A DNA stretch of 44,121 nucleotides. Origin: a virus. Positions 1 through 44,121 of this stretch are shown piece by piece. The notes under the pieces were generated by a model. That model made no database searches and was not told where the DNA came from. It saw only the letters and a program-made list of their open reading frames with translations. The DNA lies in IMG/VR virus record IMGVR_UViG_3300034012_002031, positions 1-44,121 of that record. One strand, 5' to 3'. The position numbers were made by a program, and so were the translations under genes. How positions within the stretch are numbered: position 1 is the first letter of the stretch; every line of letters begins with the position of its first letter.

Positions 1-174
1 CTTGGTGAAGGCGAAGTAGCCGATCTGGCTCGGATGCACTGAGCGGCCCAGCTCTGTCTCTACGATGCTCAAGAGATAGGTTGTTTTACCTGACCCCAGC
101 TACGGGGGGCCGAAGACTTTTACGATCTTCGGCCCCAACTCCTTCTCAGTTGTGCTCATGTGTTGCTTTTCCAT
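1..174 (-). CDS. SF1 (UvrD/Dda-like) helicase N-terminus, partial, interrupted by in-frame TAG
   Basis: The reading frame from ATG 174 (or ATG 159) encodes a short leader, then KIVKVFGPP, a TAG codon at 100-102, and LGSGKTTYLLSIVE, continuing off the left edge through IGYFAFTK. Removing the six bases 97-102 gives a canonical Walker A of superfamily 1 helicases (FGPPGSGKTTYLL), and the downstream IGYFAFTK matches the next SF1 motif. The family unwinds DNA with ATP during phage replication, which fits the primase and putative ssDNA-binding genes just upstream. Neither start has a strong ribosome-binding site: an AAGG sits 1 nt before ATG 174, and a weak GGAAAAG precedes ATG 159. The gene could be truly broken, suppressed, or a sequence error. 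Only the first 58 codons are visible, so family assignment rests on the P-loop and one further motif. Confidence 0.6.
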
Positions 175-178
175 GCCT

Positions 179-409
179 TCATTCCCACTCGTCCGCTGGC
201 CACACCAACACCGGCGTGTGCTCGCCCACGTAGGCGCCCTCGATGTTGAACTCAATGAACTCGCGTGCCTCTTCGTGCGTCATGCCCTGCTTGATCAGGT
301 TCTCCCTGATCTGCTCGGCGTCGTACACCAGCGCGCTGCACAGGCCCTTGTCGCGCCAGACCATTGCGGGCCCGATGATGGCGTTGTCGTGTCCGTCGAT
401 CTTGAGCAT
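179..409 (-). CDS. conserved small phage protein, unknown function (76 aa)
   Basis: A 76-residue acidic soluble protein with no membrane segment. The central part is helical and charged (AEQIRENLIKQGMTHEEARE) and is followed by FIEFNIEGAYVGEHTPVLVW. That pattern of an 'EF-N-GAYVG-TP' block near the C-terminus is familiar from small uncharacterised proteins in phage replication regions, but I cannot name a function. Its ATG lies in a TGATG overlap with the stop of the primase gene, so translation is probably coupled. Its own stop is 5 nt before the first possible start of the helicase. Position suggests an accessory replication protein; this is inference only. Confidence 0.75.
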   Translation of the reverse strand: MLKIDGHDNAIIGPAMVWRDKGLCSALVYDAEQIRENLIKQGMTHEEAREFIEFNIEGAYVGEHTPVLVWPADEWE

Positions 410-1941
410 CAGAATGGACTCCTCTGGGTGCGTTGCTCGGGCGTTGCGAACGGGGCGTCTTGCCGGTCAAAGCGCGGGATGCGCCAGCAGCGCGCCGCTC
501 TGTTCTTCAAGAAGAGGCTTATGGGCTCGCCCCCGAGGTCGCGGATGCGCTGGGCCATCTTGGGCGCGGTCATGCCCTTGAAGTTGTTGCGCACCAGGTG
601 CGCTTCGAGGTCCTTCATGCGGAAGTAAGTCTTGGCCTCTTCGTCGTCCGTCCACGGCCGGCCCATGAGAATCTCATCGCGGTCCATGGCCTGTTGCAGG
701 TGGGTGCAGAACTCTTCAAGCAAGTCGTTGAAGCGACCGGTGATGCTGGTGTCTTCGCTGGCCTCGGTGATCTGCTCAGTCTCGACCATCTCCTTGAGCA
801 ACGCGTTGAGGAGCTGCTCCCAGTCTTGCTTGCGCAGCGTGGGAGGCAGCAGGTTGATCTTCTCGACGCAGGCCTTCTGGAAGGCCGCCTGAGCAAACAG
901 GCTCTCAGTGTCGAGCTCGATGCGCTTGCCGTTGATGTCGAGGAACCACAGGGGCGGCTCGCTGTTGTACTTGGACAGGGAAGACATCTGCGGGGCGTCT
1001 GGCCCGTGGGCCCCGATCCCATGCTTGCGTGTCCTGCATAGGCCGCTGTTGCAAAAGCTGTTGAGCGGCGCGTCCTTGCACTTGTAGCGGTAATCCTTTT
1101 TGTGGAGCTGCTTGATGATGATCTGCAGCTCGTTGTTGGGCAGCGGAGGCGCCACGTACTTGAAGTTGTGCTCGGACAGGGCGTTGTCCCAGTTCACTGG
1201 GTGCACCTTCTTGAGGTAGATGCCGATGTTGAAAAGCGCGTTGTTGCGTGTGCCCTCTGGCACGCCCTGCGCGCACAACGCTTGCAGGCATGGAGGGCCG
1301 TCTTTGATTGGGTGGTCAGCCTGCTTGGGCTGCTCGGGAAACTGAAGGTCTGTGGGCTGGACCCATTGGTCGTAAAGGCCGTAGAACTCTTCAAGGGTTG
1401 CTGCGGTGCCATCATCCTTGATGGCGTAGCGCATGGTCTGGTCGCTGCCGAAGTAGGGCAGGTTCAAGAAGTTGCCGGTGTCGCCGCGGTCGACCAGAAT
1501 CTCTGACTGCTTGGGGAATATCTCGCGCCCTGCTTCACCCAGCAGCGCCGCTGCAGCCTTGAGGAACCGCTGCATCTCCGAGGCGGGGATGGGGTCCTTG
1601 ATGAAGAGGAAGACGTGAGCGCCGCCGGACTTGCTGCGACACACCACCATGGGCAGTTCCAGGCTGCGGATTTTCTTTATGAGCCCGGCGTGGTCCAGCG
1701 GATACTGGTCAATGTCAATACAGCCCCAGATGCACGTGTTATCCGCCCTGATCGGAATAATCCCCAGACTCGGCTCAACGCCTTCGAGGTGTTTGGACCA
1801 GAGGTCGTCAGTCGGTGGCTTGCGCACCACGACGGCCTTGCCTGCCTGCTTTCCGTCCCCTCGTGAGGACTCGATTTTGTATGTTCCATAGGCGATGTCC
1901 AGGCCGGAGAAGATCGCCTTGAACCTGGTGATGTCAGTCAT
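409..1941 (-). CDS. archaeo-eukaryotic primase (AEP) superfamily protein
   Basis: A 510-residue protein with an N-terminal AEP-type catalytic core. The acidic motif is IDID (Asp76, Asp78), the second motif is SGGAHVF (Ser105-His109), and the third lies in EILVDRGDTGNFLNLPYF around Asp151. The order and spacing match the primase-polymerase fold, and the overall look is closest to the primase domain also seen in TOTE-type systems. Residues about 215-310 form a PriCT-like helical region ending in cysteines (Cys288, Cys297, Cys302, perhaps with Cys218 or Cys223), likely a metal-binding cluster. It should synthesise primers for phage DNA replication. The C-terminal 200 residues are helical and not assigned. 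No canonical strong Shine-Dalgarno is present; GAAAGAAG lies before the ATG. It follows a 118-nt gap containing palindromes. Confidence 0.85.
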   Translation of the reverse strand: MTDITRFKAIFSGLDIAYGTYKIESSRGDGKQAGKAVVVRKPPTDDLWSKHLEGVEPSLGIIPIRADNTCIWGCIDIDQYPLDHAGLIKKIRSLELPMVVCRSKSGGAHVFLFIKDPIPASEMQRFLKAAAALLGEAGREIFPKQSEILVDRGDTGNFLNLPYFGSDQTMRYAIKDDGTAATLEEFYGLYDQWVQPTDLQFPEQPKQADHPIKDGPPCLQALCAQGVPEGTRNNALFNIGIYLKKVHPVNWDNALSEHNFKYVAPPLPNNELQIIIKQLHKKDYRYKCKDAPLNSFCNSGLCRTRKHGIGAHGPDAPQMSSLSKYNSEPPLWFLDINGKRIELDTESLFAQAAFQKACVEKINLLPPTLRKQDWEQLLNALLKEMVETEQITEASEDTSITGRFNDLLEEFCTHLQQAMDRDEILMGRPWTDDEEAKTYFRMKDLEAHLVRNNFKGMTAPKMAQRIRDLGGEPISLFLKNRAARCWRIPRFDRQDAPFATPEQRTQRSPF

Positions 1942-1980
1942 TTCTTCTTTCTTGTGAGGAGGGGCCTACTCATGGCCAGG

Positions 1981-2018
1981 CGGGTACCCGTGTGTTGCCT
2001 CCTGGGAGCTACCCAGGA
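1981..2018 (-). repeat. two palindromic elements in the gap upstream of the primase gene
   Basis: The 118-nt gap between the putative ssDNA-binding gene and the primase holds a perfect 10-bp palindrome (CGGGTACCCG, 1981-1990). Next to it is a 7-bp-stem hairpin with a 5-nt loop (TCCTGGG-AGCTA-CCCAGGA, 2000-2018). There is no T-run on either side, so it is not a typical intrinsic terminator. It could be an RNA processing or attenuation hairpin, or a protein-binding site. Confidence 0.5.
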
Positions 2019-2059
2019 TGACTCAACTATCAGTGACCCAGCCACTTTCGGCCCCAAAA

Positions 2060-2833
2060 TCAGAATGGAGCTGGCCCGTTGCCCGTGGCGCCCGACTCAC
2101 TCTCGTGCTTGACCTTGACATCACCCGCGCCGACTGACTGCGCGAACGACTTGGCTGCGTTGTAGATGTCCGCACTGCCCACATCGCCAATGCGCTGAAT
2201 CTCCCAGCCGAACCACTTGCCCTTGTCGTTGGACTCGGCCACGGTGGTCAGCATGTACGTCTGGCTGTACATCGGCGGCGTGAACAGACCATTCTTGCCC
2301 GACATCTTCACCGACTGCATCATGGAGTTCCACTTGCGGCTCTTCTTGAGCTGCGTGGACTTCATGGTGATGAGCGCCGGCTCTGGCACGCCAGCGGCAT
2401 TGACCAGCATGACGTAGTAGTTGGCCGTGTTCTCGATGTAGTTCCCGTTGTCCAGGTAGTCCTTGTTGTCGCCAGGCTCCTTGTGAGTCTGCGCGAGGAT
2501 GTCGCTGGTTGCGGGGTAGATGTGCACGGGTGCACCACTGCCCTGGCCGCGGGGTGCCCACTCAATGTACTGGCGCACGTAGGCGCACGGCACAACGGTG
2601 ATGCCCTTCTTGCCGTCGTAGAGCTCGCCGGTCACCGAGTTGAGGATCATGCCCGGCAGTGCGCCGTCCACTTCCCCCACCTCAGGGCTGGTGCTGGTCA
2701 GCAGCCGCAGGAACGGCAGTGCATAGTCGTCCTGCGTCATGCCGTCAAAGCCGGCGCCAGCGTCCTGCTCCAGGTCGCTCATGATTGCCAGTGCGGTGCT
2801 GGCCTTTTGTTCCGCGATCTCGTTCTTTGCCAT
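2060..2833 (-). CDS. putative ssDNA-binding / replication-associated phage protein (257 aa)
   Basis: The start is taken at ATG 2833 (MAKNEIAEQ) because an AAGGAAA ribosome site sits upstream; a longer reading would run back into the preceding gene. The core has a conserved phage look: DDYALPFLRLLTSTSPEVGE, then VPCAYVRQYIEWAPRG, an aromatic-rich NTANYYVMLV segment, and KSRKWNSMMQ. It is predicted mostly beta with scattered aromatics. The C-terminus is a flexible, Gly/Ser-rich tail ending in PAPF, which recalls the hydrophobic tip of ssDNA-binding proteins, although it lacks a strong acidic run. Placement directly upstream of the primase supports a replication role. Function is inferred from context and tail shape, not from a recognised OB-fold signature. 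Confidence 0.6.
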   Translation of the reverse strand: MAKNEIAEQKASTALAIMSDLEQDAGAGFDGMTQDDYALPFLRLLTSTSPEVGEVDGALPGMILNSVTGELYDGKKGITVVPCAYVRQYIEWAPRGQGSGAPVHIYPATSDILAQTHKEPGDNKDYLDNGNYIENTANYYVMLVNAAGVPEPALITMKSTQLKKSRKWNSMMQSVKMSGKNGLFTPPMYSQTYMLTTVAESNDKGKWFGWEIQRIGDVGSADIYNAAKSFAQSVGAGDVKVKHESESGATGNGPAPF

Positions 2834-2849
2834 GATAAATTTCCTTGGT

Positions 2850-3404
2850 TCACTTGGTCTTGATGGTTGCTTTTTGGCCGATGTACACGCCAAACAGCTC
2901 TGTGTCGACTTGGTCGCCCTTCTCGACACGCTCTTTCACCCAGGCCTTGAGGGTCTGGGGCTCGATCTTCTGTGCCTGCTCAGCAGGGTAGCCTTGCTGG
3001 CCCAGGAGACTCAGTAGACGAACGCAAAGCTCGTCTTCGTTGCGCCCAAAGCGGACGCTCACGGTGTTCTTGATCAGGTCATCAAAGCCCCGATCGCGCA
3101 GCCATTGGAAGGCCTCTTCCTGCCGCGCCTTGGGGATGCTCGCGCTGTAGAAGGGCTTGATGTCAACGGTCGAGCCGTCGCCCATCACGAACTTCTTCAT
3201 GCCTGCCTCGGCCATGGCCTCGGGGATCGTTTGCTCAGTGAGCTTGCGGTACTGCTCAGACTTTTCTGAGACGGTCTTCTCAAGGTCAGCAAGCTCTTTT
3301 TCAAGAAGCTTGGCTCGCTTTGCAAGGCCCGCGATGCCTGTTACCTGCTCGTCAGAAACTTGCAGAGCACCGGCATCTTCCTCAAATAAATTCGTAAGAC
3401 TCAT
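2850..3404 (-). CDS. conserved coiled-coil phage protein, unknown function (184 aa)
   Basis: The start is ATG 3404 (MSLTNLF), preceded by AGGAGA; the frame is open further upstream but overlaps the neighbouring gene. Residues about 25-65 are a heptad-rich coiled coil (LAKRAKLLEKELADLEKTVSEK). Then come an EAMAEAGMKKF segment, IKPFYSASIP, EEAFQWLRDRGFDDLIKN, and a C-terminal VDTELFGVYIGQKATIK. This arrangement is recurrent in environmental podovirus-like genomes beside replication genes, always without a known activity. It starts inside the 3' end of the 114-aa gene (23-nt overlap) and lies 16 nt from the next gene. A role in DNA replication or recombination is an inference from neighbours only. 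Confidence 0.75.
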   Translation of the reverse strand: MSLTNLFEEDAGALQVSDEQVTGIAGLAKRAKLLEKELADLEKTVSEKSEQYRKLTEQTIPEAMAEAGMKKFVMGDGSTVDIKPFYSASIPKARQEEAFQWLRDRGFDDLIKNTVSVRFGRNEDELCVRLLSLLGQQGYPAEQAQKIEPQTLKAWVKERVEKGDQVDTELFGVYIGQKATIKTK

Positions 3405-3726
3405 CAGATTCTCCTTTCTTGAAAAGATCAACCTCCAACGGGATGTAGCGTCTCTCACGCTTGTCCCACTTGAGGCACTTAAAGCGGCCGTTGTTCTTCG
3501 CGGCCGCCACTGCGCAGGTGATACCTATCGCAGACGGATCACCAATGAGGAGCAAGAAGTCCTCGTCGGTGAAGCGTTCGAGTTTGCGCTGAATGCGCCG
3601 CACTGTCGGGACGACAGAAAAGGCGATCTGCGCGTTGAATGGCAAGATGGTTTCGATTTGGCCGTAGTCCAAGGCGCTCGCAATGTTGTGCTGCGAGGTC
3701 TCAGAGACGACATATACCTTTGGCAC
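3382..3726 (-). CDS. conserved phage protein, unknown function (114 aa), GTG start
   Basis: The protein opens with VPKVYVVSETS from GTG 3726-3724, with a good AGGAGA ribosome site in front. It has an alternating alpha/beta pattern: VYVVSE strand, ILPFNAQIAFS, helix RRIQRKLERF, then DFLLLIGDPSAIGITCAVAAAKNNGRFKCLKWDKRERRYIPLEV. The 'DFLLL-GDP-AI--AVAAAKNNGR-K-LKWDK' half is a recognisable motif of small phage proteins encoded by first genes of replication operons. I know no biochemical function. It is the first gene of the leftward replication operon, and the 84-nt divergent region lies directly upstream. Confidence 0.75.
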   Translation of the reverse strand: MPKVYVVSETSQHNIASALDYGQIETILPFNAQIAFSVVPTVRRIQRKLERFTDEDFLLLIGDPSAIGITCAVAAAKNNGRFKCLKWDKRERRYIPLEVDLFKKGESDESYEFI

Positions 3727-3756
3727 TTAATTTCTCCTTTCTGGAAATGAGCGACC

Positions 3757-3785
3757 AGTGTACACTCCCGGCAAGGGCCGCGCAA
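3757..3785 (-). promoter_or_regulatory. candidate sigma70-like leftward promoter with central palindrome
   Basis: In the 84-nt gap between divergent genes, the minus strand carries TTGCGC (3780-3785), 17 nt, then TACACT (3757-3762). The -10 hexamer sits in a perfect 10-bp palindrome, AGTGTACACT (3757-3766), so the plus strand has the same hexamer facing the rightward helicase gene, but with a poor -35. This is a match by eye only. A dyad centred on the -10 could be an operator that controls both directions. Confidence 0.35.
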
Positions 3786-3810
3786 GCCCCCATCAAGAAA
3801 GTGAGAACAC

Positions 3811-5262
3811 ATGGACCGATTCCTTGAGACCTACCCGTTCAAGAACAAGCCCTTCCTGCATCAGCAGGCCTACCTACAGCGCTTCTGGGACTCTCCGGTC
3901 GCAGCCCTGTTCGCGGACACAGGCACTGGCAAGAGCTTCATGCTCATCAACAATGCCTCGATGCTCTACGACAAAGGCAAGATCAATGCGCTGTTGATCG
4001 TCGCACCCAAGGGCGTGTACCGCAACTGGTTGAAGGTGGAAATCCCCAAGCATCTGCCGGACCACATTGTGCATCGGATCGCCATCTGGTCCCCAAGCCC
4101 GCGCAAGGCCGAGGCCATGGCGCTCGACAGCCTCTTCGTCTCCACCGAGGACCTGAAGATTTTGATCATAAACGTCGAGGCGTTCAGCACGGCCAAGGGC
4201 ACCGCCTTTGCCAAGCGGTTCCTGCTTGTGCACAACGCGATGATGGCCGTGGATGAGAGCACGACCATCAAGGGCCATACGGCGCAGCGCTCAAAGAACG
4301 CGGTAAAGGTCGGCATCGGCGCACGCTTCCGCCGCATCATGACAGGCTCCCCGGTAACCAAGAGCCCAATGGACCTGTATCAGCAGTGCGAGTTTCTGTC
4401 CCCGAACTGCCTGAACATCCACAGTTACTTTGCCTTTCAGTCCAGATACGCGGTCACCGTTGAGCGACAACTGGCATCCCACTCATTCAAGCAGGTGGTG
4501 GGATATCGCAGGCTTGATGAACTCAAAGAGAAGCTCGACAGGTTCAGCTTCCGTGTCCGCAAAGACGAATGCTTCGACCTGCCGGACAAGGTGTTCCTCA
4601 AACGCGAGGTGGAGTTGACCTCCGAACAGCGCAGGGCCTACGATCAGATGGTGCTGGCGGCTCTTGCGACCTTTGATCAGGGCATCAGCACGACGGTAAA
4701 CGTCCTGACACAGATCATGCGTTTACAACAGATTGTTTGTGGGCACGTGACGCTGGACACGGGCGAGGTGGTCACGCTCAAAAGCAACCGCATGGATGAG
4801 CTCTTGGCGGCCATTGAAGAGTCGGACGGCAAGATCATCATCTGGGCCAACTTCCGACACGACATTGAGGCGATCAATCTCGCGTTGCAAAAAGAATACG
4901 GGATGAACAGTGTTGCCACCTACTTTGGCGACACTACGGCCGAAGACCGCTCAGACATCGTGGACCGATTTCAAGACCCGAACAGCGAGCTGCGATTTTT
5001 TGTGGGCCAGCCCCGCACTGGTGGCTATGGCCTGACGCTCACCGAGGCGCACACGATGATCTATTACTCCAACACGTACGACTTGGAGATTCGCCTGCAG
5101 TCTGAGGCCCGCATTGACCGCTACGGCCAGAAGAACAAGATGACCTACATCGACTTGGCGTCCCCCGACACGGTGGACGAGAAGATCGTCGAGGCCTTGC
5201 AAAAGAAGATGAATATCGCCAACCTGATTCTTGGGGAGCATGCTCGGGAGTGGATCAAGTGA
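3811..5262 (+). CDS. SF2 DEAD/DEAH (SNF2-like) helicase
   Basis: A 483-residue protein with the full SF2 motor. A Q-motif-like LHQQ is at 17-20 and Walker A is ADTGTGKS at 35-42. Motif Ia lies near LLIVAPKGVYRNW (61-73), the DEAH-type Walker B is DEST (148-151), and motif III is TGSPV (178-182). The second RecA lobe has KIIIWANFRHDIEAI and the arginine-finger motif VI around QSEARIDRYGQ near residue 430. The linker and second lobe match the SNF2/Rad54-like phage helicases, which translocate on duplex DNA and may remodel forks or recombination intermediates. It is the first rightward gene. Its ribosome site is weak (GAAAGTGAG). The stop codon is embedded in the hairpin that precedes the HNH gene. 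Confidence 0.9.
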   Translation: MDRFLETYPFKNKPFLHQQAYLQRFWDSPVAALFADTGTGKSFMLINNASMLYDKGKINALLIVAPKGVYRNWLKVEIPKHLPDHIVHRIAIWSPSPRKAEAMALDSLFVSTEDLKILIINVEAFSTAKGTAFAKRFLLVHNAMMAVDESTTIKGHTAQRSKNAVKVGIGARFRRIMTGSPVTKSPMDLYQQCEFLSPNCLNIHSYFAFQSRYAVTVERQLASHSFKQVVGYRRLDELKEKLDRFSFRVRKDECFDLPDKVFLKREVELTSEQRRAYDQMVLAALATFDQGISTTVNVLTQIMRLQQIVCGHVTLDTGEVVTLKSNRMDELLAAIEESDGKIIIWANFRHDIEAINLALQKEYGMNSVATYFGDTTAEDRSDIVDRFQDPNSELRFFVGQPRTGGYGLTLTEAHTMIYYSNTYDLEIRLQSEARIDRYGQKNKMTYIDLASPDTVDEKIVEALQKKMNIANLILGEHAREWIK

Positions 5263-5291
5263 CATGTGATAGGATGGGACTGTCACATGTC
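5261..5291 (+). promoter_or_regulatory. hairpin at the helicase stop codon, just before the HNH gene ribosome site
   Basis: Perfect 9-bp arms GACATGTGA (5261-5269) and TCACATGTC (5283-5291) flank a 13-nt loop. The helicase TGA overlaps the left arm, and the AGGAGG of the next gene begins 5 nt after the right arm. No T-run follows, so it is unlikely to be a classical terminator. It may regulate read-through, mRNA stability or translation of the endonuclease. Confidence 0.55.
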
Positions 5292-5306
5292 TTCATAGGA
5301 GGCTTC

Positions 5307-5786
5307 ATGGCGGCCAAACACGGTCATACCCGCGCACGCAATGGCAAGTGGTCTAGCCTGTACATCAGGTTCATGAACATGAAGGCCCGTTGCGTGCGTC
5401 CGAGCGATCCAGACTACGTGCGATATGGGGCCAAGGGCATTACCGTTTGTGGCCGATGGTTGCACGGGGAGAAAGGCCTGACGGGTTTTGAATGCTTCTT
5501 GCAGGACATGGGCGAGCCGCCCTTCGAAAAGGCCACCATAGATCGGATTGACAGCCGCCTGGGGTACAGCCCGGACAACTGTCGATGGGCGAGCTTTAAA
5601 GAGCAGGGCAATAACCGTCGGACCAACCGCTGGGTGGATATTGAGGGCGTTCGCAAGACCGTGACGCAGTGGTCCGAGGTCAGCGGTGTGGGACCCAAGA
5701 CCATCTTGTATCGGCTTAATCGTGGCCTGCCCGCGCAGCAGGCGGTCTTTGAAAAACCATCCCGGCATAGGCACTTTAAGACATGA
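5307..5786 (+). CDS. free-standing HNH-like homing endonuclease family protein
   Basis: The start is ATG 5307 (MAAKHGHTR), chosen for its strong AGGAGG site 4 nt upstream. The 159-residue product has the YGAKGITVCGRWL block, then FECFLQDMGEPP, then TIDRIDSRLGYSPDNCRWAS-KEQ-NNRRTN. This is the arrangement of a large phage family usually annotated as HNH or AP2/HNH endonucleases; the canonical first histidine is replaced by the DRID segment. The last 50 residues (VTQWSEVSGVGPKTILYRLNRG) resemble a NUMOD-type helix-turn-helix DNA-binding repeat. It probably cuts a related phage genome to spread its own gene. Its insertion between two replication genes and the hairpin in front are typical of mobile endonuclease genes. 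The last 4 nt overlap the exonuclease start (ATGA). Confidence 0.75.
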   Translation: MAAKHGHTRARNGKWSSLYIRFMNMKARCVRPSDPDYVRYGAKGITVCGRWLHGEKGLTGFECFLQDMGEPPFEKATIDRIDSRLGYSPDNCRWASFKEQGNNRRTNRWVDIEGVRKTVTQWSEVSGVGPKTILYRLNRGLPAQQAVFEKPSRHRHFKT

Positions 5787-6484
5787 CACTGATCCCCTGG
5801 GCAAACACCGCCGCGTACGAAAAACTCGAAAGAGTAGACACGTCGTCAGGACGTATCTATGTTCTGCCAAATGGTGAACACGTCCCGTCGGTGACGACCA
5901 TCCTGGACCGCACCAAGGACAAGACCGCGCTCAAGGAGTGGGCCGATCGTGTGGGTCAGGCCGAGGCTGACAGGCAGAAGGACCAGGCCTCCTACGTGGG
6001 CACGCACATGCACCTGGCGCTGGAGCACATCCTGAGCAGCGAGCCGTGGTCCGTGAGCCCTGACTGGCTGGCCATGAGGGGCTACGAGATGGCTTTTCGC
6101 CTGGCCAACAGGTACTTTGGCGCAATCTCCGAGATTCACGGCTCGGAGGTGTCACTGCACTACGGGCGCCAGTACGCCGGCACGACCGACCTGGTGGCCA
6201 CGTACCGGGGCAAGCTGGCCATCGTCGACTTCAAGCAGTCGGTCAAGCCCAAGCGGTACGAGTACATCACCGACTACTTCCACCAGCTTGCGGCGTACGC
6301 GATCGCGCACGACCGCATGTACGACACGCAGATTGACTTCGGCGCTGTGCTGATTGCCGTGCAGGACGGCACGACTCAGGAGTTCACCACCACTGGCCGT
6401 GAATGGGCTGCATTCAAGGCTCAGTGGATGGAGAGGCTCACGTCGGCGGAGCGGGCTGCTGAGCAGCAGCCACCAGCGGGCTGA
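5783..6484 (+). CDS. PD-(D/E)XK nuclease (RecB/Cas4/lambda-exonuclease-like)
   Basis: A 233-residue protein with the core nuclease motifs. GTHMH carries His75/His77 after an N-terminal helix. Glu122 lies in SEVSLHYG, Asp136 in AGTTDLV, and D-x-K is IVDFKQS (Asp149, Lys151). QLAAYA (Gln168) provides the following helix motif. This is the standard order H-E-D-(D/E)xK-QxxxY of RecB-like exonucleases. In phages these resect or recycle DNA for recombination and replication. It is translationally coupled to the HNH gene by ATGA. Its last 47 nt overlap, in antisense, the end of the large virion gene on the other strand. Confidence 0.85.
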   Translation: MTLIPWANTAAYEKLERVDTSSGRIYVLPNGEHVPSVTTILDRTKDKTALKEWADRVGQAEADRQKDQASYVGTHMHLALEHILSSEPWSVSPDWLAMRGYEMAFRLANRYFGAISEIHGSEVSLHYGRQYAGTTDLVATYRGKLAIVDFKQSVKPKRYEYITDYFHQLAAYAIAHDRMYDTQIDFGAVLIAVQDGTTQEFTTTGREWAAFKAQWMERLTSAERAAEQQPPAG

Positions 6485-9400
6485 CCGTGTCGAACGGGAA
6501 GAGCTGCTGGAACATCGACCGCGAGCTGGGGTTGGGTGCACCACCACCACCGCCCCCACCGCCTTGCGGCGCCTGGCCCTGCGGGCCCTTGGGCGGCAGC
6601 ACGCCAGGCACCCCACGGGTGTTGGGGGCCACGGGCATCAGGCGCAACTGACGCGCTGCTTGGCCCTGCGGGGTGAAGATGGGCTGGACGGTGTCTCGCA
6701 GTTGCGAGGGCCGCGGTTCTTCAGGCGCGATGTAGTTCAGCGCAGGGGTCACCGCGGTACGGCCGACCGACACGCCCATGGCGCCCAGTTTGTCGAGCAG
6801 CCTGTTGGCAATGCTGGTCTGCTGCTTGGCTGTCTTGCCCTTTTCGAGCAGCAACGCCATCAGTTCTGGGTCCTTGGCGGCGTTCTCCATGACCTGGCGC
6901 ACGGTCGCATTGGGCAGCGCGTCAAAGATTTGGCGGACAGCCTTGGAGCCGGCCGCGGCGGCGATCAGGGAGTTGCCTCCAGGGGTGATTGAAGTGCCGA
7001 GCTTAGAGCCCACAACCCGAAGCCCAAGCTCAGTGACGGCATCTGCCCCTTCAATGAGGTTGTCGATCGGGATGCCGTTATTGACCGCCGTCTCAACCTT
7101 CACCATCGGATTGATGAGCCGCTTGAGATTTTTGATGTCCGACAGAGACATGGCGCCACTCGCACGCATGATGTTGACGAGCGACGGCTGCGTACGCGAC
7201 AGGGGCTCAAAGAGCGCGTCGTTGTAGGCGGAGATGCTGAACTTCCCCGACAGGCCGCCCGCCTTTGTGTAGGCGTAATCGAGCACCGTTGAACGCAGGC
7301 CATCCAGCGCGTCCGGGCCGCCCGCCTTGGCCAGTTGCGTGATCCGGGTAAAGCCCTTGACGGGGTTGCGACTGTTGATGATGTCGCCGATGACGCGGGT
7401 GGGGTTCTCCGAAGACAGAACCTGCGCAAATGCTGTCTGGCCGAGGAGATTCTTCTCGATAACGCTGTTCTGGCTCTTAACTTGCAGCAGCAGGTTTTGC
7501 GCATGCGTGGCGTCGCGCAGATCGTCCATGATGCCCAGTTTGTTGAGCATGGTCTCGTTCTGCTGAGCAAAGCGCGTGAGCTTGGCCGTGTTCAACTGCT
7601 GGACGTAGGCGTTCTTGGTCTTGTCGTACACGGTCTCAATCGCGTCAGCGGCAAGAAGGCGCAGCACGCGGTTCTGTGCATCACGAACTGACACGACGCC
7701 TGTATCAGACAGTTCGGCCATGGGCTTGAACATCTGCGCCTGAGGGCTGTTCTTGCCGAACTTGGTCACCGCTTCGTCGTATTGCGTGCGGAGAAACTTC
7801 ACGGCGTCTTCCACCTGCTCCATGCGCTGCATGGTGACGTCGGCATTGGAGCCGAATGCCCGGGAGACCAGAATCTCAGCAGGAATCTTCTCCGCCCCGC
7901 CACGGGCCTTGCCGCCGGTGATGGATGCAGTCTTTGCAAAGGTACGTGTAAAGGTGTCGTTCAGTGCGCTAGAGAAGGCGCGAGCCTGGTCAAGAATGGG
8001 GTTCTTGACCGTGCTCAAGTCGTCAAGCAGAGAGCTGGCAACCTTGGCGTACATCTCCGCGTTGGCTGGGTCATTGCGCGCTGCCTCCAACAGGTTGGAA
8101 CGGTAGTTCACAAGCTCAGACAGCGGAACAGGCTTTGGTGTGGCGATAAAGGAGCCCGGCACCTTGCCGGTGTCCAAGAACTCTTGCGTGTTGCGCCCAA
8201 GCTTGTACTTCTGCACGGCAGCCTGGTCCAGGCCAAAGCTGTCCATGATCCTGCGGACCATGTCAGGGACAGCCTGGTCGTAGACCGCGTCACCGACCTC
8301 TGCTGCGCGGGCCAAGAACATGTCGGCCGTCTGCTTTGGCGCAAGGCTCGGTGCCACCAGCTTTACGTCCTGGAAGGTGACGGTCTTGGGGCGATCCTTG
8401 CCGTAGTCCCACCCGCTTTGCACCGTCGTCAGGGTCTTTTTCTGCACCGGCGTCGTCAACTGCCTGATGGCTTCGGTCCAAAGCTCGCGCTCCGCCATCC
8501 GTGCCTGGCTGAGTGCAAGTTCTGTTTCGGTCTTGATGATGTCGCCGATCTGGGCGCGGGCACCGGGCGTATCCTTGGTGATCTGCGCAATCTTCATTGC
8601 AGAGTTGGCATCGGCCTGTGCCAGGCGCGCGTCCAACGCGGCGCGGAACCTGGTGTCACGAAGCTGAGCCGCCGCCCGCAGTGCGGCTGGGTTGCCCGTC
8701 ATGGTCTGCAGGTTTTTGATGAGAAGCTCGTACGCCGCCATCGCGTCCTTGCCCTGCTTTGCCGTCTGCGCGCCAAACTGCTTGTGGAAGTCCCCCAGCG
8801 ACTTCTCCAAGTCCATCAGAGTAGGACTGGCCGTCTTTTGCGCCGCGGTCGGAGCAACCCCTTGCGGCAACTGCTGCCGCAGCGCCGCGATCAGCGCCGC
8901 CGGGTCTTCCTTGTTTTTCTCCAAGGCATCGAGCAGGATGTTCACTGCCTTGTCTTCCATCCTGGCGGACTGCGTGGCTTTCGCCCCGCGAGCGTACTGA
9001 AGGCCTTGCTTGGTAAGGTTCACGCCCTCCACCAGCAGCCTGCCTGGAGAGAGAACCCCGGCCGTGACTTCTGCTCCTAGCCGTGCCCCCGTCTGACCAG
9101 GGAAAAACGCTTCAGCAGTGCCGCCCGCTACCCCCATAGCAGCGGCAGTGCCCGCCTCTGTTGCCATGAAAACACCCGGGCTTCGGCGGGCCGACTCTCC
9201 AACCGCGGACAAGAACCGAGAAACGCGGTTGCCCGTCATGTAAGGAATGCCGAATGCCGCTGGCGCAGTCGAAAGGGCAGAGCCAAAGGTCTTGCCGCCC
9301 TCGCGGTAGGGCACCAAATCGTCCCGCGGCACAGCCGGGAACCAGCGGTCAAGCTCCTGGCCAAACAAGTATCCTGCCCCAATGCCGAAGAGGGTCGTGG

Positions 9401-9761
9401 CGACCGGATAGGCAGGTGTGAGCGGGCCCAAGACAGGCAACACGGCAGGTGCCGTTTTTATGCCGAATTGCGCACCCGCCAAGGCGCCAGCCGCAACAGG
9501 CATGTCACGACCTGCGCCTTGGAGAGTGCCAAGGGCGACCTGTTCCATGCGCTGAGACGCGGTTGGGCGAGCCTCTTCCAACAGGGCATCCATCCCGGCG
9601 GAAAACTCGGTCGTTGGGGGCTCTTGAAAGGCTTTGAAGGGCTCGCTGATTGCCTTGGGCACGGGCACGCCCAAAACGCGGCTGCCTCCTTCAAACCTGG
9701 TGGGCACGTCCTCAAGAAGAGCATCCATTCCAGAAGCCGTCTTGTCTTTTTCGTCTGCCAT
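6438..9761 (-). CDS. large internal virion / ejection-type protein (1107 aa)
   Basis: A 1107-residue protein at the end of the late operon. Near the N-terminus the motif GMDALLE occurs twice (residues 11-17 and about 56-62). Residues about 80-140 contain Gly/Ala-rich hydrophobic stretches (AAGALAGAQFG, TLFGIGAGYLFG), followed by another at about 195-235. The centre is long and helical with many Gln, Lys and Asp residues, including RELWTEAIRQLTT and repeated amphipathic helices. The C-terminal 80 residues are Pro/Gly-rich with an octaglycine run. No enzymatic motif was recognised. The size, helical content, hydrophobic segments and position fit proteins packaged in the capsid and ejected with DNA. 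A GGAG site lies 8 nt from the ATG. Function is inferred from context. Confidence 0.7.
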   Translation of the reverse strand: MADEKDKTASGMDALLEDVPTRFEGGSRVLGVPVPKAISEPFKAFQEPPTTEFSAGMDALLEEARPTASQRMEQVALGTLQGAGRDMPVAAGALAGAQFGIKTAPAVLPVLGPLTPAYPVATTLFGIGAGYLFGQELDRWFPAVPRDDLVPYREGGKTFGSALSTAPAAFGIPYMTGNRVSRFLSAVGESARRSPGVFMATEAGTAAAMGVAGGTAEAFFPGQTGARLGAEVTAGVLSPGRLLVEGVNLTKQGLQYARGAKATQSARMEDKAVNILLDALEKNKEDPAALIAALRQQLPQGVAPTAAQKTASPTLMDLEKSLGDFHKQFGAQTAKQGKDAMAAYELLIKNLQTMTGNPAALRAAAQLRDTRFRAALDARLAQADANSAMKIAQITKDTPGARAQIGDIIKTETELALSQARMAERELWTEAIRQLTTPVQKKTLTTVQSGWDYGKDRPKTVTFQDVKLVAPSLAPKQTADMFLARAAEVGDAVYDQAVPDMVRRIMDSFGLDQAAVQKYKLGRNTQEFLDTGKVPGSFIATPKPVPLSELVNYRSNLLEAARNDPANAEMYAKVASSLLDDLSTVKNPILDQARAFSSALNDTFTRTFAKTASITGGKARGGAEKIPAEILVSRAFGSNADVTMQRMEQVEDAVKFLRTQYDEAVTKFGKNSPQAQMFKPMAELSDTGVVSVRDAQNRVLRLLAADAIETVYDKTKNAYVQQLNTAKLTRFAQQNETMLNKLGIMDDLRDATHAQNLLLQVKSQNSVIEKNLLGQTAFAQVLSSENPTRVIGDIINSRNPVKGFTRITQLAKAGGPDALDGLRSTVLDYAYTKAGGLSGKFSISAYNDALFEPLSRTQPSLVNIMRASGAMSLSDIKNLKRLINPMVKVETAVNNGIPIDNLIEGADAVTELGLRVVGSKLGTSITPGGNSLIAAAAGSKAVRQIFDALPNATVRQVMENAAKDPELMALLLEKGKTAKQQTSIANRLLDKLGAMGVSVGRTAVTPALNYIAPEEPRPSQLRDTVQPIFTPQGQAARQLRLMPVAPNTRGVPGVLPPKGPQGQAPQGGGGGGGGAPNPSSRSMFQQLFPFDTVSPLVAAAQQPAPPT

Positions 9762-9773
9762 GCTGCTGCTCCG

Positions 9774-11798
9774 TTACTGAGGGGCCCTGATGCGCTTCAA
9801 GGTCACGCCGTTCACAAGCACCTCTGTGCCGGGAGGATACCTGCGAATGTCTGCCTCAGAATATACAGCCGGAGGAAGCCCAAGCTGGCCCAGGAACTTC
9901 TGGTACTCCATGGCTTTTTCGCGCGCTTTGCCCTTGTCCTCTGGAGAGAGTCCAGAGTCGTCGGCCCCCATCTTCCGGTAGGACGCGATCCCCTCGCGCA
10001 GGACTTGACCAAGGGCGATGAGACGCGTGCCGTACACGTCAGGGTCAGTCCACGCGCTTGGCTGGATCGCCATGACCTTGTCGATGTTTTTCTGTTCCCA
10101 GACACTGCCGGCCACGCTCTTGAGCATGGCCTCTTTCAAGCGCTCTGCCATAAGTTCAGCGTTCTTGCGTGCCAAAGTTACCGAGGATGCAGGGTCGCCC
10201 AGACCAGGGATGGCCGACACGCCGGCAACCGCCGCCGCGCCCGGGCCCGCCACATCAAACCGGGTGGCCCATAGCGTCATGGGCCGTGGTCCTTGAGCCG
10301 CGGCACCTGCTGCGGGCGCACCTGCAGCCGGAGCCGCCGGAGCCCCAGGCGCAGCGCCGGCGGGCACTGCCGCAGGAGCCGCGGCACCCGCTTCCGGAGC
10401 AGCAGGGCGAGCCCCTGCCGTGGGGTTCATCACCGGTTGCGGCACGGTTGGCAGACCCAGTCTCTTGCGGGCCGCCTCGGCCTGCGCGACGAAGTCGGGG
10501 AGCACGCCCGGCACCTGCACGATGCCTGGGATTCTCGTGACAGGGTCGACCTTGAGCTCTTGCCGTCCCAGTTTGAACTGCATGATGGCAGAGGCCATCA
10601 GCTTGTCCTCTTCGGGCTTGGTCAGGCCTTGGGCGTACCTCTCCGTGAGGCCGGGCATGTTGACGACGTTCCACTGCCAGTCGCCCTTGCCCCAGATCGA
10701 GTCGCCCATCTTGAGCTTCTGAGCTTGAAGCTTGGCGTCAGCGCGCAGGACGTCCTTGAAGATGTCAGTCTTGCGCTTGAGCAGTTCGTTGTTCTGGGTG
10801 ACGACCTGGTCAATGTCCTTCTCGCCCTGTTGAAGGGCCAGGACCTTGATCTGCCGGTCAATCTTGTCCATGGCCTCCAACTGCCTGCCAATCGCCGTCG
10901 GCAGCGTCTTGGTGGCCCCTGCCAGGCGCGAGAAGAAGCTGCCCTTGAGCGGGCGGCCTCCTTCGTCGACGTTGGCCGCAAAGCCAAAGGCCCGCTGGCC
11001 CAGCTCAAACAGCATCTGGGCTTCCGACAGCTTCCTGTCAGCGCCCAACGCCTTCTGGTACTCCGGCAGACGCGCCTCCATGGCCTTTGTCAGGGTTGGC
11101 ACAGCGGCAGGGGACCGCGTCAGGAGCTTGTTCATTTCTGCTTTGGCACTGCTGACCATCGCAGGGTCGTACAGCATGTCCTCGTCTTCCCGAGCGGTAC
11201 CGTCAGCAGGGGTCACGCCGCTCGGATTAGACCCCGCTTGAAAACGCTGGACGGGGCCGCCGCGGGCCATCTGCACGGGCGGCGGACCTTCTGCCGGGGG
11301 CGCGCCGGCGCCGCCCATCAGCGCCGCAATGCCGCCGTCTTGCGGGGGAGGCGCCATCTCTGCGCCCGGTGTGCCGGGGCCCATGGGCGGTGCACCAGGA
11401 GGCGGGCCGCCAGGGGCTGCTCCTTGGGGCCCAGGAGGCGCCATCGGGGGCTGTGGCCCTTGGGCCATGGCTTGTGAAGGGGGCAGCGCGCCAATCCCGC
11501 CGCCTTGGGCGAGAATAGGCTGGAGCATCGCGAGCACGGACTCGGGGGTCTCCGTGGCAGCGGCGTAGCCGACCATGTCGGCCAGTTCGTCGCGGCGCGC
11601 GTCGATCGAGCGCATGTCCCCGCGCAGGTTGTTCATGAGGATTTCGGGGGAATCCGGACGGCGTTCGAGGTACTTGCCCTCGCCCTCATCCTGGTCTTCG
11701 CCCTCGCCCTCATCCTCGTCTTCGCTCATGGAGTCCATGAACCCCTGCATGATCCCGACGTTCTCGACGTCGTCGTCGCCCATCATTTTTTCTTTCAT
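9774..11798 (-). CDS. virion structural / ejection-type protein (674 aa), acidic N-terminus and Pro/Gly-rich linkers
   Basis: The first 45 residues include an extreme acidic run (EDEDEGEGEDQDEGEGK). A Pro/Gly/Met-rich disordered region spans about 98-175 and ends in MARGGPVQRFQAG (177-189), one of the recurring GG motifs of this window. Residues about 205-400 are helical (ELGQRAFGFAANVD, TLPTAIGRQLEAMDKIDRQIKVLALQQGEKDIDQ). An Ala/Pro linker lies around 470-500, and the C-terminal helical part ends in PPGTEVLVNGVTLKRIRAP. No catalytic motif is visible. It is probably an internal head or tail protein, because it sits in the four-gene block with the other large low-complexity virion proteins and uses the same linker style. 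An AAGGGG ribosome site precedes the ATG. Confidence 0.7.
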   Translation of the reverse strand: MKEKMMGDDDVENVGIMQGFMDSMSEDEDEGEGEDQDEGEGKYLERRPDSPEILMNNLRGDMRSIDARRDELADMVGYAAATETPESVLAMLQPILAQGGGIGALPPSQAMAQGPQPPMAPPGPQGAAPGGPPPGAPPMGPGTPGAEMAPPPQDGGIAALMGGAGAPPAEGPPPVQMARGGPVQRFQAGSNPSGVTPADGTAREDEDMLYDPAMVSSAKAEMNKLLTRSPAAVPTLTKAMEARLPEYQKALGADRKLSEAQMLFELGQRAFGFAANVDEGGRPLKGSFFSRLAGATKTLPTAIGRQLEAMDKIDRQIKVLALQQGEKDIDQVVTQNNELLKRKTDIFKDVLRADAKLQAQKLKMGDSIWGKGDWQWNVVNMPGLTERYAQGLTKPEEDKLMASAIMQFKLGRQELKVDPVTRIPGIVQVPGVLPDFVAQAEAARKRLGLPTVPQPVMNPTAGARPAAPEAGAAAPAAVPAGAAPGAPAAPAAGAPAAGAAAQGPRPMTLWATRFDVAGPGAAAVAGVSAIPGLGDPASSVTLARKNAELMAERLKEAMLKSVAGSVWEQKNIDKVMAIQPSAWTDPDVYGTRLIALGQVLREGIASYRKMGADDSGLSPEDKGKAREKAMEYQKFLGQLGLPPAVYSEADIRRYPPGTEVLVNGVTLKRIRAPQ

Positions 11799-11813
11799 GT
11801 TGACCCCTTACCT

Positions 11814-13760
11814 TCAACCAAAAAGTCCCATTTTCTTCGCCCCCGCGGCCGTCGCGAGCGCGCCCAAGCCGACGCCTACGGCTTGCTGGAACGGGCTGGC
11901 AGTCGGCTGGCTGGCCACCTGCGTCGACATCTGGCTCGACGGGGCACCCTTGTAGATGTCCGACAGGAAGCCTGCCTGCTGGTACGGGGCGTAAACCTTC
12001 TGCAACTGGTTGGCGCGCGCGGCGTCTGCCTTCTGCTGATCCAAGGCCTGCTGCGCCTGGCCGACGTTGTACAGGAAGTTGATGTCGCCCTGTTGCAGCG
12101 CCTGCGCGGTCTGACCCAGCGCGCCTTGTTGCACGCCGAGTTGACCGAGTTGACCGGCCATCTGACCAAGGCCCTGGGCCTGAGCCTGGCCAATGCCAAA
12201 CTGCTGCCCGGCCAACTGCCCGATGCCCTGGCCAAGGCCTTGGAACTGCTGGCCCTGCTGGCCGTAGATGTTGGCGATCTGGCCGCCCATCTGGCCGTAC
12301 TGGCCCGCCTGCTGCGTCAGGAGGTTGGCGATGTTCTGGTTGATCGCCGCCTCTTGCCCGGCCAGCGCGCCTTGCTGCGAGGCCATGTTGCCATACTGCT
12401 GCCCTGCTTGGAGGAACTGGCCCGCGGCCCCCTGCCCAAGCTGCGCCTGCTGCACGCCCAACTGGCCCAAGCCCTGCCCGGCGGCAATCTGGTTCTGTGC
12501 CAGGTTGCCGTACAGCCCTGCCGCGCCCTGATTGAGGCCCGCTTGCTGCGCTGCAGCAGAAACCTGCCCCTGGCCCGCGGCCATGAGTTGCTGGGCGGCA
12601 TTCTGGCCAAGACCCGCCTGCTGGGCGGCAACCTGTGCTTGCTGCGTGCCAAGCTGGCCAATGCCCTGCCCGGCCTGCAGTTGGCGCTGTTGCTGCTGCT
12701 CAAACGTGGCCTGCGCCTGTGCCTGCGCCTGGGAGTACCCCTGGGACAGGAGGTTGGCAATTGTGCTGGCCTTCTGGTCCATCAGATTGCGCTCCATCTC
12801 GGCGCGCTGTACACCCTCCCGCTCGCCGCCAAACGCACCCGCACGGACAGCCTGCGCGGCCAGCCCCTGCTGGGCGATCGCGCCCTGGCGGTTGATCTGG
12901 CGCATGGTCTCGTCGATCACCTGCTGCCGGTACGGGTCCATGAAGGACTGCGCAGACGACGGATCGTACGCCTGCTGCGCCCCGCCGAGCGTGCCGATGC
13001 CCTGGCTCAGCGCCTGCTCGGCCTGGCCAAAACCCGGCTGGTTGGTGGCCATTGCAGAGGCCAGAGCCCCGCCGTACATGGCGTTGACTCCCTGCTCCAT
13101 TCCGGGGGCCTGCGCCGATCGCGCAGCCATCTGCTGGGCCGTGCTCAGGCCCCCAAGGCCCTGACCAATGGCCTCCGTGGCCGGCGCAAGGTTGGCCTGG
13201 CTGGACTGGGCCGCCATGTTCTGGGCCGTGGTCAGCGATCCGAGGCCCCTGCTGATGTCCTGGTAGGCCGGGTTGAACCGGGCGGACGTGTCGGAGGCCA
13301 AGGCCCGCTGGCCTGCCGTGCCCAGGTAGCCAAGCCCCTGGGAGATTGGGGCAAGGCCCGCTGCCATGTTGGCAGTGGCGCCCCCAGCTTGCTGCATGGC
13401 CCGCTGTGCGTCGGTGAACTGCGCCCGGGTGTCGGCGCCGCGCAGGATGTCAGCGGCCTCGGCCGTGGTGCCATAGGCCCCGCCCAGTGCCTGGTTGGCC
13501 GCCGTCATATAGGGGGTGAAGGCCCCCACCCCCAGGGCCGTTGCCGCGTTAATCGCGGTTGTCTGAGGGCCAGTAAACCCCTCTACTTGATAGGCGGGGA
13601 GCTGCTCGCCCAGCGGAGTACGCTGACCGATGACGTTGCCCTGGTCATCGATGATGTTGTTGTAGGCGAGTGCTTGGGCCTGCTGAAGGAGCTTGACCTT
13701 GTACGCCTCGATCTTCGGGTCTTCCCGGATAATTTGTTGGGTGACGGTCTGGTCTGACAT
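11814..13760 (-). CDS. Gln/Ala/Gly-rich repeat virion protein (648 aa), probable ejection protein
   Basis: The N-terminus (QTVTQQIIREDPKIEAYKVKLLQQAQAL) and the following GFTGPQTTAINAATALGVGAFTPYM segment are familiar from large phage internal proteins. From residue about 90 to 600 the sequence is a series of short imperfect helical repeats in Q, A, G and L (GQGLGQLGVQQAQLG, AAQQAGLNQGAAG), which suggests a long helical rod or coiled bundle. A more basic insert around 270-330 (SFMDPYRQQVIDETMRQINRQ) is non-repetitive. The last 45 residues include a helical, Gly/Ala-rich end, GVGLGALATAAGAKKMG. No enzyme motif is visible. The long antisense reading frames across this gene result from its biased codons. 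AAGG lies 8 nt before the ATG. Confidence 0.7.
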   Translation of the reverse strand: MSDQTVTQQIIREDPKIEAYKVKLLQQAQALAYNNIIDDQGNVIGQRTPLGEQLPAYQVEGFTGPQTTAINAATALGVGAFTPYMTAANQALGGAYGTTAEAADILRGADTRAQFTDAQRAMQQAGGATANMAAGLAPISQGLGYLGTAGQRALASDTSARFNPAYQDISRGLGSLTTAQNMAAQSSQANLAPATEAIGQGLGGLSTAQQMAARSAQAPGMEQGVNAMYGGALASAMATNQPGFGQAEQALSQGIGTLGGAQQAYDPSSAQSFMDPYRQQVIDETMRQINRQGAIAQQGLAAQAVRAGAFGGEREGVQRAEMERNLMDQKASTIANLLSQGYSQAQAQAQATFEQQQQRQLQAGQGIGQLGTQQAQVAAQQAGLGQNAAQQLMAAGQGQVSAAAQQAGLNQGAAGLYGNLAQNQIAAGQGLGQLGVQQAQLGQGAAGQFLQAGQQYGNMASQQGALAGQEAAINQNIANLLTQQAGQYGQMGGQIANIYGQQGQQFQGLGQGIGQLAGQQFGIGQAQAQGLGQMAGQLGQLGVQQGALGQTAQALQQGDINFLYNVGQAQQALDQQKADAARANQLQKVYAPYQQAGFLSDIYKGAPSSQMSTQVASQPTASPFQQAVGVGLGALATAAGAKKMGLFG

Positions 13761-13763
13761 GGG

Positions 13764-16058
13764 TTACGCCTTTACAGCTCCGCCTTCGAGCTTTTTCATG
13801 AGTTTGTACATGCGCGCAGCTCCCTTGCGTCGGCTGCCGCCCCCAGCGTTGCGCACCGCCCTGGCGGTGAAGACAAACTCGCCGTCCGACAGCATGGCCG
13901 GAATGGAGTCCGAAGTGCCGGTGCCCGGGCCGTTGATCGGGCCCGTCTTGCGCGGAAACTCCGTCGGCGTCGGCTGGCCGCCCTTTGCGAGCCTCTGCGG
14001 CTGACCGTACAACATGGGCACTCCGTACAGGCCCGCCATGTTGTAGGGCTGCGGTATCCCCGCGGGGCTACGGCTGAAACCTCCGGGGGCCGAGATTCCT
14101 GGGGCGCCCATTGGCGCCGGGGCATACCCAGAAGTTGGGATATCCACCATGGGCGGGCGCACCATAGGCGGCCTATAGCCAGAGTCCAGGCCCCCAGTGA
14201 ACATACTGGGGTTATCCCTCATGTAGTCGATGCCGGTGTAGTCCCGATTGAAGGCTGGATTCGGGTCAGCAGGCGACGACTTCGTGCCCCCAAAAGCGGC
14301 CACGGTGCCGTAAGTCAGCGCAGCCGCCGGGCCATACTGGCGCAGGAGACTGACGTCGCTGGGCAGGCCCGGGCGGCTCGGCGAGATGTTCTCGCTGTAG
14401 AAGTCCTTGGCGTCTTGGGCCATGCGATCAAAAAAGCCCGGAGCATTTGTCGGAACAGGTGCCGATGCACTTGGAGCCGGTGCTCCCGGGGTCGCAGCGC
14501 TCGGAGCCGCTGCACTTGGCGCCGTTGCCCCCGGGGCCGCAGGCGCGGTACCCGCTGGCGCAACGCCAGGTCCAGCGGTAGGATTAAATTCCAGCGGCGT
14601 CTGGGTGAACGTGCTCATTGGACTGGAGGTTGGCATCGAATAAGACCTGGCACCGCCGCCCATGTCGTAACTGTACTGGCCTGTGATCCTGCCAGGGTAC
14701 GTCTCCTGCAGGCGTGCGAGGCGACCAATATCGCCTTGTTGCGCTGCCTGCTGCGCCATGACTTGAGGGTAGTCAGCTATCCCGCCAGGGACATCAGGTA
14801 TGAACCTGGCCGCCTGAGCAGTGCCGCCATAGTTCAGCGACTCCACCGGAGACATGAGGTCTGCAGCGGTCCCGATAGGACCTGGAGCACCTGGTTGAGC
14901 GGCGTTTTGCGCCGCGATCTCGCCGCTCCTGAAGCCCTCTTGAGCTCTTTGGCGTATGTCTTCCGCGGTCACGCGACCTTCGTCCAACAGGCCAGTGTTG
15001 TTTCGCACGCCGGCCATAGCTGCTGCGGAAGCGCCGGACATCAGGCCCATGCGCAAGGCATCCTTTGTGCTCATGCCGCCAAGTTTGCCCACGCCAGCGC
15101 CAATGACGCCGGTAGCCAGCCCGGTATTCAAGGCAGAACCCGCAACGCCCGGCAGGTAATTGCCGACTGCCGCCATGGGGTTGGTGCCCATGACCGTCCC
15201 GCCACCACCGATGTAGCCCATGGCGCCGGAGATCAGAGCGTCCTTCATTGAGCCGCCGCCAAGGAGTGTGGCCCCCGCGCTGCCCAGGGCCGCCGCTCCG
15301 GCGGTAGTACTGGCCAGGCCAATGCCTGCTGGCCCGAGGACCGTGGCCAATGCAACGGTCAGCAGGATTCGACCGACGGGGGACTTGGCGACCTTCTTGA
15401 CGACGTTGACAACCGACTTGACAACGCCCTTGATTGCCTTGGCAACCTTCTTCAAGAAGAACTCAGGCATGCCCGTGTTCGGGTTGATCGTGCCTGCACC
15501 ACCACGGCTCTTCAGAAGCTGCGCCTCCTCTGGGGTGATGTGCGCCAGCATGCTATCGCCACGGCGCCCCTGAGAGGCCAGATACGAGGCAACATCGGCC
15601 AGGCCGCCTTGGGCCATGGGCATCGCTCCCATGCCCTCCATCGGAGGCTCCTCCATCATGGGGGCTTGCGCCCCCTGGATAGAGGTCATCTTCAACTCGT
15701 TGAGCACCGTCAGGACAGCGCCGAGGAACTCGGGGTCGTACTCTTCAGGGATGTCTTCGGGGTCGACAACGTCGTCGCGGATGAGCTCCTCGCGCATCTG
15801 CTTGTAACGGTCAGGGCGTTGGGAGAGCTGCTCAAACACCTCGATGAGCTGCTCAAGCTCTGACGGGGTAAGCTCCAGCTCCTGCATGTTCTCACGCAGG
15901 GCCTGGCGGAGCATGTCCTGCTCCTCCGGCCGGGCCATCCCAAGGGCGGTTTGCGCAGCGTCGTACGCGTCAAAACTGGTCACCGCAGGCATCTCAGATG
16001 CCTGGTCGTCCCGCATGCCTGCCCCTTGGGGCAGCGCCATGATGCCTTCATTCGCCAT
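13764..16058 (-). CDS. large virion protein with amphipathic/transmembrane segment and conserved phage C-terminal domain (764 aa)
   Basis: The start is ATG 16058 (MANEGIMAL) with AAGGA upstream; the longer frame has no ribosome site. Residues about 30-125 are acidic and helical. MAQGGLADV occurs at 148-156. Residues about 198-225 form a strongly basic amphipathic helix (FFLKKVAKAIKGVVKSVVNV), followed by a hydrophobic segment at about 230-260 (ILLTVALATVLGPAGIGLAS). A helix and membrane segment of this kind suggests membrane penetration during DNA ejection. The middle is Gly/Ala-rich, then an Ala/Pro/Ser linker. The C-terminal 60 residues (IPAMLSDGEFVFTARAVRN, then ARMYKLMKKLEGG) are a widespread phage structural module. 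It is probably an internal virion protein. A candidate promoter lies upstream. Confidence 0.75.
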   Translation of the reverse strand: MANEGIMALPQGAGMRDDQASEMPAVTSFDAYDAAQTALGMARPEEQDMLRQALRENMQELELTPSELEQLIEVFEQLSQRPDRYKQMREELIRDDVVDPEDIPEEYDPEFLGAVLTVLNELKMTSIQGAQAPMMEEPPMEGMGAMPMAQGGLADVASYLASQGRRGDSMLAHITPEEAQLLKSRGGAGTINPNTGMPEFFLKKVAKAIKGVVKSVVNVVKKVAKSPVGRILLTVALATVLGPAGIGLASTTAGAAALGSAGATLLGGGSMKDALISGAMGYIGGGGTVMGTNPMAAVGNYLPGVAGSALNTGLATGVIGAGVGKLGGMSTKDALRMGLMSGASAAAMAGVRNNTGLLDEGRVTAEDIRQRAQEGFRSGEIAAQNAAQPGAPGPIGTAADLMSPVESLNYGGTAQAARFIPDVPGGIADYPQVMAQQAAQQGDIGRLARLQETYPGRITGQYSYDMGGGARSYSMPTSSPMSTFTQTPLEFNPTAGPGVAPAGTAPAAPGATAPSAAAPSAATPGAPAPSASAPVPTNAPGFFDRMAQDAKDFYSENISPSRPGLPSDVSLLRQYGPAAALTYGTVAAFGGTKSSPADPNPAFNRDYTGIDYMRDNPSMFTGGLDSGYRPPMVRPPMVDIPTSGYAPAPMGAPGISAPGGFSRSPAGIPQPYNMAGLYGVPMLYGQPQRLAKGGQPTPTEFPRKTGPINGPGTGTSDSIPAMLSDGEFVFTARAVRNAGGGSRRKGAARMYKLMKKLEGGAVKA

Positions 16059-16132
16059 AGTTGTCCTTTCCGAGTGTGGCCAGTGGCCCTGCATGGGGCC
16101 GCGCGCCTGGAAAGGACGCGAGATTTGACCCA

Positions 16133-16162
16133 ATTATCCGATATAGCTGGCCCGGTTGTCTA
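16133..16162 (-). promoter_or_regulatory. candidate sigma70-like promoter upstream of the 764-aa virion gene
   Basis: On the minus strand TAGACA (16157-16162) and GATAAT (16133-16138) are separated by 18 nt, in the 108-nt gap (16059-16166) that is otherwise without a gene. The same gap also holds a short GC hairpin without a T-run. This is a consensus match by eye only; late phage promoters often differ from host consensus. Confidence 0.3.
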
Positions 16163-16166
16163 CGGG

Positions 16167-16493
16167 TCATAGCCGGTCGATTTCGAGGTATGACAGGTAA
16201 AAATGCACCCCCGCTATGCTGGAAGTGACCTGCAACTTGTCCCCCGCCTCCATGACACAAGGAATGCCGTTGAAGACGTCAAAGGTCGTGTTGACGGTCA
16301 GACTGCGATCCTTTTGCAGGTAGTAGGTGGTGCCGGTACCCACGTGGGTGACAGTGATTGAAGCGACGCCCGAACCAGCATTGGTGACCCGCAGGGAGCG
16401 GACAACCGCCGCGTTGGCCGCGGGCACTTCGTAGAGGTCCGTTGCCGTGGCTGCCGACGGGATGAGCGGTTTGCGAAAATATTTATTGGCCAT
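16167..16493 (-). CDS. small virion-associated protein, beta-rich (108 aa)
   Basis: A 108-residue protein predicted almost entirely beta-strand: ATATDLYEVPAANAAVVRSLRVTN, ASITVTHVGTGTTYYLQ, and GDKLQVTSSIAGVHFYLSYLEI. This alternating pattern resembles small beta-sandwich tail or decoration proteins. There is no signal peptide or membrane segment. It sits 7 nt downstream of the 469-aa structural gene and shares its transcript, so a structural role in the tail or in head decoration is likely. I cannot name the family. Confidence 0.65.
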   Translation of the reverse strand: MANKYFRKPLIPSAATATDLYEVPAANAAVVRSLRVTNAGSGVASITVTHVGTGTTYYLQKDRSLTVNTTFDVFNGIPCVMEAGDKLQVTSSIAGVHFYLSYLEIDRL

Positions 16494-16500
16494 CTGTGCC

Positions 16501-17910
16501 TCACTGCGTCAAGTCAAAAAAGGACAGTGACCCCACAGCGTCACCAGTCGTAGCGCCAGAAACGGTCCGAATGGCCACCGTATAGATGTCACTGACCCCT
16601 GCGATCGACGCGCCAAGCTGGAGATCAAAGTTGTAGGCTGAGGGAAGGGACGTATTGGAAACACCCGATGAACCCGAAGCGGTGACGTAGTCCGTCTGCA
16701 CAATCGAGCCGCCCGTTGTTGCCGACGATGCGACGTCGAACTCAACGTTAGAATCTGTTGGCACAGCAGCCCAAGAAGACCCAGTCAGCGTCGGGTTCTT
16801 GATCAGCGCTACTTCATAGTTCTGGTTGGTTGTTGGCAGCACCTGCACGCGATTGGGTAGAACGACCGCTCCAAGCGCGGTCGATGCCAGTCGAATTGAA
16901 ACGAGCGGCAAGAAGGTACCGCCAATGGTGCCCAAAATCGTAGTGCGTCGCGCCACGTGATCAATTGATGTCTGCTCAAAGCCGCCCTCGGACATGACAG
17001 AGCAGCAAATCTGAGTCAACGATGCTGCGACAGCCGCAGTTGTGGTTGTGATCTCATAGCGCACCGGCAAGATGGCGGTGGTCATGTAGACGGTAGTCCC
17101 AAACTCATTCGCAGTATCAAAGGTGTGGCAGACAATGTACTGGTTATCAATGATGAAACCGCAGCGCACAGAGCCAACGCCTAGCCACTCAAAGTCCATC
17201 CAAAGAATCTGGGGCTTGGTCAGGTCCAGGGTGATACCACTTGGGCCCGTGCCGTTAAGCTTGTCCCCGTTCCACGAAGACTGGGCCACGGCCCGCGCGT
17301 CACTCACGCCGCCCGATGTGTACGAGCGAACAACAAAGGAGTTGGTACCACCGGTGCGCCGGAAGAACACGCCGTTTTGCGTGTTGAAGTAGCCGACCTT
17401 CTGGTCCAAGTTGGCCGATGTTCCGTTGTCCATGAGGAAGGTTGCAAGTACCAACAGGCCTTTGCCAGGCTGATACGGGAACGAGCGGAACGTCTGACGG
17501 ACCACGGACCCCACGCCACCGGCAGTAACCGCCAGGCTGTTACTGGCCTGGTTGGTGTTGAATGTCAAAGAACCAGTGCCGGATGTTGAGGTGTCAAACT
17601 GGTTGTCCGAGGCATACCTGTTTTGGCTGTCAAACAGCGTATAAGGTTGACTGACGCGCAGCCGCCCAAAAGCGTCGACATTGGTGCCCCCAATTGAAAT
17701 GGGAACTGGCAAACCGGTTGTATCCATAAATCCTCCACCATCCCCGTACCAGGCATAGGCCGTGTCCTTGTCCTCCGTGACGACCGGGGTGTAGGTGCTG
17801 TTAAGCTGAAAAATCACCTGCTCCAGCGATCGAATGAGCTGGTCGATCTGCCGCGGGTCATAGCCTTGCGTCGCCGCGTTGGGCAGACGGACGTTGGTGA
17901 TTTTGCTCAT
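16501..17910 (-). CDS. structural protein, probable tail appendage (469 aa)
   Basis: Residues 1-50 form a helix (YDPRQIDQLIRSLEQVIFQLNS). Then comes GGTNVDAFGRLRVSQPYTLFDSQNRY, a highly recurrent motif ('NAFGRLRVS-P-TLFDSQ') of phage virion proteins, followed by beta-rich sequence resembling a lectin-like jelly roll (QILWMDFEWLGVGSVRCGFIIDN, with a histidine-containing YIVCHTFDTANEFG). The protein probably forms part of the tail or a surface appendage that contacts the host. It starts in an ATGA overlap with the tail-hub gene, so the two are coupled. No enzymatic residues are recognised; the role is inferred from the motif and the neighbours. Confidence 0.75.
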   Translation of the reverse strand: MSKITNVRLPNAATQGYDPRQIDQLIRSLEQVIFQLNSTYTPVVTEDKDTAYAWYGDGGGFMDTTGLPVPISIGGTNVDAFGRLRVSQPYTLFDSQNRYASDNQFDTSTSGTGSLTFNTNQASNSLAVTAGGVGSVVRQTFRSFPYQPGKGLLVLATFLMDNGTSANLDQKVGYFNTQNGVFFRRTGGTNSFVVRSYTSGGVSDARAVAQSSWNGDKLNGTGPSGITLDLTKPQILWMDFEWLGVGSVRCGFIIDNQYIVCHTFDTANEFGTTVYMTTAILPVRYEITTTTAAVAASLTQICCSVMSEGGFEQTSIDHVARRTTILGTIGGTFLPLVSIRLASTALGAVVLPNRVQVLPTTNQNYEVALIKNPTLTGSSWAAVPTDSNVEFDVASSATTGGSIVQTDYVTASGSSGVSNTSLPSAYNFDLQLGASIAGVSDIYTVAIRTVSGATTGDAVGSLSFFDLTQ

Positions 17911-19760
17911 CGCAGGCCGTCCGGCTGAATGTCCACCCGCATCGTGCCAAAGCGCCAGTTTCCGCCCAGTTCATCGCTCTCAATGCGAAGCTGAATTTGC
18001 CTTCCGCGCGCCCGCGTGTCCACCTTCTGCGTGCCAGGGGCGATCACATACGGGTCCAGGGAGCTGGGGCTTGCACTGGCCTGCGGGAACGGGCGCAGCA
18101 GCAGTCTGACGGTCAGGTTGCCGATCTGGTTCTTGAAGTCAGGGATAAACCGGCTCATCAAAAGCATCTGATCGCCATCGCCGATGTCAAAGTAGCCAGA
18201 GACGATGTAGGCGTTGATCGCAGCGTCAACCGCATCGTAGCCGTCTTCCTGGTTGTAGAGCCTGGTTCGCCCAGCCGTCAGGCCGTAGATGGTGCCATCG
18301 TACGTGGGCGCCTGCGTTCCAGCAGGGTCGTACGTAGAGGCGATGGGCTTGTCAAAAACGCTCATGTCCGCCCACGAGGTGCGCGGCATCGTGCCAATCG
18401 ACCAGACGTTTTCCAAGTAGTTGTACGTCACGAACCGGTCCACGAAGTCACTCGTGAACGAGCAGTACCACCAGGTCACCTCGTTGAACTGCGCGTTAAG
18501 GCCCACGTGAGCCTGGAACCCCTGCACCAGGTTGATGTCCTTGAAGACGTAGTCCTGCACGGTACAGGGAATCTTCTTGACCGTGCCGTCGAACACGAAG
18601 AACGCATCACGGCCCATCCAATAGGCCACGCCATTGACGTCGATCGCTGCGTGAGGCGCGATGCACCCACAGTTCGCGCCAAGCTGCTGAAAACCAAACG
18701 TGTAGGGCGGCCCGACAAAGGTTTGACCGTGTAGTGAGGTGTCAGTGAAGATCAGAATCTGGCCACGAGAACGCAGTGCCGACACGATGATGTTGCCGTC
18801 CGTGAGCCGTTGTCCGCCGGCCGTGTTCGTGGCGCTGGCCACAAAGTTGTTGATGTTCTCTTGGCTTGAAAAGCGCACGAACATCGGGTCCTGGGTGTTT
18901 GGAGAACCCAACGTGGTCTCCGTCCCAAAGCAGACCAGGTGCCGGTCAGGGGTGGACACCAGCGCGTACTTATTCTTCGTCGGAGCTCCTGCCACCAAAG
19001 TGGCCCGTGTTCCGAGGCCCGAGGCCGGAGACCACTCGTACACGGGCCCGTCGAGGACCTGAGCGATCAAGTTTTCCCCGTACGTATCAAACTGCCAGAC
19101 CCGGGGATAAAGCTCCGAAGCAGTAACAGGGCGCGGAGTGCCCCAAGTAAACCCGCCCCAGGTTCCAACGCCCCAGGCAAAGTCGGCGAAGCCTCTGTCA
19201 GAGCCCACATTGATCTGATACGCGGCATTGGCCGTTCCAGCTGTCCCACCTGAGGAAGCCTGCGTGGGCGACGTGATCAGATAGGAGTTGAGGGTGAGGA
19301 TTTCGACGATTTGAAACTGGTTCTGCAAAGAGGCATTAGGGATGCCCCCTGGATCGCCGGTAACGCTGGAGATTGTTACAAAGTCCCCCACGGTGGCGCC
19401 ATGAGCCGGGTCATTCACCTGGACACTGGTGCTGCCAGCGGTGGTGGTAAATGTGATGCCGGTGGCCGAATCCCGGATAGGGGTTATGTCTGCCCACTGG
19501 CCGCCGTAGTACGCGTACAACTTGCGGTTTGTGCCAATCGCAGCATAAGGAGCTCCCTCGAGGGAGCTCCAAGTAAACACTTCGGACGTGGTTCCAATGA
19601 AATACGCCTCCCCGCCTTCAAAGTTGGTCCATCCCCCCAACTTTTCGGGCAGGCCATATCGGAATCTGACGTAGTCGCAGTCGACCCAGCCGCCTTCCGC
19701 GCCATATTCGGTGTTCTGCTTGTCGACACCAGGTTTTAGGAAGAGCCGGAGGAGCGACAT
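17907..19760 (-). CDS. tail hub / DNA-stabilisation protein, P22 gp10-like
   Basis: The start is ATG 19760 (MSLLRLFLKPGV), with AAGG 7 nt upstream; a TTG two codons earlier has no spacing for that site. The N-terminal sequence KPGVDKQNTEYGAEGGWVDC followed by DYVRFRYGLPEKLGGW is the signature of phage proteins related to the P22 gp10 (packaged-DNA stabilisation/tail hub) family. The rest is beta-rich with repeated 'W-F-Y' blades (DGPVYEWSPASGLG, DRHLVCFGT, GVAYWMGRDAFFVFDGTVKKI, NEVTWWYCSF), consistent with a beta-propeller. About 617 residues is somewhat longer than P22 gp10. It likely plugs the portal-adaptor channel and joins the head to the tail needle or spikes. A perfect 22-bp palindrome lies inside the gene at 19549-19570. 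Confidence 0.7.
   Translation of the reverse strand: MSLLRLFLKPGVDKQNTEYGAEGGWVDCDYVRFRYGLPEKLGGWTNFEGGEAYFIGTTSEVFTWSSLEGAPYAAIGTNRKLYAYYGGQWADITPIRDSATGITFTTTAGSTSVQVNDPAHGATVGDFVTISSVTGDPGGIPNASLQNQFQIVEILTLNSYLITSPTQASSGGTAGTANAAYQINVGSDRGFADFAWGVGTWGGFTWGTPRPVTASELYPRVWQFDTYGENLIAQVLDGPVYEWSPASGLGTRATLVAGAPTKNKYALVSTPDRHLVCFGTETTLGSPNTQDPMFVRFSSQENINNFVASATNTAGGQRLTDGNIIVSALRSRGQILIFTDTSLHGQTFVGPPYTFGFQQLGANCGCIAPHAAIDVNGVAYWMGRDAFFVFDGTVKKIPCTVQDYVFKDINLVQGFQAHVGLNAQFNEVTWWYCSFTSDFVDRFVTYNYLENVWSIGTMPRTSWADMSVFDKPIASTYDPAGTQAPTYDGTIYGLTAGRTRLYNQEDGYDAVDAAINAYIVSGYFDIGDGDQMLLMSRFIPDFKNQIGNLTVRLLLRPFPQASASPSSLDPYVIAPGTQKVDTRARGRQIQLRIESDELGGNWRFGTMRVDIQPDGLR
19549..19570. repeat. perfect 22-bp palindrome inside the tail-hub gene
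   Basis: Bases 19549-19570 equal their own reverse complement: outer GGAGCTCC arms around the centre CTCGAG. The sequence is coding (SSLEGAP in the hub protein). Perfect palindromes of this length are unexpected by chance in a window of this size. Confidence 0.9.
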
Positions 19761-19762
19761 GA

Positions 19763-19924
19763 TCAACCTTTGCGTGCAGCACGCATGTTGTCAACGAGGT
19801 TGGGGTAGGGACGACCAGCGGCTTTGGCCATTTTCTTGGCTGCTGTCTTCTTGGCCGGCGTCAGCGGCTTTGGTTTGCCCAGGCCCTTGGGCCGTTTCTT
19901 GTCCCATACGGGGGTGTTTTTCAT
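19763..19924 (-). CDS. small highly basic phage protein (53 aa)
   Basis: ATG 19924 with AAGGAAA 8 nt upstream opens a 53-codon frame: MKNTPVWDKKRPKGLGKPKP, then LTPAKKTAAKKMAKAAGRPYP, then NLVDNMRAARKG and TGA. It is about one-third Lys/Arg with no acidic patch. The 'KPK-LTPA-K--AK--A-A-GRPYPN-VDN' pattern is a recurrent small phage protein. It fits between the lysozyme stop (14 nt gap) and the tail-hub ATG (2 nt gap), so it is part of the same message. A DNA-binding or condensing role is possible from charge alone; no function is known to me. Confidence 0.75.
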   Translation of the reverse strand: MKNTPVWDKKRPKGLGKPKPLTPAKKTAAKKMAKAAGRPYPNLVDNMRAARKG

Positions 19925-19938
19925 GGCGATTTCCTTGG

Positions 19939-20457
19939 TCAGGTTGACAAAAAGAGAGCGCGTTCTTCTCTGCGGCGGCGATCCAGCCCGGCCAGCACTT
20001 TACCTCCAGCCTTGTTCCAGAGCAAGAAGGCGTCCGCCGCCGCTTCCCACTCTTGCCGGTTGGCCCTGATGCGGATTGTGCTGCGCTGGAGGTTGCCTAG
20101 CCCGAAATTAAAGGAAATACTGACCAGAGCGTCAAAGCGGCCTTGACTGCCAACACTGCCGGGAACAAGTCGAAGAACACCGCGTTCAAAAGACGCGACA
20201 TCAGCCGCGAAGAGATTATCCGTTTCCTGTTTGCTCCAGACACGGTTGTCCTCCGGTTTGAGCGGGTACTCACTGCGGATCATGGGGATGTCGGCCTTGG
20301 TCTTCCCTTCTGGCCGGAACATCGGCAGCTTGATCTGCTCTTGGTACAGCACATGGCCATAGCCAATTGTCCAGATGTGCGCTGGGCACAAATACGGGCG
20401 GTTTTTGTGCCCCTCGTACTTGTGCATCAAAGCAACGCCTGCTTTGCCCAGCTTCAC
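19939..20457 (-). CDS. GH24 phage lysozyme (endolysin), GTG start
   Basis: The start is GTG 20457, which overlaps the holin stop in GTGA and has GGAG 6 nt before it; the longer frame upstream is antisense noise within the holin gene. The 172-residue enzyme has Glu15 in KYEGHKNRPY, Cys24, and Thr30 in WTIGYGH. That is the E-x8-(D/C)-x5-T catalytic triad of T4-type lysozymes in its Cys form. FNFGLGNLQRSTIR and RRREERALFL are the usual C-terminal helices. It cleaves peptidoglycan at the end of infection. No signal-arrest or secretory sequence is visible, so access to the wall depends on the holin just upstream. Confidence 0.92.
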   Translation of the reverse strand: MKLGKAGVALMHKYEGHKNRPYLCPAHIWTIGYGHVLYQEQIKLPMFRPEGKTKADIPMIRSEYPLKPEDNRVWSKQETDNLFAADVASFERGVLRLVPGSVGSQGRFDALVSISFNFGLGNLQRSTIRIRANRQEWEAAADAFLLWNKAGGKVLAGLDRRRREERALFLST

Positions 20458-20957
20458 TTTTTGCTCCACTGACGAGAACCGAACCAGAAGCCGATGATCC
20501 CGCCCAGCATGGCCATCTCGTCGCTGGAGAAGATCAGGCTGCTGTACTTGACCACATCGTCGATGCTGGTGATCAGCGTCGGGTGGTTCCACAGGTACAC
20601 CGCCATGAAGGCGTTGATCAGGACAAGCTCGATCACAAAGATGTAGGTCACCGTCGGGCGCACAGTGCCGACGTAGGACGCGACCCATTTGTGGGCCTTC
20701 TCCAGTACCTGCTCGTCATGCTTGAGCGCGGCCTCGGTCATCTGCGCCTCGGTCTGCATCATGACCTGATCGGTGCGGATTTCCTCGATCTTCTGCTGGG
20801 CGGCGTAGCCCTGGGCGGCCAGGGCAAGCTCCCGCTCGTTTTGGAGCCGCGCAAGGGCAAGCTCGTGCTTCTGGTCGCTCTTGTTCTGGAAAAACTCAAG
20901 CAGTTTGGGCAGGCCGCTGATCAGCAGGCCGCCGAGAGTCGAAATCAGTGAAAGCAT
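20454..20957 (-). CDS. holin, 3-TM GTA/phage type
   Basis: A 167-residue membrane protein. One hydrophobic N-terminal segment (LISTLGGLLISGLPKLLEFF, about 4-23) is followed by a long charged helix (residues 28-95, with NERELALAAQGYAAQQK). Two further membrane segments follow: YIFVIELVLINAFMAVYLW at about 105-123 and MLGGIIGFWFGSRQW at about 149-163. The IIGFWFGSR ending is the hallmark of the 3-TM holin family first defined in gene transfer agents. It permeabilises the inner membrane to release the lysozyme. It overlaps the lysozyme by 4 nt (GTGA) and the preceding gene by 3 nt (TAATG). Confidence 0.85.
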   Translation of the reverse strand: MLSLISTLGGLLISGLPKLLEFFQNKSDQKHELALARLQNERELALAAQGYAAQQKIEEIRTDQVMMQTEAQMTEAALKHDEQVLEKAHKWVASYVGTVRPTVTYIFVIELVLINAFMAVYLWNHPTLITSIDDVVKYSSLIFSSDEMAMLGGIIGFWFGSRQWSKK

Positions 20958-21571
20958 TACCCACCCCTTTTAGTTAACATGGCGCTGGCAATCTCCAGCA
21001 TGAACTTGGTCTGGTCCAGGTTTGCCGGCTGCGCTGCCCAGCCAACTGTAACCTGTCCCACAAAACGATGCGAGTCCGGCGGGACGCTTACCCGGCAGGT
21101 ATACGTCACGCCCTTCTCAAGATACCAAAGTCCCACCTCTGATTGAGCGTAACGATACTCGCCGCATGGAATCTCGTTGGTCATCAGCTTGACCACGTCG
21201 GCGTTGTTCGACGAGTTGTGCGTGAATAGGCCAACGTCGATGTCCTCAATCGTCTTGTCTCGCCCATCCTTGGTGTAGGCTCTGTAGAGCGTCCGAGAGT
21301 TGAACAACGGGTTAACTTTGAAGACCGCCACCACCGTTGCACCAGTTTGCTTGAACAGCATGGTCGCCGCATCATCGGCACGCTCTGTTCGTATCTCCGG
21401 CAGTTTCTGTGACTCTTTGTATGCTTCGCGGATGAAGTCCTGACTCTCATACAGGGCGTAACCAACGAAGGCAATCACCGCCATCAGGATCACCGCGAAC
21501 AACTTAAACGGCGAATCCACATACCCCAGAATTTTGTCGAGGGTTGTGTTGGCGTTGAGCTTCTCGGTCAT
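20957..21571 (-). CDS. membrane-anchored protein with periplasmic-type domain, unknown function (204 aa)
   Basis: One N-terminal transmembrane segment (LFAVILMAVIAFVGYALYES, about 23-42) is followed by a 160-residue soluble domain with two cysteines (IPCGEY, YTCRVSVPP). Its position directly upstream of the holin, with ATGA and TAATG overlaps on both sides, places it in the lysis/membrane module. It could assist outer-membrane disruption, control holin timing or act in superinfection exclusion, but no spanin signature (lipobox or long coiled coil) is visible. Function unknown. Confidence 0.7.
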   Translation of the reverse strand: MTEKLNANTTLDKILGYVDSPFKLFAVILMAVIAFVGYALYESQDFIREAYKESQKLPEIRTERADDAATMLFKQTGATVVAVFKVNPLFNSRTLYRAYTKDGRDKTIEDIDVGLFTHNSSNNADVVKLMTNEIPCGEYRYAQSEVGLWYLEKGVTYTCRVSVPPDSHRFVGQVTVGWAAQPANLDQTKFMLEIASAMLTKRGG

Positions 21572-22047
21572 ATATGCCGCTGCCCCATCTCGACTATGAA
21601 GTAAACGGTCAGGCCGAGAACAAGTACTGACGTAAGGACGGCAATCGTGATCAAGATGATGTCGTCGATCTCGGACTGCCTGCGCTTTGCTTCTGCCTTG
21701 CGGTTACCTTCGGCGCGGGCTGCGTCAGCCTCCATCTGCTTGGCACGGGCCGTGATGCGCATCCACACGTCCATCTTATTGCTCTGGAAAAAGAGCATCT
21801 TCACCTGCTCTTCAAACTCCCTCGCCTGCTCCAGAGCAAGCTCAAGCTCCAGTGCTTTGCCAAGTGCCGACCCCTTAAACCCGCCCATCTTGGCCTTCTC
21901 TACAACCTCGATGGCCTGCGCCTTGGCGTCGAAATACTGACCCAACACCGGGCCCAAAGACTGCACATCCTGAACAGTCTTAACTGCCTTTTTGACAAGG
22001 TTGACCGCCGATGAAACGGCGGCAAGGGCGGTGATCGGGTCGATCAT
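21568..22047 (-). CDS. membrane protein with coiled coil, unknown function (159 aa)
   Basis: The N-terminus (MIDPITALAAVSSAVNLVKK, then QSLGPVLGQYFDAKAQ) matches a recurrent phage protein that begins MIDP-(I/V)-A with an amphipathic helix. A Gln/Glu/Lys-rich coiled coil covers about 70-125. A single C-terminal transmembrane helix (IILITIAVLTSVLVLGLTVY) spans about 130-150. The stop overlaps the start of the next membrane gene (ATGA). Its place next to holin and lysozyme suggests a lysis or membrane-associated role, not demonstrated. Confidence 0.7.
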   Translation of the reverse strand: MIDPITALAAVSSAVNLVKKAVKTVQDVQSLGPVLGQYFDAKAQAIEVVEKAKMGGFKGSALGKALELELALEQAREFEEQVKMLFFQSNKMDVWMRITARAKQMEADAARAEGNRKAEAKRRQSEIDDIILITIAVLTSVLVLGLTVYFIVEMGQRHI

Positions 22048-22055
22048 CAGCTACC

Positions 22056-24428
22056 TTACTTGGCTTCCAGGGCCTCAATGCGAGCAGACAGTTCTTTAAT
22101 TGCGTTGACCAAAACAGGAACTAGAGATTCCCCCCGATAACGCAACATCTCTGGGTCTTCAGCGTCAATAATGACAGGGTTACTGCCCTCCAGTGCAAGA
22201 ATGTCCTGCGCCTTAAAACCGTAACGAATAGGCCCGTGCGGGGTGGGGTCAGTGCGCGAAACAGCAAACTGGAATTGCGTTGGCTTCAATTGATTGACAA
22301 AAGCCAAACCATGAGGAATTGGAGCAAAATTAATCTTGTCCCGAGCATCTGACGTTATCGTCCAATTCACCTTAACATAGGCGTCCGTTACCGCCGACGA
22401 ACCCATGCAAAACCGATCGCTCTCTGTTGTCGGATTAAATGTTGGGGAATAAGTGCCTGCTGAAGTCATGGCACCAATCATCGTATTGCCGCTGCCACTG
22501 CTCAGGTCGCGGAATGCGCTACGGCCAATACCTATGTTATAGCCGCCGCTTATGCCAAAGGGCATTGATCCATGCCCTATGGCAGTGTTGTTGCTGCTGC
22601 TAGCGGCTAAACCAAGCGCCGAATTGCCAACAGCGACGTTGTTTTCGCCGTCAATGTTTTGAGAAAGTGCGGAGACGCCAATAGCGGTGTTGCTGCCACC
22701 TGTAGCGTTGCTAGAAAGTGCGGTAGAGCCAACCGCCACATTGAGAATGCCACTGGTGTTGGCAGAAAGCGCCGTATAGCCTACAGCAGTGTTTTGCGCA
22801 GCAGTGTTGAGTTCAAGCGCCCGGGCTCCAACAGCGGTGTTGAAGTTGCTGGTAAGGTTGTCGCGGAGCGATGAGTACCCAAAAGCAGTGTTAGAGGAAC
22901 CGGAAACATTCCGGTTCATTGCGTCTGAGCCCGTAGCTGTGTTGGATGCGCCGGTGGTGTTGTCCTCAAGTGCGTCCCTGCCAGTGGCAGTGTTGTTGTT
23001 CCCAGAGTCGTTGCTCTTAAGGGCCGAGGAACCAATAGCAGTGTTAGATGTGCCGGTGGTGTTAAGGTTGAGCGCCCCACTGCCTACGGCAGTGTTGTTG
23101 CTGGCAGTGTTACGGTTGAGCGCCGTATTGCCAACAGCAGTGTTAGCGACGCCAGTGAGGTTGTCGTTGAGCGCCGAAAAACCAACAGCAGTGTTGGACG
23201 CACCACTGGTATTTAACCTAAGCGCCGAATTGCCAACAGCGGTGTTGTTGTTGCCCGTGGTGTTAGTATTAAGCGCCAAAAAACCAACAGCAGTGTTAGT
23301 GCTTACGGACCCCGCGCCACGGCCAACTCTGACGCCGGAGACAGTTAGGGTAGTGCCGTTAAACTCCAAATTGCCACTAAGAGCAAATGAGGATGTGGTA
23401 CCTGTGTAGAGGACTAGATTTTCAGTGAGGGGAGTCGTCAAGCCTGTGCCACCGTTGGGTACTGCTACAACCCCCGTTACGTTGGCCGCAGTCCCCGTGG
23501 TGTTTTGATTCAGGGTAGGAACGTCAGCCGCTTGGATTGCGGACATCACCACATTGGTTCCGTTTCCGCGCAAAAACTGCCCAGATGTCACGGCTCCTGC
23601 AAAAGTGTTCATCGCCCCTTGCGCTGTTGATTGCCCAGTGCCGCCGTTGGAAATTGCCAGCGTGCCAGACACATCGGTGGCCAGAGCTACCTGGGCTAGC
23701 GTAGAGTTCGTCCCGTCAGACCTGAGCACCCGGTTGGCCGTCTGCGCTCCCACCAAAGCATTGATCGCCGCCTGCTGGGTCGTTTGACCAGTACCGCCGT
23801 TGGCAATTGCCAGCGTGCCAGACACATCGGTGGCCAGAGCTACTTGGGCCAGCGTAGAGTTCGTCCCGTCAGACCTGAGCACCCGGTTGGCCGTCTGAGT
23901 GCCCACCAAAGCATTGATCGCCGCCTGCTGGGTCGTCTGACCGGTGCCGCCGTTGGCGATGGCCACGGTCCCCGTCACGTTGCCGGCTTTCACGCTGTAG
24001 AAGCTCGTGCCGTCCGTGAAAATCATCACCCGATCGCCAGGGGCAATGGTGACGGATTGCGCGCCAGGCGGCGTGGTGATTGGAGGGCCAAGTGACAGCC
24101 AGTTGAAAACCGTTGCCGTGTATGCAGTGTCGTTCCAGATGATGTACTGCTTGGAGACCGGCGGCGCGTACACGGTGAATGCCGTGGTGACTGTGGTTGT
24201 CGTAAACCGCAGGATGGCGTACACCGCCTGGTTGGCGGACCCCGTTGCCGTAGGCCCGTTAAACGTGGTCAGTGCCTGGCCGGCAGAGGTGACCGACACC
24301 GTCTCATAGCCGGCAATCGCCCGATCGAAGACGTACGCGAAGTTGTTGTTGGTGATGGTGCCCCATGTATTGGCCTCTGTACCGGGGGTGATCAGCTCTA
24401 CACGAAGGCTCTGAGAATACGTGGGCAT
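22056..24428 (-). CDS. tail fibre with YadA-like beta-roll repeats and C-terminal S74 chaperone domain
   Basis: The N-terminus (YSQSLRVELITPGTEANTWG) is a common tail-fibre start. Residues about 155-290 hold repeats beginning AIANGGTGQTT, two of them in a 153-nt tandem. Residues about 385-650 are tandem short repeats of 'NTAVG-SAL--NT-G', the pattern of left-handed YadA-head-like beta-rolls, and suggest a trimeric shaft. Ser693 begins SDARDKINF, the signature of the S74 intramolecular chaperone peptidase. Domain motifs YGFKAQDI and a final coiled coil follow. The S74 domain trimerises the fibre and then cuts itself off. The receptor-binding tip is likely in the repeats just before Ser693. This is probably the main host-recognition fibre. 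Confidence 0.85.
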   Translation of the reverse strand: MPTYSQSLRVELITPGTEANTWGTITNNNFAYVFDRAIAGYETVSVTSAGQALTTFNGPTATGSANQAVYAILRFTTTTVTTAFTVYAPPVSKQYIIWNDTAYTATVFNWLSLGPPITTPPGAQSVTIAPGDRVMIFTDGTSFYSVKAGNVTGTVAIANGGTGQTTQQAAINALVGTQTANRVLRSDGTNSTLAQVALATDVSGTLAIANGGTGQTTQQAAINALVGAQTANRVLRSDGTNSTLAQVALATDVSGTLAISNGGTGQSTAQGAMNTFAGAVTSGQFLRGNGTNVVMSAIQAADVPTLNQNTTGTAANVTGVVAVPNGGTGLTTPLTENLVLYTGTTSSFALSGNLEFNGTTLTVSGVRVGRGAGSVSTNTAVGFLALNTNTTGNNNTAVGNSALRLNTSGASNTAVGFSALNDNLTGVANTAVGNTALNRNTASNNTAVGSGALNLNTTGTSNTAIGSSALKSNDSGNNNTATGRDALEDNTTGASNTATGSDAMNRNVSGSSNTAFGYSSLRDNLTSNFNTAVGARALELNTAAQNTAVGYTALSANTSGILNVAVGSTALSSNATGGSNTAIGVSALSQNIDGENNVAVGNSALGLAASSSNNTAIGHGSMPFGISGGYNIGIGRSAFRDLSSGSGNTMIGAMTSAGTYSPTFNPTTESDRFCMGSSAVTDAYVKVNWTITSDARDKINFAPIPHGLAFVNQLKPTQFQFAVSRTDPTPHGPIRYGFKAQDILALEGSNPVIIDAEDPEMLRYRGESLVPVLVNAIKELSARIEALEAK
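23655..23960 (-). repeat. tandem duplication of about 153 bp in the tail-fibre gene
   Basis: Two adjacent near-identical units with a period of 153 nt (51 codons); for example CGTGCCAGAC recurs at 23661 and 23814. They encode GGTGQTTQQAAINALVG and the following RVLRSDGTNSTLAQVAL block. A third, more diverged unit adjoins. Such repeats can change copy number by recombination. Confidence 0.85.
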
Positions 24429-24467
24429 GGTTGTTCCTTACGAGTTGCTGATATTTTGCCATCCGGA

Positions 24468-25337
24468 TCACTGGTTGTCATCTATGACTGACCACCCTGG
24501 GGCCTGGGGCGTGGCCACGTTTTGCCAATTGGCAGTCTGGTCATCAATAATTTTGATCCAACCGGCAACCCCAAAAGCGTCATTAAGCGTGGCGTTCTCT
24601 GTCATCGCTACTTGGAACGCTGCCAGCACTGTGTTGGCATCAGCACTGTTGAGGTTTTCTGTGATTGAAAGAACAAAACCCCGTATGGCTGTGTTGGCAT
24701 CGGCGCTGTTCAGGTTTTCTGTGACAGACTCAACAAACGCCTGAATAATTTCGTTCAGGTCTGCTACTGTGGTGCCTTCGGTGACTGCCTGAACAAACTG
24801 CGCCGCGATTGTGGGCACATCCTCTATGGTGATGCCCTCTGATATGGATTGGGCAAACTGGGACGCAACACTATTGGCGTCCGCCAGATCGACGTTTTCT
24901 TCTATGGTTTGCAAAAACGCAGATTGCTGCGTGCTGAAGTCGTCCAGCGTAAAGCCTTCTGTGCGGGCTTGCAAGAACTCAAAATACGTCTGTGCGGTGT
25001 CATCCACTAAAACGGTGTCTTCTGTTTTGGCGACAGCAAACTGCGCCGCAATTGTTTGGGCGTCTTGAATGCTTGAGTTTTCGGTGGCAGAAGCCAAAAA
25101 GCCAGCAAATGCCGCGCTGACATCAGCAGAGTTTAAATTCTCAATGACGCCGTCGTAGAAATCACCGGCTGTTGCATCCGTCTCATCTACCGTGATTGGT
25201 TCTGCTTGGCTTACAAGGTACGCTGATAGCTGTGTGCTGGCATCTTCAAGCTGAATACTTTCCACAATGGACAACACACTTACCACCCCAGCAAGGGAGG
25301 CAAATGGTGTTTGGGAAAAGCTTGAGATGCCAAACAT
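24468..25337 (-). CDS. tail protein made of 20-residue repeats (289 aa)
   Basis: Residues about 24-262 consist of about 12 tandem 20-residue units with consensus xxTExxxxxDxxTxxxxFxx; examples are SITENLNSADANT and AVTEGTTVADLNE. At DNA level the period is exactly 60 nt. The units likely form a helical or solenoid rod. The final 30 residues (WIKIIDDQTANWQNVATPQA) form a small separate cap with tryptophans, of a type seen at the end of phage tail proteins and possibly ligand-binding. There is no strong ribosome site, but the gene begins 5 nt after the stop of the next adhesin. It is an adhesin or fibre component by context. Confidence 0.7.
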   Translation of the reverse strand: MFGISSFSQTPFASLAGVVSVLSIVESIQLEDASTQLSAYLVSQAEPITVDETDATAGDFYDGVIENLNSADVSAAFAGFLASATENSSIQDAQTIAAQFAVAKTEDTVLVDDTAQTYFEFLQARTEGFTLDDFSTQQSAFLQTIEENVDLADANSVASQFAQSISEGITIEDVPTIAAQFVQAVTEGTTVADLNEIIQAFVESVTENLNSADANTAIRGFVLSITENLNSADANTVLAAFQVAMTENATLNDAFGVAGWIKIIDDQTANWQNVATPQAPGWSVIDDNQ

Positions 25338-25342
25338 GGTGG

Positions 25343-27478
25343 TTAATTAAACAGCATAAACATATTGCCACTGGCCAGTGAAAACCGCCATCCGGTGTTG
25401 TTGCCGTTATTCACATTTCCGCTTGTGAACAAAGAGTTCCATGTGGCCCCACCTGTGGCGTTGCTGTCTTGGATCGCTAAATACTGCGCGTTGACCGTGC
25501 CGGAAGCCTTTGACAAAGTGAACTGCGACCCCGGAGTGGCGCTGTTGATTGTTATTAAGTTGCCTGCGGTGCCAGCCAGACTAAAGTTGGACACGGTTTG
25601 TGTCGTACCGGCAGTGAAGGTCACCGTAGATGGCTGCACGGTGTCGGTGATGTCGTTGAACGTGTTAGACCCGGTGATGGTCAACGCGCCTGCACCGCCT
25701 TGGTTGAGGTTGTAGTAGGTCAAGCCGCCACCAGCAAAAGTCTTTGCTGAGGCAGAGGTCATGGTTATGGTAGATGTGCTTGGTGCAACAGTAAGCCCAG
25801 TGGTGGTAGCTGTATTCCATGCGGTTGCGCCAGAACCAGAAATTGTCCAAGTACCACTGCCCATGTTCAAGGTACGAGTGTTGCTGTTGCTTGAAGAAAA
25901 AGAACCTGCCGTTACATTGAAGTTTGCAGCGGTAAAAGTGCCCTCAGTGAGAGTGAGTGTGTTGGCAGACCCTAATGTCATCGCATCAGCAAGCGTTACG
26001 GTAATGCCCGAACCATTGACCGTTGTATTGTTAAGCGTCTTACCGTTGCTTGTAACTGTTGCTGACGCACGGAATGTTGGGCCAACGGATGTATATGTTC
26101 CACCAGAGGCCAGCGTCAAATTACCCGCCATGTTTAAGTTGCTTGCCGTTATAAAACTTGTGCTGCCGGTAAAATTTAAATTTTTAAACCAGCTTCCGGA
26201 ATCAATAATAAAACCCCGTGACCCGGCATTTACTGTCAAGTCTGGTGCGTTTGAAGTTGTGCCGCCCGTGGTTCCAAAAGCTACGCGGGCACCATCGTTT
26301 ATAAAATTACCGCGCGTAAAGCCGCCAGTGCCCGTCCAAGAAAAGTTAGTGGCGTTAGCCATCACCAGAACGGAGGTAGATGCTAAAGTGGCAGTCAACG
26401 CAATATTGCCAGTGCCAAAATAGATTGAGCGAGTGTTTGAGTTGTTGGAACTAAAACCGCCAGCGCTTAAAGTAAAGTCAGAAAGATCAAGAGTGCCCGA
26501 CGTGAGTGTGAAATAGTAAGTTGCATCCTGTGTCAATGCGCCATTAAGTGTGACGGTGCTGCCTGCGGCATCAATGCCTGCGGATTGAATTGTTTTACCT
26601 ACGCTGGTAATTGTTGCGGGTGCACGAAAGGTTACGTTAAAGCTTGTATATGTGCCGCCTGAAGCAAGCGTCAGGTCGCCTGCCATGTTTAATGCAGCCG
26701 CAGTTACCGTTGATCCGTTGCCAGTAAAAATCACATTTTTGAAATAGCTGCCAGAAGTAATAGTCAGAGAAGATGATCCTGCGTTGACTGTTAAGTTTGG
26801 TGCGTTGGTAGTTGATCCCCCGGCAGTTGAGCCAAATTGCATTGTTGTTGAGTTTGTATTGCTTCGAGTAAACCCACCTGTGCCAGTAAATGTAAAGCCT
26901 GTGGCAGTTGCCATGGACAACACCGTAGCTCCGGCGGTCGAACTGGTCAACGCAATGTTGCCAGCGCCAAATGAAATTGCTCGGGTGTTTGAATTGCTAG
27001 AACTAAAGATGCCAGTGCTTAAAGTAAAGTCAGCAAGAGCAAGAGTGCCTCGAGTTAGCGTGGTGGTATTTGTAATACCTGTTGTCATTGCATCAGCAAG
27101 CGTAACAGTAATTCCAGTACCGTTAATTGTGATGGAGCCAAGCGTTTTACTAGCACTTGTTACCGTGGCAGTAGCGGTAATTGTGATCGTGCCCGTGTAC
27201 GAAAAAGTCATACCCGCTACAAGCGTAATAGAGCCAGCCACGCTGATTGCCGCAGTACCCGCCAAAGTTCCAGTAAACCCAGTGCAAGTAATTGATTTGG
27301 CCCCCGTATTGCCAGTGCTTATGGTACAAGTTACAGCGCCAGAGGTGGCATCGAAAAACACATCGTCAGCCGATGTGGGCACACTTGCGCCACCGGCACC
27401 GCCTACCGTTGCGGCCCATTTAGTGCCAGCAGTGCCGTCCCAAGCCGCCGTGCCACCCCGCCAAAATCTGTCGGCCAT
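25343..27478 (-). CDS. beta-solenoid adhesin-like tail protein (711 aa)
   Basis: The protein opens with DRFWRGGTAAWDGTAGTKWA and SADDVFFDATSG, a standard start of repeat-type phage adhesins. Large Thr/Ser/Gly-rich repeat units of about 184 residues follow (SASKTLGSITINGTGITVTL, then SNTRAISFGAGNIALTS, then LNMAGDLTLASGGTYTS). About three full or partial copies are present. Strands every 8-12 residues indicate a beta-helix. It likely forms a fibre or spike. The DNA is visibly more AT-rich than the head genes, which suggests exchange of host-range modules. AGGAG precedes the ATG. No enzyme motif (such as depolymerase) was seen. Confidence 0.75.
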   Translation of the reverse strand: MADRFWRGGTAAWDGTAGTKWAATVGGAGGASVPTSADDVFFDATSGAVTCTISTGNTGAKSITCTGFTGTLAGTAAISVAGSITLVAGMTFSYTGTITITATATVTSASKTLGSITINGTGITVTLADAMTTGITNTTTLTRGTLALADFTLSTGIFSSSNSNTRAISFGAGNIALTSSTAGATVLSMATATGFTFTGTGGFTRSNTNSTTMQFGSTAGGSTTNAPNLTVNAGSSSLTITSGSYFKNVIFTGNGSTVTAAALNMAGDLTLASGGTYTSFNVTFRAPATITSVGKTIQSAGIDAAGSTVTLNGALTQDATYYFTLTSGTLDLSDFTLSAGGFSSNNSNTRSIYFGTGNIALTATLASTSVLVMANATNFSWTGTGGFTRGNFINDGARVAFGTTGGTTSNAPDLTVNAGSRGFIIDSGSWFKNLNFTGSTSFITASNLNMAGNLTLASGGTYTSVGPTFRASATVTSNGKTLNNTTVNGSGITVTLADAMTLGSANTLTLTEGTFTAANFNVTAGSFSSSNSNTRTLNMGSGTWTISGSGATAWNTATTTGLTVAPSTSTITMTSASAKTFAGGGLTYYNLNQGGAGALTITGSNTFNDITDTVQPSTVTFTAGTTQTVSNFSLAGTAGNLITINSATPGSQFTLSKASGTVNAQYLAIQDSNATGGATWNSLFTSGNVNNGNNTGWRFSLASGNMFMLFN

Positions 27479-27481
27479 GCG

Positions 27482-27649
27482 TTACTCCTGTGGAGTTTCG
27501 ACAACGGGATTGACCATTGCAAGCCAATTGGTCAGGCGCTCTTGCTTCATGGCCTCCAACTGCTCATCAGTCAAACCGTGGTCATCAGGCAGGTTCAAGG
27601 CATCGCAGAAAGAGCCAAACGGGGTGTCGAATTTGAAAATGATCTGCAT
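27482..27649 (-). CDS. small conserved phage tail-region protein (55 aa)
   Basis: An AGGAG site 6 nt before ATG 27649 opens a 55-codon frame: MQIIFKFDTPFGSFCDAL, then LPDDHGLTDEQLEAMKQER, then LTNWLAMVNPVVETPQE and TAA. 'F-TPFG-F-DAL-LP-DH-LTD-----K--R--NW' is a pattern repeated next to tail fibres in many phages; function unknown. It fits exactly between two fibre genes (9 nt downstream of one stop, 3 nt before the next ATG). Confidence 0.75.
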   Translation of the reverse strand: MQIIFKFDTPFGSFCDALNLPDDHGLTDEQLEAMKQERLTNWLAMVNPVVETPQE

Positions 27650-27658
27650 GATTGCTCC

Positions 27659-29167
27659 TTATGCTTGAGTGGTTACAGCGACCACATCCCAGCGGGTGTT
27701 TGTCGAGTTGTAGATGCAGCCGACATAGAGCATCTTGTTGATGGTTGTGGTAGTCGGCAAAGTGGTGCCAATCACGGTGTAAGTGGCATTCCAAGTGATA
27801 GCTTGGGCAGTACCGTCGTCCAAAATTCTCAGGATCAGCTTGTTGCCGTCCACTGGGGTTCCAGTTGGTGCCGCTACCGTTAGAGCTTGATCTTGCGCGG
27901 TCAGATTGTATTGATCGAACGCGGAGATGTCAGGAGTCAGCGTAGCCGTTGCCGCAGAAGTTGAGGTGCGAGGATCAATGCGCTTGTTGGTCAGCGTGGC
28001 AGTGCCATTGATGGTCGTGAAGCCACCCGTTGCGTTGGCGTTGTTGCCAAGAGCAGTGACAACACCCGTGCCGGTGGTGGTCGTAGAAGGAGCAACGCCC
28101 GCCCCTCCACCAATGACCAAAGCGTTTGCAGACAGAAGGCCAGAGCTTGCCAGAGTTCCAGTGGCCGAGTAGTACAGAACGCCGCCAGAGGTTCCAGATG
28201 TCAGCCCCGTGCCGCCCGCTGCAACAGGCAGGGTGCCAGCTACAAGCGCAGATGCGCTCGTGGAGTACAGAGCGTTGTTTGCGCCAGCAAATGTGGTCAG
28301 GCCGGTGCCGCCGTAAGCAGGCTGAATCGTGCCACCTTGCCATGTGCCGTTTGAAATAACGGTTGTGCCCAAATCAAGAGCGTTGGTGCCCCATGTGACA
28401 CCTTCAGGCAAGTAACCGTGGATTTCCCATGTGCCACCAACAGTGGCATTTGATATGAGAACTGCATTAGCCGCCCCGCCCGTCGTAACCGTGCCAACAG
28501 TTGTGCCCGCATTGTTCTGGATGGTCAGCGTTCCGGTAGCGGCATTGTTGAACTGAAACGCAGTGGTGTCGGTCAGTGTGGTTGCATCAGGCAACCTGAA
28601 TGTGTGATTTCCAGTGCCCGTCAACAACTGATTAAAGTCTGAGGCCGCCGTCAACGTGGTCACGCCGCCAGAAGCGGTAATGTTTTGCAACCCTTGGCTC
28701 AGGCGGTTTATCGTGATGTTTTCATTGGCATCGCGCAGCACAACCGAGTTGGCCCCGGAAGACGCGGTTACACCCGTGCCACCATAAGCTACACCAACAG
28801 TAGACCCCTGCCATGTGCCAGAGGATACTGTGCCCAGCGCAGAGACATCGCCGGTTTCATTTAAATTAACTGACCGGCCAGACGGGTACGTCACAAAGAC
28901 GTTCACAGCGCCCGAGAAGGTCACCGCGCTGCCGGAGTTGCTTGATGCATAAACAGTGGTTCGGGTTAGCGTCGGCCCCGTGGTTGAATACGTGCCAAGC
29001 CCCACCTCCCAGTTGCCCGCGCCGTCAATGGCCGAGTAGTAGGTTGTGTTTGTATTGCCGATAACGGCAAACGATTGGAACCCCGGCACCGCACCCGTAA
29101 GAGTGAAGCTTACGGTAGTATTCGCCGTGGCCGTCTCTTGGACACGGTTTGCAAGGACCAGAGCCAT
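27659..29167 (-). CDS. tail fibre / receptor-binding protein (502 aa)
   Basis: The N-terminal 100 residues (LANRVQETATANTTVSFTLT, YYSAIDGAGNWEVGLGTYS, TLTRTTVYASSNSG) form the conserved attachment domain of many podovirus and siphovirus fibres. After that come repeated GGTG-x-T elements (VAYGGTGVTA, PAYGGTGLTT, VAAGGTGLTS) of a beta-rich shaft. The C-terminus (NNANATGGFTTINGTATLTN through YNLTAQDQALTVAAPTGTP) is a familiar globular tip. It is likely a second fibre beside the S74 fibre. AGGAG lies in front of the ATG. The host receptor cannot be predicted. Confidence 0.75.
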   Translation of the reverse strand: MALVLANRVQETATANTTVSFTLTGAVPGFQSFAVIGNTNTTYYSAIDGAGNWEVGLGTYSTTGPTLTRTTVYASSNSGSAVTFSGAVNVFVTYPSGRSVNLNETGDVSALGTVSSGTWQGSTVGVAYGGTGVTASSGANSVVLRDANENITINRLSQGLQNITASGGVTTLTAASDFNQLLTGTGNHTFRLPDATTLTDTTAFQFNNAATGTLTIQNNAGTTVGTVTTGGAANAVLISNATVGGTWEIHGYLPEGVTWGTNALDLGTTVISNGTWQGGTIQPAYGGTGLTTFAGANNALYSTSASALVAGTLPVAAGGTGLTSGTSGGVLYYSATGTLASSGLLSANALVIGGGAGVAPSTTTTGTGVVTALGNNANATGGFTTINGTATLTNKRIDPRTSTSAATATLTPDISAFDQYNLTAQDQALTVAAPTGTPVDGNKLILRILDDGTAQAITWNATYTVIGTTLPTTTTINKMLYVGCIYNSTNTRWDVVAVTTQA

Positions 29168-29178
29168 TTAAGACTCCT

Positions 29179-29784
29179 TTAAGAAGTTGCGGTGGTCGAG
29201 TAGGTAACGCTTACGGTGTCGCCTGCGGTGGTGACTTTGGCAGTGGCAAATGCGCCTGCGCTGTACAGAGTACCTGCCGGGCTGCTTTGAGTACTGACCG
29301 CGCCCGATCCGGTTACCAAGAAGCAGCCACCAACCGTGCCGCCCGCACCAGTGATGGTGTAGGTAATAGCCGCAGCAGCGCAAGTCGTCACATTCGACGG
29401 CGTGGTTCCAGTCGATGTAGAAGCAGTAAATACAGCCGTGCCGCGAACAGCAGAACCACCAACGGTATAGTTGGTGAACTCAGTCCATGTCTTTGAGCTT
29501 AACGTGTCCGCAGCAGCAAACGTCAATCCAGTACCAGAGATCAGGCCCAAGAACGGGCCAACAGTCGTATAGGTGCCAGAAGTGCGAAGCAACGTATCAA
29601 GCATCAATTGCTTGCCGCCTGCGTTGACCAGATTGGGAAACTCGTCTTCCCATTTGATGTTGCCGTCAGCATCTCGGCAGACCACATGGTAGTGGCCTTC
29701 AATGCCAACGGATTCGTTGCCAGTGACGTTGGATTGCATGGTGACCTCCGCGTGATCGCCAAAGTTTGAAAGTTCGTTTGACAT
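29179..29784 (-). CDS. tail-associated structural protein (201 aa)
   Basis: Residues 20-75 hold the recurrent pattern EGHYHVVCRDADGNIKWEDE, FPNLVNAGGKQLMLDTLL, the 'NLV-NAG-K-LLD-L' module of phage tail proteins. The rest is a Thr/Ala/Gly-rich beta domain (TSSTGTTPSNVTTC, TYTITGAGGTVGGCFLV). It sits between fibre and small tail genes, 9 nt from one of them, and is most likely part of the tail tip or fibre base. Confidence 0.7.
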   Translation of the reverse strand: MSNELSNFGDHAEVTMQSNVTGNESVGIEGHYHVVCRDADGNIKWEDEFPNLVNAGGKQLMLDTLLRTSGTYTTVGPFLGLISGTGLTFAAADTLSSKTWTEFTNYTVGGSAVRGTAVFTASTSTGTTPSNVTTCAAAAITYTITGAGGTVGGCFLVTGSGAVSTQSSPAGTLYSAGAFATAKVTTAGDTVSVTYSTTATS

Positions 29785-29793
29785 GATTGCTCC

Positions 29794-30231
29794 TTAAACA
29801 AGTCGGATGAGAGCATTGGTTTGATCATCCGGGGGAAAAACAATGGTGAAAGTGCCATTGGTCGAAGCTTTCGCGCCACCAAAATCTAGAATGCACACCG
29901 CGGGGTTTCCAAGCGCGGAATCATTGTAGATCATGGCCCCGTACGCAGTAATGGTTGCACTGGTAAAGGACAGGTCAACGAAATCGGTGATTGCAGTCGT
30001 CCCCGCCCCAAAAGGCGTGACATTGGTGAGGGTGCCGCCGCCCGCCGCATAGGTGCCTGAGTTGGGCACTTCCCCAACGCTCGTGTACGCGGTTGTCGAT
30101 GCATTGAACGACGGGGTGTTGTCGTACAGAGCCAGCTTAAACGTGCTGCCGGTGCCTGTGGTGAAGTTGTGCACGGCCCTCATGAGCTCCACTTTGAAGC
30201 TTGTGCACATGAAATTTCCATTGAAGGCCAT
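29794..30231 (-). CDS. small tail-associated protein (145 aa)
   Basis: A beta-rich protein with the pattern MAFNGNFMCTSFKVELMRAV followed by STFKLALYDNTPSFN, TAYTSVGEVPNSGTYAAGG and TVFGAMIY-like segments. The 'FK-ALY-----N-ST-AYT--GEV--SG-Y-AGG' signature is widely found in phage tail modules near the 201-aa gene. It probably forms part of the tail tip or a fibre base. No catalytic residues are visible. Start ATG 30231 lies 2 nt past the neighbour's stop. Confidence 0.7.
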   Translation of the reverse strand: MAFNGNFMCTSFKVELMRAVHNFTTGTGSTFKLALYDNTPSFNASTTAYTSVGEVPNSGTYAAGGGTLTNVTPFGAGTTAITDFVDLSFTSATITAYGAMIYNDSALGNPAVCILDFGGAKASTNGTFTIVFPPDDQTNALIRLV

Positions 30232-30233
30232 CG

Positions 30234-30521
30234 TCAGTCCCTCACCAAGTGGGCCAGGTCCAGGTGGCCGGCTTGTCGCAGACGGCCCTGGATCGTCAAC
30301 CGGTCCTGCTCAATGGCCTCGTGCATGTAGAACTCCACAACGGCCTTGATTCGCTCTTTGAACGCCCTGGCTTGCTCTCGAACAGCCGGATGTGACTGAT
30401 CACCCACAAAGATGATCTTGTCCGCAGCGCGTTGAGAAAGCTCCTCCACCGACCACCCACGGTTATGGGTGGTCTCCACTTGGACCGGGCTGACAAGGAC
30501 CGTTGGTTGAACTGAGATCAT
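30234..30521 (-). CDS. conserved phage protein, unknown function (95 aa)
   Basis: A short all-helical protein: GWSVEELSQRAADKIIFVGD, then PAVREQARAFKERIKAVVEFY, then EAIEQDRLTIQGRLRQAGHLDLAHLVRD. The 'EE-A--AADKI----- - A-REQA-AFK' plus 'AI-QDR-TI---LR-AGH-DLA-L-R' pattern is common in tail-completion regions of phages. It overlaps the adaptor gene by 4 nt (ATGA), which suggests it works with head-tail joining, but no function is known to me. Confidence 0.75.
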   Translation of the reverse strand: MISVQPTVLVSPVQVETTHNRGWSVEELSQRAADKIIFVGDQSHPAVREQARAFKERIKAVVEFYMHEAIEQDRLTIQGRLRQAGHLDLAHLVRD

Positions 30522-31174
30522 GGGCCAGGTGAATCAGATTTGAGAGGAATACGGATCATGCCATCACGGTACTCATCGCGGCGGCGGCGGCCTTGCTGCT
30601 CAACGCCCAGACCCTGCACAGCCTCTTTGTAGGACTGGCGGAAATACTGCATCATCTCCACCGGTCCCTTGGTGTAACTGTACGCCTGAATCAGGCACGC
30701 GTACAGTAGCGCCTCCGGGGCGTTCGTGCTGATCCACGTAGTGGGGTTGCCCGACGACAACTGCGCCGGGCGATAGATGTAGCCCAACTCGACGTCGTAG
30801 CTTTGGGCAGGGGTGGGAGACACGTAGAAGGTGTTCTGATCCCAGACGGAGTAATATTTCGGCACCCCTGTCTCGGTACCGTCAGGCCAGTACTCCTTCA
30901 TGAACGAGGTGTCCCTGAAGTCCAAGAAAATCTGGTTGTCATTGACTTTGACCATCAGGTAGCGATGAGTCAGGATGTCCGATGGTGCGGTCAGAAACTT
31001 GTTTCCGGAAGTCAGGTTTCCAGCGGCTTCAAGCTTAAAAACGTCCAGGTCAATCTCGCGGAGAATCTGATTCTCCGCCATCGTGATAAACGTGTTGATG
31101 ACGGCGCTCGAAAAGACGTTCGCCCCTACGTCGGTGTAGTTGCGGATGTTGGTGACAAGTTCGTCGTAGGTCAT
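30518..31174 (-). CDS. head-tail adaptor protein (SU10/P22 gp4-like)
   Basis: Residues 1-60 carry the adaptor signature TYDELVTNIRNYTDVGANVF, then FITMAENQILREIDLDVFKL. This is the N-terminal 'Y-(D/E)LV--I-DYT' plus 'FI-MAE--I-R-' core of phage adaptor proteins of the SU10/P22 gp4 type. The middle is beta-rich (KYYSVWDQNTFYVSPTPAQSY, DVELGYIYRP) and the C-terminus is helical and basic. The adaptor binds below the portal and links it to the tail hub. Start and stop overlap both neighbours by 4 nt (ATGA). Confidence 0.75.
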   Translation of the reverse strand: MTYDELVTNIRNYTDVGANVFSSAVINTFITMAENQILREIDLDVFKLEAAGNLTSGNKFLTAPSDILTHRYLMVKVNDNQIFLDFRDTSFMKEYWPDGTETGVPKYYSVWDQNTFYVSPTPAQSYDVELGYIYRPAQLSSGNPTTWISTNAPEALLYACLIQAYSYTKGPVEMMQYFRQSYKEAVQGLGVEQQGRRRRDEYRDGMIRIPLKSDSPGP

Positions 31175-31521
31175 GACACGCTCACTGTAACAGAGCCCAC
31201 CACCGCTTGGGCTATCACAGGCTGGCCCTCAAGGTACGGGCGCATATCGTTGGTGCCACGGGCACTGCCAAAGCTCTGGAAAGCGGTAAAGCCTGGTGCG
31301 CCCACGAACACGGACACCGGCTCAATGCGATCGGGCCGCGGATCGCGCAGGGCTATCGCGTCGCCTCGGTACCGCAGAGGCTCAAGCTGCGGCTCCTTGG
31401 GCTCGTAATCATCCGGGCAGACCATGAACCCGCGCCAGTTCTTGCGCAGGGTGTTGTACGCGTACCGCTGGCCGCAGTAGTCGCACAAGCCATACGAGAA
31501 CTTGCCGGATGCAAATGCCAT
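31171..31521 (-). CDS. small phage protein with zinc-ribbon-like cysteines (116 aa)
   Basis: The start is ATG 31521 (MAFASGKFSYGL), chosen because it follows the neighbour's TGA by 1 nt; the longer frame overlaps it. Cys13 and Cys16 (LCDYCGQRY) with Cys35 (GFMVCPDDY) make a partial zinc-ribbon pattern; the fourth ligand is not obvious. The 'CD-CG-RY---L---WRG-MVCP-DYEPK-PQ' pattern recurs in podovirus-like genomes between adaptor and connector genes, without known function. It is probably a virion assembly factor. Confidence 0.7.
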   Translation of the reverse strand: MAFASGKFSYGLCDYCGQRYAYNTLRKNWRGFMVCPDDYEPKEPQLEPLRYRGDAIALRDPRPDRIEPVSVFVGAPGFTAFQSFGSARGTNDMRPYLEGQPVIAQAVVGSVTVSVS

Positions 31522-31522
31522 G

Positions 31523-32188
31523 TCATACCCCCATGTCCGGCACAAACTGGACGCTGGCGGTGTCGCGATCTTCCAAGGCAGCGCGCTGGAAGTCCTCTTC
31601 GTAGATCGCCTTCAACGCGGCACCACGGTCAGGGGCGAACTTCAGGGACAGGTAGTAGGACAAGCCAGACGCCAGGCAAGGCAGGAACCGGAAGTTGACG
31701 TCTGCGGTGTTGGTGTACGTCCCCGCATCCTGGATGCGCCGAATGCGGTAGTACACGAAGGTGTAGTTCTGGTCCGCCGCGGGGTAGAAAAACACTTTGG
31801 GCACGTTCGCACGCTGCACGTAGAACTGCGCAGGACGCGCCTGCGTGGTCTTGTCAGGCACATTGAGCCAGTCCTCTCGACTGATGCGCTCAATGTAGAC
31901 GTCGGTGTTGATGCCTTGGTTGTTCTGCCGAATGATGGCTTCGAGCACGTTGACCGTGTCGGTCGGCAGGTTAATCTCGTTGACCCCCTGGGTCAACGCG
32001 TAGGTCGCCTGCTCAATCGTCCACAGGTTCAACCCGCGATTGGCCCAGTCGAGGAATAGCAGGTTGAGCGAACGGCGAGCCGAGTTGAGCTGATAGCCGC
32101 TCGTTGTTCGAATGCCGCAGCGTTCAAACGCTTCCTCGACCAGGTCATCGATCGCTAGGTCGAAGGTGGTGGTGCCCGATGTGGCCAT
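31523..32188 (-). CDS. connector/tail-completion protein (221 aa)
   Basis: The N-terminal segment DLAIDDLVEEAFERCGIRTT, then YQLNSARRSLNLLFLDWANRGLNLW, is a known phage structural pattern: helix 'IIEEA-ERCGI', then 'AR-SLNLLL-EW-NRG-NLW'. It is followed by a beta domain (YIERISREDWLNVPDKTTQ, ARPAQFYVQRANVPKVFFYP) and a C-terminal helix with LSYYLSLKFAP. Like the adaptor, it is likely a ring protein below the portal. The order adaptor / small protein / this gene supports head-tail joining, though the exact role (second adaptor or stopper) is open. Confidence 0.7.
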   Translation of the reverse strand: MATSGTTTFDLAIDDLVEEAFERCGIRTTSGYQLNSARRSLNLLFLDWANRGLNLWTIEQATYALTQGVNEINLPTDTVNVLEAIIRQNNQGINTDVYIERISREDWLNVPDKTTQARPAQFYVQRANVPKVFFYPAADQNYTFVYYRIRRIQDAGTYTNTADVNFRFLPCLASGLSYYLSLKFAPDRGAALKAIYEEDFQRAALEDRDTASVQFVPDMGV

Positions 32189-32413
32189 TTAGCAGACCGC
32201 CCCGCCCTTTTTGTAGCCCTTGGTCATCATGCCGCCACCCATCTTGCCAACGGGCTTGCCCATGGCCATGCGCTTGTGCTGGTTCACAGCCCCGCCCTTT
32301 TTCATCATGACCGGGCCCGACTTTTTACTGGGCTCAGACGTCACGTGATTCTTCGCGCCGCTCATCACGGCCCCGCCGCCACGAGTGGCGCAACCCATAC
32401 CTTTTCCAGCCAT
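32189..32413 (-). CDS. small basic Met/Gly/Lys-rich protein (74 aa)
   Basis: A 74-residue protein with RGGGAV, KKGGAV and YKKGGAVC (residues 11-16, 38-43, 67-74). It is strongly basic (15 Lys/Arg) and Gly/Met-rich, so it is probably unstructured in isolation. It abuts the connector gene with a 0-nt gap. The repeated (K/R)-x-G-G-x-V motif also appears in the large virion proteins. Function unknown; a packaged DNA-binding peptide or scaffold partner is conceivable. Confidence 0.65.
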   Translation of the reverse strand: MAGKGMGCATRGGGAVMSGAKNHVTSEPSKKSGPVMMKKGGAVNQHKRMAMGKPVGKMGGGMMTKGYKKGGAVC

Positions 32414-32415
32414 GA

Positions 32416-32613
32416 TCAGGCTCCTTTCTTCATTGCACGGCCTTTGACGTCGGCCGTTTTACGTTTCACGGCACGGCCCATCTTGTCGGCCATGTCGGAA
32501 TTCTTCATCATCGAGCCGTCAGGCATCTTGTGCATGCCTGCCATGCCGCCCTTGGCCATCTTGTTCTTGGCGGCGCGCATTCCGCGCACCGGTAGAGCTT
32601 TTTTGGTTGCCAT
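32416..32613 (-). CDS. small basic protein with MAKGG motif (65 aa)
   Basis: The start is ATG 32613 (MATKKALPVRGM) after AGGATG; the upstream frame overlaps the coiled-coil gene. It contains MAKGGMAGMHKMPDGSMMKN (residues 19-38), a short motif seen in many environmental phages as 'MH-MPDG-MMKNS'. The product is rich in Lys, Met and Gly, with a basic C-terminus. It lies between two similar small genes. No function is known to me. Confidence 0.65.
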   Translation of the reverse strand: MATKKALPVRGMRAAKNKMAKGGMAGMHKMPDGSMMKNSDMADKMGRAVKRKTADVKGRAMKKGA

Positions 32614-32614
32614 T

Positions 32615-32860
32615 TCATCCTGCCTTTCGGATTTCATCCAACTTTGCCTCAATCCTGTTGAACCGCTGGTCCACATGACTGAGGAACTTATCGAACCGGT
32701 CGTCGACTTCCTTGCGCGTGACATGGTCCCGAGCGACCTCTTCGCGGGTCTTGTTCAAGAGAATGCCCAGCCGGCCGATCTCATCGAACTTCGCCTTCAA
32801 CAAAAAGCCCATGATCCCGACAATCGCCGTCAAGACGACATTCCAAATCATCATCTCCAC
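32615..32860 (-). CDS. membrane-anchored coiled-coil protein (81 aa)
   Basis: An N-terminal transmembrane segment (MIWNVVLTAIVGIMGFLLKA, residues 4-23) is followed by a long charged coiled coil (LNKTREEVARDHVTRKEVDD, FDKFLSHVDQRFNRIEAKLD). This topology recurs in small phage proteins near tail genes. It could anchor a complex at the membrane, or act in lysis, but it lacks lysis hallmarks. It sits between two basic small genes (1-nt and 3-nt gaps). Confidence 0.65.
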   Translation of the reverse strand: MEMMIWNVVLTAIVGIMGFLLKAKFDEIGRLGILLNKTREEVARDHVTRKEVDDRFDKFLSHVDQRFNRIEAKLDEIRKAG

Positions 32861-32863
32861 GGC

Positions 32864-33151
32864 TCAGCACCTCCACCGCTTCCGCGCCTGGCGCAAGCGG
32901 CTGTTGGGGTCCTTTGCTGCGTCAGGGAACTGCTTCATCTGCCCCTCCGAACGCGCGCAGTACGACGCGCGCCGCTTTGCATCCGCTGGCGACGGCTTCT
33001 TTTCTGTCACCGCTGTCTGCAGCTTGCTACCAGGGTTGGCCTTGCGATACGCAGCCACACCCTTTTTGGTCATGCCAGCACCTTGCTTGGTGGGTCGGAA
33101 GTTCCCCGACTTCACCGAAGTCTTGATGCCCATGCCCTTCTTGGTAGCCAT
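32864..33151 (-). CDS. small basic phage protein, conserved (95 aa)
   Basis: The pattern TKQGAGMTKKGVAAYRKANP, then TEKKPSPADAKRRASYCARS, then GQMKQFPDAAKDPNSRLRQARKRW, is a strongly conserved phage protein of unknown function ('GAG-T--G---Y---NPGSKL--AVTEK-PSP-DA-RR-S-CARS-GQM'). It is Lys/Arg-rich with a cysteine pair (YC and the terminal WRC), which may bind metal. It overlaps the next upstream gene by 1 nt. Structural or DNA-condensing functions are possible. Confidence 0.75.
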   Translation of the reverse strand: MATKKGMGIKTSVKSGNFRPTKQGAGMTKKGVAAYRKANPGSKLQTAVTEKKPSPADAKRRASYCARSEGQMKQFPDAAKDPNSRLRQARKRWRC

Positions 33152-33453
33152 TACGCAGGTGCTCCACCTTCGAAGAGCAGCGTGACACTCGTGATCTCAG
33201 CCGAGCTGAGGTCGATGTAGATGCCGCTCTCGAACAGAATCCCCATGTCGGGGATGATGAGGTCCTGCGAGCCAATGGCTGCGGGCGACGACAACGTCAA
33301 CTTGGCCGTGCCACCACTGGTGCTCCCATCCTTGAGAGTGATCGTGGCAGAGGTGGCCGTGTGCGTGAAGTACACCCCCAGCAAACGAGTGCGGCCAGAG
33401 ACCGCTGCCGCAGCGGCGGTCTTCCGTACCGACTGAATGTTGCTGAAGCTCAT
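33151..33453 (-). CDS. small beta-rich head protein, probable decoration-type (100 aa)
   Basis: A 100-residue protein of short strands (TRLLGVYFTHTATSATITLKD, GGTAKLTLSSPAAIGSQDLI, EITSVTLLFEGG). It overlaps the following gene by 1 nt and lies downstream of the capsid and 152-aa genes, where decoration or minor head proteins are usual. Evidence is structural look and position only. Confidence 0.6.
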   Translation of the reverse strand: MSFSNIQSVRKTAAAAAVSGRTRLLGVYFTHTATSATITLKDGSTSGGTAKLTLSSPAAIGSQDLIIPDMGILFESGIYIDLSSAEITSVTLLFEGGAPA

Positions 33454-33465
33454 GGCGGCCTCCGA

Positions 33466-33924
33466 TTAAACGAGGTCGCGGGCTTGCAGGTACATCACCG
33501 TGACAGTGGCTGCGCCGGCTGCGCCGTTACCGTTCTGAGCAGTGAAGTCGGCCAACACCTGAATGTCGGACGTGCCCACATCGGTGGCCACACTGTTGGT
33601 CAGCGTGCCGCGCGTGGTGCCAGCGGTCTTGACCGAGGTGGAAGGCACAAAGGCGGTAGCGGCAGACGAAGTGCCGACAGAGACCGTGGCCGTACCGGTG
33701 TCATCGTTGGCCGTGGTGACGTTCAGGATGACGTCAACAATCTGCGAGCCAGCGGGAATGGTGGCGACCACTTGATCAGCAGACGTTGCACCGATGATGT
33801 CAATGACCGCCGATTGGGCCATCAGCACAAAGCCGACGTTGGCGACGTTGGTACCGACAGTGGTGCCGGTGGTTTGGGAGATAGGGCCGGCCTTGAGCGG
33901 GCCCGAAAAGGTAGAAGCACCCAT
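33466..33924 (-). CDS. beta-rich head-associated structural protein (152 aa)
   Basis: The start is ATG 33924 (MGASTFSGPLKAGPISQTTG) with GAGGATC in front. 'FSGPL-SGP' is a familiar N-terminus of phage head or surface proteins. The rest is Thr/Val/Ala-rich (VVATIPAGSQIVDVILNVTT, TATVSVGTSSAATAF), consistent with a jelly-roll or decoration fold. It is the first gene after the capsid-gene terminator, with a 118-nt leader containing a 9-bp inverted repeat. Confidence 0.65.
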   Translation of the reverse strand: MGASTFSGPLKAGPISQTTGTTVGTNVANVGFVLMAQSAVIDIIGATSADQVVATIPAGSQIVDVILNVTTANDDTGTATVSVGTSSAATAFVPSTSVKTAGTTRGTLTNSVATDVGTSDIQVLADFTAQNGNGAAGAATVTVMYLQARDLV

Positions 33925-33952
33925 TTTGATCCTCACATGCGAGTGTGTTGGA

Positions 33953-33995
33953 GCGCATCTGTCTGCATGTCGTCAGCCGGGACTGTCAGATGCGC
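33953..33995 (-). repeat. inverted repeat in the 5' leader of the 152-aa head protein gene
   Basis: Perfect 9-bp arms GCGCATCTG (33953-33961) and CAGATGCGC (33987-33995) with a 25-nt loop. It lies between the capsid terminator and the next start, about 29 nt before the ATG. It could be a leader hairpin or an operator. Confidence 0.6.
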
Positions 33996-34042
33996 CGGTA
34001 ACCCCGGAACTTGACCTGAATATAACCCAAGTCCGCAAAAAG

Positions 34043-34066
34043 AAAAAGGGGCCGAAGCCCCTTTTT
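34043..34066 (-). terminator. intrinsic terminator after the major capsid gene (bidirectional sequence)
   Basis: A perfect 10-bp inverted repeat, AAAAAGGGGC and GCCCCTTTTT, with a 4-nt loop. Read on the minus strand it is GGGGC-TTCG-GCCCC followed by TTTTTC, a classic rho-independent structure with a stable UUCG tetraloop. It lies 26 nt past the capsid stop. The sequence is symmetric, so it could stop transcripts in either direction. Confidence 0.9.
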
Positions 34067-34092
34067 CTCGGCCGGGAACCCCCAACCCTTCT

Positions 34093-34998
34093 TCAGCCGC
34101 CAGGCGAGCCGAAGATGCCCCGCGGATCGCTGAAGCCGAAGCTGTAGCGTTCGCGAGCCTTGTAGCGAACGTTGCCGGTGTCGAAGTCGCCTTCAAAGCC
34201 GGTTTTGATCGCGACACGGGTAAAGCCCTTCATGCCGTTAGGCGCGTCGGTCTTGATGAAGAACGCGTCGGGATCGGTCAGGAAGTGGTTCACGGTGTAG
34301 CCCTGCGGCACCATGCCCATGTTCCGGATGGCGTTGATGTCGTTGTCGGCCGTACCAACGCGAAGCGTGGACTTCAGGATACGGTCGGCAGTGAACATCA
34401 GCTCCTTCGGAATGATGAGCTTGAGGCCTTGGACAGCGATCTTCAGGCCACGTTCGTCGGTGAACGCTGCGATGTCGATCAGGGCCTGTTCCAGAGAGGT
34501 CTCGGACAGGTCAGCAGGGGTGGACAGCTCGTTGCGCAGGTCCGGACCGCCCAGGGTGGGGTGGTCAGTTGCACACAGAGGCTTGCCGTCGCCACCGATG
34601 GAGGTGGTGAAAGCGCCGTTCAGGACGGCGGCCGCCTTGATCTGCTTGGTCTGGGCCATCGAGCGAGCCAGGGCCTTGGTGTAGCGGGCCGACAGGCGGT
34701 CGTAGAGGTTGTCCTCCACGGCTTCCTCGGTCAGCGAGAACGCCAGGGCGATGGTCTCGTGGGTGTAACGAGCCGTGTAGACCTCTTGCGCCTGGTCGTA
34801 AGCGACGCCAGCGCCCTCAGTCTTCACAGGAGCCTCGCCGAAGCCGGATTCCATCACTTCTTCCTCGAACGCACGGTCCGAAGTTTCCATGGTGTAAATC
34901 TGCTCGTGCTCGTTTTCGTAGTTCTTGTACTCCAGGCCGAACAAAGCGTTCAGGCCAGGCTCAAGTTCCTTTACCAGTTGTGCGCGGGAAATTGCCAT
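34093..34998 (-). CDS. major capsid protein (HK97-fold, gpT-like)
   Basis: A 301-residue protein. The N-terminal arm (ISRAQLVKELEPGLNALFGLEYK) is followed by an E-loop region (YTMETSDRAFEEEVMESGFG, APVKTEGAGVAYDQAQEVY). The spine-helix segment is AFSLTEEAVEDNLYDRLSARY, followed by TKALARSMAQTKQIKAAAVLNGAF. Then come LIIPKELMFTADRILKSTLR and a beta-rich C-terminus (YTVNHFLTDPDAFFIKTDAP, VRYKARERYSFGFSDPRGIFG). This layout and length match capsid proteins of the Mu gpT-like HK97-fold type. A good AAGGAG site lies upstream. It follows the scaffold and head-protein genes and is closed by a terminator, as expected for the most highly expressed gene. Confidence 0.9.
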   Translation of the reverse strand: MAISRAQLVKELEPGLNALFGLEYKNYENEHEQIYTMETSDRAFEEEVMESGFGEAPVKTEGAGVAYDQAQEVYTARYTHETIALAFSLTEEAVEDNLYDRLSARYTKALARSMAQTKQIKAAAVLNGAFTTSIGGDGKPLCATDHPTLGGPDLRNELSTPADLSETSLEQALIDIAAFTDERGLKIAVQGLKLIIPKELMFTADRILKSTLRVGTADNDINAIRNMGMVPQGYTVNHFLTDPDAFFIKTDAPNGMKGFTRVAIKTGFEGDFDTGNVRYKARERYSFGFSDPRGIFGSPGG

Positions 34999-35000
34999 GA

Positions 35001-35582
35001 TTAAGCTCCTTGGCCTGCAACACCGGCACTACCGTACAGGTGCTCGTTGATCTTCACTACCACCACGGCGTTGGTACCGAACTCGTTGCCAGGGACGTCC
35101 CACAGGCCAACGATTTTCAGGTTCAAAGCTGCAGCTTTTGCGATAGTGGACGAGTCGAGTTCCATGGAAGAAACACCAGTGGTGGTGCTGCCGCCAGTAC
35201 CGACAACATCGGCGTTCATGCCGACCTGAGTCTGCGCAACAGACTCATCGACCTGGATGATGAACAACTGGCTGGGATCGTCAATCACGTCGGCAATGAT
35301 CTTGCCAGCGGTGATGTTGACCGAGCCCGGATAGTAGTTCTTCCAGGTGGGTTTGCCCGAAGTCGGGTCAATGTAGTTGCAGCCGTTGAACACACCGATA
35401 GCGGCGGTGTGGGTCGCAGGTGCGAACTTGACCAGGTAACCGTCATAGACGGTGACTAGGTCGCCTTGGTAAATGGCCCCGGACTGGTTATCAGCAATTT
35501 CGTAGCCGTACTGTTTTTGAGAGCCAGTAGCGGACAGATTGCCGAGAGGACGCAGACCAAAGGGCTTATCGACGTTTGCCAT
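35001..35582 (-). CDS. head decoration / minor capsid-associated protein (193 aa)
   Basis: The N-terminus VDKPFGLRPLGNLSATG is the recurrent 'MANVD-PFGLRP' start of structural proteins encoded directly upstream of phage capsid genes. The beta-rich body follows with NQSGAIYQGDLVTVYDGYLV, AIGVFNGCNYIDPTSGKPTW and KLVGLWDVPGNEFG-type segments. It is probably a capsid-surface protein. A 2-nt gap separates it from the capsid gene. Confidence 0.75.
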   Translation of the reverse strand: MANVDKPFGLRPLGNLSATGSQKQYGYEIADNQSGAIYQGDLVTVYDGYLVKFAPATHTAAIGVFNGCNYIDPTSGKPTWKNYYPGSVNITAGKIIADVIDDPSQLFIIQVDESVAQTQVGMNADVVGTGGSTTTGVSSMELDSSTIAKAAALNLKIVGLWDVPGNEFGTNAVVVVKINEHLYGSAGVAGQGA

Positions 35583-35610
35583 TTGATGGTTCCTTCACAA
35601 AAAGTTTTGG

Positions 35611-36093
35611 TTAGCTGTCTCGTGAACCGCTGCCGAAGGACACCCGCGATTTGCGTGTGGGCCTCGTAATGACCATGCTCGAATGAGCGTTGGCCTTCAT
35701 CAGTTCATTGTCAGCAGCCTGCAATTGGTCGTTCGCACGATCTCGGTAATGCGCGTTACGCTCTGCAACAGTCTCCTCAGGGATGCGTGCAAGCAAGAGA
35801 CCTCCCACGCTGATCACGCCAGCATGTCGGCCGTCTTCAATCGTTGGCACATGGTATTCAGGGTACTCGTCGCCCCGGACCAGCTCGTAACCCTCACGGA
35901 TTTTGCCGGCCACATTGGTACGATCTTCTACCCCACCTGCCTCTGCCCGAATCCAACGATGCTTGTACCCAGGGGGAGCTGGCGGTGCGTCAAGTCGAGA
36001 CGGGGGAGCCCAGGGCTTACGTCGCGCACTCTTTGCGCGAGATTCGGCCTCGCGGGGGGTGCGGTTGAGGATAGGGATTTTGACGTCGCTCAT
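35611..36093 (-). CDS. conserved head-region protein, unknown function (160 aa)
   Basis: The N-terminal third is basic and Pro-rich (RTPREAESRAKSARRKPWAP, then RLDAPPAPPGYKHRWIRAE). Then come AGGVEDRTNVAGKIREGYEL, VRGDEYPEYHVPTIEDGRHAG, VISVGGLLLARIPEETVAER and a helical tail. It is found beside scaffold genes in many podovirus-like genomes; no function is assigned. It may act as an assembly factor or an additional scaffold component. Confidence 0.7.
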   Translation of the reverse strand: MSDVKIPILNRTPREAESRAKSARRKPWAPPSRLDAPPAPPGYKHRWIRAEAGGVEDRTNVAGKIREGYELVRGDEYPEYHVPTIEDGRHAGVISVGGLLLARIPEETVAERNAHYRDRANDQLQAADNELMKANAHSSMVITRPTRKSRVSFGSGSRDS

Positions 36094-36097
36094 GATC

Positions 36098-37015
36098 TCA
36101 CTCCTTCACGTACTTGGCGTATTCCTCAAGTGGAACACCCAGCTTTTTGGCAATTGCAACTTGACTTGGCGTCAATTTGACAGTGCGGCGTGCATTTGAT
36201 ACCCCGGATGACCGGGAAGCAGGCGCCACAGCCTGCACGTTTCGCTGTGGCCTGTTTTGGTTGGGCGCAGCACTCTGTTGAAACTTCTGTGGAAAGGTTT
36301 CACGAATCCTGCGATCAAGCTCATGATAATACTCATCCGAGCTGGCGTCAAACCCCTCGACGGAAATCAGTTGCTTGTGGATGCCCCACGCAGCGTGGGT
36401 CATAGCCGTATCTCGGCCATACCAGGGGTTGCGCTCCGCCCAATCCTCCACCCTGGGGTCGACCTGGCGGGGGGCCTGCGCAGCCGGCTGCGCTGCCGCC
36501 GCCTGCTGCTGGGCCAAGAGCTGCTGCTGATAGGCCTCCCGCTGCGCGGACTGGGCTTGGATGGTGCTTTGCTCATTGGTCAACTGGGCCAGGCGCTGCA
36601 TGGCCTCAGTCTCGGTGTCCACGTCTCCCTCTTCACGGGCTTTGCGGATGATTTGCTTGAGCGCCACGTTCTGCGTGTCAATGCGGCTTTGCGCCTCGGC
36701 GACGCGCTGGCCGTCCGTGTTCAGATACTGGTGCTCCAGTTGCTGGGCCCGGGCCTGCACGTTGCGCGCATAGTCCAAGGCCGCCTGCTCGCGCCGCTGC
36801 GTCTCGCGCAGGCGCGCGGTGAGCTTGTCGATGCGCTTTTTGACGTTCTCGCTGTAGTCGTCAACCTCGCTGCGATGTTCCGCGCCGCCAGAGGTGTCTA
36901 CCGCTGGGTCCTGCGGCTGATCCAGCAGCTCCGCCTTCCCCTCTTCGTTAATCTCGACGGCAGCAGGCTGCTCGTCCTCTCCAATCTTAAATTGCAAGTC
37001 CATTTGATCCGCCAT
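36098..37015 (-). CDS. head scaffolding protein
   Basis: A 305-residue, highly charged, mostly helical protein. It has an acidic N-terminus (KIGEDEQPAAVEINEEGK), then a coiled coil at about 50-170 (KRIDKLTARLRETQRREQAA, IIRKAREEGDVDTETEAMQR), then a Gln/Ala linker. A C-terminal domain has WAERNPWYGRDTAMTHAAWG, SDEYYHELDRRIRETFPQKF and a basic tail with TPSQVAIAKKLGVPLEEYAKY. The last features, with 'RNPWF--D--MT--A', are typical of podovirus scaffolds. It directs capsid assembly and leaves the head. It lies upstream of the capsid gene. Confidence 0.8.
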   Translation of the reverse strand: MADQMDLQFKIGEDEQPAAVEINEEGKAELLDQPQDPAVDTSGGAEHRSEVDDYSENVKKRIDKLTARLRETQRREQAALDYARNVQARAQQLEHQYLNTDGQRVAEAQSRIDTQNVALKQIIRKAREEGDVDTETEAMQRLAQLTNEQSTIQAQSAQREAYQQQLLAQQQAAAAQPAAQAPRQVDPRVEDWAERNPWYGRDTAMTHAAWGIHKQLISVEGFDASSDEYYHELDRRIRETFPQKFQQSAAPNQNRPQRNVQAVAPASRSSGVSNARRTVKLTPSQVAIAKKLGVPLEEYAKYVKE

Positions 37016-37026
37016 ATTGCTCTCCT

Positions 37027-37497
37027 TTACATGTGCAGAATGTCTTCAGGGTCGTTGATCACTCCAAGCACCTCATCGTCGTTGATGAGGCGAATTTCCC
37101 CGCCGTCGATCGGGATGCGTGCCCCCGAGTAACGTCCGAAGATGATCCAGTCACCCTGCTTGCACCAAGGTCCCGTGGGGAACTTGGACTCGTCAGAGTA
37201 GGCAAGATCGCCCATCTTCAAGACGTAGCCGCAGACAGTGGCGAGTTGCGTCTTCTTCTGGGTCTCGTCGGGCAAGACGATGCCGCTCTTGGTCTTCTCC
37301 GCGCCACGGTAAGGCAAGATGGCAATACGCCATCCAGTGGGCTTGGGGATGGTGTCAATGACGGCTTCGCTGAGCTTCTCAGGGTCAAACCCCAGCTCCG
37401 TGTAGGCATCGTCCAAGGCGGGTGCCTTGGTTGCGGCCTGTTCGGCCCATTTGCGCTCAAGTGCGGTCATTTCGACCGGTGCAGTTTCGACTTCCAT
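37027..37497 (-). CDS. GroES-like co-chaperonin
   Basis: Residues 50-156 carry the GroES fold: PTGWRIAILPYRGAEKTKSG, GIVLPDETQKKTQLATVCGY, VLKMGDLAY, GPWCKQGDWIIFGRYSGARI, and IRLINDDEVLGVI. The mobile-loop region (KTKSGIVLPD) that contacts GroEL is present. A 50-residue N-terminal helical extension precedes it. Host GroEL is presumably recruited to fold head or tail proteins, as with T4 gp31, because no GroEL is seen here. It sits between scaffold and portal genes. AGGAG lies before the ATG. Confidence 0.85.
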   Translation of the reverse strand: MEVETAPVEMTALERKWAEQAATKAPALDDAYTELGFDPEKLSEAVIDTIPKPTGWRIAILPYRGAEKTKSGIVLPDETQKKTQLATVCGYVLKMGDLAYSDESKFPTGPWCKQGDWIIFGRYSGARIPIDGGEIRLINDDEVLGVINDPEDILHM

Positions 37498-37512
37498 GGC
37501 TCTCCTTTCGGG

Positions 37513-37725
37513 TTAAAAATCCTCGTCTTGGTCCCCATTGACCTTTTTCAAAAGGCCTCTCACGGATTCTTCGACCAGGTTCAAACCTTCAAGGCGGCCC
37601 ATCATGAAGCGATAACGCTCCATGTCGGAAATACCTCCACTGAGCACAATTTCGTGTGCCTGCTGACGGTGCTTTCTGATTTCTTTCAAGACTGCTTCTG
37701 CAAATTCAAGCATGGTCGTTTCCAT
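37513..37725 (-). CDS. small helical phage protein, unknown function (66-70 aa)
   Basis: Two starts are possible: ATG 37725 (no ribosome site, inside the T-run of the upstream hairpin) and ATG 37713 (MLEFAEAVLKEIRKHR), with a weak GGAAA site. I favour 37713. The protein is helical: FAEAVLKEIRKHRQQAHEIV, SGGISDMERYRFMMGRLEGL, and NLVEESVRGLLKK. The 'R--GR-EGL' helix is typical of a small protein found between portal and scaffold genes in many phages. Function unknown. Confidence 0.65.
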   Translation of the reverse strand: METTMLEFAEAVLKEIRKHRQQAHEIVLSGGISDMERYRFMMGRLEGLNLVEESVRGLLKKVNGDQDEDF

Positions 37726-37731
37726 GAAAAG

Positions 37732-37754
37732 CAGTCGGTTTTGCGCCCCGACTG
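37732..37754 (-). terminator. hairpin with short T-run between two small genes
   Basis: Perfect 7-bp arms CAGTCGG (37732-37738) and CCGACTG (37748-37754) with a 9-nt loop. On the minus strand the stem is followed by C and TTTT. This is a weak intrinsic terminator or a processing hairpin. It overlaps the annotation choice of the next start at 37725. Confidence 0.45.
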
Positions 37755-37770
37755 AAGGCGTTGGTGAGGA

Positions 37771-38043
37771 TCAGTATATCTTCACCGGACGGTTGCCGTC
37801 CTTTTTCTTCACAATCATCGACGGGCCTTGCACACCCTTGGCCTTCTTGATGACATCGCCGCCCTTGGCCATTTTGCGCGACTTGCCTGCTTTGTCGTAG
37901 GCAATTGCCGCGGCCTGTTTGACAGCGGCAGCCCTGCTCTTGGGCTTGCTGGTGCCGATCATCCCGTCTTTCTTGTAGTCGCGCACGATCTCGCCAATGT
38001 TGGAGCTGATCGTCTTCTGACTTGAACCCTTTTTAAGCGGCAT
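37771..38043 (-). CDS. small basic phage protein with MAKGG motif (90 aa)
   Basis: The start is ATG 38043 (MPLKKGSSQKTISSNIGE) with AAGGAG upstream. 'MPLKKGSSQK-IS-NI-E-V' is the recurrent start of a small basic protein encoded beside phage portals. The middle (SRAAAVKQAAAIAYDKAGKS) is helical, and MAKGGDVIKKAKG (58-70) carries the recurring GG motif. It overlaps the end of the portal gene by 11 nt. No biochemical function is known; the charge suggests DNA or scaffold binding. Confidence 0.75.
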   Translation of the reverse strand: MPLKKGSSQKTISSNIGEIVRDYKKDGMIGTSKPKSRAAAVKQAAAIAYDKAGKSRKMAKGGDVIKKAKGVQGPSMIVKKKDGNRPVKIY

Positions 38044-40366
38044 TTCGTACTCCTTGAGGTGCCTGCTGAGCCTTGCCCATCTGCAACGCCAGCCGCTGCT
38101 GGTCCAGAGCGGTCTTCTGCTGCAGTCGTTGCTGATCCAGCGCCAGCCGCTGCTGGTCGATCTGGTTGTCTGCCTGGTCGTTCTGCGCACGCTGCTGCAA
38201 TTCCTGCTGCTTGAGCGCGATCAGCGGGTCTTCGCCGCCACCGCCAGCAAGCTCGTCCTGCATCTCGCGAACTTCTTTCATGTACTGCGCAATCTTGAGC
38301 GCAACCATGCCTTCCTTCTGGATGACAGAGATCATGCGGTCTGGGTCGACGCCGTAGAGTTTGAAAAGCTCGGCCTCCACGTCCTCTTCGGCCTTCAGGC
38401 GCACGTGGTCAAGGATGTGGCGCTGCAGCATCATGGCTGACATCGGATTGGACTGCAGGATAGGCGACAGGCCCATCATCAGATGCGCTGCGATGTGCGC
38501 GTCGTGCTGCTGGCCGGCAAACGCCTTGAGCTGCATGCCGTTGAGCACGTCGCCGTTCTCTGAGGCCGGGTCGTTGGGCTTTTGCGTGTTCTGCGGCAGC
38601 AAAATGCCGTCGATGTCGCGTACGTTGAGCGCCGCGTAGACGCGATAGTAGGCCTCGTACATGTTGTGCATGTTCGGGGCGCTCTGTGCGAGCTGCAACT
38701 GCATCTGAGCAAGCTGAATGCGCTGCGCAGTGCTGAAGATGTTGGGGTCGGCCACCGGTAGCACCGACACCATGTCGTTGAAGTCGCTGCGCTTGACCTT
38801 GCGGCTCGCGCCAGGGACTTCGTAGGGGTACTCGTCGGGCAAGAAGGTGCCAAAGCCCTCAAACAGCAGCCTGAACTCCAACGTCTGCGCGTAATGCATG
38901 CGCTTGTGGATGCTGGACATGACCATGGAGCCGCGCTCCAGCAGCGCCAGGGTCGTTCCGACCTGTGCGTACTGGTTGCCGTCGCCAACTTGCATGTCCG
39001 CGGTGCTGGAGAGCCGTTTTCCGGCGTCCACGAGGAAGCCAAGCAGGCCAAAGAGCACCTGGCTGGGCTCCTTGTACGGCAGCGGCATGAGCGAGGCCGA
39101 AAGTTCCGCGCCGCCAGCGTCAATGTCGCGCCATTCGCCCGGCTGGATGGGCGTGGAGTCGTCCGCGATCCGCGCGCCCTTGGCTTTGAAGCCCGCCGGC
39201 AGGTTCGCGAGCGTGCCAGCGTCGATCAACTGGCGCAAGGCGCTCGTTGCGCCCTTAGAAAGGCCACCAACGAGATGCACAAAGCCCAATCCGTACGCGC
39301 CCGGGCCCTCCACGAGCACGTAGTGGACAAAATAGTTCTTGCGCTGCTTGTTTTTCGACTCTTCGCGCCAGTTTCGGCGCACTCCGACAACCCGCAACGT
39401 GTCTTCGGCCAGCGTGACAACGTACGGGAGCTTGATTCCGGTGGGCTCCCCGTTCTCGTCCTTGTCTTCAAAGCCTGGAATGTCCAAATCGACCATCATT
39501 TCCAGCAAAAAGACCTCGCCGATGTCATCCGTGGGCTGCACTCCGATCGCTTTGTCGACCGCTTCCTTGATTTGGCTGGGATCAGCGGGCGACGCAGCGG
39601 TGTCAACCCTGACATCGAGGTATTCGCCGGCCACAACCCGCTTGCGAAAGTCGTTGGAGTCCATCGCAATGCGGTGCGTGATCCGCGCGCACTGGCTCAT
39701 GACGCTCGAACCGCTGTACGGGATGTACACGTCGTCAGCCAGGCACAGTTTTGACACCATCCGGCCCAGTTGGTAGTCGTAGTAGACCTTCTTGAAGGTC
39801 GATCCACCGTAGCCGGTGTAGAAAAGTAGCTGATCAAACTCCGGTGTGTACTCCTCCATCACCGTTGTGATCTGGTAATTCATGAAGTCCTGCACGCGGG
39901 TGGACTGCTGGTACTTCTCCACCGTCTCTTTGCCCACGATTTGGCTGCGAACAGGGCCGCCGGCGGGCAAAAGCTCCTTGAATGCCTGCGCCTGGAACTG
40001 CACGATGGCCTCGGTGAGCATCGGATGGGCCACGCCAGAGGCCCCGCGGAAGGGTTTTGTACGCTCTTCCATGCGCAAGCCCAGCAGATCAAGGCCCTTG
40101 GCGTACATCTGCTCCCAATCGGAGCGTGAGCCCTTGTCAGCCTCGAACAAAGCGCTCACGTCAAGGGCGATTCTGCCCAGGTCGTCGGGGTCAATGACCT
40201 CTGCCAGGTTGGCATAGAAGTCAACCTCGTCGTCTTCTTGCTCGCCAATCTCAACCGTGGCGCCTCCGTCCTCGTCGATGACCACCTCGATGTCCATCCC
40301 AGGCTCTGGCAGGCCTATTACGACGTCCAGAACAGGCGCCCGGTTAAGTGCTTTGTCGATTGGCAT
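38033..40366 (-). CDS. portal protein (P22-class)
   Basis: A 777-residue protein of podovirus portal size. The acidic N-terminus is followed by KGSRSDWEQMYAKGLDLLGL and MEERTKPFRGASGVAHPMLT, a familiar portal start. Segments TPEFDQLLFYTGYGGSTFKK, DVYIPYSGSSVMSQCARITH and QVGDGNQYAQVGTTLALLER follow. The last 60 residues (DQQRLALDQQRLQQKTALDQ) form a Gln-rich helix like the P22 portal barrel. It forms the dodecameric DNA gate at the head vertex and binds terminase. AAGGAA lies before the ATG, and the terminase gene lies further upstream on the same strand. Confidence 0.88.
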   Translation of the reverse strand: MPIDKALNRAPVLDVVIGLPEPGMDIEVVIDEDGGATVEIGEQEDDEVDFYANLAEVIDPDDLGRIALDVSALFEADKGSRSDWEQMYAKGLDLLGLRMEERTKPFRGASGVAHPMLTEAIVQFQAQAFKELLPAGGPVRSQIVGKETVEKYQQSTRVQDFMNYQITTVMEEYTPEFDQLLFYTGYGGSTFKKVYYDYQLGRMVSKLCLADDVYIPYSGSSVMSQCARITHRIAMDSNDFRKRVVAGEYLDVRVDTAASPADPSQIKEAVDKAIGVQPTDDIGEVFLLEMMVDLDIPGFEDKDENGEPTGIKLPYVVTLAEDTLRVVGVRRNWREESKNKQRKNYFVHYVLVEGPGAYGLGFVHLVGGLSKGATSALRQLIDAGTLANLPAGFKAKGARIADDSTPIQPGEWRDIDAGGAELSASLMPLPYKEPSQVLFGLLGFLVDAGKRLSSTADMQVGDGNQYAQVGTTLALLERGSMVMSSIHKRMHYAQTLEFRLLFEGFGTFLPDEYPYEVPGASRKVKRSDFNDMVSVLPVADPNIFSTAQRIQLAQMQLQLAQSAPNMHNMYEAYYRVYAALNVRDIDGILLPQNTQKPNDPASENGDVLNGMQLKAFAGQQHDAHIAAHLMMGLSPILQSNPMSAMMLQRHILDHVRLKAEEDVEAELFKLYGVDPDRMISVIQKEGMVALKIAQYMKEVREMQDELAGGGGEDPLIALKQQELQQRAQNDQADNQIDQQRLALDQQRLQQKTALDQQRLALQMGKAQQAPQGVRNAA

Positions 40367-40375
40367 GTGTTTTCC

Positions 40376-43300
40376 TTATGGCCGAGCGGCGTCGAGCTGG
40401 TCACGGTAGGACTGTAGCAGCGGGGTGAGGTACGTGTCCGACTCCGCAATGCTGACAGGCTTGAGGTAGTTCTGCAAAAAGCTCAGCACTCCTTGGTCGT
40501 ATTTCTCCGGGGCCGTGTTGCCTGTGGCCCGGCCGTTGCCCTTGATTTGCGTGACCACCGGACCCGTATTTTCCATGCGCACTTCAATTGTGTTGACGGG
40601 CCTATTCCTGTTGTCACGTAGAGTATATATTTGCCACTTGCCAGTGTTGAAACCGTTGCGCTTGTCGGATGTGTACCCCACGCCGCCCAGCTCATATCCT
40701 GCAACAGAGTGACCTACGTACGCCCCCTCAGGCACGGTGGCTTCGCGCTTTTCGATGCGCTTCCAAGCAAATCCATCAAGGCCTGAGCCCTCGCCAAACT
40801 GCAGTAAAGGAGCGCTCACACCGTTTGAGTACACCGTGTCGGCTACAGGCTTGTTCGCCCTAATGCGTTCGTGTATTTTTTCAAATTCTGAGGCCCGGTC
40901 CGCAAACTTGAGGCCCCCTCGCACCGCGTCTTCAAAACGAATATTGGCAAGTTCCCTGGGGGACAGGCCTGCCAAGAAAGTGTTGATGTTCTCGGCGTTA
41001 AACAGCGGCTTGAGCTCTCGGCTCATGTAACCGACGTCGTAAATTGGCTCGCCCTTTTCGATCGCTGCCCGCACGTTTTCACCCATGAAGTTCTTGCCAA
41101 TATCTGACTCGGCCATGTTGTGTAGCTTGCGGCCTTTGCCAAACTCGTCGTTGGCCCACGTTGCTTTCTGCTCAGGCGTCATCTTCTCGTAAGCCAACAA
41201 ATCCTCATAGGCCCTGTACAGGTCTTTGGTTGAATTAGGGCCGTCTCCAATAATGCGGGTGGGGTCTTTCACGGAGCGCGTGACTGCACCCACCCTTGCG
41301 TTAATCAGCTCAGGCCTCAGGCCCTGCATCAACATCCTGTCCGCCTCTGACTCCTCCGCGGCACTGGCTATGGCCCGCCCTTCGCGACTGAGTGAGGTGT
41401 AGTCTTTCTCAGAGGCAGCAGGATTGCGGGTAATCAGGCCTCCTTGAATTCCCGTTGCCATGTCGTAACGATCCGTAAAGTCTTCCACGGCCTGCGGGTA
41501 CTTGGGGAAAAAGCGTTCTTGTCCTTGGTCGTTTACGCGCGTCTTACCTACTGAAAGCTGGTCAATCATGTACCCAGGGAAAAGCTTGTCCAAAGCCGAT
41601 CCTTTGATCTGCTTCTTGGAAATAGCCGCGGCAATAGGATCATTTGGCGTTCCAAATTGACGCGTAAAAAAGTTGCGAGCTTTTACGTCCCAGAAGTTTT
41701 TAATCAGCTCTTCCTGTTCAACGTTTTGTCCCGCCACGCTACGCGCATTGTCTCTCCCCCGCCGCAGAATCTGATCTATCTCGCTGACGTCGGTATCGTG
41801 GCCCACAGGTCCCGTGAGCATGGTGCTGCCAATAGGCCGCACGGCGTACGACGCGCCAGGCACTGCAAGCTGGCGGTTGTACTGTTGGAAGTCCTGGGCC
41901 GCGCTTTGCGCTGCTTGGCCAACCCTTTGCGCACCACGGACCCCGCTGCGCACTGCCGCCGCTGGGTTGACCACGTTGGCCATGAGCTCGCCGGCCGTGT
42001 AAAAGCCCTTGGCCGTCGGGTCCTCAGGAGGCGCCTGCCGCACGCCCGCGCGCGTCATCTGCTGCTTGATCCAGTCGCTGCCCATGACGGGCTTGTCGAC
42101 GTTGTAGCCAAAGGGGCGCAGCGCCATCGTGGCAATGTCCACCGGCGCGCCAGCGATGTCGTACGGCAGCTCCGACGCTCCCTTGGCCGCGGCCACGTAC
42201 GCCGAGCCGGTGTTGAGCGCATCGCTGATGGGCCCGCGCTTGCGGCCCTTGCCCGACTTGGGCGTGACAAAGGCCGGGCGGCTGGCCGCCTCCAGCTCCG
42301 CGTCACTGACCTCGCCTTCCTTGGGGCTGCCCTCGGCGCGCTTGACAGCGCCCTTTGAGTTGCGCCGGGCAAGGTCCAAAAGAATCTGGAACTCGGTGGC
42401 CGCTGTCGCGTCCACATGCAGCGGGCCCTTGCTGGCAGTGGTGGGCCCTGCGTAGTTTCCTACGCCATGCGCCGCGATCTCATACGGCGCAGCCCGATAG
42501 TCCTTGTTCTTCTCGACCCACTTCGAATGATACTTACGGGCCAGCTCAGTGCGCTTGTCGCCCTCACGCATGCCGCCAGGGCCCACTAGCCTCTCGTAAG
42601 CGTCGGTAAACTGATTGCCTTTGCTGAAGAGCCCCGTCTGCTCACCAGCTTGCTGCTGCATCTGCCGGTCCGCTGCATGCGCCATCTCATGCGCCAGCGT
42701 TGACGGCCCAATCGTCGCCCCGCGATTCGAGCCAACGAGGTCCTTGTTGATCTTGATAACGCCTCTACCGATGGGCAATTTGATCGTGCTGAACATCGCG
42801 TCAGCGCCCAGCAACTGCTGCGCCCTTATGTCAGGGACCGCGCCCCGCGACTGCAAGTACTCCAGCATGGCGCGGTAGTCTGCGCCCTCCTCGGCCCGAC
42901 TCCTGATGTCCTTCAAGAAGTCCTCATCAGACTTTTTTGCCTCACCGCCCTTTTCAAACCGGCGCACGCCCAGCGTCTCCGAGGTCAAGGTGGGCTGCTC
43001 CAATGTGGGCGCGCCCAGCGTCGAGCGCATCAGCCCACGCGACTCGTTCTCCGTCGCCCGCAGCTTGAGCTTGTACTGCTTGGCCAAGGCCTGCAACTGC
43101 TCCTTGGCAGACTTGCCGCCCTTGCCCTTGCTTTTCGCCTTGGGCTCCTTGATCGCAAAGTCCTGGCCCGTGGCCAGCGGCCCGGCAGCCAACTCCATCT
43201 CCTTGGGAGCCGCCGCGCCACCGCCAGAAGGCGCCAGCACCCGGCGCATGCCGGTAGCCTGGCGGGGACTGGTCCGCGGACCGAGGTCCTCCAGCATCCT

Positions 43301-43942
43301 CTGCGACTGCGTCATGTAGTCGTACGTGGCCTCGTCCTCAGTCTGCGGCTCGCTCGCGTCAATGAGCGCGCTCATCGCATCAAGGCTCACGGAGCCGCCA
43401 GCCGCAAAGGACTGGACGGTCGGGCCGTAGTCGGGCCAATATGCAAAGCCCGGGGGCAACGGCACAGGGGCCAACGGCTTCTTTTTTTGCTCGGCTTCGC
43501 GCTTAAGCCTGGCAAAGAACGCCCCTCTCTTGGTAGACGACTCAGGCTCTGCCGGAGGAGGCGTTAAGGGTGCCCCAAACGCTGCCTGGCGCTGGCCGCT
43601 AAAAGTAGACAGGTCCGGGGCCCGAGACACTGGGGCCGGCTCTACGGGCTGCTCCAACATCGGACCAAACCTACTGCGAAACGCCTCGCGAACGGATGTC
43701 GGAGCGGCCGGCTGCACAGGGCCCCCGTCGGAAAAACCCTGCACCGGTGTCTGTTGCGGCGCGCCGTAGCCGGCGTACTGGGCCAGCAGTTGCTGGTAGT
43801 AGCCCTCGGAGTCCGGCTCCTCGGGCTCTTGCATGACTTCCCCGCCCTCAGCAAACTGCGGCAGCGGCTGCTCCGCGTTCAAGTCAATAGGCTCCGACAT
43901 AGGGTCGGTGTTGAGCTGATAGGGCGAGAGTTCGTCTTGCAT
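40376..43942 (-). CDS. 1188-aa polyvalent virion protein: zinc metallopeptidase motif plus C-terminal PcfJ-like domain
   Basis: The N-terminal 240 residues are disordered, with FAEGG (30-34), FSDGG (70-74) and FAAGG (179-183); FEKGG is at 329-333. A peptidase core follows: AHEMAHAADR with HEMAH at 418-422, and a downstream Glu488 in PYEIAAHGV that could be the third zinc ligand. Residues about 570-680 contain GAPVDIATMALRPFGYNVDK and KGFYTAGELMANVVNPAAAV, a block seen in other large phage proteins. The C-terminal 110 residues carry HSVAGY (1078-1083), IYTLRD (1105-1110) and VTQIKG (1130-1135), as in PcfJ-like domains. Such multidomain 'polyvalent' proteins are known to be ejected by phages and conjugative elements. 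The gene lies between terminase and portal. Peptidase and PcfJ assignments are motif-based, not confirmed by search. Confidence 0.7.
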   Translation of the reverse strand: MQDELSPYQLNTDPMSEPIDLNAEQPLPQFAEGGEVMQEPEEPDSEGYYQQLLAQYAGYGAPQQTPVQGFSDGGPVQPAAPTSVREAFRSRFGPMLEQPVEPAPVSRAPDLSTFSGQRQAAFGAPLTPPPAEPESSTKRGAFFARLKREAEQKKKPLAPVPLPPGFAYWPDYGPTVQSFAAGGSVSLDAMSALIDASEPQTEDEATYDYMTQSQRMLEDLGPRTSPRQATGMRRVLAPSGGGAAAPKEMELAAGPLATGQDFAIKEPKAKSKGKGGKSAKEQLQALAKQYKLKLRATENESRGLMRSTLGAPTLEQPTLTSETLGVRRFEKGGEAKKSDEDFLKDIRSRAEEGADYRAMLEYLQSRGAVPDIRAQQLLGADAMFSTIKLPIGRGVIKINKDLVGSNRGATIGPSTLAHEMAHAADRQMQQQAGEQTGLFSKGNQFTDAYERLVGPGGMREGDKRTELARKYHSKWVEKNKDYRAAPYEIAAHGVGNYAGPTTASKGPLHVDATAATEFQILLDLARRNSKGAVKRAEGSPKEGEVSDAELEAASRPAFVTPKSGKGRKRGPISDALNTGSAYVAAAKGASELPYDIAGAPVDIATMALRPFGYNVDKPVMGSDWIKQQMTRAGVRQAPPEDPTAKGFYTAGELMANVVNPAAAVRSGVRGAQRVGQAAQSAAQDFQQYNRQLAVPGASYAVRPIGSTMLTGPVGHDTDVSEIDQILRRGRDNARSVAGQNVEQEELIKNFWDVKARNFFTRQFGTPNDPIAAAISKKQIKGSALDKLFPGYMIDQLSVGKTRVNDQGQERFFPKYPQAVEDFTDRYDMATGIQGGLITRNPAASEKDYTSLSREGRAIASAAEESEADRMLMQGLRPELINARVGAVTRSVKDPTRIIGDGPNSTKDLYRAYEDLLAYEKMTPEQKATWANDEFGKGRKLHNMAESDIGKNFMGENVRAAIEKGEPIYDVGYMSRELKPLFNAENINTFLAGLSPRELANIRFEDAVRGGLKFADRASEFEKIHERIRANKPVADTVYSNGVSAPLLQFGEGSGLDGFAWKRIEKREATVPEGAYVGHSVAGYELGGVGYTSDKRNGFNTGKWQIYTLRDNRNRPVNTIEVRMENTGPVVTQIKGNGRATGNTAPEKYDQGVLSFLQNYLKPVSIAESDTYLTPLLQSYRDQLDAARP

Positions 43943-43983
43943 ATTTCCCCGGCTGGGTCAAGAGTGTCGCCCCATTTTATGCC

Positions 43984-44121
43984 TCAGTAGTACTCCGGGA
44001 CAAGCCCTTCTTGACTGGACTCCTCGTCCGGCGCGTCAGTGGCCAAGGTCACGAAGTTGCCCTGGCGAAAGCGCATCAGCGCCATGGTCGTCACGTCCAC
44101 CATGTCGTCGTTGTCGCCGTG
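43984..44121 (-). CDS. terminase large subunit, C-terminal end (partial)
   Basis: The last 45 residues of a gene that runs off the right edge: HGDNDDMVDVTTMALMRFRQ, then GNFVTLATDAPDEESSQEGL and VPEYY with TGA. The 'HDD-VD-TT-AL-RFRQG' ending is the well-known C-terminus of phage terminase large subunits (end of the nuclease domain), which cut and pump DNA into the head. It lies just upstream of the polyvalent and portal genes. Confidence 0.8.
   Translation of the reverse strand, partial: HGDNDDMVDVTTMALMRFRQGNFVTLATDAPDEESSQEGLVPEYY

Follow-up and report, generated by a model that had tools for sequence, protein, structure and literature searches.

A 1188-aa gene between terminase and portal in an aquatic phage, read from sequence comparison as one state of an exchangeable cargo slot

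We analyzed a viral record of 44,121 bases (the window) from a short-tailed, aquatic phage. Our main result, which goes beyond the initial annotation, is that comparison with related phages identifies its 1188-aa gene as one state of an exchangeable modular cargo slot with recurring joints. In our view the gene product is likely a modular polyvalent protein that virions would carry and eject into the host, with payload cassettes that can be exchanged.

The open reading frame (ORF) is a real gene with an ATG start. Several independent viral contigs carry it with 100% or 93% identity, and others carry more distant versions. The gene had first been described as lying between terminase and portal, and this placement is correct, with the 3′ end of the terminase gene (TerL) directly upstream and the portal gene directly downstream:

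40376..43942, minus strand: gene for the putative modular polyvalent protein (1188 aa) in the TerL-portal slot, based on the ORF, 16 relatives in IMG/VR and a conserved TerL-X-portal order.
43987..44121, minus strand: TerL 3′ end, the last 45 codons, cut by the window edge; its translation (HGDNDDMVD...LVPEYY) is a TerL end as in the related loci L003 and L005.
38033..40366, minus strand: portal gene, the fixed downstream neighbor of the slot (PHROG 1216, E 8.3e-39; 75% identity to the portal of phage DSL-LC04).

The window contains only this 3′ end of TerL; in relatives a complete TerL occupies the same place, and X is usually a single long ORF. The gene is thus encoded with portal and terminase genes, and it combines several domains (zincin-like and PcfJ-like) in one long polypeptide; most slot relatives carry 2-6 recognized modules per protein. 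Searched alone, the window protein had no direct match in Pfam, PHROG or PDB, and in 50,697 phage records tblastn matched neither the whole protein nor its zincin domain nor its module at residues 533-700; this module also had no match in a search of genome_contigs. Three other genes of the window, all on the minus strand, were noted: a GroES-like co-chaperonin between the portal and capsid genes (37027-37497), kept in most relatives seen; a primase with an AEP-TOTE domain (409-1941; PF22548, 2.6e-14; PHROG 21866 primase); and a 648-aa Gln/Ala/Gly-rich repetitive protein between two internal-type proteins (11814-13760), with no Pfam match.

To obtain an unbiased sample of slot contents, we searched from TerL, which gave 64 loci with both TerL and portal. 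Seven of these 64 were empty between the two genes (gaps of 4-172 bp), which shows that some relatives can do without the protein; several named relatives likewise have no long gene in the slot. A cultured relative, pelagiphage HTVC027P, has gp41 and gp42 there. The remaining loci mostly held one ORF of roughly 800-2000 aa, and some held several shorter ORFs. Among 34 slot proteins searched against Pfam, 15 carried an SLT domain, 3 DUF6973, 2 a Zeta toxin, and one each ART-PolyVal, LPD23 and PcfJ. Two of these domains, LPD23 (3.4e-10) and ART-PolyVal (1.6e-6), belong to the published polyvalent inventory, and the window protein itself has no such match. PHROG matches of slot proteins were to transglycosylases, virion structural proteins and an “internal virion protein with endolysin domain.” The proposal that the window protein is a polyvalent effector is strengthened by the SLT, ART-PolyVal, Zeta toxin and LPD23 domains that the slot holds in relatives. 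The Zeta-toxin domain in the 2039-aa slot protein of L124 (3469-9585) matched at 5.6e-12.

Cassettes were delimited by comparison with phages about 94% identical to the window phage over the surrounding DNA. Against these phages the gene consists of DNA blocks of about 92-97% identity with unrelated stretches between them, giving clean replacements at aa 70-174, 340-532 and 701-1187 (L005, L007 and L009) and recurring breakpoints at 69/175, 339/533 and 700/1188. In L005 and L007, identity to the window gene covers residues 1-69, 175-339 and everything after 533/535. In L009 it covers 1-69 and 175-700 and returns at the stop codon, the C-terminus being swapped exactly up to that codon. L065 has the same joints at lower identity. 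The resulting parts are:

43736..43942, minus strand: N-terminal segment, aa 1-69, common to L005, L007 and L009 (95-96% DNA identity to aa 69).
43421..43735, minus strand: aa 70-174, between two FxxGGxV copies, absent from L005, L007 and L009 (DNA identity ends at aa 69 and resumes at aa 175).
42926..43420, minus strand: helical module M1, aa 175-339 (...ENESRGLM...PTLE...FEKGGEA), constant in close relatives (93-97% DNA identity).
42347..42925, minus strand: predicted zincin-like cassette, aa 340-532, with HEMAH at 418-422 and Glu488, replaced in close relatives (alignment, model, fold search and replacement).
41843..42346, minus strand: constant module, aa 533-700, which starts with RAEGSPKEGE and contains MGSDWIKQQMT.
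40379..41842, minus strand: C-terminal part, aa 701-1188, swapped as a block for an unrelated part of about 550 aa in L009 and L065 (the DNA identity breaks off after aa 700 and returns with the stop codon).

In place of the zincin, the middle cassette of L005 holds LPD23 and another HExxH domain (HELQH), and that of L007 holds DUF6973 (1.6e-8); in L010 the middle slot is closed. Across 47 slot proteins, the parts combine freely. The N-terminal options are a tape-measure-like head with M1, or an SLT domain with a linker; these are followed by zero, one or two middle cassettes, then the 533-700 module, then a PcfJ-like or an unrelated C-terminus. M1 was present in 25 of the 47 and the 533-700 module in 41, the latter frequency being biased because the set was partly collected with that module. 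In the slot ORF of L009 (4099-7536), residues 600-1140 form the unrelated C-terminal part that replaces the PcfJ-like one; it has an IHELQSD motif and no significant Pfam family.

Short repeated linkers are associated with these joints. Copies of the motif [FYM]xxGG, continued by small or acidic residues, numbered 228 in slot proteins, against 16 expected by shuffling, and 93 of 223 breakpoints (42%) fell within 20 aa of an FxxGGxV or RAEGSPxxGE motif, against 9.6% of random positions; the relatives are not independent, and their kinship inflates the p value of this association, not its direction. A motif scan located five copies in the window protein:

43835..43855, minus strand: FxxGGxV linker copy 1 (aa 30).
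43715..43735, minus strand: FxxGGxV linker copy 2 (aa 70), next to the breakpoint at aa 69.
43388..43408, minus strand: FxxGGxV linker copy 3 (aa 179), next to the breakpoint at aa 175.
42938..42958, minus strand: FxxGGxV linker copy 4 (aa 329, FEKGGEA), next to the breakpoint at aa 339.
42314..42340, minus strand: RAEGSPxxGE linker (aa 535), next to the breakpoint at aa 533.

Two predicted internal virion proteins of the window also contain one linker copy each. We considered the linkers as DNA recombination sites. Their Gly codons vary freely at the synonymous third position, which speaks against this and indicates selection on the protein and not on a DNA site.

The middle cassette of the window protein had been read as a zincin-type peptidase from HEMAH and a downstream Glu488, and this reading held up. 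In an alignment of 22 sequences of the domain (analyzed as residues 338-531), His418, Glu419, His422 and Glu488 were invariant, giving HExxH and a downstream conserved Glu ligand as in zincin-like metallopeptidases; H509 and D511, which belong to a downstream HVD motif, were also invariant in the same sequences. The AlphaFold2 model was fairly good (mean pLDDT 79.7, pTM 0.81), with HExxH on a long helix behind three strands and E488 on a later helix. As to a zincin fold around HEMAH, the best PDB matches were zincins, at a weak E of 0.018 or worse: anthrax lethal factor, which contains a zincin, came first (E 0.018, probability 0.91, TM-score 0.39), and small gluzincins came next. Anthrax lethal factor was again the top match in a profile search (E 0.15). 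Pfam matches of the alignment were to M91, SprT-like and MPTase-PolyVal, all at about 0.01; MPTase-PolyVal was marginal in one aligned relative (0.013), and the window protein had no match. Together, alignment and model support residues 340-532 as a zincin-type domain, with a weak fold match, of a family absent from Pfam. In the slot ORF of L015 (4142-8509), the HEMAH domain is preceded by a second HExxH domain at residues 285-560 (HEMEH, weak M90/M91 match).

The zincin is most likely a delivered peptidase that would cut a host protein, and self-processing is the main alternative. As a processing protease, it would act at the linkers, either while the virion assembles or once the protein has been ejected, cutting its own polypeptide or neighboring virion proteins and so freeing the domains, comparable to what has been proposed for the P1 DdrB metallopeptidase. 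Autoprocessing has been proposed for zincin domains of polyvalent proteins (PMC5512222), and short repeated linkers do punctuate this protein. We nevertheless regard this as rather unlikely. Linkers are almost as many in slot proteins lacking HExxH as in those with it (means of 2.4 and 3.1, p 0.10), a result that speaks against zincin cleavage in cis as their sole purpose and weakens the idea of the linkers as such cleavage sites; where DUF6973 replaces the zincin, the linkers are retained; and the N4 virion RNA polymerase is packaged unprocessed despite its metallopeptidase domain (PMC5512222).

The C-terminus had been assigned to PcfJ-like domains from its motifs, an assignment that relatives and a fold search corroborate:

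40493..40876, minus strand: predicted PcfJ-like domain, aa 1023-1150, with HSVAGY at 1078, IYTLRD at 1105 and VTQIKG (VTQIKGNG) at 1130.

The window protein alone falls below detection by the Pfam PcfJ model (PF14284; no match above the cut-off), and the profile match came from its relatives, 6 of the 29 sequences in the C-terminal alignment matching PcfJ (best 1.9e-10). An iterated profile reached the PcfJ domain of DSL-LC04 (66 bits), where a gene annotated as PcfJ-like occupies the same TerL-portal slot. L101, L092, L035 and L036 bridge GHCVGSY...IFSLRD...IEQIKGKGN to the window's GHSVAGY...IYTLRD...VTQIKGNG, and the window protein thereby has continuous homology to PcfJ-matching members. 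The C-terminal model (pLDDT 82.9) shared its fold with several viral PcfJ-like proteins in BFVD (E 7.6e-8 to 1e-3, probability 1.00). These results support a PcfJ-like domain at the C-terminus. We also considered it as a GNAT-fold enzyme: nearly all of the top 50 Foldseek matches of the model in PDB were GNAT acetyltransferases (best E 0.016), and the model has their strand and helix order, but hhalign against five E. coli GNATs scored no better than unrelated controls; we keep this only as a hint and assign the domain no activity.

The window protein is probably packaged in the virion, as judged from its shared architecture and slot position and from what its relatives carry. A tape-measure-like internal protein of the window (13764-16133, minus strand) contains, at residues 169-248, a segment of 60-70 aa that also occurs in slot proteins from 13 relatives, among them L010, L068 and L081 (the best twelve of the 13 have E 1e-12 to 2e-8). 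Many slot relatives start with an SLT domain whose matches are virion transglycosylases or internal virion proteins. Both the segment and SLT are absent from the window protein. Phage polyvalent proteins in a portal/terminase gene context were predicted to be packaged by Iyer et al. 2017 (PMC5512222), who describe fusions of zincin, lysozyme and ART domains. We found no virion proteomics for the window phage or any slot protein, and the pelagiphage transcriptome and genome papers hold no proteomic evidence on slot genes.

The tape-measure-like segment and SLT domains of some slot proteins would also suit a mainly structural or ejection role, a pilot protein aiding DNA across the envelope whose enzymatic domains are accessory or decayed. 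This is unlikely, given that the slot can be empty, that the catalytic residues of the zincin are invariant and that enzyme or toxin domains are among the exchanged parts. An unpackaged, late intracellular protein acting on assembly or on the host in the same cell would fit a gene among DNA-packaging and portal genes, for which the packaging evidence is indirect, but is very unlikely in view of the SLT domains and tape-measure-like segment, typical of virion proteins, and of the packaging predicted for polyvalent proteins of such gene context (PMC5512222).

In the explanation that we favor, a packaged and ejected modular polyvalent protein, the slot protein would be made with the structural genes, packaged alongside internal proteins of the tape-measure or ejection type and ejected into the host. 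The constant modules M1 (175-339) and 533-700 may serve packaging or translocation. Payload domains would lie between and after them, joined by the short FxxGGxV or RAEGSPxxGE linkers, and would be swapped as whole cassettes through recombination between phages; the payloads here would be the zincin-like peptidase (340-532) and the C-terminal part ending in the PcfJ-like domain (701-1188). Related phages thus probably deliver different tools into their hosts. More tentatively, and with some doubt, we propose that a lytic phage family has here a locus dedicated to cargo, in which cassettes are exchanged within one TerL-portal frame at a protein-level FxxGGxV linker, the linker is a functional element (for docking in the capsid or for processing) that payloads share with some internal virion proteins, and each phage ejects its own counter-host enzymes.

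If the protein is packaged, phages would possess, in its constant modules and linkers, a natural means of loading their particles with different proteins. The zincin, DUF6973, PcfJ-like and unnamed domains exchanged in the slot would then be candidates for acting on bacterial hosts or their defenses as infection begins. What each payload does could be studied by comparing near-identical phages whose main difference is the cassette.

Among known systems, the PcfJ-like family PF14284 (for example WJZ48068.1, DSL-LC04, from the same slot) shares with the window protein the core H(C/S)VGxY ... IYxLRD ... QIKG, the bridging sequences and the viral fold matches, and differs in that the window protein escapes its Pfam model. 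The BFVD entry A0A6J5NDA6, from an uncultured Caudovirales phage, matches the C-terminal fold of the window protein (E 5.1e-33, 61% identity), but is named for DUF6973, the domain that replaces the zincin in L007. Internal virion (ejection) proteins with transglycosylase domains (PHROG 342, 4067) resemble several slot proteins, which begin with such an SLT domain, unlike the window protein. The phage polyvalent proteins of PMC5512222 (P1 DdrB, N4 virion RNA polymerase and DarB) are likewise large and multi-domain, with a zincin-type domain and a portal/terminase neighborhood, and two Pfam families named for them, LPD23 and ART-PolyVal, occur in slot relatives. In contrast to these polyvalent proteins, the window has a PcfJ-like domain (PcfJ has 0 mentions in PMC5512222), a zincin family with marginal MPTase-PolyVal matches, a repeated FxxGGxV/RAEGSPxxGE linker, and a fixed TerL-portal slot in which whole cassettes are exchanged between phages of about 94% identity.
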